Assembly (NCBI GenBank): GCA_021234155.1
Contig: JAJEKV010000060.1
Span: 6,780,323 to 6,844,322, forward strand
Direction of reading: 5' to 3'
DNA: 64,000 nucleotides
DNA from: Isoetes taiwanensis
Taxonomy: Eukaryota > Streptophyta > Lycopodiopsida > Isoetales > Isoetaceae
The translations under genes were made by a program, and so were the position numbers. Positions 1-64,000 of the stretch are shown piece after piece. The notes under the pieces are model-generated. The model searched no databases, was not told the DNA's origin, and saw nothing but the letters and a program-made list of their open reading frames with translations. Every line of letters begins with the position of its first letter. Position 1 is the first letter of the stretch.

Positions 1-3000
1 ATTGAATGCTTCATGATACAATCGCAAGATGAGTGCAAAAAATAACAGCCATTCATATGACCATTTTATATCTTAGGTGTTAGATACACGAGGCCCATAC
101 CCCGGCTCACCAAATTGTGAGGCCGCCCAATAATCTAACATGATAAATGATTTTGATAGAATTCATTTAGTACAAAATCAGCAGACATACAATAAGATAT
201 CGAATCAATCGAATGAGTGCGCCTCATCCACCTTGTGGCGCATCATTATTCTCCTTGCAACTCCTATGAATACTCTACCTGATATTGTGGGTTCCATCAT
301 GTTTCAGAAGTTCAAATTTAGCACGCAAACCAAATGACATTATTAAATTAGCATCCATGCTCCAAAACAAACCGGTGATCACCTTTTCCTGCTTACATAT
401 TCGCAGATTATAAAGCATTAAAACGCTGCTTTTAAAACCTTTGCTATATGTCGATGAAACTTCACCCAAGTCGCGAACCTTGCACTGAGCATCACGTGTA
501 CTTCCAAAACTAATAAATGCAGACTCTGCGGAAAGATTGTGCCATAGGTTTTTTCTCCACCAACTAGAATAAAGAAAATATAAGTGGTACTATATGACTT
601 AAAGATGTATTTTTAACGGTTAAGGGAAATGGTTAAGTGACTAGTTGCAACCGGGGAAGTTGTATATGTAGTAGAAAGTTCTCGCTACCATTGTTAAAGT
701 AAACTAGGGTGGACAAGAACAAATGCACGATTCACTTTTTCAGCCCCAAAATCCACGACCAATCATCATGTTATATGGTGCCGAAAACATTATTTATTTT
801 ATTATAAATAAGGTTTGTGGAGTTTGAAAGCTCATTTTCCTCACCAAAAAGCAAGCTAGCTTTGAATTGTTTTTGATAGAGTGTCTACCGAAAGTTGGCT
901 ACCGTAGCAAACAACATGGGCAAAGAAGTAACTCATGGATTCAAAAGATGCGTAAACAATTTTGCCTTGAGCTTTGCATTCTCGCTAATGAAATGAATGC
1001 TTGAAGGCCATAAAATTTGATGATGGTATCCATAGGTAGAAAAAAGGAAAATCATTGCCAATATTAACCGTGAATCAACGCTTCTACGTATAAAAATGAA
1101 GACCTTAAAAACTTTTAATTCATTTCAGACATCCCTGAGATTTGATTGTTTCCTTCTGTATTGTCCATGGAGCTTGTGGGCATGCAATAATGAGAAACAA
1201 AGAAGAATTATTTGAAAAATAGACAACTTGGGAATTTAAGCTTTGGGGACACACCTTTAAAAATGGGCTAGAAACAATGTGGGTTTAAGCTTTGAATTAG
1301 TAAAGAAAATGGATTAGAACAGATTTAGGAACATCATGAAGCACTACCATGTAAGAATTTTTCTTGATGAATATTTGTTGAAAGACGAAAAGCTCCAAAT
1401 GCATCATGGGATCCGAATCGCTGTAATCTTCATAATTCACCGGTTGGGCCAAGCTTTTTATCTTGGCAATAACATTTTAAGGAGTTTGGAAAGGCAATCG
1501 AAACCTAAAATTCAACATCTTGTTCGACAAAACCCTACATGGAAATGTACTCTTCCCTTGATTTCAAAACAAACATCACCAACCATACTCAATAAGGAAA
1601 GTTTATTTAGAACTAATTTCGTCCATGAAAAGTTTTGTGTAGCCTTTTGCTCAAGAACTAGCTGGCTTCTCCAAAATTTGCTTTTCATCTCTTTATTTTG
1701 TATACCAATGGGTCCAAAGATTAAGTAACACTCTCAGTTTTCTTTCCCAAGCATAGCTCAACCTGCTCCTGACTCTTGTAACCTCGCTCTCCTTATCAAG
1801 TCTAACTTTTTCTCCCACCTAAAGCATTCCATCAGTTTTCTCCACTTACCTTCGGCCTCGCGATATGTCAAGTCTCTTTAGGTGATTCTTTTTAGCTCAC
1901 CACCCATATAGTCTAGGCCATGCACTTCCAAAGATAATGCGGATCAAAACGCTTAAAAGCTCTATTCTTCATAACCTTTACACTGACATGCCCCTAACAA
2001 CCACCCTACAGTTTGATTTGGGCTATCGATTTGAGTTGTTGCTCTGTAAGCCGCTAGGTCTCGGTCACAAAATCATAATGAATGCATAAACTTTAGGAGA
2101 TCATAGCAGTAGATTGGTCACAAATGTAATAAAAAAAAGGATTGAATCACTTCAATCGCTCCTCCCACATTTGCATGCGACCAATGCGCATCAAATAAAG
2201 AGAGCAACCCTTGTACGCCACGCCCCGCAGGTTATGCGATTTTATTCATTTGGGGAAGGTTACCTTTCATCTGAAAGTGCGTTTCTATCTCGATGTGGGC
2301 GTAAAAAACGTAAGCGAATAATCGATGCTATGTCTTGTCCAAAATAGAGAGCTAAGACTTGGTACTATGTTCATTGTGGAATATAAAACTAAGACCATGG
2401 AGGTGACTTTTTCTTTACTTTATTTCGTGCTTTTCCATAAGAGCTTTGATGCCCAAGACGAAGTGCTCCACTTCGCTATGGATTCGGATTACAATCGAAG
2501 CGACCACGGTGCCATCTCGACTTCCCTGACGAAAGTAACGCCGGATCATTAATCGTGAACATTCTAAATATAATCCGGTACTGTTCCCGGCCCGTTTTCG
2601 GCACCGCCCGCTCCCATCTTTGTTCTCGAGTAAAGAAGCTTCACACATTTGCACATTCGATAAAGAGTTAAGGTGCACGCCTTGTCCCAATTGAGGTCAC
2701 GACAAGTTACAAGATCGCCGAAGGAAGAAAGCCGAATAGATATGATTTCGCGAGCAAGAAAGGGAAGAGGAACCTAGCAGGCCTAATTGAGCATACTACA
2801 CGGCTTTATTTTTTTTTTAAAGTCTTTTAAAATGAAACTACATCGTATCTCCATGTTTTTTCTTACGTAAAAAAATAGGGTTCAAACAACAAAACCCAAC
2901 TCCATTTTATATATGTTTAGGAAAATAAATGTTAGCATACTTGTTAGAACTCGTGACTCGCAGATGCTTTCTCCTAAACACCGACGGGTTTTTCAAATGT

Positions 3001-6000
3001 TTCATAACCATTTATATAAAGTTGTTGCAGCAAGGCACTATTAGTGTTTGCCCAAATGATGCAGCATTTCATTTCAACTTTGAGATTGCCTCAAGCTTTT
3101 TAGATTTTTTAAATGTTCCATCCTCCAGATCCCTATAGATTTTTCAAGATCCATTTAAATTTGGTTGACTTTCTCTTCAAGATTATTTATTAGATTCTTA
3201 TATATTCCCTTTTAGATTTCTTTAACTTTAAAATTTCCCTTCGAAGATACCTACAAGAATTCCTAGAGTTGCTACCATAATTAGCCATATGTAACCACAC
3301 ATTCTAACCTCAAGTCAAGAAAACTATTGCAAATGAGGGGAGTCAGCAAGTATGGTCGCAGGCTCTATAGTCATACCTATAAAGCAAGTATGTTTTTTAA
3401 TAGGTGGTTTGGTTATGGCGATCTATAGCTTACCTATTTCCTAACCTTATTGGGCAACACTATGATTGGGTTTACCAACGTGAACATCATTTAACCAAGG
3501 TCATGATATGAAACCAATGATGTCAGCTCTTCTAATAAAACAAAGTAGAACACGCGCTAATTGGGCAAAATCAGAATCGGGATGCACTTTGGAGCCACAA
3601 TGGAGGCACATAGAAAGAACCGCAGTGGCGCCTAGTGTTGCCGCTAATGTCCTTACTTGTGATTTTACTTGCCGCTTAATGTCAAGAGATGTTGCAACTT
3701 TGGACTAACACAATAGGGTTCATGCTCTAAAGAATATAGTATATATGTTTACATAATGAAGCCAACTACGCCAAAATATGCCTTTGAACTATGATTTAAG
3801 CCACTTCACCCTCCGCCATGGAGGGCAAACCTCCGCAAGCAAAGAGACCTTGTTTTTATTAGTATTTAGACTACAAGAATGTATTGAGGCTGTCAAGGCC
3901 GCCACAAATCTACACTATAACGTAATTGCCAAATGGAAAAATGTTGAGTGTTGTTCCTAGTTATTAGTTTACCATACACATTGGTGGGCAATGGAACAAG
4001 AAAATGCATGTTTAGATAAAGTTCCTAAAATGTGCATGTACTTATTTGGAAGTTCCCCGAATCTCAAAGGAGACCTCTCATATTTAAGAGTTCCATATTA
4101 AGTATCTGTTTTCCCTACTAAAGAATTATTGAAGGCCAACTTGAGAATTCTACTCCCAAATTGGTTTGCATTACATCTGCAAGAAACAACATTATAAAAA
4201 TGCATGCTATTGTTGGTTGTGATTGCTGAAATTAGTAAAAGATAGAGGCATTTATCAACATCAAATTATATGGAAGGCACAAACATGGAAATCATTCTCA
4301 AACTTTCAACCAAATTTGCTATTAATGTGTAATAGAAATTTTAGATGCGAACAATATGCCTATAGATGAACTTTATTATGATTACAATTTTGAACATGTT
4401 ACATTATCACAAGAACCACCGATTCATTCCCACAATAAAACAAAGCCTTGAAAGCTGCAGCAACAATGGAAAGGTCGTATTAATAGTATAAGAGCAACAG
4501 AAATAATTAAAATGCCTGTAATATCATAGTCAAAGCATCAACTTGCTTTCAATTGGCTCACCATGGTATCTCCCTATGAAAATGGAAGGATGGTCTTCAA
4601 GTGAATCAGGTACATGATAGGATATAAGTCACTTGGTGTGACTGAAAAAATATAAAAAAATATAAAAAAAAATCGTAAGACATGTATAGAGATTTTCATT
4701 TAAAGCTATAGGTCAATTTACTTTCATTAGCTAAAGGAAGACTTTTTGAATTTTTTTTTAAGTGATTCCCTAAGATTTTGGGGCATTTGAATGCTGGCAA
4801 AAAAACCCGATTACCTTTGTGCAACATGAACTCCAGTTCTCAGAGGATAACATATTTTTTTTCGATTGTAAGTCGCCAATATTTCCTATCTTCTGTGTTA
4901 AATCTTTCCTTTGTTTAGTTGTTAGTTGCCTTCTTTATCATAGTTCAAACCTTCCATATTTTGATCTATTGTTTCTTTACCCTTTATCGAAGAGGATCTT
5001 GAGCTTGATTCATATGGTTCGACTTCAGCAGTCTTTGTCTGAACATAGGTGCATTTTTATATCCTTCAGTTCTTCCTTCCATGAATATTATCAGCATCTA
5101 AGAGCTCTGTGTCTAGGCTTAACACCATGCAAGAGAAATTATTATGCTAAGAACAGTTTTGTAAGACATGACTTATATCTGAATATAGAGCCAGTTGGCA
5201 CTGATTGGAATACTCTATTTTGATGCCACTATATATTGCACACTTTGAAAAGGCAATCTTCATTTGTGTATTGCACAAATAAATGTCTACTACTTTGCAC
5301 AAGATCCTTCAAGCTCTGCCCCTTTTTTTTTCTTTTGGTTCCATGAATCCATGTGCTATATTCAAAGACATGGCTATAAATTTTTGTTTGATAAGCATTT
5401 CTCCTGAACCATTTCTCCTGAACCATTTCTTCTGAACCAATGTAGTATATTAATTTCCTATTTTTCCTAGGCTAGAGAAACTTATAAACAAATTGGTGAA
5501 TCTTTTCTATTGGCTCAATTATCCACATTCCCAAAAGGTTGCTTGTGGTGGAGGCAGCAAATTGCATGCAGGATGAACTTACATACATACAAACAAAAAC
5601 CAATGCAAATAATAAAGGTATCTGTTCTATTGGCTCAGTTATGCATTCCCAAGAGGTTGGCTATGATCAACATCTCTTCTGTTCTCCATGCTGTACTTTC
5701 GAATATGAAAAGCATGGGTGATACGCCATTGACGCTTAAAAACACATAAAAGTAATGGCCAAAAAGTTGCCTTCTTTAAATGCATCTAATAGCTGGAACA
5801 GTTACCTGCATACTTTATGCTTTCATGCATTGTTAAACCTTGCTTGCCTGGTCATAAACGCAAAACCTACAGCAATTATGTTGGATGCCTAAGCTTGTTA
5901 TTGTAGTTAAACCCTTTGGACATAGCTGCTCTAATTACCCTTTGCCTCGGTGCTTCATCATTGCAAGTGCAATAGTTAATCTGCACCACTCATTTCTACA

Positions 6001-6300
6001 ATTGGATACAAGATGGACTAAAGACTATTTGCTCCAGAATTGTGCAGGTAAAGCTACTGCTTTGGAGCCCTCTTTTGTTTTGAGTTTTGTAGCAGGCTTT
6101 GGAGCCCTCTTTTGTTTTGAGTTTTCTAGCAGTAAGGCCTTAATTGTGATTGTAAGAGGTTGAAGAACCTGACAAAGAACCAAGCAAAGGACCAGTCTTA
6201 TGCACTAGAAGTAATAGGGATATTGTTTAGGTCAGCCCTTTAATCTTTTGCAGACTGAAGGTTGTCGTAAAAGTGCAGGCAGGATCTGCTCTTTCGTCAT
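1..6300. other. Gene-free AT-rich stretch
   Basis: I find no gene I can defend here. Open frames are short (under about 135 codons), on both strands, and lack recognisable motifs or consistent splice context. Small local duplications occur: a 15-base unit containing CTGAACCATTTCT repeated three times near 5400-5440, a diverged pair near 5507 and 5627 sharing CTATTGGCTCA, and a 37-base tandem pair at about 6060-6132. The ORF at 2114-2347 is rich in Arg/His and resembles nothing I know. Confidence 0.6.
6058..6132. repeat. 37-bp tandem duplication
   Basis: Two adjacent copies of a unit beginning GCTTTGGAGCCCTC and ending TAGCAG, differing at a single position (TTTTGTAGCAG versus TTTTCTAGCAG). 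It lies in non-coding sequence and looks like a recent slippage or repair duplication. Confidence 0.85.
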
Positions 6301-6317
6301 AATCTATCTGCTAAGAT

Positions 6318-6514
6318 CTTTTTTTAACTCTTATTTTTTTTTTTTGAAGGACGTGAGGCTCTTTTTATTGACAAGAACAAAGGCACAATACACAATGCAC
6401 AGACAGGAATAAAACCCTAGTGGATAGGCTGACCCAACTAGGCAAAAACACCCGTCTATGCATAAGAAGAACACCGTAAATACGTCTGCAAATTATCTCT
6501 TTTTTAACTCTTAT
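6318..6514 (-). mobile_element. SINE-like or 5'-truncated LINE retroposon with TSD
   Basis: A short insert of about 164 bp (6335-6498) is flanked by a direct repeat, TTTTTTAACTCTTAT, at 6319-6334 and 6500-6514. Its left edge is a T-run of about eleven bases, so on the minus strand it ends in a poly(A) tail, preceded by CAATAAAAAGAGCC, which resembles a polyadenylation signal. A long A/T-rich target duplication plus an A tail is the signature of target-primed reverse transcription. I do not see tRNA-like A and B boxes, so I cannot tell a SINE from the last bases of a poly(A)-tailed LINE. The tail differs from the microsatellite tails of the other LINEs in this window, so a different family made it. 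Confidence 0.85.
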
Positions 6515-6929
6515 GCTCTAATGTAGAATTAGGAAACCATGGTTTCTTTATGTCATGTAATTTCTTCTAGGGTTTCAAATATTGTGGTTGCACATCCGGG
6601 GATGACGGGCGTTTCTATTGTCCACGCTTCAAAATCGCCTGTTGCTTGGATTTGTAGTTACCGCCTTTAACTTTAATTGCAAGAGGTTGAAGAAGCTGAC
6701 AAATAGACCCAAGCAAGGGATCAATCTTTATACATTACTAGGAGTAGTAGGGGCGTTGTTTACTCTTTTGTCAAAGGTGGCACCGCTTCATAAATTCAAG
6801 AAGACAAATCTTTGTGATAAAAATGAATTTGAGTTTATCGTTCATTACGAGAATTTAACAAGTTGCCTTGACCTGCATCATATGCTACCACATGCTAGCA
6901 CCACAAAACTAAAGCCCGGTTACGACAAG

Positions 6930-7285
6930 TTTATTACGACGTCTGATACCGATGATCGACGCCACAAACGTCGACAACGACGCTTCTATTTCGACAAGCC
7001 GCAGCCGCCGATAACGACCTTTATGCGTCATAATGCTGCCGCAACCGCTAAGGTTTTAAAGCGACGACCGACGTCGTTTAACGACGCCACGTATTAATGC
7101 GGTCGCCACGCTACCGCGGCCAAGATGGCCGGGCGAAGTAAGGTCGACGGGCGCCTACGCGTTTGACGCTGCTAAACGACGTCATTACGCACACGCGGGC
7201 GTACCACGCTGTCGGGCGGCCAGTCATGCATACAGCGCTGTTGTCGACGTGAGTACCATTTTCAAACACCGCTAACGACGCTATT
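6930..7285. other. CpG-dense block rich in AACGACG words
   Basis: This stretch is strikingly CpG- and GC-rich in an AT-rich neighbourhood and is full of CGACG, GCCGC and AACGACG words. A second block with the same word usage lies at about 7885-8045, separated by roughly 600 bases of very AT-rich sequence. An open frame (6618-7097) runs into the first block, giving an Arg/Thr-rich tail with no recognisable domain. The pair may be the two arms of a young DNA element, but I could not align them as inverted repeats. Nothing else is seen in 7285-7885. Confidence 0.5.
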
Positions 7286-8279
7286 ACGGTATTAAAAATA
7301 TATATATATATTTTTTTATTTTTTTAAATTGAAAAAAATAATAATAACATTTATTATGAATGAAGTTAATACATTTAATTTGAAGCCTATAAATGAATTT
7401 AAACCAATAAAGAAATATAAGATTTTAACGCTATTAAATGATGTTTAAATATATTAAAAAATACAAAATAAATGAAGTTCTCAATTTTTTAGCTAAAATA
7501 CTAATCAATAAATTAAGCTAAATACATTAATCAATGATTAAGCATATTGAAAATTAAATGCTTACTGCACATAGGTATAAAAGTTGCTTTGCATTAAACA
7601 ACGACGGTTAGAGGCACATGCAAAACAATAAATTCAATGATTAAAATATTAGGTATAAATAAACAACTTAAAGGAAAAAAAAAATATGAAAATCAATGGG
7701 GAGGGGTGGTTTCAATGACGCCCCTTCTTGGATAAACAATTTAACCTTAAATAAAGCATTAAGGTATTTTTACAGCGCATTGAAAACTAAACTCTTACCG
7801 AAGAGGTGCCAAATTTGTCATAAGAATACATTTTGCTAGAGTGTACATGCAAAACAAAAAATTCAATGATTAGGAAAGAAATAGCTGGCGCCAGCATTTG
7901 ATGCCGCCGCAGCCAATCCGGATATCGCCACCGAAACGTCATGAACGACGCCGAACGACAAGAAATGCTGCTAACGACGAAGCGTTGCCGATATTCTGAC
8001 GACGCACCCGCCGCTCTTCGGGACGCGACGCCGCTGGACCATCCCTTTTGTAGCAGCTTGTGGATTCTCAAAATCTCTGTACGCCTATTAATGGAATCAT
8101 GGATGCTTTTCATTATGATATAATTTATGTGCTGGAATATATCATGTGTATAAGTTGTAATATTTCTAATAAATTGTATGCATTTTCAACTAGATTCTTT
8201 CACCACATCTTCTTTATACTCTTGTTACTTGAAGAGAAAGAAGTAAGGAAATTTTGGGGAGATAAATGATATCAAGAAT

Positions 8280-9500
8280 TGAATTAAATTGAATTTAATT
8301 TTATTCTCCGTAGCGGCTAGATGGTCTATGGGCCAAACAACAAAGAACAGCCAGCCTATTACTATCCAGGATGAAAAAACCTCTGCTCTGAAGGGTTTTC
8401 AAGGGAGAAACCTTAGCAGTAATAGGCCTAGCGATGAACTATGTGTTTGTACAATTTGTACATGTCAATGTAATGATCGAGGGCACAATTGAGCCCCCAT
8501 GGACCACTGGCAAGCGTAGGATTAATCTAGCTTTTATAGTAGGGTGTCCTTAATAACTCCAAAGCATTGTTATCCCCAAGCTTACTTAAGGAACATGCGT
8601 CTAGATACTATTTGAGATGATTGTGGTCCTCATTGTTATTCACAGTATGCACCCGTGTTTTTGCACATTTCATCTGGAGAGCTAGGTCACTCGTGTCTCC
8701 TTCCAACAGGCTTTAAGACATTGTGGACCCATGGCCATCGTGACAGACGAAGTGTAGAAGGCAGGAGTCTCCTATGCTTATCACTTTTTGACAATATACG
8801 AGGTCACGTTCCAGAGCAGCTCTTTGCAAAGGCAAAAGGCTACTCTTCTACAAAAGAATATGATATGGGACCATAGACTTGGCTCCAAGTGCTTGAGTCA
8901 GAATGGCCTTATGTACTTGTTCCACCCCAAGTGGTAATTCATATTACTGGTCACCATACTTCTACTCCATATAGAACTACCGGTTCTACCAAAAGGAGTG
9001 ACTGATGTAACCAATTGTAAATCTCTGCTCTGTGTTAGTTATTTTGCATTATATAGAAAGCCTTCCAACGTGTCATCACATAATACATGTATCCTAATAT
9101 GTGGTAGTAATGAACACCACTCCCAGGTACTAATTGTATGTTTGCAACACTTCCACACTTTGACCTTGGTAAGTGAAGTGAGGTTGTATATACCTCAAGC
9201 ATGAGACCAGGAGAACCTCAGTTTTGGCCAAATTGAAGTGCATTCTGGTGGTTTAATAGAAAGCGCCCAAGGCACCTAGATGCTATTGCATACTCGCTGG
9301 GGTGTAGGCTAAAGGGTCCACGCCATCCATGTTTATTAGCTTTCGGATGTCCTAATGAGCGCCCCCCTCGGGGGGGGAGGGGGGGACCACCTTCATCTTG
9401 CGTAAATCAATCCTCAAACTGATCAAATGTACAAACCCAAATAGAGTAGGAGAGACCAGGCACCTTTATCACACTCCAATACTATTAATAACCCTTTCTA
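8280..9500 (-). mobile_element. Decayed LINE, family 1 (3' half), minus strand
   Basis: Read on the minus strand, this segment follows the same order as the better-preserved LINE at 29634-31631. It has an RT/thumb region matching 31140-31440 (for example the GTTTTGGCCAA segment near 9215), the connector region near 8700-8760 matching 30630-30690, and the 3' UTR near 8290-8430 with the GGTTTTTTCATCC and CTAAGGTTTCTCCC segments. The 3' terminus retains CCCATAGACCA and then a degraded A/T tail at 8280-8300. Reading frames are broken throughout. It is a 5'-truncated, inactive copy. Confidence 0.75.
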
Positions 9501-12500
9501 AGGGTGGCAATCATTTATAGAGCATGTATATTGTTTTCTGTAATTCCTGGGTAACTCCCAACTGTTGGAACTTGAACTTATATAAAATTAGACACTTCTA
9601 TTTCTTAATCATTTTACTGCAATAGGAAGATATAAACAGCATAACTATGGTTGGACATGGCATTTTGCAAAATGCATTTAGTGGCATTACATCGGATTCA
9701 AATCATTAGAGGATATTTAGAATCCTTTAGAGATCTTATAAGAGGTCTCCACAACCCTAAAGTTTTGCAATCATTATTTCCTAACGACCACAAAATTTGA
9801 TGATTACATCTAAGATTTTCCCTTTCCCACCATCGAGCTTCACCACCATCGAGCTTGCTATCACGCCATCGAGCTTGATATCGCGCCAACCATTAATTGA
9901 CTATATGATTTTGCCAAGAAATGTAGCCGTAATTTTTCAATTTTGCTCGCTTGGTTCGGCAAGAATCTTCCTAATTCTAAGCCCGGCTCCTAGATTTCAT
10001 CTTTGCAATACCATGTAGGTATTTGGTTTCCTAGTTCTCATTGCATTCTTTGAGGCCTGTTTCTAATATCACAGGATCAAATTAATCTAGGTCAATTTAG
10101 AGTGCAAGTGCCAAAAGGGTGCCCGCCGCCTTTTACGTGAAATAAGTTCACTTGAAAGCAACCAATAATAGATGAAGATGCATTAAGTAGTTTCTGAGCC
10201 ACAATATAGATCTCGCTAAAAGGCAACTGCTCTCAGATCTTTTCACCGGTCGTCCAAACTTCCACTGTGAGATTCTGGCCTTTATTGAATTTGCTTGCGC
10301 GGGTCTATAAGGACCGCAGGTTACCGGGTTAATCGTAATAATTTGGTTAATGGTAATACCGACCACATTTGCGGGTTATGTATAACCACTTGTATGGGAT
10401 TCAATTGCAAAGTTTTATCGATGTTAATCACCCAATGCAAACTACTCATTGCCTCAACAATGTCAATGAATGGAGGTAGAAAACAAAATTGGTAATGCGT
10501 ATGAAGTCACCGCAACAAGGAATGAAGAGGGCTATGCAAGAAAATGATTACTCCAAGTGAGTCAAAAGAATGAAACAACTCCACTGGGCTCTTATGGGAA
10601 TGGCAAGAAACTTGAAGCCCATAAATATATTAGCCCCAAGGGTGGAGGGGTAAAAACAAGATCATGGCTATTAAAAAGCTTATGGATCCAAACCTGTATA
10701 AAAAACAAGAGAGAAAACTCGCTAATATTGCCCGGGTTTACAAAGAAATTAGTTAATTAAAGATGATGTATCGAGAATGTTAAAGCTTCTCGGTAGCATT
10801 CAACTTAGAGATAGCAAGTTGTCGTGCAGGAATTGGGGAACAACAATCAGAATCAATGCAAGAACTATGTGACAATGTCGAAATAAGTAAAAGGTGCTTA
10901 TATTGCTTTGTTCGGGATGCCCCTAGGATGGCCTTAAACAAGGCGTTATCAAACTATTTACTACCAAGGATGACTAGTATAACGACTTGTAGATCATCGA
11001 GAAATGTATAAGTGCAAGAGCTTCTGGTGATATGTATCAGCTGGGACCAAGAAAGGTCAATTTGATACATTGGCATCTTATACCAAAGGTAAGAAGTAGT
11101 CAAGTTTGCGGGATACTTTTCTCACTTAATGAAAATAACAAATTGGTCGGATACACTTAAGCAGAATGTCACTTTGGTCGATTTCACATATGAAGGTAGA
11201 AGAGTGCACCGTAAACTAAGAATTGTTTGAAGTTGGATGAAAGAATTGTGAAAGGTGAAAAGTACGAGGGTATCATCGATATAGCATTTTTTCCAAGGCT
11301 TTCTCCCATCTTTTGATCACAAGGAGTTACAAATTGAAGAAATTCTAAGTCTCCAACCCAATTGCCACCGGACATTGAACAGAGACCACTCGCCTCCAAT
11401 TTCCAAGACTTTTTGGAACAACCTGATTGTCTCATGAATATTTGCCCATGACAACGTAAATGAGTGCTATCATTGTCATCTGTTCCACCGACCCCACGAT
11501 TTCTTCCTTCATGGACATTTCGCCATCTCCATACTTAAAAGTGACATACAACATTTTGCTTCAATGCAATATTCTAATCCTAACCGTGTCTCGACTTTTA
11601 TCCCGCATTCAGATTCAATTTTCATCATGAAGTCGAAAGCACTCCCAACCTTCAAGAAATAGACTATCTAAAATTATCCACCGACTATTGAATTGTAAAG
11701 ATCTTTTTAAGGTCTTCTTAACATTGTCGGGCGCCTTGAACAAGGCAATGAACAACCACCTCCTAAATTTATCTTGACATGCCCGCACTCCTCCCTTCTT
11801 CTTCAATGTCAGATATTTCGCGAGAGCTTACTCCGTGCAGTAAGACAAGTGGCATCCGTGAGACCAAGCAGAGGCTCGAATTGTGCTTGGTAATGGAAGC
11901 TCAATGCTTAGAGCTTCGAGGAGAGTATCACCTCCAAACCATATACCCTTTCTTCCTTGAGCCGCACCGGTGTGCTACCTCAATAACAAGGAGCCCATAT
12001 TCGTGAAAGTAACGAATGCACTACTTATCGAAAGTGTGAAGAGACCCGTGGTTCTCCACACTTATATATACAAACCTCGTAGAGAATAGAAATGAAATCG
12101 AGTAAGTAACTCGAACTAATTTAGATATGGATTGCATAGAAATACATACTCACAATTTGTTTCTAACCGTGGGAAAGTTCATCTATTATTTTCTTTTGCC
12201 ATATCTATTGAGCGATACATGCCTCACTTGTACAAATTTCTTTTCCTCGATCGAAAATCGCACCAAGCCTTCCAATCAGAGAAGCATCATTTCTCCGTAT
12301 CTTTTGACTCGCTATTCATCTCTCATTCGTGTTGAAGTGTAACAAAGTTCTTATTGATACCACAAAAGCTTTTTAAATTTCGACTGTGATAGAGCTTACA
12401 ACATCAAGAGTTGCAAAAATTCAAAATCGTAAGGTAGGGGCGTAATAGAAATATCAGGAAAGGCTCGGTGATTTTACCTTGATCGAGGATATTCTCGCTA

Positions 12501-13180
12501 CCAAGTTCCCCTGGGCAGTCGCTTGCCCCAGCAACTCAAGTTCCTTGCACTACAGATCAACCTTCGCAAATTTCAAGAAGAAAACACCCGGACGGGAATC
12601 GTGAGGGGGGGAGGGGAGGGAGGCAAGAATGCATCATAATTACTGCGGTAATCCGACATCCGAAAGCAAGAGGTACTTGATACTACCGAACCACGTGGTA
12701 ACCGACACCTACGGTAACGACAAGCCTCTGGGCTTCTCCCCAAAGGGTTTGCTTTTTGACGTGGCATTGAGTTTTGGCCCTTAATTGACCTCATATATTC
12801 TCTAATGGTATGCCAAACTTCAAATTATATATTTTGATAATTTTAAGGGTAAGTATAACTGACACTATCTTCCAAGTATTTATACTCAGTGCAAGATGTT
12901 ATTAAAAGTTCTAACTATAGGATAGGTAGAAAGACAAGTGTACATGTATCGAGGTCTATTCAGCTCTTTTGTCCAAAACTGATGAGATGATGCAAGACGT
13001 AGAAGAGACTAAATGAGTAGTATCTCTTCATTTACTTGAGCTAATCCAATAGCCTACAGGCTCTGGATTAAGAAATAGTTCTAGTTATTATTTTGATGGA
13101 CATCTCAACCTGGTAGAAGTATCAGCATCATCATTATCTTGTGCAAAATTAGAGAAACTCGAGCTTTTTTTATATCTAAG
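9500..13180. other. Gene-free stretch, unidentified
   Basis: Many short frames on both strands and none convincing. Moderately higher GC from 9700 to 12800 suggests old transposon sequence, but no polymerase, integrase or transposase motif is visible. A G-rich tract sits at 12602-12625. Near 9830-9885 a small unit containing CACCATCGAGCTT is repeated in tandem about three times. Confidence 0.5.
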
Positions 13181-13562
13181 AATGGAATAGACTAGAATAG
13201 AATAGAATGTCATCGATTCATGAAGGACGAGACTTTGCACAAGACGAAAGATGTATACATTGTACAAGGGGCTTTATGTCCGCGGCCACATGCATTTTTA
13301 GGTCGCTCTACCCAAGTTGGGGATCGCTATTTATTGCAAAGTTCTTCATCGACGCCACTCCGCTTTCTCATCTCCCGAGCAGATCTATGGCTTCTATTCG
13401 CTGATCTTATGCGAGGAGGGGCTTTTCTGTATGAGCCACTCGTTTCTGACCATCTGCTATCCTTTCTAACCTCTTCTATCTTTCCCCTTTGTCCTAAGAT
13501 AGGACAATCTTCAACTCTTTCTCCTGATCTAGTCTTAAAAGTTCTCTCGTATCGGATGTTAT

Positions 13563-14293
13563 TGTTTTCATATGAGTGGCAGTAAGAAATGGTTACCGAT
13601 TCGCCAGCGGATCGAGATTCTTGCATTAAGACGAGCATGGCGTATCAGACAAGTGCTTCTGGATGCATGCATTGTAGCATTTTTAGTTGCCCATCGTGCT
13701 GGGAGGATCGCTTATTTATTACTGGCAGTAGTTCTCTACCCGACGCTTACCCGGGCTTTCATCTCCTCGCCAGTATCCATGGCCCCACCCTCCCCGCTAA
13801 AATTGTTATGTATATGTTCATATTTGTTATAATTGTCGCGGGCATCGCTATGGACTTTTGTACCGCTTTTCGAGGTGTAAATGTTGTTTTTTGTCGCGGC
13901 ACGCTGTGGACTACCCCTCGCCGAGGTTTTTTTCTCTATTGGTTTTCCGCTGGTGATGTGCGTCCGTGGGGTGATGCGCGGTTTCTAGATTCTCTGCTTA
14001 GCAATTTCGCATTGTCCAAGCCCTCACAGATTTTATCGCTAGGGTTTTTCCTCGAACTGAAAGGCTGGGGTTTTTAACCTTGGGCGATAAGCCTCCTACA
14101 GGCTACCAGTCAACATCTCAGAGTAATAATTCTTTATTTGGGGTCCAGATGTTATAGCTGGCCTATGTTTTTCATTTTTTGGGTAGCCTGCGATGTGCAG
14201 CTACCCACCCTATACCATTGTAGAAAAAACTGTTGAGATGAATGAAAAGCCTATCTATCTGTTGTTGTTTTCATGCGAGTCGCAGTGCAAGAA
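13563..14293 (+). mobile_element. 5'-truncated LINE (3' UTR type) with decayed TSD
   Basis: A segment of about 675 bp is flanked by a diverged direct repeat of the type TTGTTTTCAT..GAGT.GCAGT at 13563-13589 and 14265-14293. The 3' part (14035-14110) contains a GCTAGGGTTTTTCC...GGGGTTTTTAA arrangement like the 3' UTR of LINE family 1 (42115-42165). A stem-loop (GGGTAGC...GCTACCC) lies at about 14180-14206, and the insert ends in a short repeated tail (CTATCTATCTG). The 162-codon frame at 13589-14077 has no recognisable domain and probably has no function. The flanking repeat has several mismatches, so the insertion is old. Confidence 0.6.
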
Positions 14294-14394
14294 TAGAAAA
14301 CTTTAACTCTTGGGAAACCAAATATGGCCATGAGATGATACAAAGCATGGGCAAAAGTCCAAATGAACTAGGACGTGGCCCAAAGGTCAAATAA

Positions 14395-14741
14395 TCAAAT
14401 CAAACTAAATTCTATATGCAATACTATAACATAACCAAACCAAGGGTTGGATGGCCATTGGACTTGAATAAGTGTTTTACCTCCACTGTAAACTGCCCAC
14501 TTCTTTTGGAGCCACGCTTCTCTCATTTTACATAGCTCCTCCCGATGCTTGCCCAATGGAAAAGGAGAGAGGTCTTTATATATTGATAAGTTGGTACCTT
14601 TGAGATGATTGCCATGTTTAAGAATATGGAGTTGACTAAGTGCATCCTGAAATCTTGCGAGGACATTACGTCTTGCAGCTCCCACTCGACAAGCAAATAC
14701 CCCTCACTAACGTAACCCAGCAAAATAATGTAGAGCCTCAT
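14395..14741 (-). pseudogene. LINE ORF1 C-terminal fragment
   Basis: Two overlapping minus-strand frames encode a fragment with the pattern LSQLHILKHGNHLKGTN, then an acidic YKDLSPF motif, then Arg/Lys-rich residues and a Gly-x-x-Leu end. The minus-strand frame at 44173-44397 encodes a close relative (SRLHILRCGNHLKGT, then QEDLTP). The order (hydrophobic strand, basic LKGT, acidic DL, basic helix) is that of the RRM-plus-C-terminal-domain region of L1-type ORF1 proteins. I call it an ORF1 scrap with no intact partner nearby. It could belong to the same family as the ORF1 at 38425-39077. Confidence 0.55.
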
Positions 14742-15009
14742 CCATATCCGTGTGGGTGTCTATCTGCATTTCTACAATCCCTATTTAGGGCTCTAGTATC
14801 AAGCCATGATCTTGCTCATCCCCTTGTTGTTGACGTTCCTGCTCAGCATATGTATTTTTTTTATCAAACTAACTAATGTAAATGGTCCTACACATCTGGT
14901 GCTAGCTTCTTTGTGTGAATTTGCCTGCCTTTACGATTATCTTTAGTTGTGCAAATGTATTTTTCTCAATGTTTATCTGAATAATTTGGAGCTTAGCTTG
15001 GACCACTTC

Positions 15010-15490
15010 TGCTTTGAAACCATATCGTGAAATCATGAGACTTCATGGATTGCCAACCGCTATTGTTAGTGATCGTGGACTTTAATTTGTCATGGGTTAC
15101 TTGGAAGCGACTTTTGGAGCTATTACATTTTGATCGATTGTTGACTTTTGGATATCATCCAGAATTAATAATGGGCAAGCAGATCCACCAATCATACTCT
15201 AGAGTAATATTTGACATTCTTTATTAGTTATTAGTAGGATGATTGGCTTCCATTAACTGAGTTTGCCTATAATAACTGAGTATATACTTCCATGGGCCAG
15301 ACTTCATTCTTTCTGACCTCACCTCGTTGATCTCCTAATACCACAGGATATGACAATATCAATCCTAGTGCTAAATCTCGGCTGAAGAAACTCCAAGCTC
15401 TTTAATCAGATCTTCAGCACCACCTTCTCCGGGCTCAAGAATGCTAGCAGCATTATGCGGATTTACGTCGTCATGAGGCTCCTATATATA
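15010..15490 (+). pseudogene. Ty3/gypsy integrase remnant
   Basis: Translated with frame changes, this segment shows RLHGLPTAIVSDRG near 15035-15075, then a degraded S..HPQTDGQ-type region, then WLPLTEFAYNN near 15245-15275, and a downstream SMGQT segment. These are hallmark segments of the integrase core of Ty3/gypsy retrotransposons, in the right order. Several in-frame stops (after SDRGL, for example) show it is dead. No LTRs or protease/RT segments were recognised nearby, so only this piece survives. Strand is plus, opposite to the gypsy element at the right edge of the window. Confidence 0.75.
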
Positions 15491-15499
15491 CACCTTTTA

Positions 15500-16335
15500 T
15501 AATTGAGTGCTTAGAACTGTTGTAGTAGTTCTGTCAAGTATAGGTAGCTCTTCCAATGCTCTTACTTTGTCCTATACGTACATTCAATGCATGTTCATTA
15601 AGATTCTATTCAATCCTCAGTTTGCTAAGGATGGTATGTTATGCTCATATGGAGTTTCGTGCCAGCTATATAGAATAGAGACTTTCAAAAGCCATGGCCA
15701 CCTTCTGAAAGCACTTTTTAGTTTCCTTTCTTTTATACATGTTCAAGATATAGAGTTGTTTAAAAGGCTATACAATAATGGAGGTGACAAAATGCTAATC
15801 TTAAAATATCTTGGATTTACTTTTCCCTATATTCCAGCACAAGGCTTGAGGCAAAAGAAATAACATGGATCTACTTATAATAGTGTTTTCTCACAACTCT
15901 CCAGTTTGGAATATTCCTTTAATCTACCTATGCATTACAACTTTAACTAAACAAAAGGCTTGTTTATGTAGGAATTTACGAAAATATCAGAGTGTTCTAT
16001 CCAATATAGAATGAAGGAAACTGGAGGTAAATTCAAAAGTAGATGCAACAACTAAGAGAGGCACCTTCGTAAATGTATGGGCATCCAAGAATCCATAAAC
16101 TTTGAGTTCAAAAAGTTCCCAGAAGGTCTTTTATATGGTTTTAGAAAAGCAGACTACAGCTATAAATAGTGCAGTGGTTGTAGTTGTTTCATGGTCATTT
16201 TGGAGCGGGGTGCACTTTTCGTCCCCTAGAAAATGGATTTTTTGCTTATTTTGCAAACCTTTGGATGGCGGTGGTGATGAATGCAATGGGACAACTGTAT
16301 ATGGAGTTTGAGATGTGGTATATACAAAAAAAAAA

Positions 16336-16367
<32 letters not shown>

Positions 16368-17060
16368 AAAAAAAAAAGAAATAGTGATAAATCCATCCAT
16401 CCACTTAAACCAGCACAGCCAAGAAAGCAGCGTAAAAGTACGTGGCGAGTTGGTTCTGTGATTGACTTTGCTAGTGGTTGGATATACCAAATCCTGATGC
16501 TAAATATGGTAGTCCTCGCAGACCACGTATCTAAGTGGTCTTTGAGGTACTTCACTGGGGGGTCTAGTAGGAAGAACCTTGATGTTGAAGATCGATCACA
16601 TGAAAGTAGTTTGATGTTAGCTGGTTATGGGTTCAAATTGTCTGACAATGCAAAATTTCATAGCAGCTTTTTTGTAAATCTAGAGTCCTTGTTGAATTGG
16701 ATAACGGGACTGCTTGTGCGACATGTGAGTGCTTTGGATCACCTTGAGAAGAAGCATTACAAGAATATAAGGGCATGATGTTTTGTAATGTTGTTGTATG
16801 TATAGAGGTTGGAGCTTTAGCTTGAAGCCTTGTGTTTATGTTTAGTGTATTCTCTTGTGTATTTAAAGAATGAATGCGTAACTTTGCTAACCCTTGTCCT
16901 GCTTGCTGCGAATGTGTATCTAGTTTATTGTTTGAAGCATGCATAACATATGTTTTATAGTCTACATTTTTATTTTATTTTTTATTTTTTTTAAAGCTAA
17001 GGTTGGTGGAACTTGCATCCCAACTATCATTTCGATATGTATGAAATTTATATTTTATTT
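15500..17060. other. Unassigned stretch with A-rich tract
   Basis: Contains an A-rich tract at about 16326-16381 (runs of A separated by single G) that may be the tail of a plus-strand retroposon, though I found no flanking target duplication. The open frame just right of the tract (16380-16778) and the 118-codon frame at 15507-15863 do not resemble any family I know. No gene is supported. Confidence 0.4.
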
Positions 17061-17093
17061 ACCTATATTTTATACATTTTGGCAAGATGATGT

Positions 17094-17730
17094 GTGGATA
17101 TTTTGTTGAGATACAGGATGGCAGTAAACAAGAACAAAACTAAGATAATGGTTGTTGGCTCTCGCGGAACAGTAGACATGTCACTGGATGGGAAGATTTT
17201 AGATCAAGTTAAGCAATATAAGTATCTTGGGATTGAATTTACTAATGACTATAATTGGAATGTTAGAGTTAGTAAGCGTCGCAGGTGGGCTATGGGCATT
17301 ATATCAGACATTTAATATTTGGAGACATACACATATCCAACAATGGTCACTTCGCAATCTTATGTATAAGGTTATGGTTCAGACAGTCATGTTGTATGGA
17401 TGCCCAGTTTGGGCACCTGGTTTATCTAGAGTCAAGTTGCGTGAAATTGAACAAGTGCAAAAGCGATTTCTACTTGAAGAATTAGGGGCTAAACCACAGA
17501 CTCCGTATGAAATGGTACTAGCTGACGTTGGTATGTATCCTTTAGAGATAGAGGCTCTATATTACACCTTCCTATATCTTCTAAGAATCCGAAAGATGGA
17601 TGTGCAATGCCTACCAACCCAAGCTCTGCAAGAGACTTGCAATCAAAAACATGATGGATGGTATAAGCAGCTAGCTCGATGGGCAGAGTTTTGGAAGGCA
17701 AAATTTCCAGCTCAAAAAAAATCGCCAACG
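17094..17730 (+). pseudogene. LINE ORF2, left part (RT thumb region), family 2
   Basis: The frame starting at 17094 reads NKNKTKIMVV, then QYKYLGIEF, the classic end of the palm and start of the thumb of LINE reverse transcriptases. After a frame change, 17227-17736 continues through the connector (MVQTVMLYGCPVW, then LREIEQVQKRFLLEE). The reading then stops at a foreign insert whose first bases follow 17737. The same protein resumes at 20703 in a compatible phase: the codons at 17731-17736 (AAA TTT) recur at 20697-20702 and lead into TGG GGT. The element is 5'-truncated, with no endonuclease domain or YADD motif to its left. Confidence 0.8.
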
Positions 17731-17752
17731 AAATTTTGAAGACCTTGAAATT
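17731..17752 (+). repeat. Left inverted repeat of the Crypton-like element
   Basis: Pairs perfectly over 22 bases with 20681-20702. The outer six bases (AAATTT) are self-complementary, so they may be target sequence rather than element. The core is GAAGACCTTGAAATT. Confidence 0.85.
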
Positions 17753-17768
17753 TTGTCGACGTGGCACC

Positions 17769-17788
17769 CACGTGTCATAACTATAAAA
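17769..17788 (+). promoter_or_regulatory. G-box and TATA box of the recombinase gene
   Basis: CACGTG (17769-17774) is followed after seven bases by TATAAAA (17782-17788), inside the element and about 390 bp upstream of the first recombinase exon. Downstream are a duplicated CTTGGAGCGCCAT segment (about 17907 and 17934) and a plausible 5'-UTR intron (GT at 18065, AG at 18131). Function is inferred from motif and position only. Confidence 0.5.
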
Positions 17789-18180
17789 GAATATTTTTTC
17801 TCATCTTGGACCTTCTCTGCCGCGTAACTTTCGATCCAGCATGTTGTCGGAGGTGAAATGTGGCTCTTTTCTGTCGTAGATCTGGTTCTAATCGGCATGG
17901 CGGCTTGGAGCGCCATAATCTCTTAGGTTAGCGCCTTGGAGCGCCATTTTTTCTTGGTTCTTGTGAGTTGTGGAGGCATTTTCAGTAATCTTGACATTCT
18001 GTGGAGCTTTTTTGGCAATCTTCTTCCATTTCCACCGAGTTAGTGCTGCTGGACTTGCATGCAGGTGATTCTGCCTTTCCATTAGTTAGTCTTTCAAATT
18101 TTATTCTTTTCTAACGTTTCTTTTCTCGCAGATTCGCCTTTCTGAAGAAATAGTGGAGTAAGATCACCTATCTTGAAGAA

Positions 18181-20391
18181 ATGGCTGCAATGAAGTGCTT
18201 TATTGTTTTATTTTCTGTGTTTTATAGCATGGACGTATGTGCAAGTGGTTTGGACCCTAGTTTTGAGCTAAATGCAACTCAGGAAGCTTGTGGGGTTAAT
18301 CTTTTACCTGTTGTTGCATCTGAATCTGTGGATGATGCCTTTGAAGATATCGACGGTCTGTTGAATAAATTTCAAGGCCCAGAACTTGATAACTTTGTTG
18401 CAGAAATCCAGAATGAGTCCTGGTTTCAAGAAGATCAAGCTGATGATGATAAAGGATGAGTTCTTGGCTTTGGACCCGAATCTGATCAAAGAGGCAGAAG
18501 GGGGAGGCAGGGATGGCTCTAAAGGGCTCACTAAATGGGCTAGAAGGAGGTTTGATAGTTGGAGATCATGGTTTATGTTTGATTACAGGATACCCATTGA
18601 AGAGATTCCTGCGGTTGAAATGGATGACATGCTCATGAAGTTTATGCTGCAGATCAAGAAAAAGAACAAGGAGGTTTATCCACCAGGAAGGTACTGTAAT
18701 TTGTTTAAGTTGTTTAATTTGTTAAGTTGTTTAAGTTTTTAGGTTCAGCTTTCTGTTAGGATTTAGGATAGTTTATCTCATAGATTATTTGGTTTTTTGC
18801 AGTCTTAGTGTATTGTATAGGACATTTGGCAGGATTTTAAGAAAGAAACAAGAGGTTAGAGTTGGTCAGACTAGTATCGAGGAGCGTCCATTCAATATCT
18901 TAAAGTCTGATGTCTTTAAAAAAAGTACATATGCCTTTGTAGTAGCTGTTAGAAGATCCAGGTTACTTGGAGTTAAGGGGAAGAAGAAGAAAGCACCTGT
19001 TATTCCCTTCAGTGTCGAGAATGACCTGCTCGCAAGTGTTGATCATCAAATTTACCATCCTAGGGGTGGTAAAAAACGTCTTTGCTTTTATATCTGTAGC
19101 AGGTTTGGGATCAGGGCAATTAAGGAGATTTGGAATTTAAAGGTGTATCAATTTTCCTTGGAGATTAGTGAGAGTGGCAAGTTTGTGAAATACGAGGAAG
19201 CATGCAGCAAGAATTATAATCCTTCTGCTACGCGTTTTGAAGACCATCATTTTAGGGATCCAGTGTGGAGTTATGAGGAAGATTTCGTCTTTACCTACAA
19301 ACAGTATGTGAGACATTTACCTTTAAGGCAATTTGGGGCTGAGGATAAGACGGAGGGTGCACTATTCTTGACTGCGATCGATAACGCGTGCAGTAATGTA
19401 AGTTGTGGTTTGATTTGTCTTTTTGTTTTTTTTGCTTTAGATCTTTACTTGTTAGATCTTTAATAAGCTTGTTATATTTTTTCTGTTTTAGGTTCGGTAC
19501 CATAAGCAAAGGGTTGGCACAAATCAGGTTACGAAATGGCTTAAAGTGATGGGTCGGACTGTTAATGCATGCAAATCTGGACGGGTGACTTTGGTGACGC
19601 GATTGGCATTGGCTGGTGTGCCAGCTGAAGTGGGGATGCAGGTTACACGTCATAACACGCTTGACGGCTATCGCAAGTAAGGTTTTCTCCCTTTTTATCA
19701 TTTTCTTTATTATTGTTAGGTAAAGTATCTTTGTCTGTAGTTAGATATGACAGGAGCAAAGAAGTTCAAGTCGACACAGCTATGTCTATTCTATCGAAGC
19801 CTATTGATGATAATGGGAAGCTTCAAGTGTATAACGAGGTCCTTGGCGAGCAAATGAATAGTAAGCGGAAGGTCTTATTTGGAGTGCAGGACGATCGTAC
19901 TCCAAATGGGCTTGTTGTTCCTAAGCAGGTACTGTGAAGATTTTTTATTGAAGCAATCTTTTTTCATTCAATATTTATAGTTTAATGTTGTCTAGCAGGT
20001 TCTTGTGTCATCTTCAACTGTCGCTGGTATGAATTCTGAAGATAATGGTGCTATAGAAGGCGAATGTTCTATCAAGTGCGAAGAACAGGTAATGTTATTT
20101 AATTGATTTTCAATTTTCAATCAGTTTCTGGTTTTTAATGTGTCGTTGTTTCAGGTTGTTTGTTTGGCTGGGAAAGAGAATATGGAGTTAGCGGAGAAGG
20201 ATAAGCAGATACAGGATGAATTTGATTTTATTGACGAAGGTATTGTGAATGAGTTGATGAGGGCAGATCCTCTGACAAGAAAAGCATTACAGGGCGGACA
20301 TTATAATGTCACGAAGGGGAATTCAGTTAGTAACGCAAGTGGGCAGAATTTCATTGGCGCTACCTTCTGGTTGTGTGTTTGTTACCTGTGA
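18181..20391 (+). CDS. Crypton/DUF3504-like tyrosine recombinase, six exons, one frameshift
   Basis: Exons: 18181-18690, 18803-19397, 19492-19676, 19745-19928, 19999-20088, 20155-20391. All introns are GT-AG and every junction is in phase. The spliced length is 1801 nt, one over a multiple of three, matching a single frame change near 18440-18460 in exon 1. The product of about 600 residues begins acidic (to about residue 90). Then comes a SAM-like N-terminal DNA-binding region (WARRRFDSWRSWF) and YPPGSLSVLYRTFGRIL across the first intron. The catalytic half follows: RFGIRAIKEIW carries the first Arg in the F-G-x-R context of DUF3504 proteins, exon 3 carries KSGRVT (second Arg, with Lys where HxxR usually has His), and TRHNTLDGYRKYD carries the His and the Tyr nucleophile candidates. 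The last exons are acidic and unmatched. It would cut and rejoin element ends through a Tyr-DNA link. The frameshift suggests this copy is inactive unless it is a sequencing error. Confidence 0.7.
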
Positions 20392-20399
20392 CAATCCTA

Positions 20400-20600
20400 G
20401 CAGAGTTTCTAATCTTCTGAAGAACTTGCACAGCAGTTGAACTGAATTTTCTGTTGAACTGAATTTTCTGGAAGGTTTTCAAAATTTCTGTTGACTAATG
20501 TTGAACTGAAGTTTCTGGAAGGTTTTCAATGTGCAATGTGCAATGTTTTCTGTAATTTTGTGCAATGTGCAATGTTATCAATGTCTTAGGTTTGATAAGA
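20400..20600 (+). repeat. Short direct repeats in the 3' region of the Crypton-like element
   Basis: TTGAACTGAATTTTCTG occurs twice in tandem near 20437-20471, with a third variant near 20500 followed by the same GGAAGGTTTTCAA seen near 20472. GTGCAATGTGCAATGTT is duplicated near 20530 and 20560. These lie between the stop codon and the right terminus and may be slippage products or part of the end structure. Confidence 0.7.
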
Positions 20601-20613
20601 TTAAGCTGAAAGT

Positions 20614-20702
20614 GACCTTGAAAATCAAGTGAAAATGACCTTGAAATTTCAGGTTATAAAAACAAGACGATTAACCCTATAATTTCAAGGTCTTCAAAAT
20701 TT
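20614..20702 (-). repeat. Right end: inverted repeat and subterminal copies
   Basis: The terminal copy (20681-20702) is the reverse complement of 17731-17752. Two further GACCTTGAAA copies in the opposite orientation start at 20614 and 20638. The second, with the terminal copy, forms a 12-bp perfect stem around a loop of about 31 bases. Direct plus inverted copies at one end are what one expects of recombinase binding sites. Confidence 0.8.
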
Positions 20703-21268
20703 TGGGGTATTCATCTAGACCTTCCCGAAGAAGAGATTGCGGTTAAAGCCCTTGTGCTTGAAAAGGCGATAGAAAAATGTAGTCGGTTGGTGAGTTGGGG
20801 GTCAAACGAAATTTTTACAAAAGTGAAATCAATGCCATGGTAGTTTACACTAAGCAGGCATACCTTAATGAAGTGCATTTCAGCTCACATAGGTTGGAGA
20901 TCGAGGTAGGCCGAGAAAATGGCACACCGCATGCTTTGCGGTTTTGTCCATGTTGCATGATAGGACAGGTGGAAGATGAGCAACACACTTTGTTATTATG
21001 TCCTCTTTTTGACCATGTACGGGATCACTACAGTATCTTTGCTAGATCACTTCGTGAACTTTTGATAATACCTTCCCCTATGTTAGGTGTATACCTTTCT
21101 GCCTATTGGCAATCTCGGACAGAATTGCTCCAACTTTATCAGATAACCGTTGAGCTTGAAACGGAATGCTCTGCTTAGAAACACATTTATTTCTATGATG
21201 TTTGTTTCGCCCATGGACCTGAGGGTCTGATCAGGCGTGATCTCAAATAAATAAATAAACAAATATTC
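20703..21268 (+). pseudogene. LINE ORF2, right part, and 3' end, family 2
   Basis: Continuation of the LINE at 17094. The first part (20703-20830) reads WGIHLDLPEEE. The frame from 20795 ends in a Cys/His motif, CPCC followed by EDEQHTLLLCPLFDH, the zinc-knuckle-like C-terminus (CxxC...H...C) of many LINE ORF2 proteins. The related family 1 copies show the same pattern as CQCC...EDECHAL. After the stop near 21178 the 3' UTR has CCCATGGACCTGAGGGTC (a GACC/GGTC stem-loop), then GGCGTGATCTC, then a tail of AAAT units ending near 21268. The tail type differs from family 1 (TATTC units). Confidence 0.8.
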
Positions 21269-21317
21269 AATGATCTGAGAAATATTGTGCAAAACTATTG
21301 CGTACATTGAAGGACAG

Positions 21318-21465
21318 TATTAAGGATAGTAATGACATATTCTCTTATATCTCGGGTAACTAATACAATGTAATTGATTCTTTCTTATTAAGGATAGTAA
21401 TGAGATATTCTGCTATATCTAGAATAACTAATACAATGTTAATTGATTCTTTCTTGGTGTGATAT
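21318..21465. repeat. Tandem duplication of about 75 bp
   Basis: A unit containing AAGGATAGTAATGA, a TATATCT segment and AACTAATACAATGT, ending TTGATTCTTTCTT, occurs twice in tandem with a few differences. It lies between the LINE end and the MITE and is non-coding. Confidence 0.8.
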
Positions 21466-21535
21466 TTAATATATAATTGGATAACAATGGATTAATTTCT
21501 TGGTGTGACGTATGATCTTTAAACTAAATTCCCTA

Positions 21536-21871
21536 GGGTCTGTTCACATGAACCTGTCAACAAAGATTATTTTCTATTGACGTGAAAGCATTTTTTGTGC
21601 TGGGGTCACATGAAGCGGCAATAGCATAAGCCGTCCTTTTTTCAAACAGCATGAGGATTCAAAATCTGCGGTGCCAGATCAAGAATGCAAGCCACGTGTT
21701 TAAATTGAACGGATTCCTGTCAAGGGGGATCCATTCAACCGAGAATAAGAGGCCGAGGAAGAAACCCCTGTCAATAGGGCTTCGTTCCTGTCATTTGGGT
21801 GCATGTGACCTTTTCATTTTAGATGATTGACAGGGAAGAAGCCCTATCAACAGCTTCATGTGACCGAACCC
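21536..21871. mobile_element. PIF/Harbinger-like MITE
   Basis: The 336-bp element begins GGGTCTGTTCACATGAACC and ends with the imperfect reverse complement of that (GGTTGG-type end reading CTTCATGTGACCGAACCC on the plus strand). The inverted termini are about 23-27 bases with a handful of mismatches. The flanks are CTA on both sides (21533-21535 and 21872-21874), a 3-bp target duplication. Three-base duplications with G-rich ends of this kind are typical of PIF/Harbinger (Tourist-like) MITEs, though CTA is not the usual TWA target. No coding capacity. It lies about 250 bp beyond the 3' end of the chitinase gene. Confidence 0.8.
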
Positions 21872-21921
21872 CTACCACAAAGTGATAATATTAGAACAAC
21901 CTACTAATGTGATTTTTTTGA

Positions 21922-22070
21922 GCTACCAAAAAAAAATGCCATATTCAAAAACGGTACGAGATGCTTATATTTGTCTTGATACATCGATTGTGGAAATTTT
22001 TTAGGGCTATCAAAAAATGCCATATTCAAAAAGGGTACGAGATGCTTATATTTGTCTTGATATGGAAATG
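21922..22070. repeat. Direct repeat of about 85-bp period
   Basis: The segment ATGCCATATTCAAAAA, then GGTACGAGATGCTTAT and ATTTGTCTTGATA, occurs at about 21936-21983 and 22017-22064, nearly identical. It sits in the 3' flank of the chitinase gene. Confidence 0.85.
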
Positions 22071-22113
22071 AACCAAGCAAGAGTTAGAGCTGGGTACAAG
22101 TTAGACGTTGCTT

Positions 22114-23350
<1,237 letters not shown>

Positions 23351-24481
23351 GCACATCACTTTTATCAGTCAATTCACGGTTACTACGACTTTCCCAGCTC
23401 AATAAAAACGCGTGGTAATAAAAAATCAAAGATATTACTTGCGTGTTTGACTGATAAGTCACCTCATAAATTGGATTGTAGCTTCCTGTCCATGCATTTT
23501 CCCTATTTGGCGTGCTTGCAGCAGCAATGTTGTCCAAATTTCAAACCAAACTTTGACAAAGAACCAAAGCGCTTAATAATAGCTGATCTGGTCCTATATT
23601 TTCAAAAAGAGAGGAATCTATCATTATTTATCATTTTGAACTTTAGGACAGTTCATATCATGACCAGCGGGATGGACGCTCTTACATTCATCTAGAAGAT
23701 TCAACTGAAACATTTTAAGAATTTAAATCTGTTGCAGCTACTATGCATAGACCATCTTAAAAAATCATCAACCTTTGAACGTTTTAAAAGTCACCAATCA
23801 TTGAACGGGTTAAGCACAATGCTACATTCCTACCATATATTTAAATCAATGGGTCTCTAACTAAAGTCACCTGACCTCATCTATACCAAGTACCTTACAT
23901 AAAATACATGAAGAAAGAATTGAATAAAATTCATATTTTATAGAGGACCAATCTTTACCCTCCTGTCCTATCTCAACTTCTACTTTCTGTTTGTTGATCC
24001 TAGGTATCATATGAGTTGAACAATGAATACATTTACAAAAATGGAAGCATGCAATGTGGGTATAATGGCGGCAAAAGTAAGCAACCTGCCACAAAAGAGA
24101 TGCCGCCTGCACAAAGTCATGTGCAGGTTTTATCATCTTGATTCTGTTTCTTGTATACTTCTTGAAGTGCTGTACATATTAATACACTAGGCTATGCCTA
24201 CTGAGGTGGTTAAAAGAGAGGAAATCATGTTGCTTCTCAAATGGACCGATTGAGAAATGGTTTAAAGAGAATACACACGTTGAAGTACAAAAGGTGGCAT
24301 GTGGCAGTTGGTAATCACTCTACAGTGGATTTATCCTGCTTATACAAAGAAGTGAAGCAAAGCAAAGACTGGTCAGGTCAGAGCTTTGACAACAGCAATA
24401 TCTTCCATCCTCTGAGCTATCTGCCTGGCTGCTGCTGCTGCAAACTTCCATGGACGAGAAGCAGAGTTCGGCGCTGTGCTC

Positions 24482-24615
24482 GGCCTTCCAATGGAGGCAT
24501 TTCCAATTGGAGTTGCTGTGATCTTATCTCTACAAGTTTTTTGGAGACTGAACCAGCTGTGCTTGGCCTTCCAATGGAGGCACTTCCAATTGGAGTCCCT
24601 GTGATCTTACCTTTA
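24482..24615. repeat. 83-bp period direct repeat
   Basis: GGCCTTCCAATGGAGGCA followed by a diverged TTCCAATTGGAGT and CTGTGATCTTA segment occurs at 24482 and again at 24565. The 83-base period is not a multiple of three, so the two copies would be in different frames in any coding reading. It lies just downstream of the EF-hand-like gene. Confidence 0.85.
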
Positions 24616-24764
24616 GAAGTTTGTTTTTTGGAGAATGAACCGGTGGTTATAGGATGCCAAACTGTGCTTGGCGATGCAAGCGACTTTTCTGGTGATCTTG
24701 GCTGGCCCCATTCATTCTCTTGTGCATAAGAGATTGGACACAATGCAGAACCTTTGCCTGTAAA

Positions 24765-27700
24765 TCATGTGCCTCCAACTCGCTTGGTCCATCCCTTTTC
24801 CTTATCTTTAATCTTCTCAATTTCAGAAACTTTAGGTGGATTATGGTGGTCATAGAAGAGGGATAACTGCTTCATGGGAACTTGCAAAGGATCCAATGCA
24901 CTTGCTTCTAATGAGAAAGTACCACTCATCGGCACAGGCCCAGTTGCTCCATCAGGAGAACTGAAATACTCCGAGTTCTTTGGCCACATGCTATAATTTG
25001 GTATACTTGATCCTTGATATGTTGGTAATCTTCGCATAGAATGTTCTGGAGTACCCAGTCTTTGAAGCTGATTGGAGATTGGAAATAATCTTGGGTACTC
25101 TCTTGGAGCAGGTGTGGAACTTGTATTTCTCTCATCAAGTTTACCTCTTGAATTTTCTTTTGTTGTATAAGGGCTCATATCATGAAAGACCCCACCATTT
25201 CCATCTCTAATTCTATCTCCTGTTGAGGATGATGACTGTCTATCAACATCAGCCCGTGAACAAATTTCATCTCCGGTTTTATAACCTGGCGGTTCCTATG
25301 CAGGTCTTTGACTCATTTCTGTTTCCACTCCAGTTGTTTTGACCTTCAAATCACCTCCATTTATTTCTTGCAAGTCAGCAAAGGATTCGTCTGTTGGAAT
25401 TTGTACTTTGGTTTGAGGAGGTATTTCAGTTTGAGACCATTGCTTAAATGCCATTGGAACAACATATGTTTGACCAGGTACATCCCTTTTCCTCGGGGAG
25501 ATAGGAACCAAGTGTTTTACCATATTCCAGTAATTCAAAAATCCTGCAGATAACAATAAGCCAGCTATTAAAGGAAAGGTCTCCAGTCAATAACAATTTG
25601 ATAAGTTCTCATTGTTTATTTTACTTCAATTCAAGACACATCACCTATCAAACAGAAGCTCTCCTCAATAATAATCTAAAACATTACCATTATTTTCAAT
25701 CCAACAAAGTATGTATTTTCTGCAACTTTAATTGATAATTTATGCCTATTCTTTTCTGCTCAAGTCCTTTACACCTAACATGTCACATCCTTTTAACCAC
25801 TTAGGCATATAGATTAAAGAAACATCTATCAAGAATATTATGGATGTTCTTGGTGATTTCCCTCCATTGTCACCCACTAATTCTGAACGACATAAATTAA
25901 GAAACACAAAGAAAATTTTTACGCAATCTCTAATTAAATAGCAACCAGTTTAGCACAGGCTGTAGAATCCCAAGGGATAACAGTGTTAATAAAAATTGCA
26001 AGTAAGAAATGGAAAGCAAAACTAGGAGATAAGAATATTAATTCTAACCATCAGTATAACCATCAAATGTTGTTGAAAGCACTCTTAATTCTGCTGCATT
26101 GAGTCCAATATTTAAATTTTTGAATGCATGTTCTACCTGCAATATACCAAAAGTTTTCGTCATGAATGCATACCTTTTTGCTCTCTAGAGTTAATCATCT
26201 CATAAAATATACAAAGACAGTTACCAGAATGTTGACGGTCCATTTTTTTGAATGTGTCTACCACTTCCCTAGGAGCTTTTGCACCTATTTGATTCTGCAA
26301 GAACACAACAAATTGATACTCATGCACCAACCTTGTCTTGTTAATTCTGATGGGAAATAAACCAAACAAAGCAACCCTGCTGTATTTCTCGCACATATTT
26401 TCTTACTCCATTCGTGAAAGACAGAGGGGAAGGGAGGCTTTTACCTTTACTTTTGTTCTTAGAATCTTCACAGCTACAAGCTCTGGTCTTTTCTGATGTG
26501 TATTTACAATATCTTGTGTGATGCCTTTTTGCTTTCTTGACTTGACTTTTGACTGCCAAAGGGCAGTGCCTGCCTTTGTTCCCTGCAAACGTGTGACCAG
26601 AAATACAATAATGAACAAGTGCTGCAGTTAAGATAAGCAGACAGCATAAACCTCTATTATTCATCTAAATACCCAAACATTAGCAATGCCTTAGGTGTTT
26701 CGAACCTTGAAATGTCAAAAGGTTTATATTACTTACAATATATTTTACTCATAAAATTTCAGCAGCTTCCAAAGTTCACCATCAATTATCAATTGACACA
26801 AGTTACATGTCCATCACGAGAGATTGTGTCATCTTTTAAAGTGTTTTATGCCTTCCAAGAAATATCTGAGCAAAAGCACAGAATTCAAATGGGTTGCAAA
26901 ACATTAAACCTCAATGTCGTGTGTGTTTAAACACAAATCTATGGGGCGTCCAGCACTCCTTGGACGAAACAATTTTTTCGGACATGATCCCTCGATTTTG
27001 TGGTATACTTCTGATTCAGGATCCTGCACATACCTTTGCTTTTGAGGACTAATGTCCTCTACATGGAGACATAGGTCTCTGGTGTGTTTTCCTGCATAAG
27101 CATAAATTAGTTCAGGAATTGCAAGACAGGCAATTGGCAGTTTCTATGACATACTTGAGACATCTTGCTCAAGTGTTTTGAAAACTGATACAGAATTAAC
27201 ACAAAACTTTTTGTGTCATCCTTGGCTAGGGGAAAGGAAGATTTAAGCACACTAAACAAACCATATGCAGAGCAAGGATAAAAAGCTCATTACTACTATA
27301 TATAGTCTAAATAGCATTACTCTCATGCATTCCAATAAATACCATACTAGCTCATTCTTGTAAATGCCAATTGTAGTAACAGAAGCAAGTTAATATAAAG
27401 CAAGAGCATGCTGACTTAAGGTGGATAAGCTGTAGAATTATATGGCATTATTGTGAACATGTTCACTTGGCAGCTTCACAATAAGGTTGACACATTTTTT
27501 ATGGCTTTTTAGGCGCTCATTAGTTGTAATTTGAACAGTAAGATGTGCAGGATCTCATCCTGCAAATGAATTACAGGGTTCATGATAATGGCTGGACAGG
27601 AATTTGTCTAGGTAATCTCTATATGCATGCTTACCAAAATTACGCCGATGTCTTGGTCTCCAACTCACATATGCACCATCTATATCATCAGACTTTAAGT

Positions 27701-29104
27701 GATTCCGCTCCTGGACCCATAGAAATACCCTACATTGGCAATGGAATATAGGTAAAAAAAAATTTATAGATTGACTTTTAGATGCACCAAAAAGTTTCAA
27801 CTTTAAAGACTGGGGAACAGATATACCAACCCTAGACTGAGGTCTGGAAAGCTAGGCAAAAAGTATTTTGGATTCAAAGGACTTGTGCCTCTTGCTTCTC
27901 TTGCCAGTTTACTCTACAGTTTGGAGGAATATTAGAATGCTCTTAATTTAGTGTTAACATTGATGCAACTTTTGAAGATTTAATGTACCTGATTAAAAAT
28001 TATTTCCCTGACCAATTAAAATTCATTTGTATGCGATTTATATAAATTTCATTACTATCCAGGGAGTTAAGTCACCTGGGGCCTAGAACAAGTACCCCTG
28101 ATGTCATCCATTGTAAGATTTGTGAATGATCTGTTAAACTTCTCTGCAAAACAGAAAGGTCAAAATCATGGGTGACATAAACAAAGATGGAGCAAAGGCA
28201 CGCCAAACACGCGGTCTATTTTTCTCTAAATCGTGCCAATTCTTTGTGAGTGTTGGGCTCTGGTGATGGGAGAGAAATAATGAGCACGTCTCAACACTCC
28301 AAACTTTACGCATAAATAATACTTACAGCACTAGCACCTCTGTTAGTGTACTTGTATAATGGAGCAGATGTAGACAATTCAATTCCTATAACCAGGTTAA
28401 AGCATTAGCTTTGGTTCCTAGAAGAAAAGTAATCCCATTCAACATACCTTCTGTATAAAGTGAACCAGGACGGCAATTCTGTCCAGATTTGAAGAAGTCG
28501 CTTTTAGATTGACCATCTCGCCTAAGGTTATAGTGAACAAGAAGTTAGAACAAAGATGAAGTCATTTAATGATGGGGTATTCCAAGTATTACCTGACATC
28601 ATCCACAGGGGACAAGGTATCAAGTGACATTGGTCTCCATCAAGAAGTGCCACGATACCCAACATCCATAGCAATGTCCTTATACTGGGCTTCATTTGTA
28701 TCCTCAACAGTGTACCCCATTTTCTTAACTGGGCTTAGACAGATACATGCATATATTGCCAGTTTTGCATCATAATGCTTGATTTCCAAAGCACTCTATG
28801 AAATCAAATCTCAATTTGCTGGCAATACCATTTGTGTTCTCATTTTGCCATTTCGTTGCTCTATGAGCCACCATTGAATCATATTTGAATGCAAAAGAAG
28901 AATATAGTATCACCCGAATGAATTTTGCTTAATGCAAAACTTCGGCATTAGGCCCTGCTGCATTCACTTGGCTTGGGCAAATAACTTCGGTATAAAATTT
29001 ATCCAAGAAAAAATAAGATGAAGATGATTCCTAACCTGATGACGGATTCCAGCCCAAACTGAGAACAGGTGGTTTCTCTGAACAGCCGAGCATCATGACG
29101 ACAC
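24765..29104 (-). pseudogene. Multi-exon gene with EF-hand-like C-terminal region; two in-frame stops
   Basis: Likely exons (minus strand): 29104-29036, 28728-28593, 28521-28448, 28385-28327, about 28150-28085, 27729-27635, 27091-27034, about 26585-26450, 26294-26225, 26136-26049, 25543-24765. Junction phases agree for most neighbours; those between the fifth and sixth and around the eighth do not fit cleanly. Readable pieces include GYTVEDTNEAQYKDIAMDVG, SFTNLTMDDIRGTCSRPQ, HLKSDDIDGAYVSWRPRHRR, PREVVDTFKKMDRQHS, GLNAAELRVLSTTFDGYTDG and FLNYWNMVKHL. The last three look like a degenerate EF-hand pair. The S/TxDDIxG-type motifs remind me of flagellar-associated proteins, which would suit a plant with motile sperm; this is inference. 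In-frame TGA (exon 2) and TAG (last exon, near 25296) suggest a pseudogene unless they are sequence errors. Confidence 0.55.
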
Positions 29105-29149
29105 CTGTCATATTTAATTTGTTCTCATTAGGGAAAAATAGCGTGCAAA

Positions 29150-29633
29150 CTTTCTGTATATCGTCCAGATGACGTGGACTTCAGAAAAAGGGGGGAGAGG
29201 GAGGGAGGGAGGGAGGGAGGGAGGGAGAGAGAGAGAGAGAGAGAGAATAACCAGATTCCACTATTCTAGTAGTTGCAGGGACAAATAAAAAGCCACATGA
29301 GCATGTGACGCTAGAAGTTCCATTGCAGGAAGATCGCGACGTGGAGTCACAAACCTAAGGATCGCCACGTGCAGTAATTTTAGGATGAGGTAAATTTCTT
29401 TACCTTCAAAAATTTCGATGGAATTTCCTGGCTGGCAGCGCCGCGGCAAAATAACATGCAAACTCCTCGTACATCGTATTGTCTAGATGACGTGGACTTC
29501 AAACACGAAAAAGAAATGGTCCGGATAGTTGCAGGGACAAATAAAAAAGCCCCATTGAGCATGTGACACTACTCTTGGTGTTCCATCGCAGGGTGGAAGA
29601 TCACTACGTGGAGTCACAAACACAAAATTGTAG
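29150..29633. repeat. 250-bp tandem repeat, copies A and B
   Basis: Copy B is 29384-29633 and begins GATGAGGTAAATTTCTTTACC. Copy A (about 29150-29383) is truncated at its left and contains a (GGGA)n/(GA)n microsatellite at 29194-29246. Shared internal segments include GATGACGTGGACTTC, TAGTTGCAGGGACAAATAAA, GAGCATGTGAC and CGTGGAGTCACAAAC. Further copies C (31632-31873) and D (from 31874) lie to the right of an inserted LINE. Confidence 0.9.
29194..29246. repeat. (GGGA)n and (GA)n microsatellite
   Basis: About nine GGGA-type units followed by GA dinucleotides, inside copy A of the 250-bp repeat. Copies B, C and D lack it. Confidence 0.95.
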
Positions 29634-31631
29634 AATAGAATTGAATAGATTTTTTATCGTCCACGGAGACCAATTGGCCTATGGGACCCAAACAAAAAGA
29701 GAGCAGCAAGCGTATTACTGTCAGAATTAAAAAAACCCCCGCCTCGAAGGGTTTTTGAGGGAAAAACCTTAGCAGTAATAAGCGTGCTGGCATGCTGTAG
29801 AATTGTATAGGACAGTTCAATACCATCCCGGAGGACACGACCGAGTCCGTGCATCCATAACCTCCTAGAGGTATGACCCCAACAAACCCACTGACATCGT
29901 ATTCAATAACTCATGCAGGGCATATGCATGCTACACCCTGCCATTTTTGGAACCTGCCAAAGTACCTGCACTAGGTACTTTTGGATTGGGTACTATTTTC
30001 TTATTCTTTTTGTCAAAACTAATTCAAAAGTTCAATATAAAATGTCAAAAGCATATCAATGTTCAAGGTTACTATTGGAGGCCAAAATGAATGCATTTAA
30101 TTTAACATTTGTAGTTATTGAGATATTATAAAAGTACCCAGTACCCAGTGTTGGGTACTTTTTTAGGTAGTTTTATGGTTCCTAAATGGTACTTTTTTTG
30201 ATACAGTGTAGCATGCTTATGCCCTGCAACGATTGGCCGGGCACTAGTAATCGAACATACCGCTCTCGGATCTGGAGGGCATGACATTCATCCTCAATGG
30301 CGCCCTGGTGGCAACACTGGCAAAGCCTTTCCTCCCGTGCTTCCCGAGCCCAACGTCCTGCCTCAATGCGGAGACGATGTGCACCCGTGCGAATGGAAGA
30401 TATAAGTCTGCGCTTCTTAATGGGCAAATGGGTGTACAAGTACTGGTGTGGGCCTCTCATGAGCCTAGGATTGACTTGCTGCTGATAGTGTGCCAGCTTA
30501 ATGTGCGTCAGAGCATCTGCATCCCAAAGCTTGCGAAGGAAAGTAGCATCTAGGTACAGCTTAAGGGCCTTGTGATATTTTTTTGTCCTTACATGTACGC
30601 CCCAGCGTGAGAGCCACTGAGCTTGCTTGTCCTTCCAGCAGGCTTTGAGGCGTTGGGGACCCATCGCCATGGTCAAAGCAAGGTTGGGCAAACGTGTATC
30701 ACCCATAGCGACCACCTTCTGGAAGTAAATGATATGGCGTTCCAATGCAGCCCGTTGAAGGGGTAGAAAACCTGTCTCCTGGAGTAGGATCTGGTATGGA
30801 ACTATGGACTTTACCCCAAGGGCTCGTGCCAAGAAGGCTTTCTGCACCTGCTCGAGGTCATTCCAGGTGTTGAGGGATATCACCGGACCTCATACTTCTG
30901 CCCCATACAAGAGGACAGGCTCGACCAAGGCCCGAAACAAGTGCGACTAGTGGCCCCAGGCATACAACTCTGCCTTGTGGCTGTTGTTCTGCATGGCATA
31001 CAGTGCTTTCCAACCCACGGTGACCCGCAACCTGATGGTAGCATCCCAGTGGGTGGTAACAGAGAACTCGATCCCCAAGTACTTGTAGGTCGAAGCCACC
31101 TCTACATCTTGTCCCTAGTAAGTGAATGAGGGAAGCCTTGGCTGAGGGGATGATGAAACTAGCAGCACCCTAGTTTTGGCCAAGTTAACTCGCATACCAA
31201 TGAATCGGCAAAAAGTGTCAAGAGCATCCAGGTGACGTTGCATGTCCTCTGGGGTATAGGCCAAGAGGTTGACATCATCAGCATATATGAGTTGCCGGAT
31301 TGTGTGATGCATGAGACGGGCGCCTGCACCTCCATGCTCAGAAATCTTCCAGCTGGTCAATGTATAGGCCAAAGAGTGTGGGGGGAGAGGGGGCAACCCT
31401 GACGCACTCCAATACTACTGATTACTGGCTGTCCTGACGATGTGATGCGGCCGGAGCATGCCTCGTATAGCCTATACACTGCATTCTGCAAGTCAAGGGG
31501 GGTCCCCAGCTGCCGCAGTCTGTCTCATAACCTGTCCCGGGGCACTGTGTCGAAAGCTTTTGTGAAATCCATGAAACAACAGTATAGGTTTTGCCGGGTG
31601 ATTCCTGCTATCCTCAATCAATGTGCGCAAG
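29634..31631 (-). mobile_element. 5'-truncated LINE, family 1, inserted in the tandem repeat
   Basis: On the minus strand the element begins within the RT domain: after frame changes one reads a FTKAFD-type motif, then RQGCPLSP, then LIYADDVNLLAYTPEDMQRH (31300-31240) with the YADD active site. Next are the thumb, the connector (NTWNDLEQVQKAFLARALGV, 30870-30810) and the Cys/His tail CQCC...EDECHAL (30290-30260). The 3' UTR (29840-29650) has the CTAAGGTTTTTCCC and CCCATAGGCCAATTGG stem-loop segments, and the tail is AATAG units. The insertion point is exact: an uninterrupted repeat junction at 31868-31876 reads TTGTAG|GAAGAGG, and here TTGTAG ends at 29633 and GAAGAGG resumes at 31632. No clear target duplication remains. 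A MITE is nested within it. Confidence 0.9.
29918..30224. mobile_element. Foldback MITE nested in the LINE, TSD TGCA
   Basis: The 307-bp element begins GGGCATATGCATGCTACAC and ends GTGTAGCATGCTTATGCCC, giving inverted termini of about 20 bases with one or two mismatches. TGCA flanks it on both sides (29914-29917, 30225-30228). The sister LINE copy at 41975-42015 runs straight through this point, confirming the boundaries. Internally it has repeated GTACC/GGTAC segments, so much of it can fold on itself. No coding capacity and no superfamily assigned; the 4-bp duplication does not match the common plant MITE types I know. Confidence 0.88.
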
Positions 31632-31990
31632 GAAGAGGTAAATTTCTTTAATGGAAATTCCTGGCGGGCGGCGCCACTAGCGGTGGCGAAATAACATGCA
31701 AACTCCTTGTACATCATATTATCTAGATGACGTGGACTTCAAAAAAGAAAAAGAAATGGTTCGGATAGTTGCAGGGACAAATAAAAAAGCCACATTGAGC
31801 ATGTGACACTAATCTTGGTGTTCGATCGCATGGTGGAAGATCACCACGTGGAGTCACAAACACAAAATTGTAGGAAGAGGTAATTTTCTTCACCTTAAAA
31901 TTTTCCATTGAAATTTTCTAGACGGCGGCAGGCTCGCAGGCGGTGTTTCTCGCGGCGCTGCCCCTGAGCTTGCTCTCCACCAAGAAATGA
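31632..31990. repeat. 250-bp tandem repeat, copies C and D
   Basis: Copy C (31632-31873) matches copy B over its length. Copy D (31874 to about 31990) begins with GAAGAGGTAATTTTCTTCACC and then diverges into GC-rich sequence (31915-32060). The C/D junction provides the uninterrupted reference for the LINE insertion site. Confidence 0.88.
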
Positions 31991-32743
31991 AAGCTGCAAA
32001 TGTCGCCGCCCTCACGCCTGGCGGCCTCCAAGAAGTGCAACGAAAAATTTTACGGTGATGAAAACTCCCTAAAGAAAATTTCGTGATCGGGGACCGGCCA
32101 AAGCAAATCATTTTACTATACTGAGAGATGCAGAAAAATTTGCCACTTAGAATGACCAGAGCTTCTATTACCAAAGCTGTCAATCTGTAAATAGAATGTG
32201 AACTTCGGCAGTTAGTCTTGATTTGCCCACTCCATCAAATCCAAAAGCAGCTACCTTAGTGGAACTTAAGCATAGAACAAAGCTTGAAAGTATTTGCTAA
32301 TGCTTGGTATATATGGAGAGTGCGATCTATTCCAGATGATGATGAAGAGAGCAAGCTCACTGGTTACGGTTGGATGGGAGTCTCGCCTTTTCCTTTCCTT
32401 TAAAACAAATCTAGCGGTAGAGGAGGCTTGGGGTGATGCATAGGTGAAGGAAGTATGAAGGAATGGATGAAAACACACACAAGGGGATTGTTGGATTGCT
32501 CCCTATTAAAAGGCAATTCGTAGGGAGAGGGTGGGCTTTGGGCATCTTGAACATATTCTAGGCATATCTAATGATCTAACGACTATAATTATGGCAAGGA
32601 GAAACTTTTTGTTTTTTCCAATGTGATTGTAGGCATAAGGCTTTTGAATTTTTGGACGTCAAAAAAAGTTAAGATCTTCTGAAAACTCATTTTTTCCTAA
32701 TCATCTTTTAGTAATAGTACAATGCAATTTCAGTAATAACTAC

Positions 32744-32940
32744 CAATGGTTTTTAAAAGATCTCTGTTTCTTTCTTTCTCTGATATTCGTTGGCTTTGTT
32801 CTAGTGATGTCAGGTCATGAGCTGCGATGCACCCTTGATAAGCAAACATTGTCTCTTCATCATGAATACTCTCTACCATCTCCCAGCTTTCACTCTTGGT
32901 AAGCGCGAATCCCATTTCTTCATAACCTAATTTTTGTGTC
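32744..32940 (-). CDS. Exon-like minus-strand segment, unidentified
   Basis: Open through the whole segment, with an acceptor (ATAG) at the left in minus-strand terms and a donor (G|GTAGTT) at the right. The encoded sequence is protein-like: MGFALTKSESWEMVESIHDE, then TMFAYQGCIAAHDLTSLEQS, ending RDLLKTIG. I recognise no family. It is on the same strand as and upstream of the EF-hand-like gene (24765-29104), so it may be an earlier exon of that gene, with the tandem repeats and LINE sitting in the intron. It could also be a separate pseudogene. Confidence 0.45.
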
Positions 32941-32944
32941 CTAT

Positions 32945-35900
32945 ATAGATGTATCATAAATGATTTCCTTCCACATAAGTTGCTTTTTTTGGAATGTATG
33001 CTAATTGCGGAAGAGCCCACCAGACAAGCAGTTGTTGTTAACTTCAAAAATTACAACAAGTACAGATGGTCTCTCTGTCAAATTTTGAGCCTTCTATTCA
33101 AGATCCTAAAAAGCATCACATCAAGAGCTCACTCCTAGCCCTTACGAAGTAGAGCCAACTCAATGAGGCATTAACAATGGTAAGTGTATATAATTTTCTA
33201 AGGAAGTGGCATGCACTTCTGCCTGACCTTGTGCCAAACGTTCTGCTGCATAAGTTCTCAATCTTAGTATGTTGCATCTCATATTTATTTCACAAAATCA
33301 GAGTTATGCATAAACAACAAAGTAACCAATATCTCTTCTAGATTAGAGACTCATGTGCCTTACTTCTGGCCACACAAGAAGTGTCAACTTGCGTATTAAT
33401 AATCTCTTACATAGAATTCAACCGACAATAAAAACAAATCACATAGTTTCAAGAGCATATCCATATTTGGCTATTTCCTTTCTGGGTTCGCCATATATCC
33501 CATTTGGTTCGACCTAATGTGTTATATTTGGGCTAACATGATGTGTTACAGGTTCGTCTATTCTAGGAGTTCCTAGGCCTGATGATTTTAGACCAATCTT
33601 TGCTTTTTAGCATTTTTTGTGTCGATTGCATGCCTGGGACTACTGAAAATGAAGCTTTAGATTAATTGGTTGTACTTTGTTCTTAGTGTATGATGAATAC
33701 AATCTAACCTAGTTTGTATTGTCTTATGGCAGGTTGGGTACTTATGTGTCCAGTTCCTTCGCCTGCATTATCTGACATATGAGGCACACAACGTGGTTCT
33801 ATCCAAAAACTTTGATTGGCATCAAAAGGTATAGGCAAGATATTCAACTGCCAGTTATGGACATGGCATCACCAGAAGGTCCACTTCTTCTTTCCTTCTT
33901 TCCATCTCTAATATTACATCTAGAATGACAATAGATTTATTGGTGTTGACCTTCTAAACTGGATTAAAACAAGGACTTGTGCAGCATGTAATTGATTTTT
34001 TTTCCTAAGGCAATGTGTCATCGCATTGATTAGTTTCAGACACTATACTTGATCATAATACATTGTCGAATAATATGCCTTTTTATATTGGTTTGGAAAA
34101 CAATGAAACAGAGGCCCATTGGACGATCATTACTACATGCAAATCGAAGAATGTTGTTATTCATTCTTACGTCTATGATTTATGAGTATTTACGTTATTC
34201 CGCACATGATGCATTGATTTGCATTCTTAAAATTTGGAAAAGCTGTTTAGTCCATTTGTAGTTATAATAGACGAGTTGTGCATTTTACTGCAAACCTACA
34301 TCTTTACACTAAGCAAGAAAGGTGTAAGTGGATAAACGCTAGTATAATTGGTGCCCTTAAATTACTATTAAGTGTTGAAAAGGAAGAACACTTAAGCTAT
34401 TAGATCTGGATAAGAGTGGCAATGTTGATGGCTGCACTGCCTCGTACAGATTCACAGCAAAAACTATGGGGGAAGCAATTTGTCAGATATTATTTATTCC
34501 ATGTCTATTGCTTCGATGCCAAAGACATCATTCATAAGCTTTTAGGATCTCATCTGGAGCTCAAGATAACTTTTTTGAAGTTGTAAGCTCTCAAATGGAA
34601 GAACTTTGCAAAGGTGTATTAGAAATTGGGGCCAGTAGATTTTAATAACATGGAGGCATACATGTTTTTGCAGATCATGATTTGTATATGTGAATAATGA
34701 TGGATTTCTCTTGCTTCAAGCCACCTTTCTGTTTTTTTAAGACCCAGGTGCATGCCTAAATTTAGCCTACTGCATCAAAGGGTTTGCAGTTGGCATAGTT
34801 AGCTGATTGGCATGATGAAAAGGCCAAAGAAACATTTGAAGAGAGGGTTGAATTTGCACAAGCGGACATTTGTTCAGGTAAAAGTCCCCCTTGATTCATT
34901 TGTAGTCAAATTTGCAAGGAGTATTATGGTATCTGGTGACTAAAACCTCCAACTTAAAAGGTATTCAGGAGTATGCAGAAGAATAGAATAGAATAGAATA
35001 GAAGGACATTTTCAATTAGTCCATATATTTCTAGGCCCACCTTTTTTTTTGTTTTCCGCATTATAATTTTGTCCCTAAACGTTGGAGCTCACATGTTTTT
35101 CTAGATACCTTCATGTGGATTGAAATAGACTTGCAAGGATTCAGCCTGGAACATGTTGCCCATGTGGTTATTGTCACATTGTTGATGTTGAAACGCTTCT
35201 TCTTTGCTGAGACTCCAAGCACCAAAGAGTTATGGGTGCTTTCAAACATTTTCCTTTGGCCTTTCAATATATTTTCACTTTTGTAGATCAAATATCTATA
35301 TATACGTTTTGATCTGGCTGTTGATGCAAAGAGCTTGGTATAGAAGGGCCTATGTCGTAATGTATTTGAGTCCATTTTTTTTAATCTTTTATCAATTGTC
35401 ATTTTATGTTAGCAGGTGTATATTTTCTACTGAAGGGCACATTTTTCCATTGATCCCAGAGATTTCTTTGCCCTTAGATCACTGCACATGTTCATTGGGT
35501 TTTTGCAGCAAAAGAGAAGAAAAGACAGGGAGCCAGATGATTGGGATTTTGGCACATATATTTAGTGCTTTTGGCCGTAAGAGCTTCCTTATTTTGTAGA
35601 TTTTGGTAGATATATTTAGTGCTTTTGGCCATGAGAGCTTCTTTATTTTGCAACGTCTTCATGAATTTTCTTTACTAACAACTCAATTGACAATACACAT
35701 GTGAGAAGATGGATGTTTCTAGTCAAAGAAACGTAAACATCTCACTTAGGCTTCCCAGTGATGCATTAGACAAGAGAAGTGATCAAAAGTATGCCACCTA
35801 GAATTGTTGAAACATGAAGGACATGCCTACTTGGCACAGTAAAGTAGCGATAACGGTTTCTGTCTGATTAGAATTTCATATCACATAGATGATATTGGAG

Positions 35901-36530
35901 GGCAAGCCATACTTGTCACTTCCTTCCAAGGGATAAGTGAATCTTGCAAAGTGAGCAATGCAGCACCGAAAACCTGATGTGTGTTGGACATAATTCATCC
36001 ACAATTGAAGGATTAATTCAAAATTTCTCATGAATACTAGCGTAACACATAGGTAGACATTCTTTATAAGTTGCTACATACTATTAAACTGCTTAAAAAT
36101 GTAGGCCAACACATATTTCTTGAGCTATGGAGTTTAAAACTTCCTAAGCAAAATTGTGGTTTAAGTTCTCCTTTGTGTTTGCATTTTAGATTTTTTTTGA
36201 AAAATTCTGACGCCCACATAGAAATCATATAACCTTGGCAGATTTTATAGTGAAGAAGGTTTTGAGGCATCTATTCCTTTGCCATTACATCTTATACAAT
36301 CTAATTTCATGTGCTTCCATCAAATGTCTGCTAAATAATGTAAACCGCCTTCGTGGGTAGCCTTGCTGGTGCCTTGGAAACAGTGACGGATTCGATGGAC
36401 GAGGCAGAGATCCTTACCTCTGCTATTCTCTAGAATCTAATCTCTAGAGTTGTACTTGTACCCAGGCCTGGCTAATTATCAGAATTGGGCCCTTAAAGCA
36501 TCTAGAGATATATTAAACCTAGGTTTCTTT
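32945..36530. other. Exon-like plus-strand fragments, no gene assembled
   Basis: Several isolated segments read like exons with splice sites: 33732-33828 (VGYLCVQFLRLHYLTYEAHN, acceptor CAG, donor AAAG|GT), about 34395-34475 (LLDLDKSGNVDG), about 34560-34640 (NFFEVVSSQMEELCKGVLEI) and about 34800-34878 (DWHDEKAKETFEERVEFAQA). I cannot name a family or join them with confident phases. They may be a decayed gene or part of a plus-strand gene. A 55-bp tandem duplication lies at about 35545-35651 and a short (AATAG)n tract at 34984-35003. Confidence 0.35.
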
Positions 36531-36599
36531 AGTTTTCGTGAAGACAGTGATAGAGACATTTTGTGCGTGCACAAGAACTGATTTTGACATTTTTTTGGA

Positions 36600-38240
36600 T
36601 GTCAACATTAGTTATTTTAAGATGCCCTTCAAGGTTACTCCTCCCCCGGCTAAAGTTAATAGCATTGATCCTAATAAGGAAAAAGCCCCTATCCAGCCTT
36701 CCCCTATGAAGAAGGCCTGAGTGCAGAAAAAGAGAGTTACTATCAAAGACATCAAGGATGATTATAATTCAGGGGCGGGCAACTCCAAATATAACATTGC
36801 CACAGATCTGTCCTTAGTGGTCAAGCCTCTTATGATCAGCATTTTCAATTCTACCATTGACAACATTGGGATGACTGATGAAACTGGACAGAAAAATGTT
36901 GAGAACATTCATGAAGCCATGGTCTCCTGTAATAATGATGGTGATTTCTGGGATATCTTTTAGTATGACAGTGATTACTCCAGTACTTTTGAGCTTGGAT
37001 ATTTGGAATATGTTACATAAGCTAAATTGGAGAAAGAAGAAGAAGACAAAAAAGAAGAAGAAAGGAAAAAAGGACTTCCTAAAGGGAATAAAAGTAAAAA
37101 AACAAACCTTAACCAGCCAGAAGAAGTTCAAGGGTTCATAAAAACAAAAACTCATTTTTATGGATATTAATCAGAGGTGTCTCTCTTGGAACCTCCAAGG
37201 GATTAATTCTAGTGGCAAATGTGATAGATTTAAAGTTTGCCTCCCATCAATTTTGATGTTGTGTTCTTCCAAAAACATAAGTTGCATGATGATGATTTTG
37301 AAAGGAATATTTCTCACTCTTTTCCTCCTAATTTTAGGCTGTGGGCCATCAAGGCAAATAACAGTTATGCAACTATCTCTATAGCTTGTAGGGATAGTTT
37401 AAATATCTCAACATCCAGATGATGCATGGAAGCAATGGCAGATGGTCAAATTCTCCATGGAGATTTGGGTAGCATTAGATTTGCTTTAGTTAATATATAT
37501 GCTCCTAATCAGCCATGTGATAGATGTGCTTTTTGGAATACTGTGAGAAATAGTTTAAATAACATCCGTTATGATGAATGTCCGGTTGCTGGTGATTTTA
37601 ACAGGGTCACCCATGATATTATGAGGAACATCAACTTCAAGCCTCTTCTTGATCAAACCTCAATTCCTGGACCCACTTGATTTCCATGCATAATCTCAAG
37701 TTAGCTAGAACGTAGCCTAACTCTTTTAGCTGGTTCAATCAAATGATTGAGGGTCGTATTCATTGTCTTCATGACAGATTCTATATCAGTGGGAATTTGT
37801 GGAATTATTTTGTAGGATCTCCAGCCTACATGGCTTTACCTTTTTTGACTCCTTGAGATCAGAAGCAACACTAGAAACATTAAGAGAAAACTCTTTCTTC
37901 AAGCTCAATACTTCTCTTCTTGACCATACTAATTTTCTTCATGAGTTTGAGCAGGTCAACAATAGCATTCCTAACCAACAACTCGGTTTGGTTGGATGGA
38001 TTGGTGGATCAGGATAGCAAAGATTATTAAAAATTGACTCAAGGTTTGGAGAAAGTAGATTCATTTGCAAAAATTCTCGAATTTTGAAGTTTTGAGACAT
38101 CAACTTTAGCACACCCCTCTAGATTAGTAGAACAACATCAAGATCCAAATTGAAAGGGAGGATATTAGTATTGCAAAAGGCTGGCAGCTCAAGGCCAAGA
38201 TCAAGGAGCTTAAAGAGGATGAAAGAAGTAACTCTTAGGT
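36600..38240 (+). pseudogene. LINE remnant: ORF1-like region and endonuclease
   Basis: From 37160 the frames read LSWNLQGINSSGKCDRFK, then after a frame change VFFQKHKL, then RFALVNIYAPN with PVAGDFNRVTHD (about 37465-37610). This is the order of the AP-endonuclease domain at the start of LINE ORF2 (N-terminal WN.QG, E-K/H-K, N-Y-A-P, G-D-F-N). A DRFYISGNLW segment near 37780 matches the end of that domain. The Lys/Glu-rich region at 36538-37140 may be the tail of ORF1. Multiple stops and frame changes show it is dead. Family not determined. Confidence 0.7.
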
Positions 38241-38349
38241 ATTTCTTCATTATAGCCAAATCTAGAACCAAGAGGAATCAGATCTATAATGTGCAGTGAA
38301 TGGCCCTAACATTTCTAACGACCTTGAATTAAAAAGGTTGCTAAAATAA

Positions 38350-40955
38350 ACTAAAACTTCTAGTACAATATCGGCCTGTTGCGGCTTGGCATTTTCGTAG
38401 AAGACAAGGAGATACAGTAGCCACGATGGTTGGAGGACATCGTAGTGAACCAACAGACCCTGATGCCTTTTTCCTATCTAAATCGGCCTGGGAGGAGCTT
38501 ATTACTATGGTTCGAGGGGTACAGGTAGAAGTTACATAGGTAAGAACTTTATTTGATAGAATTGCCCAGCTTCAAAGCATGGTAGAGGCTTTAACAGCAC
38601 GAGTTGAAGAATTGGAAAAGAAAGAACATATGGGAATCGGACCAGAAGCAAATTTAAAAGAAGAAGTGCAGACAATTTTGGAAGAAGAAAGAGAGAAACA
38701 GAAAAGGGCCTCCCGGGTTAGAATAATCGGCATTCCAGAGGGGAAAAAAGGATGTTAGGATGGTCACAAATAAATTTTGTGATGAACAGCTCCAGATTGA
38801 CAAATCATGCGTGCTGGACGCATGGAGAACAGGAAAAAAGATAGAAGGCAAACATAGACATATTTTAGTAAAATGTAGAGATGAATCAGCAAGAGTAGAA
38901 ATGCTCAAAGCAAGGCCAAATTTAAAGGGATCAGATTTCCGGGTGCGTGAAGATTTAAGTTGGCTCCAACTTGCAAACCGTCCTGCAGCATTGAAACAGG
39001 TTAAAGAAGCAAGAGAAGAAGGAAAGTGGGTTGTTTACAGAAATGGTCAGGTTATTATAAGAGATCGAAAGGAATAGGAATTCCCATGCAGGCAATTGGG
39101 GCCTGCCGCAATTAGCTTTGGATGCCTAAATGTTAGAGGTCCAAAAGGTTTAAACCATTATATTAACATGCTAGATAGTCGTCAGATGGTGCTGTAGAAA
39201 CATGGGAACATGAAATACACAGAATACCAAGTGTCAAGGGTTATAAAACTTTTTTAGTTTGGAACAGGAAACCAACACGGGGGAGACCATACGGGGGCAT
39301 AGCTTGTTATGTGCATGATAGTCTTCTCAAGTTTGCTAGCTTGGAGTGGGAGGATGTAGAAGATAAGAATTTTGTGGCAATCCGTATATGCTCTTCCACT
39401 ATAACAAGATAAAGATCTGATAGTAGTAGGATGTTACATTCCTCCAGTAGATCAAGAACAACAATTGGCAGCAATATTTAGACTTGGTTCTTTTGTATCC
39501 AGATGGACACTTGAATAGATAGCTAATCAAATTACTATTAACAAACAAATAATTGTACATATTGTAGAAAAGTTTGATTGAAGCCACTTTCATTGCATTA
39601 CTCTCCAGCCTTTGTAACTAAAAAATGTCCATATACTTGTTGTTGAAACTAAGACTTGAGCCAAGAGTTTGATTGGTGCATGTGGTATATAGCAAGAAAT
39701 CACTTATAATGCTTAGCGACCACCATTTCATCGCAACAACAATTCATTCCAAATCAAAGGGAAATGTTCTACCTCCTGAACCGTCAACATTGGACCTTCT
39801 AGCTTACAGCCTATAGGGAAACTTGCACAACTCTATGATCCTCACTGTGCACAAGCAGCACTTCTGGAGGAAGGTCTGGTGCTGGAAATCACAGCAGCAG
39901 ATGTGGTCTAGGGCTTACAAGGCAGGTGACCTGCACTGCCCATCCAATTATAGAATAATCATCGTCAATTTGGCATTTGCAAAACTGCTGGTAAACATCA
40001 CAGAGCAGAATTGTATGATTGGGCCCATCAGTTACACTTGTTCAAGATCTTAATGAAGCCCGTCCTTTGCAAAGTTGAAGTCTGGGGCCCTATGGTATCC
40101 CTCGCTACCTGGAATAACTTAGAGCAAGTGCAAAAATCCTTCTTATAGCATGGGCACTGGGAGTAAAGTCCATGGTCCCATATCAAATTCTATTACAGCA
40201 GACAGGTTTCTTGCCTCTTTAAAGGACAATGGCCACATCAGAAGGTGGTCGATATGGACGATGCTTGTCTCCCTCACGTGGCTTATACCATCTCAATGGG
40301 GCCGCATCGCCCTAACGCTTGCCGGAGAAAAAAGAGAGTTCGGTGGTTGGCCAAATAGAATGTGCAGGAGCATGGGTGCATACATGTGCAAATAGAGGCA
40401 GATTGCCATAACCTGAGGCAATATCTTGATACTTGCTTTCTCAGCAAGCTCAAGGATGTTAGCGCCCTTGAATAGGTCAAGATAGCACATTACCAGCGCC
40501 ATGTAAACCCAACATTGGAACGGGGCCCGCAATGCTATTTGTGTACTCATTTACCTATAAAAATGCGTAGACTTATTGGCTCGATTCGCACATCATCTCC
40601 AAATTGATTCGTCAGATGGATTGGAGAGCCATCCCAGGACAGGCTTTGTCAATGATGCCAAATGGGAGCCATCGATGATAAATGACATATCCTTCATAGC
40701 TATCCAATGTATAATCAAGTCTGAACACTCTATGATGAGTTGGTCAGGCCCAGCCAGCCACTACATGTGATATTGAGCATCGCTTCAGTACGGATGTTGG
40801 GATTATACCTTCAATAGGTCTTACTACCACAGTTTTTCCCTTGAAAACCCTTTGGGGCAGTGTTTTTTTAATCCAAACAGTAATAAGTCTGTGCTCTTTT
40901 TAGGTCCCATAGGACAATTGGTCTCCGTGGACAATAAAAACCATTCTATTCTAAC
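38350..40955 (+). mobile_element. LINE, family 1, near full length but internally deleted
   Basis: Order along the plus strand: ORF1 (38425-39077), endonuclease start (39100-39530), an early RT segment (KAGDLHCPSNYRIIIVNL, 39925-39985), then a jump to the connector (about 40050-40140), degraded C-terminal sequence, and a 3' UTR at 40825-40940 ending in a CCATTCTATTCTA tail (40941-40953). Comparison with the copy at 40965-42270 shows that most of RT, including YADD, is missing. This is the only copy here with a 5' half, so it shows what family 1 encoded. Confidence 0.7.
38425..39077 (+). pseudogene. LINE ORF1 protein with coiled coil and RRM-like domain
   Basis: About 218 codons with one in-frame stop (near 38537) and one frame change near 38745-38760. 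An N-terminal heptad-like region (LFDRIAQLQSMVEALTARVE, then LEKKE and a long Glu/Lys helix) is a coiled coil. RVRIIGIPEG opens an RRM-like fold and HRHILVKCRDESARVEMLKA is its second motif region. REDLSWLQLANRPAALKQVK and GKWVVYRNGQVIIRDRKE form the C-terminal domain. This coiled coil-RRM-CTD plan is that of L1-type ORF1 proteins in animals, which bind RNA as trimers. The ORF1 of flowering-plant L1 elements usually carries a CCHC knuckle instead, and none is seen here. The endonuclease frame follows after about 20 bases. Confidence 0.7.
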
Positions 40956-40964
40956 TTGTTTCAC

Positions 40965-42270
40965 ATCCATGCACATTACAAGCATTACTGTGCTTCATCT
41001 TCATGGTATAGATATAGCCCTAATCCAAATCGAGCACAAGCCCGATGAAATGCCATTCCCTCACTTACCAGGGGCAAGAGGTAGAGGTGGCTCCGACCTA
41101 CAAGTACTTGGGGATTGAGTCCTCAACTACCACCCATTGGGATGCGGCTATCAGGTTGCGGGTCACGGGGGGTTGGAAAGCACTATATGCCATGCAGAAC
41201 AACAACCACAAGGCAGAGTTATATGCCTGGGGCCACCAGTCACATTTGTTTCGGGCCTTGGTTGAGCCGGTCCTTTTGTATGGGGCAGAAGTGTGGGGTC
41301 CGGTGATATCCCTAAACACCTGGAATGACCTCGGCAGTGCGAAGGCCTTCTTGGCACGTGCCACGGGGTGAAGTCCACGATTCCGTACCGGATCCTACTC
41401 CAGGAGATAGGTTTTCTACCCCTTCAACGGGCTGCATTGGAACGCCATATCGTTTACTTCCAAAAGGTGGTCGCTATGGCTGATACACGCTTGCCCCACC
41501 TTGCTTTGGCCACGACGATGGGTCCCCAACGCCTGAAATCCTGCTGGAAAGACAAGCAAGCTCAGTGGTTCTCCGCGGGGGGTGTCGCGGACAAACAGAT
41601 CGTCCTAGTCGGGACAAAGAAAGATCGCGAGGCACTTAAAGCGTACCTAGATGCTACTTTCCTTCATGGCAAGCTCGGGATCTGAGAGGCTATGGCGCCG
41701 CGTTAAGGCGGCACACTATCAGCAGCAAGTCAATCCTAGGCTCACAAGAGGCCCACACCAGTACTTGTACATCCAGCTACCCATGAAGAAGCGCAGACTT
41801 ATAGCTTCCATTCGCACGGGTGCACATCGCCTCCGCATTGAAACATGGCGTTGGGCTCGGGAAGCATGAGAGCAAAGGCTTTGCCAGTGTTGCCACCAGG
41901 GCGCGATTGAGGATGAATGTCATGCCCTCCAGATCTGCCCAGCATTTGCCCATATCCGAGAGCGATATGTTCGATTACTAGTGCCTGGCCAGCCGTTGCA
42001 TCAGTTATTGACTACGGCGTTAGTGGATTTGTTGGGGTCATACCTCCAGGAGGTTATGGATGCACGGACTCGTTTGTGTCCTACGGGACGGTGTACAGTG
42101 TGCCAGCATGCTTATTACTGCTAAGGTTTTTCCCTCGAAAACCCTTCGGGGCGGGGGTTTTTTAATCCTGTCAGTAATATGCTTGCTGCTCTCTTTTTGT
42201 TTGGGTCCCATAGGCCAATTGGTCTCCGTGGACGCTAAAAACCTATTCTATTCTATTCTATTCTATTCTC
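40965..42270 (+). mobile_element. 5'-truncated LINE, family 1, with (TATTC)n tail
   Basis: Begins in the late RT region. From 41045, YKYLGIESS marks the thumb, followed by LLYGAEVWGPVISLNTWND (41270-41330), LQEIGFLPLQRAALERHIVY (about 41400-41460), and near 41750-41900 RTGAHRLRIETWRWAREA with the CQCC Cys/His tail. Frame changes occur near 41340 and 41690. The 3' UTR (42115-42235) has GCTAAGGTTTTTCCCTCG, then CCCATAGGCCAATTGGTC as a stem-loop, and GTGGACGCTAAAAACC. The tail is a clean TATTC array at 42243-42269. This is the best 3' end of the family in the window and lies directly after another copy in the same orientation. Confidence 0.88.
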
Positions 42271-42983
42271 TCTAAATAGATTCACCATAATCTTTGTCAT
42301 CCATTAGAGTGGTGCCCGATGATTCTCGATATATCTGTAGACATATTAATATTGTTGATATCTGAGTATACACCATCTTAAAGCATGGCGGACAATCCAA
42401 TTGCAGTATACCTGCAAATTTGGGATCAACAATGGAAAAAGAATGATGAGTGATCAATTTTGACTGGTGGGAGGCAAACTTACTTGGCATGCTATCTCTT
42501 CCTTTCTAAATAGTTGTAATACCCAACAATTTATAAGTGGATAGTCTCATGATCTTGCCAGTGCAACTTGACATAAGAATTATCGTTATCATAATGTCCT
42601 CATCAAATTCTAGGCAGTGGCATCTATGCATATGCATCCTACTATACATTGAAATAACAAACTGACAGGATACCTCCACATTGTCCTGATTAGACGAAAT
42701 TATTTTCTATAATCCCTGCAAATAACAATATAAACTAATTGGACATTGCCAAAGTCAAAGATGAATCTTAATTCAAGATGCATTTGCATTGGCTAGTAAA
42801 TATGTCAGGTACGCCATCTCAATTTGAAGGAAGATTGCAAAACTATGAAACATATCAAAGAGTAGATCATATGGCAAGGTTTGCAATGCAAGTCTATAAA
42901 TGTGATTTTGCATTATGCGCACTGCAATAAGAGACCAACTTTTTTAGGGAAAGGAAAAAACATTAAAGGTCTGAGCATCTTAC

Positions 42984-43165
42984 TTCGTCATCTGACCCTT
43001 TTATTGTAACACGATAGACTACAGTTACTACTTTGCTGTGAGGAGGAAATGTGATTCTTCGTACTTCACCACTCCAACATGCAAAGGGAGACGGAAGAAA
43101 GAAAGAGATGGAATAAGATTGTTGATATCTAATGTGAAATTCGTCTTGTAATACCGCAACCACAG
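42984..43165 (-). CDS. Exon-like minus-strand segment, unidentified
   Basis: Open and protein-like: SVVAVLQDEFHIRYQQSYSI, then CWSGEVRRITFPPHSKVVTV and VYRVTIKGSDDE, followed by a strong donor (GTAAGA). The alternating hydrophobic pattern suggests a beta-rich fold. The acceptor was not fixed. It is on the same strand as the EF-hand-like gene, about 14 kb upstream, and may belong to it if introns are very long. Otherwise it is a lone remnant. No family recognised. Confidence 0.4.
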
Positions 43166-43911
43166 ACCACAATGGTAATAATTTGTGCATCGTGTGGAGC
43201 CGCTTGCAATCTTAATATAATTTGCAATAAAAATATGCCAGGCATTTAATTTCTCCAGCTCTCTATACATAGATCTTATCCTCAGATTCCTAATGCTGTC
43301 AAATCATTACTGCCAACATGTTGTGGTACAACATAATTGCAAAAACTTGCCTATAGCAAAACCATAATAGCATCTTATGCATCAAAAAGGAAATGAGCTA
43401 ATACCATTATCAACCTTTTGTCTTCTTGCGAAAGTAATTCAACATATCCACTCCTTGATGGTATTGCATTAGGACATCTATGATTCATTAGTTTCTTAAG
43501 CAGACACTTTTTTCTCTTAGCAACCTTTTGGCACTACACATTAGTTCCTTCATTAACCCCCTTTATCATACAAGTGGTGCATTCATACATTAAAGCAAAG
43601 TGTTGATCATCATCTTTAATTTCCAAACTAGAATAGAAAATGCTCAGATCCTGAGGTTAGTGGCAAACATTATTTCTTAACTTGATCAGCATTTACTAAT
43701 GTGTTGAGATCTCAAGGTGGCAATAACTATAATTGTATTATTGCTTTTGGCTCATGCTAATGTTGTTGGAACCTGCCGTTTTGTTGTCTCTATAAAGGTT
43801 CTTAAGATGCATCACATGTCTAGATAGTGACAAAGGTATCATGCATTAAACTTGTAATCTGAGAAATTTCTCTCCAGTCTAAAACATTATAGGCCTTAAC
43901 TCCACTTACAG

Positions 43912-44735
43912 ACAAACAGGCAGGCAGGCAGGCAGGCAGATTATATGGATGGGTTTTTTATGTCCACGATAACCCAAGTGGGTTATGGGACAGGTACATG
44001 CAAAGTGCCGAAGCCTCGAATGAAACTTGGGAAATAAACCCATCCCAAAATATAATAAAAAATATATAAATAACAGATAATAACGCATGTAGAGTAGAGG
44101 TGGGTTATACAAAAACTGCCCACGAATCAGAGGGCCATTGATCTTTGATGATTGCCTGCCACCCTCTGTATGCTATCCATTTTCGTTGCAGATGTCCTCT
44201 CTCCATCTGCAAAGTTGTGCTGGAGTTAGATCCTCTTGGATGGAGAAGATGGTCCCTTTTAGATGATTGCCACACCTCAATATATGTAATCGGGAAATGG
44301 CACCTCTGAACTGGACTAGAAGGTGACGAGGATGCCCAGACCGTGTTGCTCCAACCCCATGTATCAAGATGATGCCATCCGCCTGGACGTGCATCACCTC
44401 GATAAAGAAATATACCGCCTCATCTATAGTAGGATAAACACTCGTCTACTCAGTGCCAACAATATTGTCCTCTCGCGGCATATCTATGTCAGGAGTGGGG
44501 GTGCATAACAACTCCTTAGTCAAAGTTTGAGTGGACATGTCTACCATGTTTACTCCATCTTCATCAGCAAGTATTGTGACAGGCTCTGGTGCTGAAACAT
44601 TATTGTTATCTACTGATTCTATCACAAGCTCCAAGAGCTGTATCCAGCTCCCCAATGGTAACTCGACAGAGGTCCCTGTAATAGTGGTGCTGGAATGGAT
44701 CATCTGAAGCCTTGGAAGAGTTGCCAGTAGCAAGC
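43912..44735 (-). mobile_element. ORF1-only LINE derivative (half-LINE)
   Basis: On the minus strand an ORF1-like frame (44733-44173, with a frame change near 44450) ends with the SRLHILRCGNHLKGT and QEDLTP region plus basic residues. It is followed, with no endonuclease or RT between, by a 3' end: CCCATAACCCACTTGGGTT as an 8-bp stem-loop (43966-43987), CGTGGACATAAAAAACCC, then a CCTG-unit tail (43918-43940). The layout matches the LINE 3' ends elsewhere here but omits ORF2. It is reminiscent of HAL1 half-elements in mammals. It would need ORF2 protein from a full LINE. Confidence 0.6.
43915..43941. repeat. (GGCA)n microsatellite
   Basis: About six GGCA units in plus orientation, the tail of the minus-strand half-LINE. 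Confidence 0.95.
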
Positions 44736-44739
44736 ACTA

Positions 44740-45655
44740 AATTTGAGCATCAAGATTATCCAGATTATCCATATCTGTGTTTGGAGCTATCTTTACATAT
44801 TTTTTGCCGGTGTAGATCGCTGGGGTCCAAAAATGGGCATCATAAGGAGATATGATTCAATGTCGGGGTCGTAAGGTTTTTCAGAGGTCTTCATTAGAGT
44901 TCTTACCGTATTCTTGGCTTTGCGGGTCTCCATTGCCATGCGCAGGATTTCACGAGTCGTGCTAAATGTCTTTGGCTATGTTGTACTGGCTTAAAGCATA
45001 ATGGAGGGACTGCTGGAAATAAAATAGTGCACAAAAAACAGAATAGGTGGGCAAGAAATAGAATAGGTAGGCAAGAAACATGATAGAGATGGGCAAACAA
45101 CAAACTAGATGGGCCAATACCTTTGTAGTAGCAAGATCTAGGAGATGGGCAAACAAAATCAATCTATCAAGCCCTAATACAAAAGATTTGGGCAAAATAT
45201 ATGAAAATCAAATTGTAAAACAATTGTATTGATGAGCTGATGGAATGTAAAACCCTATCGAACTCTGCCGAAAAATTATTATTTTTTGACATAGATGCAT
45301 GACCATATTATACACCATTAGAAAGAACTCGAAGAGAGCTTTCCAATGCAAAAAATCTCACTTGAAACAGAGGTCTTAGTGACCAGGAAATAACAAACAA
45401 CTAGCAAAGTGCATACCTGGCATATAAAAACTGAGCATTCGATTTGCATGGTACTTGTTCGATTGAGCATCCTTCATGGCTTGAGGGCCGGTTAGACAAT
45501 ATGAACAATGACGCTCACGCAGCAATAGGCATGACCAGAAAAATACTGGCACTACCAAGTTTGGGACAACTTTTTGAATATTCCAGGCATATACTATAGG
45601 CTTAGAATATGCTAAAAACCCTTTGGTTGAAAACTTTTAGGGCTGTAACATTCCT
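44740..45655. other. No gene seen between half-LINE and eL30
   Basis: Short frames only. The 66- and 77-codon minus-strand frames near 44903-45195 share a locally repeated GGGCAA/GAAATAGAATAGGT segment (45040-45130) and look like simple repeat translation. No splice-supported exon was found. Confidence 0.5.
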
Positions 45656-45664
45656 TCCTATTTA

Positions 45665-45690
45665 TTTTAGGGTTTCGTGTTTTAGGGTTT
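45665..45690 (+). promoter_or_regulatory. Two telo-box motifs upstream of eL30
   Basis: TTTTAGGGTTT occurs at 45665-45675 and TTTAGGGTTT at 45681-45690, 54-80 bases before the ATG. The AAACCCTA telo box is a known element in plant promoters and leaders of ribosomal protein genes, usually together with TGGGCC/T site II motifs, which I do not see here. Confidence 0.7.
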
Positions 45691-45743
45691 GCTGATTAGG
45701 GTGAAGCAGTGGTGTCGCAGAGTTCGCCTGAGGCGGGAGAGAG

Positions 45744-46438
45744 ATGGCTCCAGCCAAGAAGACGGTATGTCTTTCTGCCGTGAAATTCTTGCCTCATCAC
45801 TTGTTTACACAATCCTGTTTTTGTTTTGCAGAAGAAGGCGACTGAGAGCATCAATAACAGACTTGCCCTTGTTATGAAAAGTGGGAAATTTACCCTGGGT
45901 TACAAGACCACCTTGAAGGCTCTACGCAGTGGCAAAGGTGCGTGCTTTTGTTTTGTAGCTTCTAGGACTTTAAAGTATTCTATTTTCTTGTAGAAGTAGA
46001 AAAATCTTGTACTTTCTTTTGAGCTTTTTGTTAACGCTGCGGTATACTCTGCTTAATATGAGCTTTGTACTTGCAGGGAAGCTTGTCATCATATCTAGTA
46101 ACACACCGCATCTAAGGAAGTCAGAAATTGAGTATTATGCTATGTTATCAAAGACAAATGTGCACCATTATAGCGGAAGTAAGTAACAAATTTATGAATG
46201 CTGTTATAGTTTTTGGATTGTTTTGTGCAAGGTTCAGTAAAATCTTTTCTTGGCAGACAATGTGGATCTTGGAACAGCTTGTGGAAAGTACTATCGTGTT
46301 AGCGTTTTAACGATAACAGACCCAGGTAGGATTCTTTTCCAAAGCATACGATTTTCTTTTGAAATACCAATACACATTTGTTTCTGTTGGAAAACTTTTT
46401 CAGGTGATTCTGATATCATTAGGTCTATGGTCGAATGA
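45744..46438 (+). CDS. RPL30: 60S ribosomal protein eL30 (L30e), five exons
   Basis: Exons: 45744-45764, 45832-45937, 46077-46178, 46257-46325, 46404-46438, all GT-AG and in phase, 333 nt in total for 110 residues. The protein starts [15 protein letters not shown], continues [20 protein letters not shown], then [20 protein letters not shown], then [20 protein letters not shown] and [20 protein letters not shown], ending IIRSMVE. This is the full eL30 sequence pattern at the usual length (about 110-115). It sits on the large subunit near the intersubunit face. The first exon holds only seven codons. Two telo boxes lie upstream. No defects; this looks like a working gene. Confidence 0.97.
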
Positions 46439-46439
46439 C

Positions 46440-48520
46440 GAGGTTATTTGCTTTTGGCATAAAACTAGATTAGTTGCATCCAGGTGCATGGAAAGCACAA
46501 ATCAAGAGATCGTTTGTATTATCCATATTATCAATTTTACCAGAATGTGACCCTTTCTGAGCATCTTTTACAGCTGGTGTCTAGCTTGTTTATATTTATT
46601 GGACATTTTGGAGATTTCTTCTGTGTTAGCTTCTTTAGTTCTTCCTTACATTTGAATGGTAGTTTCATAAATTCCAAGGCAGTACTTATATTGGTGCTCA
46701 ATTGAGTGTTCTGGTATTAGATCTGAATGATCTCTATAAATTCATTTCATGTGAAATGGTAAGGACATTGATTCTCAGTTATTTTGAAATAATGGGAACA
46801 GGAGCACATCTAACATAAAAATCTGGGGGCATGATTACATAATGATATTCGCTTTTTAGTGTGTCAACTGTCAAGGAGTAAAATCATCTTCACTCAAAGT
46901 TTTCTCACTATTTGCACCGGATTGAAATCTTGTGAGGAGTTACCAACGAAAGAATTACTGGCTAACAAGGATGATGAATCAGAAGCAGCTCAAAACCAAA
47001 ACGACGTAAAGCTGAACCAGATTTTGCAGATGATACTGACTTTAAAATGTTGTCTACGAAGGCCTGTTTCACCAGTTCCTCGTAGATGATATCCATGATC
47101 TGCAGTGTAGATGCTCTGTTTGAGATCCAGAGTTGCTAAACAAAAATGGATAAACATGGCATGTGCAAAGTTCTCTGCCATGGCCTGGCGTAGCAGCATA
47201 CCCTTATTACATCTTTAGGTTCACTATATTGGCTACCTTCCATTTAGAACATAATTTGATAGAAGTAGAGAGTAGTTATTTGTGCAGAAGATTGCAAGTC
47301 TCAGTGCATATGAACTCTTAGTCACACGCCTAGCGTGAACTCTAATTCTGCTCAGGTTGATGCGGTGCCACACATGCCTGATGCGCATTCCACTGAAGTT
47401 CCTCCTGTGTCAGTAGGAGATTTTGTGCCCTCCCCTATGCATTTCTTTGAGCTTCGTGAAGGTCTGGAAATTTGTTGCCATAAGCCCTTAATCATATAGT
47501 GAGCCTTGAACTTGAGAATGCTTAGATGATAATTAGATTGCAAAGCTCAAGCGCACTTTGGTTGATCTTCTGCAGGAAGCTCAAAACCCAATAGCCCCAC
47601 AACATAATTTGCCGTCTACTGTGCCTACATCTTTTGTGCCAGCATATGATGCGATGAAGAATAGACCAGAGTTTTCTAAAATGTATTTGGATGTATGAAT
47701 GGAGTGATGATGAGTGTGGAACTAACATGTTTTGTAAAACTTCTGTTATATAAATGGTCTGGTCTGCAGGCCGTAATTTTGTAAATATTAAAGAAAAATG
47801 CTCTTTCATCTTAATCAAGAAGCAGCTCTTAGCATATCAGTGTCTTTCTTATGAATGAAGGAATGCAACTTAATCTATTCTTGTTGAAGCAATTTAGGGG
47901 CCATGAAACAAAGGTTCCGACGCTTTCTCCGGTGGTGTCTCCTCCAGAACGCCTTTTGGGTATTAAAATGGTAAGTAGTTATTAAAAATACACGATCTAT
48001 TCCCAATGGAACTCCATGGCATACTGCTTCCGCATTTATCAATTTTACTCTCCGTTTCAAATTTATCATTAGCATATAACATTCCTCTCCAACGCTGTTG
48101 AATCCGGTAAGATGATGAGATTGGATAGCAGCATCAGTTCTGGGATTAGTGGAGCAGCAAAACTTACTGGAATTTGCACGACATTGCTGAGGCACAAGGT
48201 TGCTCCGAGTTTTTGCTATCGTTTTTTCCAGTTCTTGGGGTCAGTGGTCGAAAAGCAAGAAAGGCTCGAAGAAAGATTATATTGAATTTTTAAACCACCC
48301 AATGAAATTGTACTGCATTTTAGCGATTGATTTGATTTCTTACAATGATTGCACAGGTCGTTACACACTTAACCGCTAGTTCAATTGTATGCCATCCCTC
48401 ACTCGAAATCGTGAAAATTCGAGCCGTCGATCTCAAGTAGATCCGCGACCTAAACCTAACCGCCAGCATTACGCTATATCTTTTGGGCCGTCGATAGAAA
48501 TTAAATCCTACCGTCGATCC
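46440..48520 (+). other. Possible decayed plus-strand gene, exon-like pieces
   Basis: Three segments read like protein: about 46930-47088 (ELPTKELLANKDDESEAAQN), about 47355-47465 (VDAVPHMPDAHSTEVPPVSV, GDFVPSPMHFFEL) and 47540-47698 (LKRTLVDLLQEAQNPIAPQH, ending NRPEFSKMYLDV and a stop). A fourth, KVPTLSPVVSPPERLLGIKM at about 47905-47970, has a donor after it. I cannot join them in phase or name a family. They may be a decayed or retro-derived gene downstream of eL30. Confidence 0.35.
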
Positions 48521-48530
48521 GTGAGCAAAA

Positions 48531-48715
48531 TCTATATAACATTTTGAGAACTTTTGTGTTTTTTGTTCACAGATATTCAACTTCTGGCACTTGTATTTCC
48601 TCGGAGGCGCTTCAAGAGCCAAAAGCTTCTTCAAACCCAGACATTGCAAAAATGGCACCCAAAGCTCGCTCTGCTCCTAATTCCAATCGAGCTACATGAG
48701 AAAGCGATAAAGGTG
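48531..48715 (+). other. TATA box, leader and first exon remnant at the element border
   Basis: CTATATAAC near 48531 has TATA-box form. About 120 bases on, at 48652, ATGGCACCCAAAGCTCGC opens MAPKARSAPNSNRA with a good start context, then a stop after 15 codons and a strong donor AAAG|GTGAGT near 48713. It may be the first exon (or leader) of a gene whose intron received the large DNA element starting at 48751. The rest of such a gene was not recognised right of 61632. Confidence 0.35.
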
Positions 48716-48750
48716 AGTATCTTCTGTGCGTATAAATGTGTAAATGTCTC

Positions 48751-48840
48751 TATGGGTGAAAGCATGTTGTAGTGGAACACCCTGGGTGTCCCCCCTGTCC
48801 TCCTAAAAATGTGGTGGGAGATATCAAATTTGTGGTGCGA
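48751..48840 (+). repeat. Left terminal inverted repeat of the large element
   Basis: The outer 28 bases pair with 61604-61631 (two mismatches). The next 60 bases have TGTGGTGGGAGATATC and AATTTGTGGTG, which correspond with gaps to the right end's GTGGTGGGAACTACC and AATTTGTAGTG when read on the minus strand. Confidence 0.7.
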
Positions 48841-49059
48841 TTTTAAATGTTTGTTTGGCGCCTAGTGCATGTACTGCCCGGATTCAATCATTTCCTGAAC
48901 TGCAACAACCCGATTCCTACGCCACCCGTCCCATTCCAATTTCCTACGCCACCCGTCCCATTCCAATCTCCACCGAACCAATTTCTAAACCCACGACCCA
49001 CCCGCGCCTTTCCTGAAGCACATGGCTATGGCGCTTAATCTGGTTGTGGATCAATCCGG

Positions 49060-51200
49060 TTCATACCTTCAATCATTTAATTTGGAAGCAAATCGCCAAT
49101 GTAAGAGAAAGAGAACTCCGTAACAAGAACGGGATCATAAAAGACGCCAAAGGAAAAGACAAAGGGAAGCTAAAGAAGAATTAGCAAAAATTGCAACAAA
49201 TAGAGGGAGGATCCACCGAACGGCCTCTACCAGCGGCGGATGGTATTAAAATTGTTATCTTCATTTCATAGCACCACTAAAGGCTTGTCTAACAAATGAT
49301 AAGAAAGAGGTTTTACTAGATTATCTCGGGGATGACACAATGGACAGCGTACTTGGCGAAGAGTCGAAAGATTTGCAAGCCAAGAGCATTGTGGTCGAAG
49401 AACCTCGGGCTTCCATTCAACTTGTGAAGAAGTCTAACAAAGAATGACGGTTTAGCGACCAAGAGTAATTGCCTTGCTATGGCCGTAAGAGGAAGCATTA
49501 ATACCGAAAGTGCTAATCCCGTCGGTTTTTCGGGGTTTTGGTAAAAGCTGGCGGGTGTTCATCCTAGGAATCTTACCAAAGCAAAATTGAAGAGGGAAGA
49601 GATAGATTGCAAAGGGGAAATGGGTTTTGTACAAAAGAGTTAGAAGAGCGGATGCAATTCCCAATTACATCATAGAACTTGTGCAAAGATTTTGGACCCG
49701 AAACAAGAGGGTCTCTCAAATGCAAAGGATGTTAAGTTCAAAGATTGGAACGAAATGTAAGAGAGGATCATGCCACTCACTATCCGGAAGAATCACGGGT
49801 TATTTCATTTCTTCATCTTCACCACATTTTTTATTGTTAATGTGGCATGTGGTTAGTGATTGCTTGTGATATGTGGTTCTTTGTGGTTAGTGATTGCTTG
49901 TGGTGTGTGGTGCCTATTAATCTTTGATATATGATATGTCTTTGCCTAGTGTGGTGAGGCACGTGGTGTGAAATAAATCTTTGTCAATATATGCTTTGTG
50001 GTGCCTAGTGTGGTGAATAACATGGTGTAAAATACATGCTTTGTAATATATGCTATGTGGTGCCTAGTGTGGTGAAAAATATGGTGTAAAAATAAATGCT
50101 CTAAATATAACGCTTTGTGGTGCCTAGTGTGGTGAATAACATGGTGTAAAATAAATCTTTGTAATATATGCTATGTGGTCCCTAGTGTGGTGAATAACAT
50201 GGTGTGGTGTCTAGTGTGGTGCCTAGTGTGGTGCCATTAGTGTGGTGCCTAGTGTGGTGCCTAGTGTGGTTAAAAATATGGTATAAAATAAATCTTTGTA
50301 ATATATTCTATGTGGTGCCTAGTGTGGTGAATAACGAGGTGTAAGATGAATGTCCGTAATATATGCTATGTTTAATAGAAATCTCAACATTTAATTGACA
50401 GGGTGAAAGTGACACCGCAGAAAAAAATTACATTAAGGATGGATGAGAATGGGACGAGAGAATCATTGGAAATCATCACATCAAATGCAAGGTCAATCAT
50501 TCAAAAGTCGGTCAGGGAAGCATTGGGGAAAACCATAAATCTAGTTTTGCATGCGGACATTGGCTTATCACAATCCAAATGGCGGAAGAAAACGAAGGAG
50601 AACACGAGCACAAACAATTTCACCAAATCAAATGCAATCGATCCGGTAGGACCTATAATTGGAGCAAATAAACCAGAACGAGGCGGATATTAGAGGAGCG
50701 GAGGACCCATGAATTCGAGGTATTCTAGGCTTAAAACATAGGTTAATTCCCCCGATGGGCTTAAAGAATTAGAAGCCAAGGCAGTGATAGGCGGTTGCCT
50801 TTCTTTGTAGTAGATGTTGTTTTACACAGATGATGTTGTTTACACAGATGCAGTCAGGAGACTTAACAGAGCTGGTGCAGCCGACAGGGTTCTGGGGGTG
50901 GTGTATGATTCTGAGGATGAGTTCTCAACTCTCCCCAGGCTTGAGGAAGAGGATATGTTCATCCAACTAAAGCAGGAAATGATCCATGCTTCAGCCATTA
51001 AAAAAGTGCTCGACAGGCCAGATGCATGGAGACACAACAACCTGAGACAATACTTTATGAATCTGTATCATAAGTGGGAGCGTAAACGAAATCTCATGTT
51101 TTAGTGTTGCTTTGGATTACACCAACTATTCAAATAAAACACTTGATGAAGTCTTGAACGTACTTGGAAGAAGAAGAGTTACAGATCTCACAATGCAGGA
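49060..51200 (+). CDS. Unidentified plus-strand frames inside the large element
   Basis: The clearest frames are 50403-50693 (MRMDENGTRESLEIITSNAR-type, then IIQKSVREALGKTINLVLHA and a basic tail) and 50814-51104 (DAVRRLNRAGAADRVLGVVY, then DSEDEFSTLPRLEEEDMFIQ, then IKKVLDRPDAWRHNNLRQYF and a basic end). Both are protein-like but match no family I know. A strongly broken stretch at 49060-49700 has basic, Lys-rich pieces that may be the start of the same gene. A satellite block (49850-50380) lies between them. They could be accessory proteins of the element, captured host exons, or parts of an unrecognised transposase. Confidence 0.4.
49850..50380. repeat. Minisatellite with TGTGGTGCCTAGTGTGGTG units
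   Basis: A unit of about 65-70 bases (GTGGTGCCTAGTGTGGTGAA, TAACATGGTGTAAAAT, AAATCTTTGTAATATATGCT) recurs about seven times with length variation. Near 50200-50270 a short form of only TAGTGTGGTGCC is amplified. Confidence 0.9.
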
Positions 51201-51384
51201 TCTGATTGAGGCCCAGTAACTGTATGTCATCTCTAATGCATTTTGATAATACTAGAAGCTCAGGGTTATAGTTTTCCCTGATTTTTCTGCATACTTCATT
51301 TCATAAGAAGTATGAACTATTCTACCGGGTATGGTAGATTTCCATATGTATTTTTCTCCCTTTGAAATATAAAAACAACGTTTG

Positions 51385-51440
51385 CATCACCACAGCTTCA
51401 CCACAGTTTTCACCACGGCTTTCACCACAGATTTCACCAT
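51385..51440. repeat. TTTCACCACRG short tandem array
   Basis: Five diverged copies of a 12-14-base unit of the form TTTCACCACAG. It carries the CACCACA word in the orientation typical of the right part of the large element. Confidence 0.8.
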
Positions 51441-51769
51441 AATCAGCCAGGGGCATTGACCATTTTTTGACCCGGTCAGAAAATGGAATGGCTCTCGATT
51501 CTGATAGTATCTTGACTGATTTTTTGGTGACAAAGAATATATGGATCCCAAATTAGGTCCCCGAATTGATATGAAAGTATTAGAAAAATCCACTTATCGT
51601 GGCAATTGTGTAAAGGGTACTGTATAGAAACTTTTATGAATATAAAGAAGTTTCTGTTTTGCATTCTCATTTTTATGCTTCGCCATTCTGAGAAATTTGT
51701 ACTTGAATGTTGAATGAATTCTAAGGTATAACCGGATTAAACTGAATTAAACTGAATTAAACTTGCACA

Positions 51770-52240
51770 AGGCCCATTAGACATATGGGTGAGATCAAAG
51801 AAAGGCACTAAGGCCCTGTGGTATCTGCTTTAGAAACAGGCCCCCGGGTAAAAGCAATTAGAAATTTACACAAGGCACAAATTTACACAAGACACAAAGC
51901 CATTACAAACTATTTTCTGATTAAACAAAAGGCACAAGGCCGGATTACAATCGACAAGGCCATCATATGTTAAAACAAGATACCGAATACTTCGCAATAG
52001 AAATTTACACAAGGTTCAAAAAGGCACAAGGCCATCATATATTCAAAAAGGCACTAAGGCCATCATATATTACAAAAGAGGCACTAAGGCCTGTATCACA
52101 AGGGGTGAGTTCACAAGGGGTGAGATCAAATGAAGGCACTAAGGCCTATATACCATCTGCTTTTCAAAAAAATACAAAGGCACAAAAGGCCTAGACTAAC
52201 TTGATCAAAAAAAAAAAGGTGGCACAAAGGGACTTCAAGC
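51770..52240. repeat. Cluster of GGCACWAAGGCC motifs
   Basis: GGCACTAAGGCC or GGCACAAGGCC variants recur about eight to ten times over 470 bases at irregular spacing, often preceded by A runs and followed by ATCATATAT. Irregular spacing with a conserved core differs from an ordinary satellite and could reflect protein-binding sites. Confidence 0.75.
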
Positions 52241-52365
52241 TTCATCCGTAAGAAAAAAAGTGAAGAAAATTAGTTTAGAATACATAAAAGAAAAAGCAAA
52301 AATTTAATGCATGCATGCTACTTACTCAGAGAAAATTTTGGAGTTCCAAAAACTTCATGTTCTTC

Positions 52366-52405
52366 TTCGCCTTCTACCTCTTCTTCTTCTTCTTCTTCTT
52401 CTTCG
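52366..52405. repeat. (TTC)n microsatellite
   Basis: TTC/CTT trinucleotide run inside a 120-codon frame (52307-52669), where it reads as Ser repeats. The frame itself shows no domain, and I do not call it a gene. Confidence 0.9.
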
Positions 52406-52934
52406 GTCTGGTCTTCGCCGATTCGTTATCGTAATCTTGGGAATCAAATTGATCATCGAAGAAGCTTCATCGAGGAATCGAAATTAGAGGAGGATTCCAC
52501 CTCTTCCCGAAAGTCTCAAAAAATCTTGAGCTTTGGAGAGGTGGAATCGCACTCGCAGCTCTCGTGCTCGGGCTCTCTGCACTTGGGCTCTCGTGTTCGG
52601 CTCCAAAGAAATGGTAATTTGGCCAAGATCCTATTTCATAACCGGCCATCACCGTACCAAAGGAATTGAAAGCGCTTTTCAGCTTAGGGAGGGAGAGAGG
52701 GAGAGGGGAGAGGGAGAGGCAGAGCTGGAGGGAGAGCGGCAAGCGCGCAGCGCTTCGACATTCTGTTGGAAGGAATTGGACGATGCTTCTCCTTCACGAC
52801 CATAGCCTATAAAGGTCGGCGTGAAATTAATTTCAGAGGGCTACGATTTTAGGATTTCGCACCATTAGCATCTTTATTCCTAAAGATTTAGTAGGCAACT
52901 AATAATAACCTCGAAAGGACCATTATTTTATTTT

Positions 52935-52979
52935 CTAAAAATATATATATAAAAAAATATATATATATATATATATATC
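52935..52979. repeat. (AT)n microsatellite
   Basis: AT dinucleotide run interrupted by short A stretches, immediately left of the 218-bp satellite. Confidence 0.95.
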
Positions 52980-53009
52980 TATCCCTAATTGGCCATTCAT
53001 GAATAGCTC

Positions 53010-53685
53010 CAACATGCCACCTACGATGCACCACATGATTCACCACATGATTCACCAAATGCACCACATGATTCACCACATGCACCATTTGCATTACCAA
53101 ACATGTTGGTCAATGAAAGTCAAACATGTAACAAAGATCATGTAAAGGCTCAAGCATGCCAAGGTGGCTCAAATATGCCACCTAGGTCCAACATGCCAAG
53201 GTGGCTCAAACATGCCACGTAAGCTCCAACATGCCACCTACGATGCACCACATGATTCACCACATGATTCACCAAATGCACCTCATGATTCACCACATGC
53301 ACCATTTGCATCACCAAACATGTTGGTCAATGAAAGTCAAACATGTAACAAAGGTCATGTAAAGGCTCAAGCATGCCAAGGTGGCTCAAATATGCCACCT
53401 AGGCTCCAACATGCCAAGGTGGCTCAAACATGCCACGTAAGCTCCAACATGCCACCTACGATGCACCACATGATTCACCACATGATTCACCAAATGCACC
53501 TCATGATTCACCACATGCACCATTTGCATCACCAAACATGTTGGTCAATGAAAGTCAAACATGCCACGTAAGCTCCAACATGCCACCTACGATTCACCAC
53601 ATGATTCACCACATGGTTCACCAAATGCACCACATGATTCACCACATGCACCATTTGCATCACCACATCTATCACGACATGTAAC
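53010..53685. repeat. 218-bp tandem satellite with CACCACATGATT sub-repeats
   Basis: ACATGCCACCTACGAT starts at about 53013, 53230, 53448 and 53579. The first two periods are 217-218 bases and the last copy is shortened by an internal deletion of about 87 bases. Each unit contains a run of CACCACATGATT and CACCAAATGCAC sub-units and TGCCAAGGTGGCTCAAA segments. Open frames through it on both strands (His/Met/Pro-rich) are products of repetition, not genes. Confidence 0.93.
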
Positions 53686-54208
53686 ACCACATTATCATGA
53701 ATCTTTGAATACATCAATTTCTTCGAGATTTGAACTCCACCGTAGTGTTGCTCGTCACCGCCTATTGTATACAATAGTATACAACAATGTACATTAGAGT
53801 GTCAATGAAAGAATAGGTTACAAAAATAACCTCTTTGGTTACAATAATACAAACATGTGATTACAAGTAAAGATCTATTGATCCACAACCTCACCTTCAT
53901 TACTATGTACAAAGAATCGTGCTTCACAACATCAATCATCATTCTGCGCGTGTCCAACAGCTCGCAACTAGAAATTGGTACACCCTGCAACAAACATATC
54001 AGGCCTCACATTGGATGAGTAATACCTTCAAATTCTAACTCTCACCTTGCATTGGGATAGTATGTCCAAATCTCAGACACGCAGCCACAACTTTCTTTAC
54101 AAAGACACATATAGCGGGACCACACGACCAGCAATCGACCGAGTGGGGAACTTGTAATTTTCTTGTGGCGCAGCTTTTATGGTGCTTGGGAATTTTGTGT
54201 TTGCATCC

Positions 54209-54760
54209 TCAACAAAACTCATGACAAAGCTCTGAGCACTTGTACATTTCTAGGCTATCAAAATGGTACACACCTGGCTGACATTTAACTGGCTGACCTC
54301 CAAGACCTACAATGACATACACTGTCCAGTGCTGCTGATAACATGCTGGCAGAATGGTACATTCCGAAATTGCAAGTTGAGGGTGCAACTGCTTGTCCTT
54401 TGAAGCAAGCTCATTCGACAAGAATGTGTAATGAGCGGATCCATGAAATGGAACCTCGCTCCATGTCATGCTTGATGCGTAATTGGTGCATACACCGCCA
54501 AAGTCTAAGGTCCGGTAAAACAAGATGATTTAAGAAACAACAAAAAGACTTCAAATCTGAGTTGTTTATATTAAATTACTAACCTCATGAAGAAATGGAC
54601 TATCCTGTCACTGAACCAATCCCTACTTTTCTCCAATATTGTGATTGCCTCTTGATCAAGCACAAGAGGCTCCTGCTGTCCTTTAAACACTTCAAGTGGC
54701 AAGTGTTCTGGTCTGATGTGCGCTCTTAACACTGCAGTCCTCGTGCTGGTGGTGTAAGTT
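54209..54760 (-). CDS. Ulp1/SENP-like (C48) cysteine protease domain, partial
   Basis: Minus-strand exon 1 (about 54755-54597) reads LVLDQEAITILEKSRDWFSD then RIVHFFM, like the start of Ulp1 domains (helix with W-L/F-x-D). Its donor is near 54590. Exon 2 (from about 54510 to the stop at 54209) carries TILPACYQQHWTVYVIVGLG, where the His next to Trp is the catalytic His, and GVYHFDSLEMYKCSELCHEF, where Asp of FDSL is the triad Asp. The catalytic Cys region (normally Q-x-x-x-x-D-C-G) is not visible, so the domain is truncated or continues in unrecognised exons. Such proteases remove SUMO-like tags and are carried by several plant DNA transposons, notably Mutator-like ones, which fits its place inside a large TIR element. 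Confidence 0.6.
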
Positions 54761-54839
54761 TACATTCAAAGAAATGGAAGATCATTGAAAACCTTGAGGA
54801 ACATTGAAATAGCCAAGAAATGAACAATTGAAGTAAAAC

Positions 54840-56340
54840 TTTGTTTATATTAAAAAGTCAAGAGAGGTTACATCATATACACAATAATACTATTTCTAGG
54901 CTTTAGTTCTATGTTTTTTCATCATATTAATACAAATTTGACTCTCAGTGTCAAACATATTCAGCATTTTGTTGCTTTCGACATAACTTTGCACATTCCC
55001 CGCCTTCAAGAACCCCCAAGCCAAACCTTTAGATCATTCATGAGGAAATTGCCATCTACTCTGGCGGGGCTCCAAAAAATTGCTTGGACAGATCATGGTG
55101 TTTGGCGCATTGAGGTACCCTTTGTATCTCGGCTTTCATCAATGAGAAGCACGCTCTCTTTTGTGAAACCCGAAATTACCGTAGACCTTTTTTCGGTGCT
55201 TCAAAAAATTGGCTTTTTATGTTAAATAAATTTGTGTTGGTACAGTTGATCCCGACTCCATATGAACTTGAATTTGTCCTTGTGTTTCATCAATGCTCCC
55301 TTAACTATGACTCTCAAGTTTTGAGCCCGCAGTTGGACCAAAGTGCTATATGAAAATTCCGACCGCACCAATCTATGAACTCGCCCACCTGGTCTAGTTA
55401 CTACCCACTTGGTTCTCATTAAGTGTGATCAACTTAACATCATCTTCTTTGGCAAGGGTATGGACTCATTCTTGTCATAGCTTCTACCTTAACTCCATTG
55501 TAGTAAAAAACAAGCAGGATTGGGCTTAACCTTGTAGTCTTCTCATGGACAGAGTTGGTGCGGTGGCTGGAAACTTCGCCAAAGATTTCTTGGTGCGTAT
55601 CGGAAACTTCGCTTCAGCATCTATTCGTCTGGTGGATGGAAACTTCGGCCTCGTAATGTCTTGGAGGTGTCTTTTGCTTGGAATTCTCGCTCTTGCTTTT
55701 TCTCCTCGGAGACACTTCTAGCTGCAAAAATTTAACAATGATTCTATGTAACTATATGGGTCAAATTAAAAAGAAGACAGCACAAAAGGTTGGAAGTTAC
55801 CTTGTGACTTACATTCACGAAAACGATTTGTTCGGATCATAACCCCGATGCATCCGCCGATTTGGCGATTGGTGTGGAGCATGACTTAATGCATCCGTTG
55901 ATCCGGCAGATTCTTGTCCGCTTGGAGCACCCATCGAGCTTGACTTGATGCATCTAATGATTTGTTGACATCTACCGATTTGTCCGACTTCCCAAACTGA
56001 TGCATCTTCCGATTTGCCCGAAGTTTCTATCCAGGTCTAATGCTTTCAAGGGGTGGAGTGTCTTGTCCCCTAACTCCACCACATTGTACATCTATATCTA
56101 CAAAGTAGGGATGAAGAAGTAAGCTACATATCCCAATTGCATCAAACAAGACTTGGTTACCTTTGAGGGTAGAAAATAATTCCCTTTTGGTGTGCTAGAT
56201 GGACTCACATAGTCATTGCCACCAAGATGAACAGTTAGACCTGAATTAGTAAACGCACCATGCTCGCAAACCCTGAATTGAATCACAATTGATTGTAACT
56301 ATGCTTTGGTTTTTTTAACTAAGCTCCGTGACTTTTTACT
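54840..56340. other. Unassigned stretch of the large element
   Basis: No gene is supported. The short frames at 54911-55225 (plus) and 55222-55419 (minus) match nothing. Between 55830 and 56030 a phrase of the type GATGCATC..CCGATTTG recurs about five times with variation, a loosely spaced direct repeat. Confidence 0.45.
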
Positions 56341-56354
56341 CTCTTTACGATGTT

Positions 56355-56600
56355 CCTTTTTTATATATCTAAAGTGTCCCCTAAAATGAGCGAGCGATCT
56401 CATCCTGTGGGGCACTTTAGATACACAAAAAGGAGAAGCAAAAAGAGACTAAGCCAGCCAGGATCTTGTTTTATGTCGGCTTTACTCCTTTTCGAAGTTC
56501 TGCTTGATGTATCTAATTCGCCACCGAGTGAGCCGATGTCATCCTAGGGGCAAATTAGATACAACAAAAAGCAAAACGAAGGAGACTAAGCCAGGCTTAC
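56355..56600. repeat. Two consecutive similar hairpins
   Basis: First: TATCTAAAGTGTCCCC (near 56366) pairs with GGGGCACTTTAGATA (near 56409), about 28 bases apart. Second: GTATCTAATTCGCC (near 56510) pairs with GGGGCAAATTAGATAC (near 56548). Each is followed by a related AAAAAGC..AA, GGAGACTAAGCCAG segment. This indicates a duplicated unit of about 145 bp in which arm sequences changed while pairing was largely kept. Confidence 0.8.
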
Positions 56601-56741
56601 TCTCTTTTCGAGCTACCTATAAGTGCTCACCTGTAAGTGCCTCAGTAGCTTGAAGTTGCTTTTGATCCTCCCTACTCACACCTAAGGCTTGTACCCATGT
56701 CAGAGAAAATTCATGACAAAGAATTCTCAATGCAATAAAGA

Positions 56742-57310
56742 TTACAAATCCTGCGCAGTGAACGCGAAATTTGTCAATGAAAATACAATTATACTAAGCA
56801 CTTCAGGAATTTTGTTATGAAGTACCTCAAGAGGCCGAGCAGACATGGAAGATGGTATTGGGTGACTGCATTCAGCAATCAAAGTTGGTAGTGGTTTCCC
56901 CATCCACTGGAGGATCTTGCCACAGAATGGACAGCCACTACCATAATCTTCAGCCTTATCAAGGTCTGGAAGTAGTGGATCCAAGACAAATAAAGGAAGA
57001 CGGTCCTTGCAAGACAGAAACCTCTCTAACCTTGGTTCCAGCACTTTCAATGCTGTTGTGTCTGCTTCCCTGGCTGACAGCAGATTAAGCTCCTCGATTT
57101 TTGTCTGCTCAAGTTCTGGTAATAGTTCCTTCAGCTCAGCCTCTGTATCTTGGCATATAGCCCGAATACCGTCTGCACGACTTGGTTTATCCTTAATCAT
57201 TCCTTCCCATTTTTTTAAATCTTTATTCATCTTCTGGTCTGAACTCAAGTTGTCGAACCTTCATTTGTAGCAATCGCAGCTTTTGATCACAAGTTTGCAA
57301 CCTTGCCTTT
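56742..57310 (-). CDS. Coiled-coil protein with Cys-rich motif, unidentified
   Basis: The 168-codon minus-strand frame (57248-56742) starts MSSDQKMNKDLKKWEGMIKD and is rich in Glu/Leu/Lys (TEAELKELLPELEQTKIEEL), a likely coiled coil. Then come DRLPLFVLDPLLPDLDKAED and GCPFCGKILQWMGKPLPTLI with AECSHP, a CxxC...CxH candidate zinc site. A further coiled-coil piece (QKLRLLQMKVRQLEF) lies just upstream in another frame, so one frame change or intron separates them near 57250. It is on the same strand as the Ulp1-like gene and may be part of the same transposon gene. I do not recognise the family. Confidence 0.5.
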
Positions 57311-57394
57311 ACAATCAATCACTTCTGATCTTGTATAGTTGATCCATTCTCCCGTGTCCTGTTGAATTCATCCGAAAGTAATCCAAGGTTAGTA

Positions 57395-57725
57395 CCACAT
57401 GACACAACAGCACCACTTTACACACCACAAATTCCATCATGACAAACTTTGCACCACAAATGGCGCTCATATTCACCACATGTGGTGTGGCATGTGGCAC
57501 CAAACCGGTGCCACATGCCACACCACATATGGCACCACAATGCACCCAAGGCACCACATATGGCAATCCATTACCGCGCACCACAAATGGCGCCAAAGAC
57601 ACCACATGTGGTGCAAAATGGATCCATAGTGGTGCCACATTAGACACCACATGTGGCACCACAATGCAATGAAGGCACCACATCCCAAGCAGTGCATCCA
57701 CCACCCCATATGTGGCGTATAGCGT
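57395..57725. repeat. Block of CACCACATRTGGC repeats
   Basis: CACCACATATGGC, CACCACATGTGGTG and close variants recur at 13-35-base intervals for over 300 bases. CACCACATGTGGTG is itself a palindrome. All frames remain open here on several strands because of the repetition; those ORFs are not genes. The core word is the same as in the left-arm minisatellite but mostly in the opposite orientation. Confidence 0.9.
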
Positions 57726-57924
57726 GGTGCAATATTTAGCAAAGCTAGCTTGACACCACATATGGCAGACAATCCACCATTCACAAGTATCACCATATCT
57801 AACATCACATATGTATGACACTAAGTATAGAAACATATGGAAACCAATTCACTATTCAGAAAAGGTACCACGTTTGGTACTATATGTGACACTACATATG
57901 CTACAAACTACATTATTAACATAC

Positions 57925-58900
57925 TAGTAACGGTGCCCAGCGTTGCTGGGCATACATTGGAAGCAGTAAATATTTTGGCCGAAATGAGAAGACATATGTA
58001 GTAATAATCCAACTTTTGTAGATTTTATAACCATTAGGCCCTATCAATGATGAACAAATGTAGTGGAAACATAGTCAAGACTTGTAAAAGATTTTCAACG
58101 TTAGGGAGGTACCAATAATGATTATTCAAAAATACTACGTTCATAAAACTTTGTGTTATTGAATTGTATGTCTGTGCGAAATTTTGAATATCTGAGGGTA
58201 TGAGGATAATGTCTCAAAGATATTACCTTCATGAAATAATTTGAATGTTGTGTTGACTATGCGTTAGACATGTATTTATGGGTCGTGTGGTATTTATGTT
58301 AGCAAATGATACTTCGCAATGCATAGCATCTATAATAATTGATGGTTATAGACATTATCTTTTGGATTAGAAGTATGACTTTTGTTGCAAGAGATAATGA
58401 CTATATCATGTATTGCAATAGTGCACAACCTACTTTACATTGACTTATTCATTGCTATATCAAGATTTCCATATCTAATGTCCAAACCACATAAACTTGG
58501 TTAGATCTGGTGTGGTTTGTAATATGTATAGTAGTTGGAATCAGCCTTATCCTAATTCATCTTCTTATCAAGGTGGAAAAGGGTAATAAAAAACAAAACC
58601 ACTTACAAAATTCCATGCAAGAACATTGACAAAAACGCTCATAACAAAGGCAGTGTGCCTTCCAGTTTAATGGCATAACCTCCATGAAGTGTGAATAAAA
58701 ACGTATAATATGCATGGAGTGCTCTTCAAGTTTAGTTTCTATATTATGACCTTGTAGCTCTTTCCCTACCATATCATGAAAGAAACGTGAGCGCATGCAT
58801 ATGAAATTTTGACATGTAAGCAGGACTTGCATATTCCACATGCTTACACTTGAAAGATGAAAAGGTAGCACAGAGCATCAAACAGTTAAAATACTTTGTA
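57925..58900. other. Unassigned stretch with short hairpin
   Basis: A small stem-loop (TGCCCAGC/GCTGGGCA) lies at about 57935-57953. The minus-strand frame 58871-58557 is weakly protein-like but has no motif. Nothing else seen. Confidence 0.4.
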
Positions 58901-58903
58901 CAA

Positions 58904-59097
58904 TTAGTTTACTGTGCTTAGGATAAGCTGCACCAACACACATTTGAAATATGGATCAACGTGAGGATGAGTTTTGGCTACAGATTCCAACTCAAAAAGT
59001 TTCTCCAGAGCCTTTGCAGGATTGTTGATTCTTCTAAAATAAAGGGCCATTCTGAAGCAAACTTCAAAAATGTAGTCAATGTTGTGCAACTATAGGC
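58904..59097 (-). CDS. Possible captured host exon, TPR-like
   Basis: On the minus strand an acceptor (CCTATAG) precedes an open segment encoding IDYIFEVCFRMALYFRRINN, then PAKALEKLFELESVAKTHPH and VDPYFKCVLVQLILST. A donor (GTAAAC) follows, just before the stop. Splice sites at both ends and the helical A..R....P.KAL..L.ELE pattern look like one internal exon of a helical-repeat protein. Sitting inside a large TIR element, it may be a captured gene fragment as in Pack-MULEs. I cannot name the parent gene. Confidence 0.4.
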
Positions 59098-59099
59098 CG

Positions 59100-61300
59100 G
59101 CTTCTTTCATAGCCCCACTAACTGCATTTTTCTTCAATGTCTCTCATTTTCATAGCCCTGCAACTTTGCATTTTCTTCAATGTCTCTCCTTTTCCAATAG
59201 GCCCTGCATAGAGCACAATCAGGATGCAGTCTAAATGTGCATGTTGTTGAAGATTTTAAACTCTATTATATCCAATCAATAATATCACCATCAACGAACG
59301 TCAAGGCATGGCCCCAAAGAATTCCAACTAAAGAATGGTACCGCCTCCCAACAAATCCAACCTAAGAATGGTACATGCACTGAATTTGTAGCTATTTTTT
59401 GATGCTCTGAGGGCAATGCGAAGATTGCATCAATAATTCTAGATCTAGATTTCTGCATATTTGTCTAGCCACTGTTGAAGAAAGTCAATACCTTTTTGTT
59501 TCTCTCAACCAGAAGCTCTATATGTTGGTGCCGAACATTGATGATTAGCCCCGCACCAAACACTTACTTAGTTAAGCTCCTCCACTCTACACAATAAGAT
59601 AATTAAATTTCTTTTGAGACCGTAAAATCCATTCACGTAATGCTTATGCATTTCCCATCATTGTAGAAAACACATGAGTAGGATTTATGTATCTGCTGTG
59701 GATTAAAATGGTGTCTTACCCCACCGATGCAACGAATGGCTTTACTGCGGGCCGCCGCCCAAGAAAGGGTCGGATCCGCCATCACGGATGTGCAACATGC
59801 AAAGGTGCTCCATGAAGAAAGGCCGATATGAGACAAATTCAATGTTAACATAAGTACAACCTTGAAGGAAAAAAAACCTTTCCTTCGATATATGTTGCTC
59901 CAAGAGGATCCGCAGATAGAAGAGAATAATAAAATTTACGTAAAAATCTTGGAGTCCGTATTAATATACTTTCATATACCCTCACATTCGCAAAGAAGAT
60001 GTGAAGAAAAATATGAAAGTTATCTTTAAGCCGGATTTGTAATACGCACGCATATAATCTCCACCAAGTTTAAACCGCCGAAAACCATTCAAACATCACA
60101 ACTTCTGCTAAAACTTCTACCAAATAAGATGCCGAAAATAACATGCCCTTTGAGATCATTCACGCGATAGACAATCCGGTTGGATTTATAGGCCCCATGA
60201 GTCTTGCTCAAGAACCCCAAGGAGAAACCCAAGCCCTTGCCGCAAAAAGGAGATCTTGTCAGATCGACCGTGGATGGATCAAAATTGCATCCAAAGATCC
60301 AAATAAAGGAAATGGCCTCGCTAACCCTAGCATAAGCAGATCCAGATCCGCCATAGCAACACCCAATAACCCCCTTTTTTTTAGGGATCAAGGACCGCCC
60401 AAAATTTTTTTAGTGAAATTGGTCCGTCCCGAAAAGTTTTAGGGTTTTATGCACGACATACACTAAAACTTTATAATAAAGGATAATTGGCACCATATGA
60501 CCGTCCCCAGAACACATTTGGAGCTACATACTATCGTGGAACTGAAATTATCCACCACAACTCGAAACTAGCAAAGACAAATTTCCTACACATAACTTAC
60601 AACACACCCAAAATGAAGAAGTAAGTGGTGTACCCCGATTGTTCAAGCTTGCTAGACCTTGCTGGAAAATAACAGCCCAATATTACATTGCATCATATGG
60701 TGGTTCCGTAAGAAGAGGGTTGAAAAGTACCTATTTTTTTCAAAGATTTTCCCCAAGATTCTTCTTACGCCTTTAGGAGGCTTGAATTGTGGCCTAGTCA
60801 TTTCAAGAGAGGAAGCATCATCTGTGGCATGTTGCTCGCTTCCTCACTATTTGAAATGCTTGCATTCTTCCTCTCTTACGCTTGGGACCGAGAGGCTTCT
60901 ACTCTTTTTCTCTTAATCAAGCCGAAACTCAACCGGTTTATTTCTTTTCCTTTTGTGTGAAGGTAATACGCAACAGCCATAGTCCGTGAGGCCATGCCTC
61001 CCCGTGCACACTTCCTCGCCTGCGGATTTTTTTGTAAAGGCACATATATTCATTATACCTCTCCTTGCTCGATTCTTCAACCTGCATGATGAAACAAAAC
61101 AATATTCTAAACAACAGAGAATCATGGGCATCCCCCTAATCTAGAATGCAACCCACCTGTAGTGGATTTTCCTAATACTTTCGGCCCCCAAACAGACTCC
61201 TCGATTTCTTCTTGTGTGGCGTAATGCTTTTTCTTGCCCTCAGACATTTCCTTGTAGGTGTATCCCCGTGGCATTCAAGTCCTAGATGATCGAGCCATTT
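59100..61300. other. Unassigned stretch of the large element
   Basis: Short frames on both strands only. The 99- and 100-codon frames at 60089-60442 overlap each other on opposite strands and neither shows a motif. A diverged duplicate of CATTTTTCTTCAATGTCTCTC lies at 59130-59190. Confidence 0.4.
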
Positions 61301-61307
61301 CGGATCG

Positions 61308-61440
61308 ATCTTCTTTGCCGAAATCGAAAATGGTCTTGCCGGATTAAGGAGCGTGATCGAGTTTTTGAGGGAAAATGAAAATTCAGAATCGAAATGGTCT
61401 TGCCGGATTAAGGGGCGGATCGAAGTTTTTGAGGGAAAAT
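61308..61440. repeat. Tandem duplication of about 70 bp
   Basis: AAATGGTCTTGCCGGATTAA, then GGAGCGTGATCGA or GGGCGGATCGAA, then GTTTTTGAGGGAAAATGA occurs twice in tandem with minor changes. It lies about 170 bases inside the right end of the large element. Confidence 0.88.
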
Positions 61441-61544
61441 GATCGTACGCTATCGAATAAGCCCCTCAATAAGACCGAAAGGACAAAATTTTGAATAAGT
61501 AATCATGTGTCTTTTTGAAAAAATAACTCCCTCTCCCACTACAA

Positions 61545-61631
61545 ATTCGGTAGTTCCCACCACACTTAGCACCCAAAAATGTGGTGCTAAAATGCACGTT
61601 TTTGTTCCACTACCACATGCTTTCACCCCTA
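61545..61631 (-). repeat. Right terminal inverted repeat of the large element
   Basis: 61604-61631 (GTTCCACTACCACATGC, then TTTCACCCCTA) is the inverse of 48751-48778. Next to it inside, CCCACCACACTTAGCACCC carries the CACCACA word, mirroring the left end's TGTGGTG. Confidence 0.7.
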
Positions 61632-61943
61632 TGTAAAAATCTTCTGTGTAAAACTGTCTGTGTATAAATGTTCTGTCTGTGTAGTAGAGCGGGTCTCTCT
61701 GTATGATTGATGTGTAATTATCTGCCTAGAGGCTCTATAGTGGTCTTAATTAGCTATTGTGTGTTGGATCCATGTGTTCTTCTTAGTTCTGTTTTTTACA
61801 TCTTTCTTCCTTTTGGGAGAGCTAGTAACTGTGTATTGGATCCGTCAAATTGTTGTGTAATATTTTTTTATTAATTCGTTTTTTTGTTCTGCTTTTCTAT
61901 TTTTCTCCTTTTGCTTTAAAGTCTACCTCAAAGAGCATTGACA

Positions 61944-61975
61944 TTCATCCATCCATCCATCCATCCATCCATCAT
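61944..61975. repeat. (ATCC)n microsatellite
   Basis: About seven ATCC units. It may be the tail of a retroposon like the other short-unit tails here, but no 3' UTR signature was recognised beside it. Confidence 0.95.
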
Positions 61976-62699
61976 ATCAATGACAATATATCAGTATATA
62001 ACGAGATCTCCTACCCATGTTCAGACTTGAAGGGAGAAAGACGACTGACGGCTGGGGTCTTTAGAGAGAACATACCAAGTTATGGCAATGACTTGGACTG
62101 GCAATAGACAATCTCGAGGGTTGATCATTTCATCCACCCCTCCCGTGCATACTTTGCAGATGGGCTAAATCAAGCTCTGACATGAAGGTAACCTGTCGGA
62201 GACGCAATCTCATGGTATCATCCAATGAGACTATTCCAAGTTGCATCTTCTGGGTCCGATGACGTAGGAAGGATTGCATCTCCCCTTCTCGAAGTGCAGT
62301 TGTTCTATGGGCGACTAGAGGATCACATGCTTTTTCGACACCTGCAACTCTTGAGAGTCAAGGCGACATCATTGACCCAAGAAATTTCGGTCTCATACCT
62401 GACCCTCATGAAGTGACCGACTATAAGCCTAGCTCGCTGGGGGGTCTCCAGTAGCCGCGCTCAGTATGGACCTCCCTCCACTTTGTTGTTGAACCCATTA
62501 TGTGGTGCTCAGTCACTGCCTTCATAGCCTGGTGGGCTCTATGCACATGTCACATTTAATTGGAAATAAGGGGTCTAAATTAGGGGCATCATCTAAATAA
62601 TGGCTACTAGGTCTCTACCCAACTTCGCAATACAGAAGAGGTGCAAATATGAGATCAAGCAACATCGTACAACATCATACCTTGATAAATAACAAGAAC

Positions 62700-63333
62700 A
62701 ACAAGTGATCTTGATCACATGCAACTAACTTAAGGTTAGGGTTCATTGATTATGGGTTCATAATTAGAATTGTGAGTTCTAGAATGGCTCTCCTAGCAAT
62801 ACAAAATGCTATACATATTTGGAATGCTATCCTCCAGATGATTTAGCTAAGAGGGTACTCAAAATACATGCTCCTGAGGAACTTCGTCAACTCCTGAGGT
62901 CTCCATCTTCTTGCAGGTGTTTTAGATTAGAATCGACCTCTCTTGATATGTACATGCTCCTAGGGCAGCTAGCAGCAGACGATCCTTGAAATGGTGTTAT
63001 GAGCGAAAGATGGGGTCAAGAATTGATGGAGCCAAAAAAAACAGTGTAGGTCTAGGATTTGCCATTTATAGGTTAGGGTTTACATGATATGTCATGTAGC
63101 TCCAATGGGATGCGTTCGTGTGGCAACTTGCCAATAGGGTGAAGCCATGTGGAAAATGGATTCATACCTAAGACGACATGACTTTGGACGGACTTGACGA
63201 CCTGACGGACGTATTGCATGCATGCATGCTTGGTTGTTATAACAACTTGGCCATGAACCCTTGGCCATGGAATAGGAGGTGGCCTATCCTCCATAATGAC
63301 CATAGATCCTTATGATCCTATTCTACGATGAAT
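62700..63333 (-). mobile_element. Probable 3' LTR or 3' flank of the gypsy element
   Basis: Directly downstream of the gypsy polyprotein end on the minus strand, non-coding sequence contains CCTAACCTATAAATGGC (63079-63063), a TATA box in a context common in plant gypsy LTRs. I could not fix the TG...CA ends, and the 5' LTR lies outside the window. Confidence 0.45.
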
Positions 63334-64000
63334 TCATTGTGTGGCATACCCTCCAAACCCTGTTGGAAGGGGAGTGATGCACACCCCCAACTTACCGGAA
63401 GGGCCCCATGTCGCCTTTGCACTCACCTCCCCTGGCTCAAGCGTCGCCTGGAGCTCGTGGGTGACGAGCCTACCTTGGCATTGCTCCATGAACTCTAGGT
63501 ATTGTTTCTCTTTATCTGATTTGTGCACCCATATAACGTCTTCCACTGGCAAGTGCTTCGGCTTGACCAGGTATTGGAGGAATTGAGACCTTGTTTTCTT
63601 CTATATCCTAGCAAGGAGAGCTTTTGGAACAATTTCAAGTTGTTCTTCTCATAGTTTCAAGAAGGTTGGAGTCTCCAACAACTCTAGGTTCGGAGTATGC
63701 TTCTTGAAAAGGCTTACGTGGAAGACTTTATGAGCCTTCAAGTGAGCGGGGAGATCCAATTTGTAGGGTTGGTTGCCTACTCTTTGAGCAATTTTGAATG
63801 AGCTAGCCTATCGTGGAGTAAGCTTCTTGCAGATGACTATATGGAGCTTTGCTTGTTTGACTTATCCCCCACATGGAACTCTCATATGGTAAGCTCTTTT
63901 GATGGCTTTTTGCAGCTAGAATCACACTTCTTCCACCAATTGCTGCATATCTGCGAACAACTGTTGAGAAACTTCTACCTTGGACACAGGATTGTGTCAG
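63334..64000 (-). pseudogene. Ty3/gypsy chromovirus polyprotein C-terminus with chromodomain
   Basis: On the minus strand, entering from the right edge: a VGDLV-type segment near 63870, NQPYKLDLPAHLKAHKVFHV (about 63770-63710), then SLFKKHTPN. Next is a chromodomain region with ALLARI, QFLQYLVKPKHLPVEDVIWV (about 63575-63516) and a short tail to the stop at 63334. This is the GPY/F-to-chromodomain end of chromovirus integrases, where the chromodomain steers insertion toward heterochromatin. Stops at about 63603 and 63645 show it is defective. The remainder lies beyond the window. Confidence 0.82.

What the first reader, a model, noticed from the sequence alone, without database searches (positions are those of the whole stretch)
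17731..20703. A Crypton-like tyrosine-recombinase element with perfect inverted ends in a plant genome
Seen: a perfect 22-base inverted repeat bounds a 3-kb insert that splits a LINE, and a six-exon gene inside it encodes the DUF3504/Crypton fold with F-G-x-R, K-S-G-R, T-R-H and Y motifs in order. Established: Cryptons use a tyrosine recombinase and are described, as far as I know, from fungi, oomycetes and animals, without terminal inverted repeats. Inference: this is a plant lineage of recombinase transposon with unusual ends, possibly undescribed.
Basis: partly seen in the sequence, partly recalled or inferred. Interest (0 to 1): 0.88.

Follow-up and report, generated by a model that had tools for sequence, protein, structure and literature searches.

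The report
Crypton-like plant transposon with lox-like ends
A plant genome carries a 3-kb insert that looks like a mobile element: it encodes a phage-integrase-type enzyme, and its two ends look like the two halves of such an enzyme's own recombination site; elements of this broad kind are known from fungi, water moulds and animals.

Summary
A perfect 22-bp inverted repeat (17731-17752/20681-20702) bounds a 2.97-kb insert in a degenerate LINE. Its one recognisable gene (six coding exons, GT-AG introns) encodes a tyrosine recombinase. Pfam, PDB and two large protein searches gave no match, but a profile of 120 animal-type Crypton proteins matches over 321 residues (45.9 bits; best of 1000 shuffles 3.8; hhalign 97%). 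Arg, Lys, Arg, His and Tyr of the active site are present, with R-23-H-9-Y spacing as in 108 of 120; HxxR reads KSGR, a substitution known in SSV1-type integrases. My main addition concerns the ends: the repeat is a 16-bp arm plus a palindromic AAATTT that also repeats directly, so a circle would carry a 16-6-16 lox/FRT-like site. Exact copies of the arm motif GACCTTGAAA lie only in the element's ends (4 in 64 kb). I read the repeat as split attP arms of a Crypton-like element moving through a circle, not as transposase TIRs. The host genome could not be searched (server busy, 20 of 20 attempts), so boundaries and mobility rest on one copy.

The parts
17731..17736 (+). left copy of the AAATTT direct repeat (proposed recombination core / target duplication; reading as 7 bp AAATTTT 17731-17737 or 8 bp AAATTTTG 17731-17738 is also possible)
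   Evidence: direct-repeat enumeration; letters rechecked
17737..17752 (+). left inverted arm TGAAGACCTTGAAATT (16 bp), proposed recombinase-binding half-site
   Evidence: perfect inverted repeat; arms rechecked
18181..18459 (+). upstream acidic ORF (92 aa) in a frame different from exon 1 below; possible N-terminus joined by an intron (e.g. 18235-18403) or separated by a frameshift
18413..18690 (+). coding exon 1 of the tyrosine recombinase gene (from first in-frame ATG)
   Evidence: its last part aligns to the N-terminal part of the Crypton profile
18803..19397 (+). coding exon 2: Arg I (R197, 19113-19115) and beta-Lys (K229, 19209-19211)
   Evidence: the uninterrupted ORF alone scores 15.2 bits
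19492..19676 (+). coding exon 3: KSGR (K319 19573-19575, R322 19582-19584) and His (H345 19651-19653)
   Evidence: the uninterrupted ORF alone scores 13.4 bits
19745..19928 (+). coding exon 4: nucleophile Tyr (Y354, 19746-19748)
19999..20088 (+). coding exon 5, C-terminal extension without known domain
   Evidence: no Pfam family
20155..20391 (+). coding exon 6, C-terminal extension and stop
   Evidence: no Pfam family
20472..20488 (+). imperfect internal copy (15 of 17) of the right half-site plus core, AAGGTTTTCAAAATTTC
20614..20623 (+). extra exact copy of arm motif GACCTTGAAA
   Evidence: 4 exact copies in 64 kb, two being the arms themselves
20637..20646 (+). extra exact copy of arm motif GACCTTGAAA
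20681..20696 (-). right inverted arm (AATTTCAAGGTCTTCA on +, 16 bp), proposed half-site
20697..20702 (+). right copy of the AAATTT direct repeat (AAATTTT if 7 bp to 20703, AAATTTTG if 8 bp to 20704)
17203..17730 (+). left part of the interrupted LINE
   Evidence: tblastx to 31024-30674; no Pfam family of its own
20703..21178 (+). right part of the interrupted LINE (one frame change inside it)
   Evidence: tblastx to 30415-30275; no Pfam family of its own

Best explanation
A Crypton-like DNA transposon whose only recognisable enzyme is a tyrosine recombinase. The recombinase binds the two inverted arms (TGAAGACCTTGAAATT and its complement) and exchanges strands within the AAATTT core that flanks the element on both sides. 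Excision would join the ends into a circle carrying a 16-6-16 site (arm, core, arm) laid out like loxP or FRT. Integration would recombine that site with a matching AT-rich core in new DNA, here inside a LINE, leaving one core copy at each end (attL and attR). Because the core is itself a palindrome, the two half-sites read as one perfect 22-bp 'terminal inverted repeat'. Shown here: the recombinase homology, catalytic residues and spacing, the insertion, the arms, the direct repeat and the extra arm motifs. Inferred: circle, binding, strand exchange and mobility.
For: Profile of 120 animal-type Crypton proteins matches the spliced protein over residues 62-382, 45.9 bits. Among 1000 shuffles, the reverse and 317 window ORFs, nothing but this gene's own unspliced exon ORFs (15.2, 13.4, 6.7 bits) scored above 3.8. 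hhalign 97.0%, 293 columns, 21% identity. R197, K229, R322, H345 and Y354 fall on columns with the same residue in 117, 120, 115, 119 and 118 of 120; R-23-H-9-Y in 108 of 120 (the search pattern itself fixed H-9-Y). KXXR occurs in SSV1-type integrases (PMC8371274 passage). Exact GACCTTGAAA occurs 4 times in 64 kb: in the two arms and twice within 90 bp of the right end. Direct repeat AAATTT next to the arms, none outside the 22-bp repeat. Direct repeats of 6 bp in most fungal Cryptons, and YR sites of two inverted repeats around 6-8 bp, are described by Kojima and Jurka (PMC3212892 passages). attP of phaeoviruses has inverted repeats around a core (PMC13236599 passages).
Against: One copy only; boundaries are not confirmed by a second. 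Because AAATTT is palindromic, the direct repeat is largely implied by the inverted repeat, so it is not independent evidence; other symmetric readings exist (17-bp arm + AATT, 15-bp arm + imperfect 8 bp). The arms (15-16 bp) are longer than the 11-13 bp that Kojima and Jurka call typical. GACCTTGAAA with one mismatch occurs 10 more times in the window, 9 of them outside the element. HxxR is KSGR, and the alignment needs a 5-residue gap just there, so the place of that Lys is not certain. The N-terminal frame is broken or split by an unproven intron. No Pfam family is hit. Kojima and Jurka found no terminal repeats in animal Cryptons, the only group I could compare with. No structure model could be made.
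Confidence: 0.66

Rival explanations
1. A cut-and-paste transposon of the DDE kind (non-autonomous, or a composite like MarCry) that picked up a Crypton recombinase gene; the inverted repeat is a true TIR bound by a DDE transposase encoded elsewhere.
For: Perfect inverted ends are the hallmark of DDE elements; the composite MarCry-1_FO with 16-bp TIRs and TA duplications is a published precedent (PMC3212892 passage). A 6-bp AAATTT duplication with 16-bp TIRs can be read from the same bases.
Against: No transposase domain in the spliced protein or in 20 further ORFs of 50 aa or more in or across the element's edges (only three sub-threshold hits, E 0.06-0.18, to unrelated bacterial families). 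The gene from ATG to stop spans 1979 of 2973 bp. No TA or TTAA at the junctions (sequence). The arm motif recurs in the right subterminal region, though DDE elements can have subterminal repeats too.
Confidence: 0.17
2. A domesticated or decaying recombinase gene, no longer mobile, with the inverted repeat left over from an old insertion.
For: The N-terminal frame changes between 18181-18459 and the main frame; HxxR is KSGR; DUF3504 genes of animals are domesticated Cryptons that lost most catalytic residues (PMC3212892 abstract passage).
Against: Five catalytic positions kept, with the usual spacing; the later exons are open; the ends are still perfect.
Confidence: 0.12
3. Fragment of a larger YR element (DIRS-type retroelement or integrated virus) whose ends happen to carry an inverted repeat.
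For: DIRS elements have inverted terminal repeats (PMC6681497 passage) and a YR, and are known in Viridiplantae (PMC4157794 passage).
Against: No reverse transcriptase, RNase H, methyltransferase or viral domain by Pfam within the 3 kb; the LINE continues on both sides, to within 1 nt of one relative's length and 23 nt of another's, so nothing larger seems to have been inserted.
Confidence: 0.04

Closest known systems
CryptonA (animal Cryptons; DUF3504/KIAA1958-like recombinases, PF12012)
   Same: Tyrosine recombinase as the only recognised enzyme, colinear over about 320 residues, same R-23-H-9-Y spacing. Of the 120 proteins compared, 11 bear an organism name, all marine animals; the rest are from unnamed contigs.
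   Different: 16-25% identity over exon 2 to 34 of them; animal Cryptons have no terminal repeats (PMC3212892 section 8), this has inverted arms and a direct repeat; HxxR is KSGR; five introns in the model; a C-terminal extension of about 150 residues with no known domain; plant host.
CryptonF / CryptonS (fungi, oomycetes, diatom)
   Same: Short direct repeats of 5-6 bp at the ends; proposed circle intermediate (PMC3212892 passages).
   Different: No GCR1_C or C48 peptidase domain found here; the passages read describe no inverted arms for them. Their proteins were not compared.
loxP/Cre, FRT/Flp core sites (layout from recall)
   Same: Two inverted arms around a 6-8 bp core would form at the circle junction (general site layout as given in PMC3212892).
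   Different: Here the site is only inferred, and is split between the two ends of the integrated element; the core is fully palindromic, so it gives no direction; arms 16 bp.
Phaeovirus attP
   Same: Inverted repeats flank a short core in the circular form (PMC13236599 passages).
   Different: Giant virus, CC core, far larger insert.
Tec elements of ciliates
   Same: DNA elements encoding a YR (PMC4157794 passage).
   Different: From recall only: long TIRs, TA duplications and a DDE transposase besides the YR; none seen here.

Membership tests
Crypton | Encodes a tyrosine recombinase as its transposition enzyme and no other | tested here: met
   Profile match 45.9 bits against at most 3.8 in 1000 shuffles; no other Pfam domain above threshold in the gene or in 20 further ORFs
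Crypton | Catalytic R-H-R-Y tetrad | tested here: inconclusive
   Both Arg and the Tyr conserved, plus a Lys and the second His; the His of HxxR reads Lys, KSGR, with an alignment gap beside it; KXXR is the motif of SSV1-type integrases
Crypton | Short terminal direct repeats (4-6 bp) | tested here: inconclusive
   AAATTT repeats directly at both ends, but the palindrome makes the repeat length ambiguous and there is one copy
Crypton | No terminal inverted repeats | tested here: not met
   Perfect inverted arms are present; Cryptons are described as lacking TIRs (PMC3212892 passage)
Crypton | Phylogenetic placement within CryptonF, S, A or I | not tested
   Only animal-type sequences were gathered; no tree was made
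DUF3504 (PF12012) | Match above the Pfam gathering score | tested here: not met
   0 Pfam families up to E 10, while P0011 and P0041 score 53.8 and 49.9 bits
DDE cut-and-paste transposon | DDE transposase in the element | tested here: not met
   No transposase domain. A non-autonomous element cannot be excluded
DDE cut-and-paste transposon | Target-site duplication next to the TIR | tested here: inconclusive
   None outside the 22-bp repeat; AAATTT inside it could be read as one
DIRS-type YR retroelement | Reverse transcriptase and RNase H besides the YR | tested here: not met
   No such domain in the spliced protein and 20 further ORFs

The most novel reading that the evidence does not exclude
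A land-plant lineage of tyrosine-recombinase DNA transposons, distinct from the four Crypton groups, that carries its complete core recombination site split across its ends: core-arm at one end, arm-core at the other, with a palindromic core. It transposes through a circle at AT-rich targets and looks like a TIR element, so annotation pipelines would file its kin under unknown TIR elements or MITEs.
Probability: 0.5. Interest if true: 0.78.

Novelty: new variant of a known kind. Interest (0 to 1): 0.63.

Why it matters
The main survey tabulates Cryptons from fungi, animals and stramenopiles (PMC3212892 section 5) and says their boundaries are hard to define. A plant element whose ends spell out a lox-like site would extend the host range, and would give a directly testable substrate for how such recombinases find their ends, and a candidate new recombinase/site pair for genome work. 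It also warns that a perfect terminal inverted repeat need not mean a DDE transposase.

Tried and rejected
Searches without result: Pfam with the spliced protein, its upstream ORF and two pieces of it; PDB; two searches of 5.8 billion proteins, which given their word filter exclude only fairly close relatives; phage records by tblastn; viral contigs with exon 2 (7 pattern matches, none a relative); PHROGs (one weak match of unknown function, E 0.07). A second copy in the window was sought by blastn and tblastn and not found.

Rejected: that the 22-bp repeat is the outer boundary with a target duplication beyond it (no repeat there); that the 8-bp repeat AAATTTTG proves a hAT-type duplication (the two ends would then not be symmetric). 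No tree was made: only animal-type Cryptons were at hand.

Literature: ten full-text searches were run; nine concerned Cryptons or DUF3504, one the KXXR motif. In the titles and abstract openings listed I saw no report of a Crypton in a land plant; I did not open most of the papers, one search showed 25 of 3,511 and one search showed 15 of 31, and only open-licence papers are held. So this is weak evidence. One plant review names Crypton as a DNA-transposon subclass and calls them rare in eukaryotes, without a plant example in the passages shown (PMC11630846). Read: sections 5 and 8 and passages of PMC3212892; passages only of PMC11630846, PMC8371274, PMC13236599, PMC3627910, PMC4157794 and PMC6681497. 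That Cryptons have been annotated in green algae (Chlamydomonas) is my recollection; the paper I looked up for it is not held.
Full report
What is there. The window holds a perfect 22-bp inverted repeat at 17731-17752 and 20681-20702. The stretch between interrupts a LINE-like sequence. Relatives of that sequence elsewhere in the window match its left flank (30.7-31.1 kb, 41.1-41.5 kb, 8.8-9.0 kb) and, in two of these three cases, its right flank. The flanks and the 30-kb relative's main ORF match no Pfam family themselves; the ORF just upstream of that relative (31115-31414, minus strand) matches reverse transcriptase RVT_1 at 32.3 bits, above its cut-off, which supports the LINE label. Keeping one AAATTTT copy, 257 nt separate the aligned blocks of the split copy against 258 in the 30-kb relative; for the 41-kb relative the figures are 335 and 358 (my arithmetic), so one of the two has indels. 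No loss of LINE sequence is evident. A hevamine-like class III chitinase 1.5 kb away (22230-23342, minus strand; GH18 and chitin-binding domains; 349 bits to hevamine) makes a plant host likely; the species was not determined.

The gene. Six coding exons with GT-AG introns of 66-112 bp keep one frame from the ATG at 18413 to the stop at 20389-20391, 522 residues. Introns are 24-28% GC and 47-60% T; codon positions have GC of 0.48, 0.36 and 0.44. An acidic ORF directly upstream (18181-18459; 19 Asp/Glu and 3 Lys/Arg in 92) is in another frame; one search lists many GT-AG introns that would join the two, and a frameshift is as likely. I leave that open.

The protein. Pfam found no family, PDB no chain, and two searches of the large protein set no relative. 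With a Crypton-type query recalled from memory I gathered 120 database proteins (694 passed, the best 120 were listed), most with a precomputed DUF3504 domain; 11 bear an organism name, all marine animals. A profile of all 120 matched the spliced plant protein at 45.9 bits over residues 62-382. Of 1000 shuffles the best reached 3.8 bits; of 317 ORFs of 60 aa or more, the top three were this gene's own unspliced exon ORFs at 15.2, 13.4 and 6.7 bits, so the match does not depend on my splicing. hhalign gave 97.0% over 293 columns. A profile of 20 of the 120 reaches solved tyrosine recombinases only weakly (XerA, E 0.0025), so the link to solved folds is by motif and by the precomputed Phage_integrase hits of the Cryptons.

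Active site. Aligned to the 120, the plant protein has R197 (R in 117), K229 (K in 120), R322 (R in 115), H345 (H in 119) and Y354 (Y in 118). R322 to H345 is 23 residues and H345 to Y354 is 9, as in 108 of the 120; three others had R-H spacings of 24 or 19, and 9 did not fit the search pattern, which itself fixed H-9-Y. The His of HxxR is not there: the sequence reads K-S-G-R. The aligners put a 5-residue gap between the Lys and SGR, so that the Lys takes the place of that His is my reading. SSV1-type integrases have R...KXXR...Y (PMC8371274 passage), so the change need not mean loss of activity.

The ends. Outside the 22-bp repeat there is no direct repeat. Inside it there is: AAATTT(T)(G) at 17731 and at 20697. 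Symmetric readings are a 16-bp arm with a 6-bp repeat AAATTT, a 17-bp arm with AATT, or a 15-bp arm with an imperfect 8-bp repeat. The first is perfect, falls in the 6-8 bp range of tyrosine-recombinase cores, and equals the 6-bp terminal repeats of most fungal Cryptons (PMC3212892 passages); the arms are longer than the 11-13 bp called typical there. Joined end to end, the element would show AATTTCAAGGTCTTCA-AAATTT-TGAAGACCTTGAAATT, a lox/FRT-like layout. The caveat is real: AAATTT is its own complement, so a perfect inverted repeat containing it gives the direct repeat almost for free. Independent support comes from the arm motif: GACCTTGAAA occurs exactly four times in 64 kb, at 17741 and 20683 (minus) in the arms and at 20614 and 20637 nearby; with one mismatch it occurs 10 more times, once inside the element (18370) and 9 times outside. 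A 15-of-17 copy of the right half-site plus core lies at 20472. Clustered extra sites near one end would suit accessory recombinase binding; that is inference.

How it most likely works. Recombinase on the two arms, strand exchange in the AT core, circle, reintegration into a matching core. The parts are shown; the steps are inferred by analogy with Cryptons (circle model quoted in PMC3212892) and with phaeovirus attP sites, where inverted repeats flank a core (PMC13236599 passages).

Membership. It works like a Crypton but fails one descriptive feature, the absence of inverted terminal repeats, and misses the DUF3504 model, so I call it Crypton-like and do not assign it to CryptonA, F, S or I. 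The 2011 survey lists Cryptons in fungi, animals, oomycetes and a diatom and reports no terminal repeats in animal Cryptons. A later paper states that transposons using YR lack TIRs and make no duplications (PMC3627910 passage). The listings of my searches of open-licence papers showed no land-plant Crypton report, which is weak evidence of absence.

Other genes. Twenty further ORFs of 50 aa or more in the element or across its edges match no Pfam family above its cut-off (10 with no hit; 10, of which three gave E 0.06-0.18 to PapC_C, LPAM_MltD and FlK, which I take as chance).

Limits. One copy; no second copy, empty site, transcript or structure. The host genome could not be searched in 20 attempts. 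If further copies share these ends, interest rises; if they show a DDE transposase, the recombinase becomes a passenger.

Noticed in passing
window 22230-23342 (-): Apparently intronless class III (GH18) chitinase with an N-terminal chitin-binding domain; PDB best match hevamine.
   Followed up: partly
window 30182-31414 (-), 41060-41968 (+), 8758-8995 (-): Further degenerate LINE-like fragments related to the one split by the element (tblastx pieces 29-52% identical); the ORF at 31115-31414 matches RVT_1.
   Followed up: partly
window 20436-20580: Short direct repeats in the element's 3' region: TGTTGAACTGAATTTTCTGGAAGGTTTTCAA (two copies, 97%) and TGTGCAATGTGCAATGTTTTC (two copies, 95%), beside an imperfect copy of the right half-site.
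   Followed up: no
window 17748-17755: A second AAATTTTG just inside the left arm, so that GAAATTTTGnnGAC occurs twice 17 bp apart.
   Followed up: no
window 34980-35003 and 42246-42269: AGAAT-type simple repeats in inverted orientation, the only other perfect inverted repeats of 16 nt or more in the scan.
   Followed up: no
window 53146-53571: ORF whose translation is internally repetitive (HAKVAQ-C, QGGSNMP and HDSPH-like units), suggesting a tandem-repeat array; not analysed.
   Followed up: no
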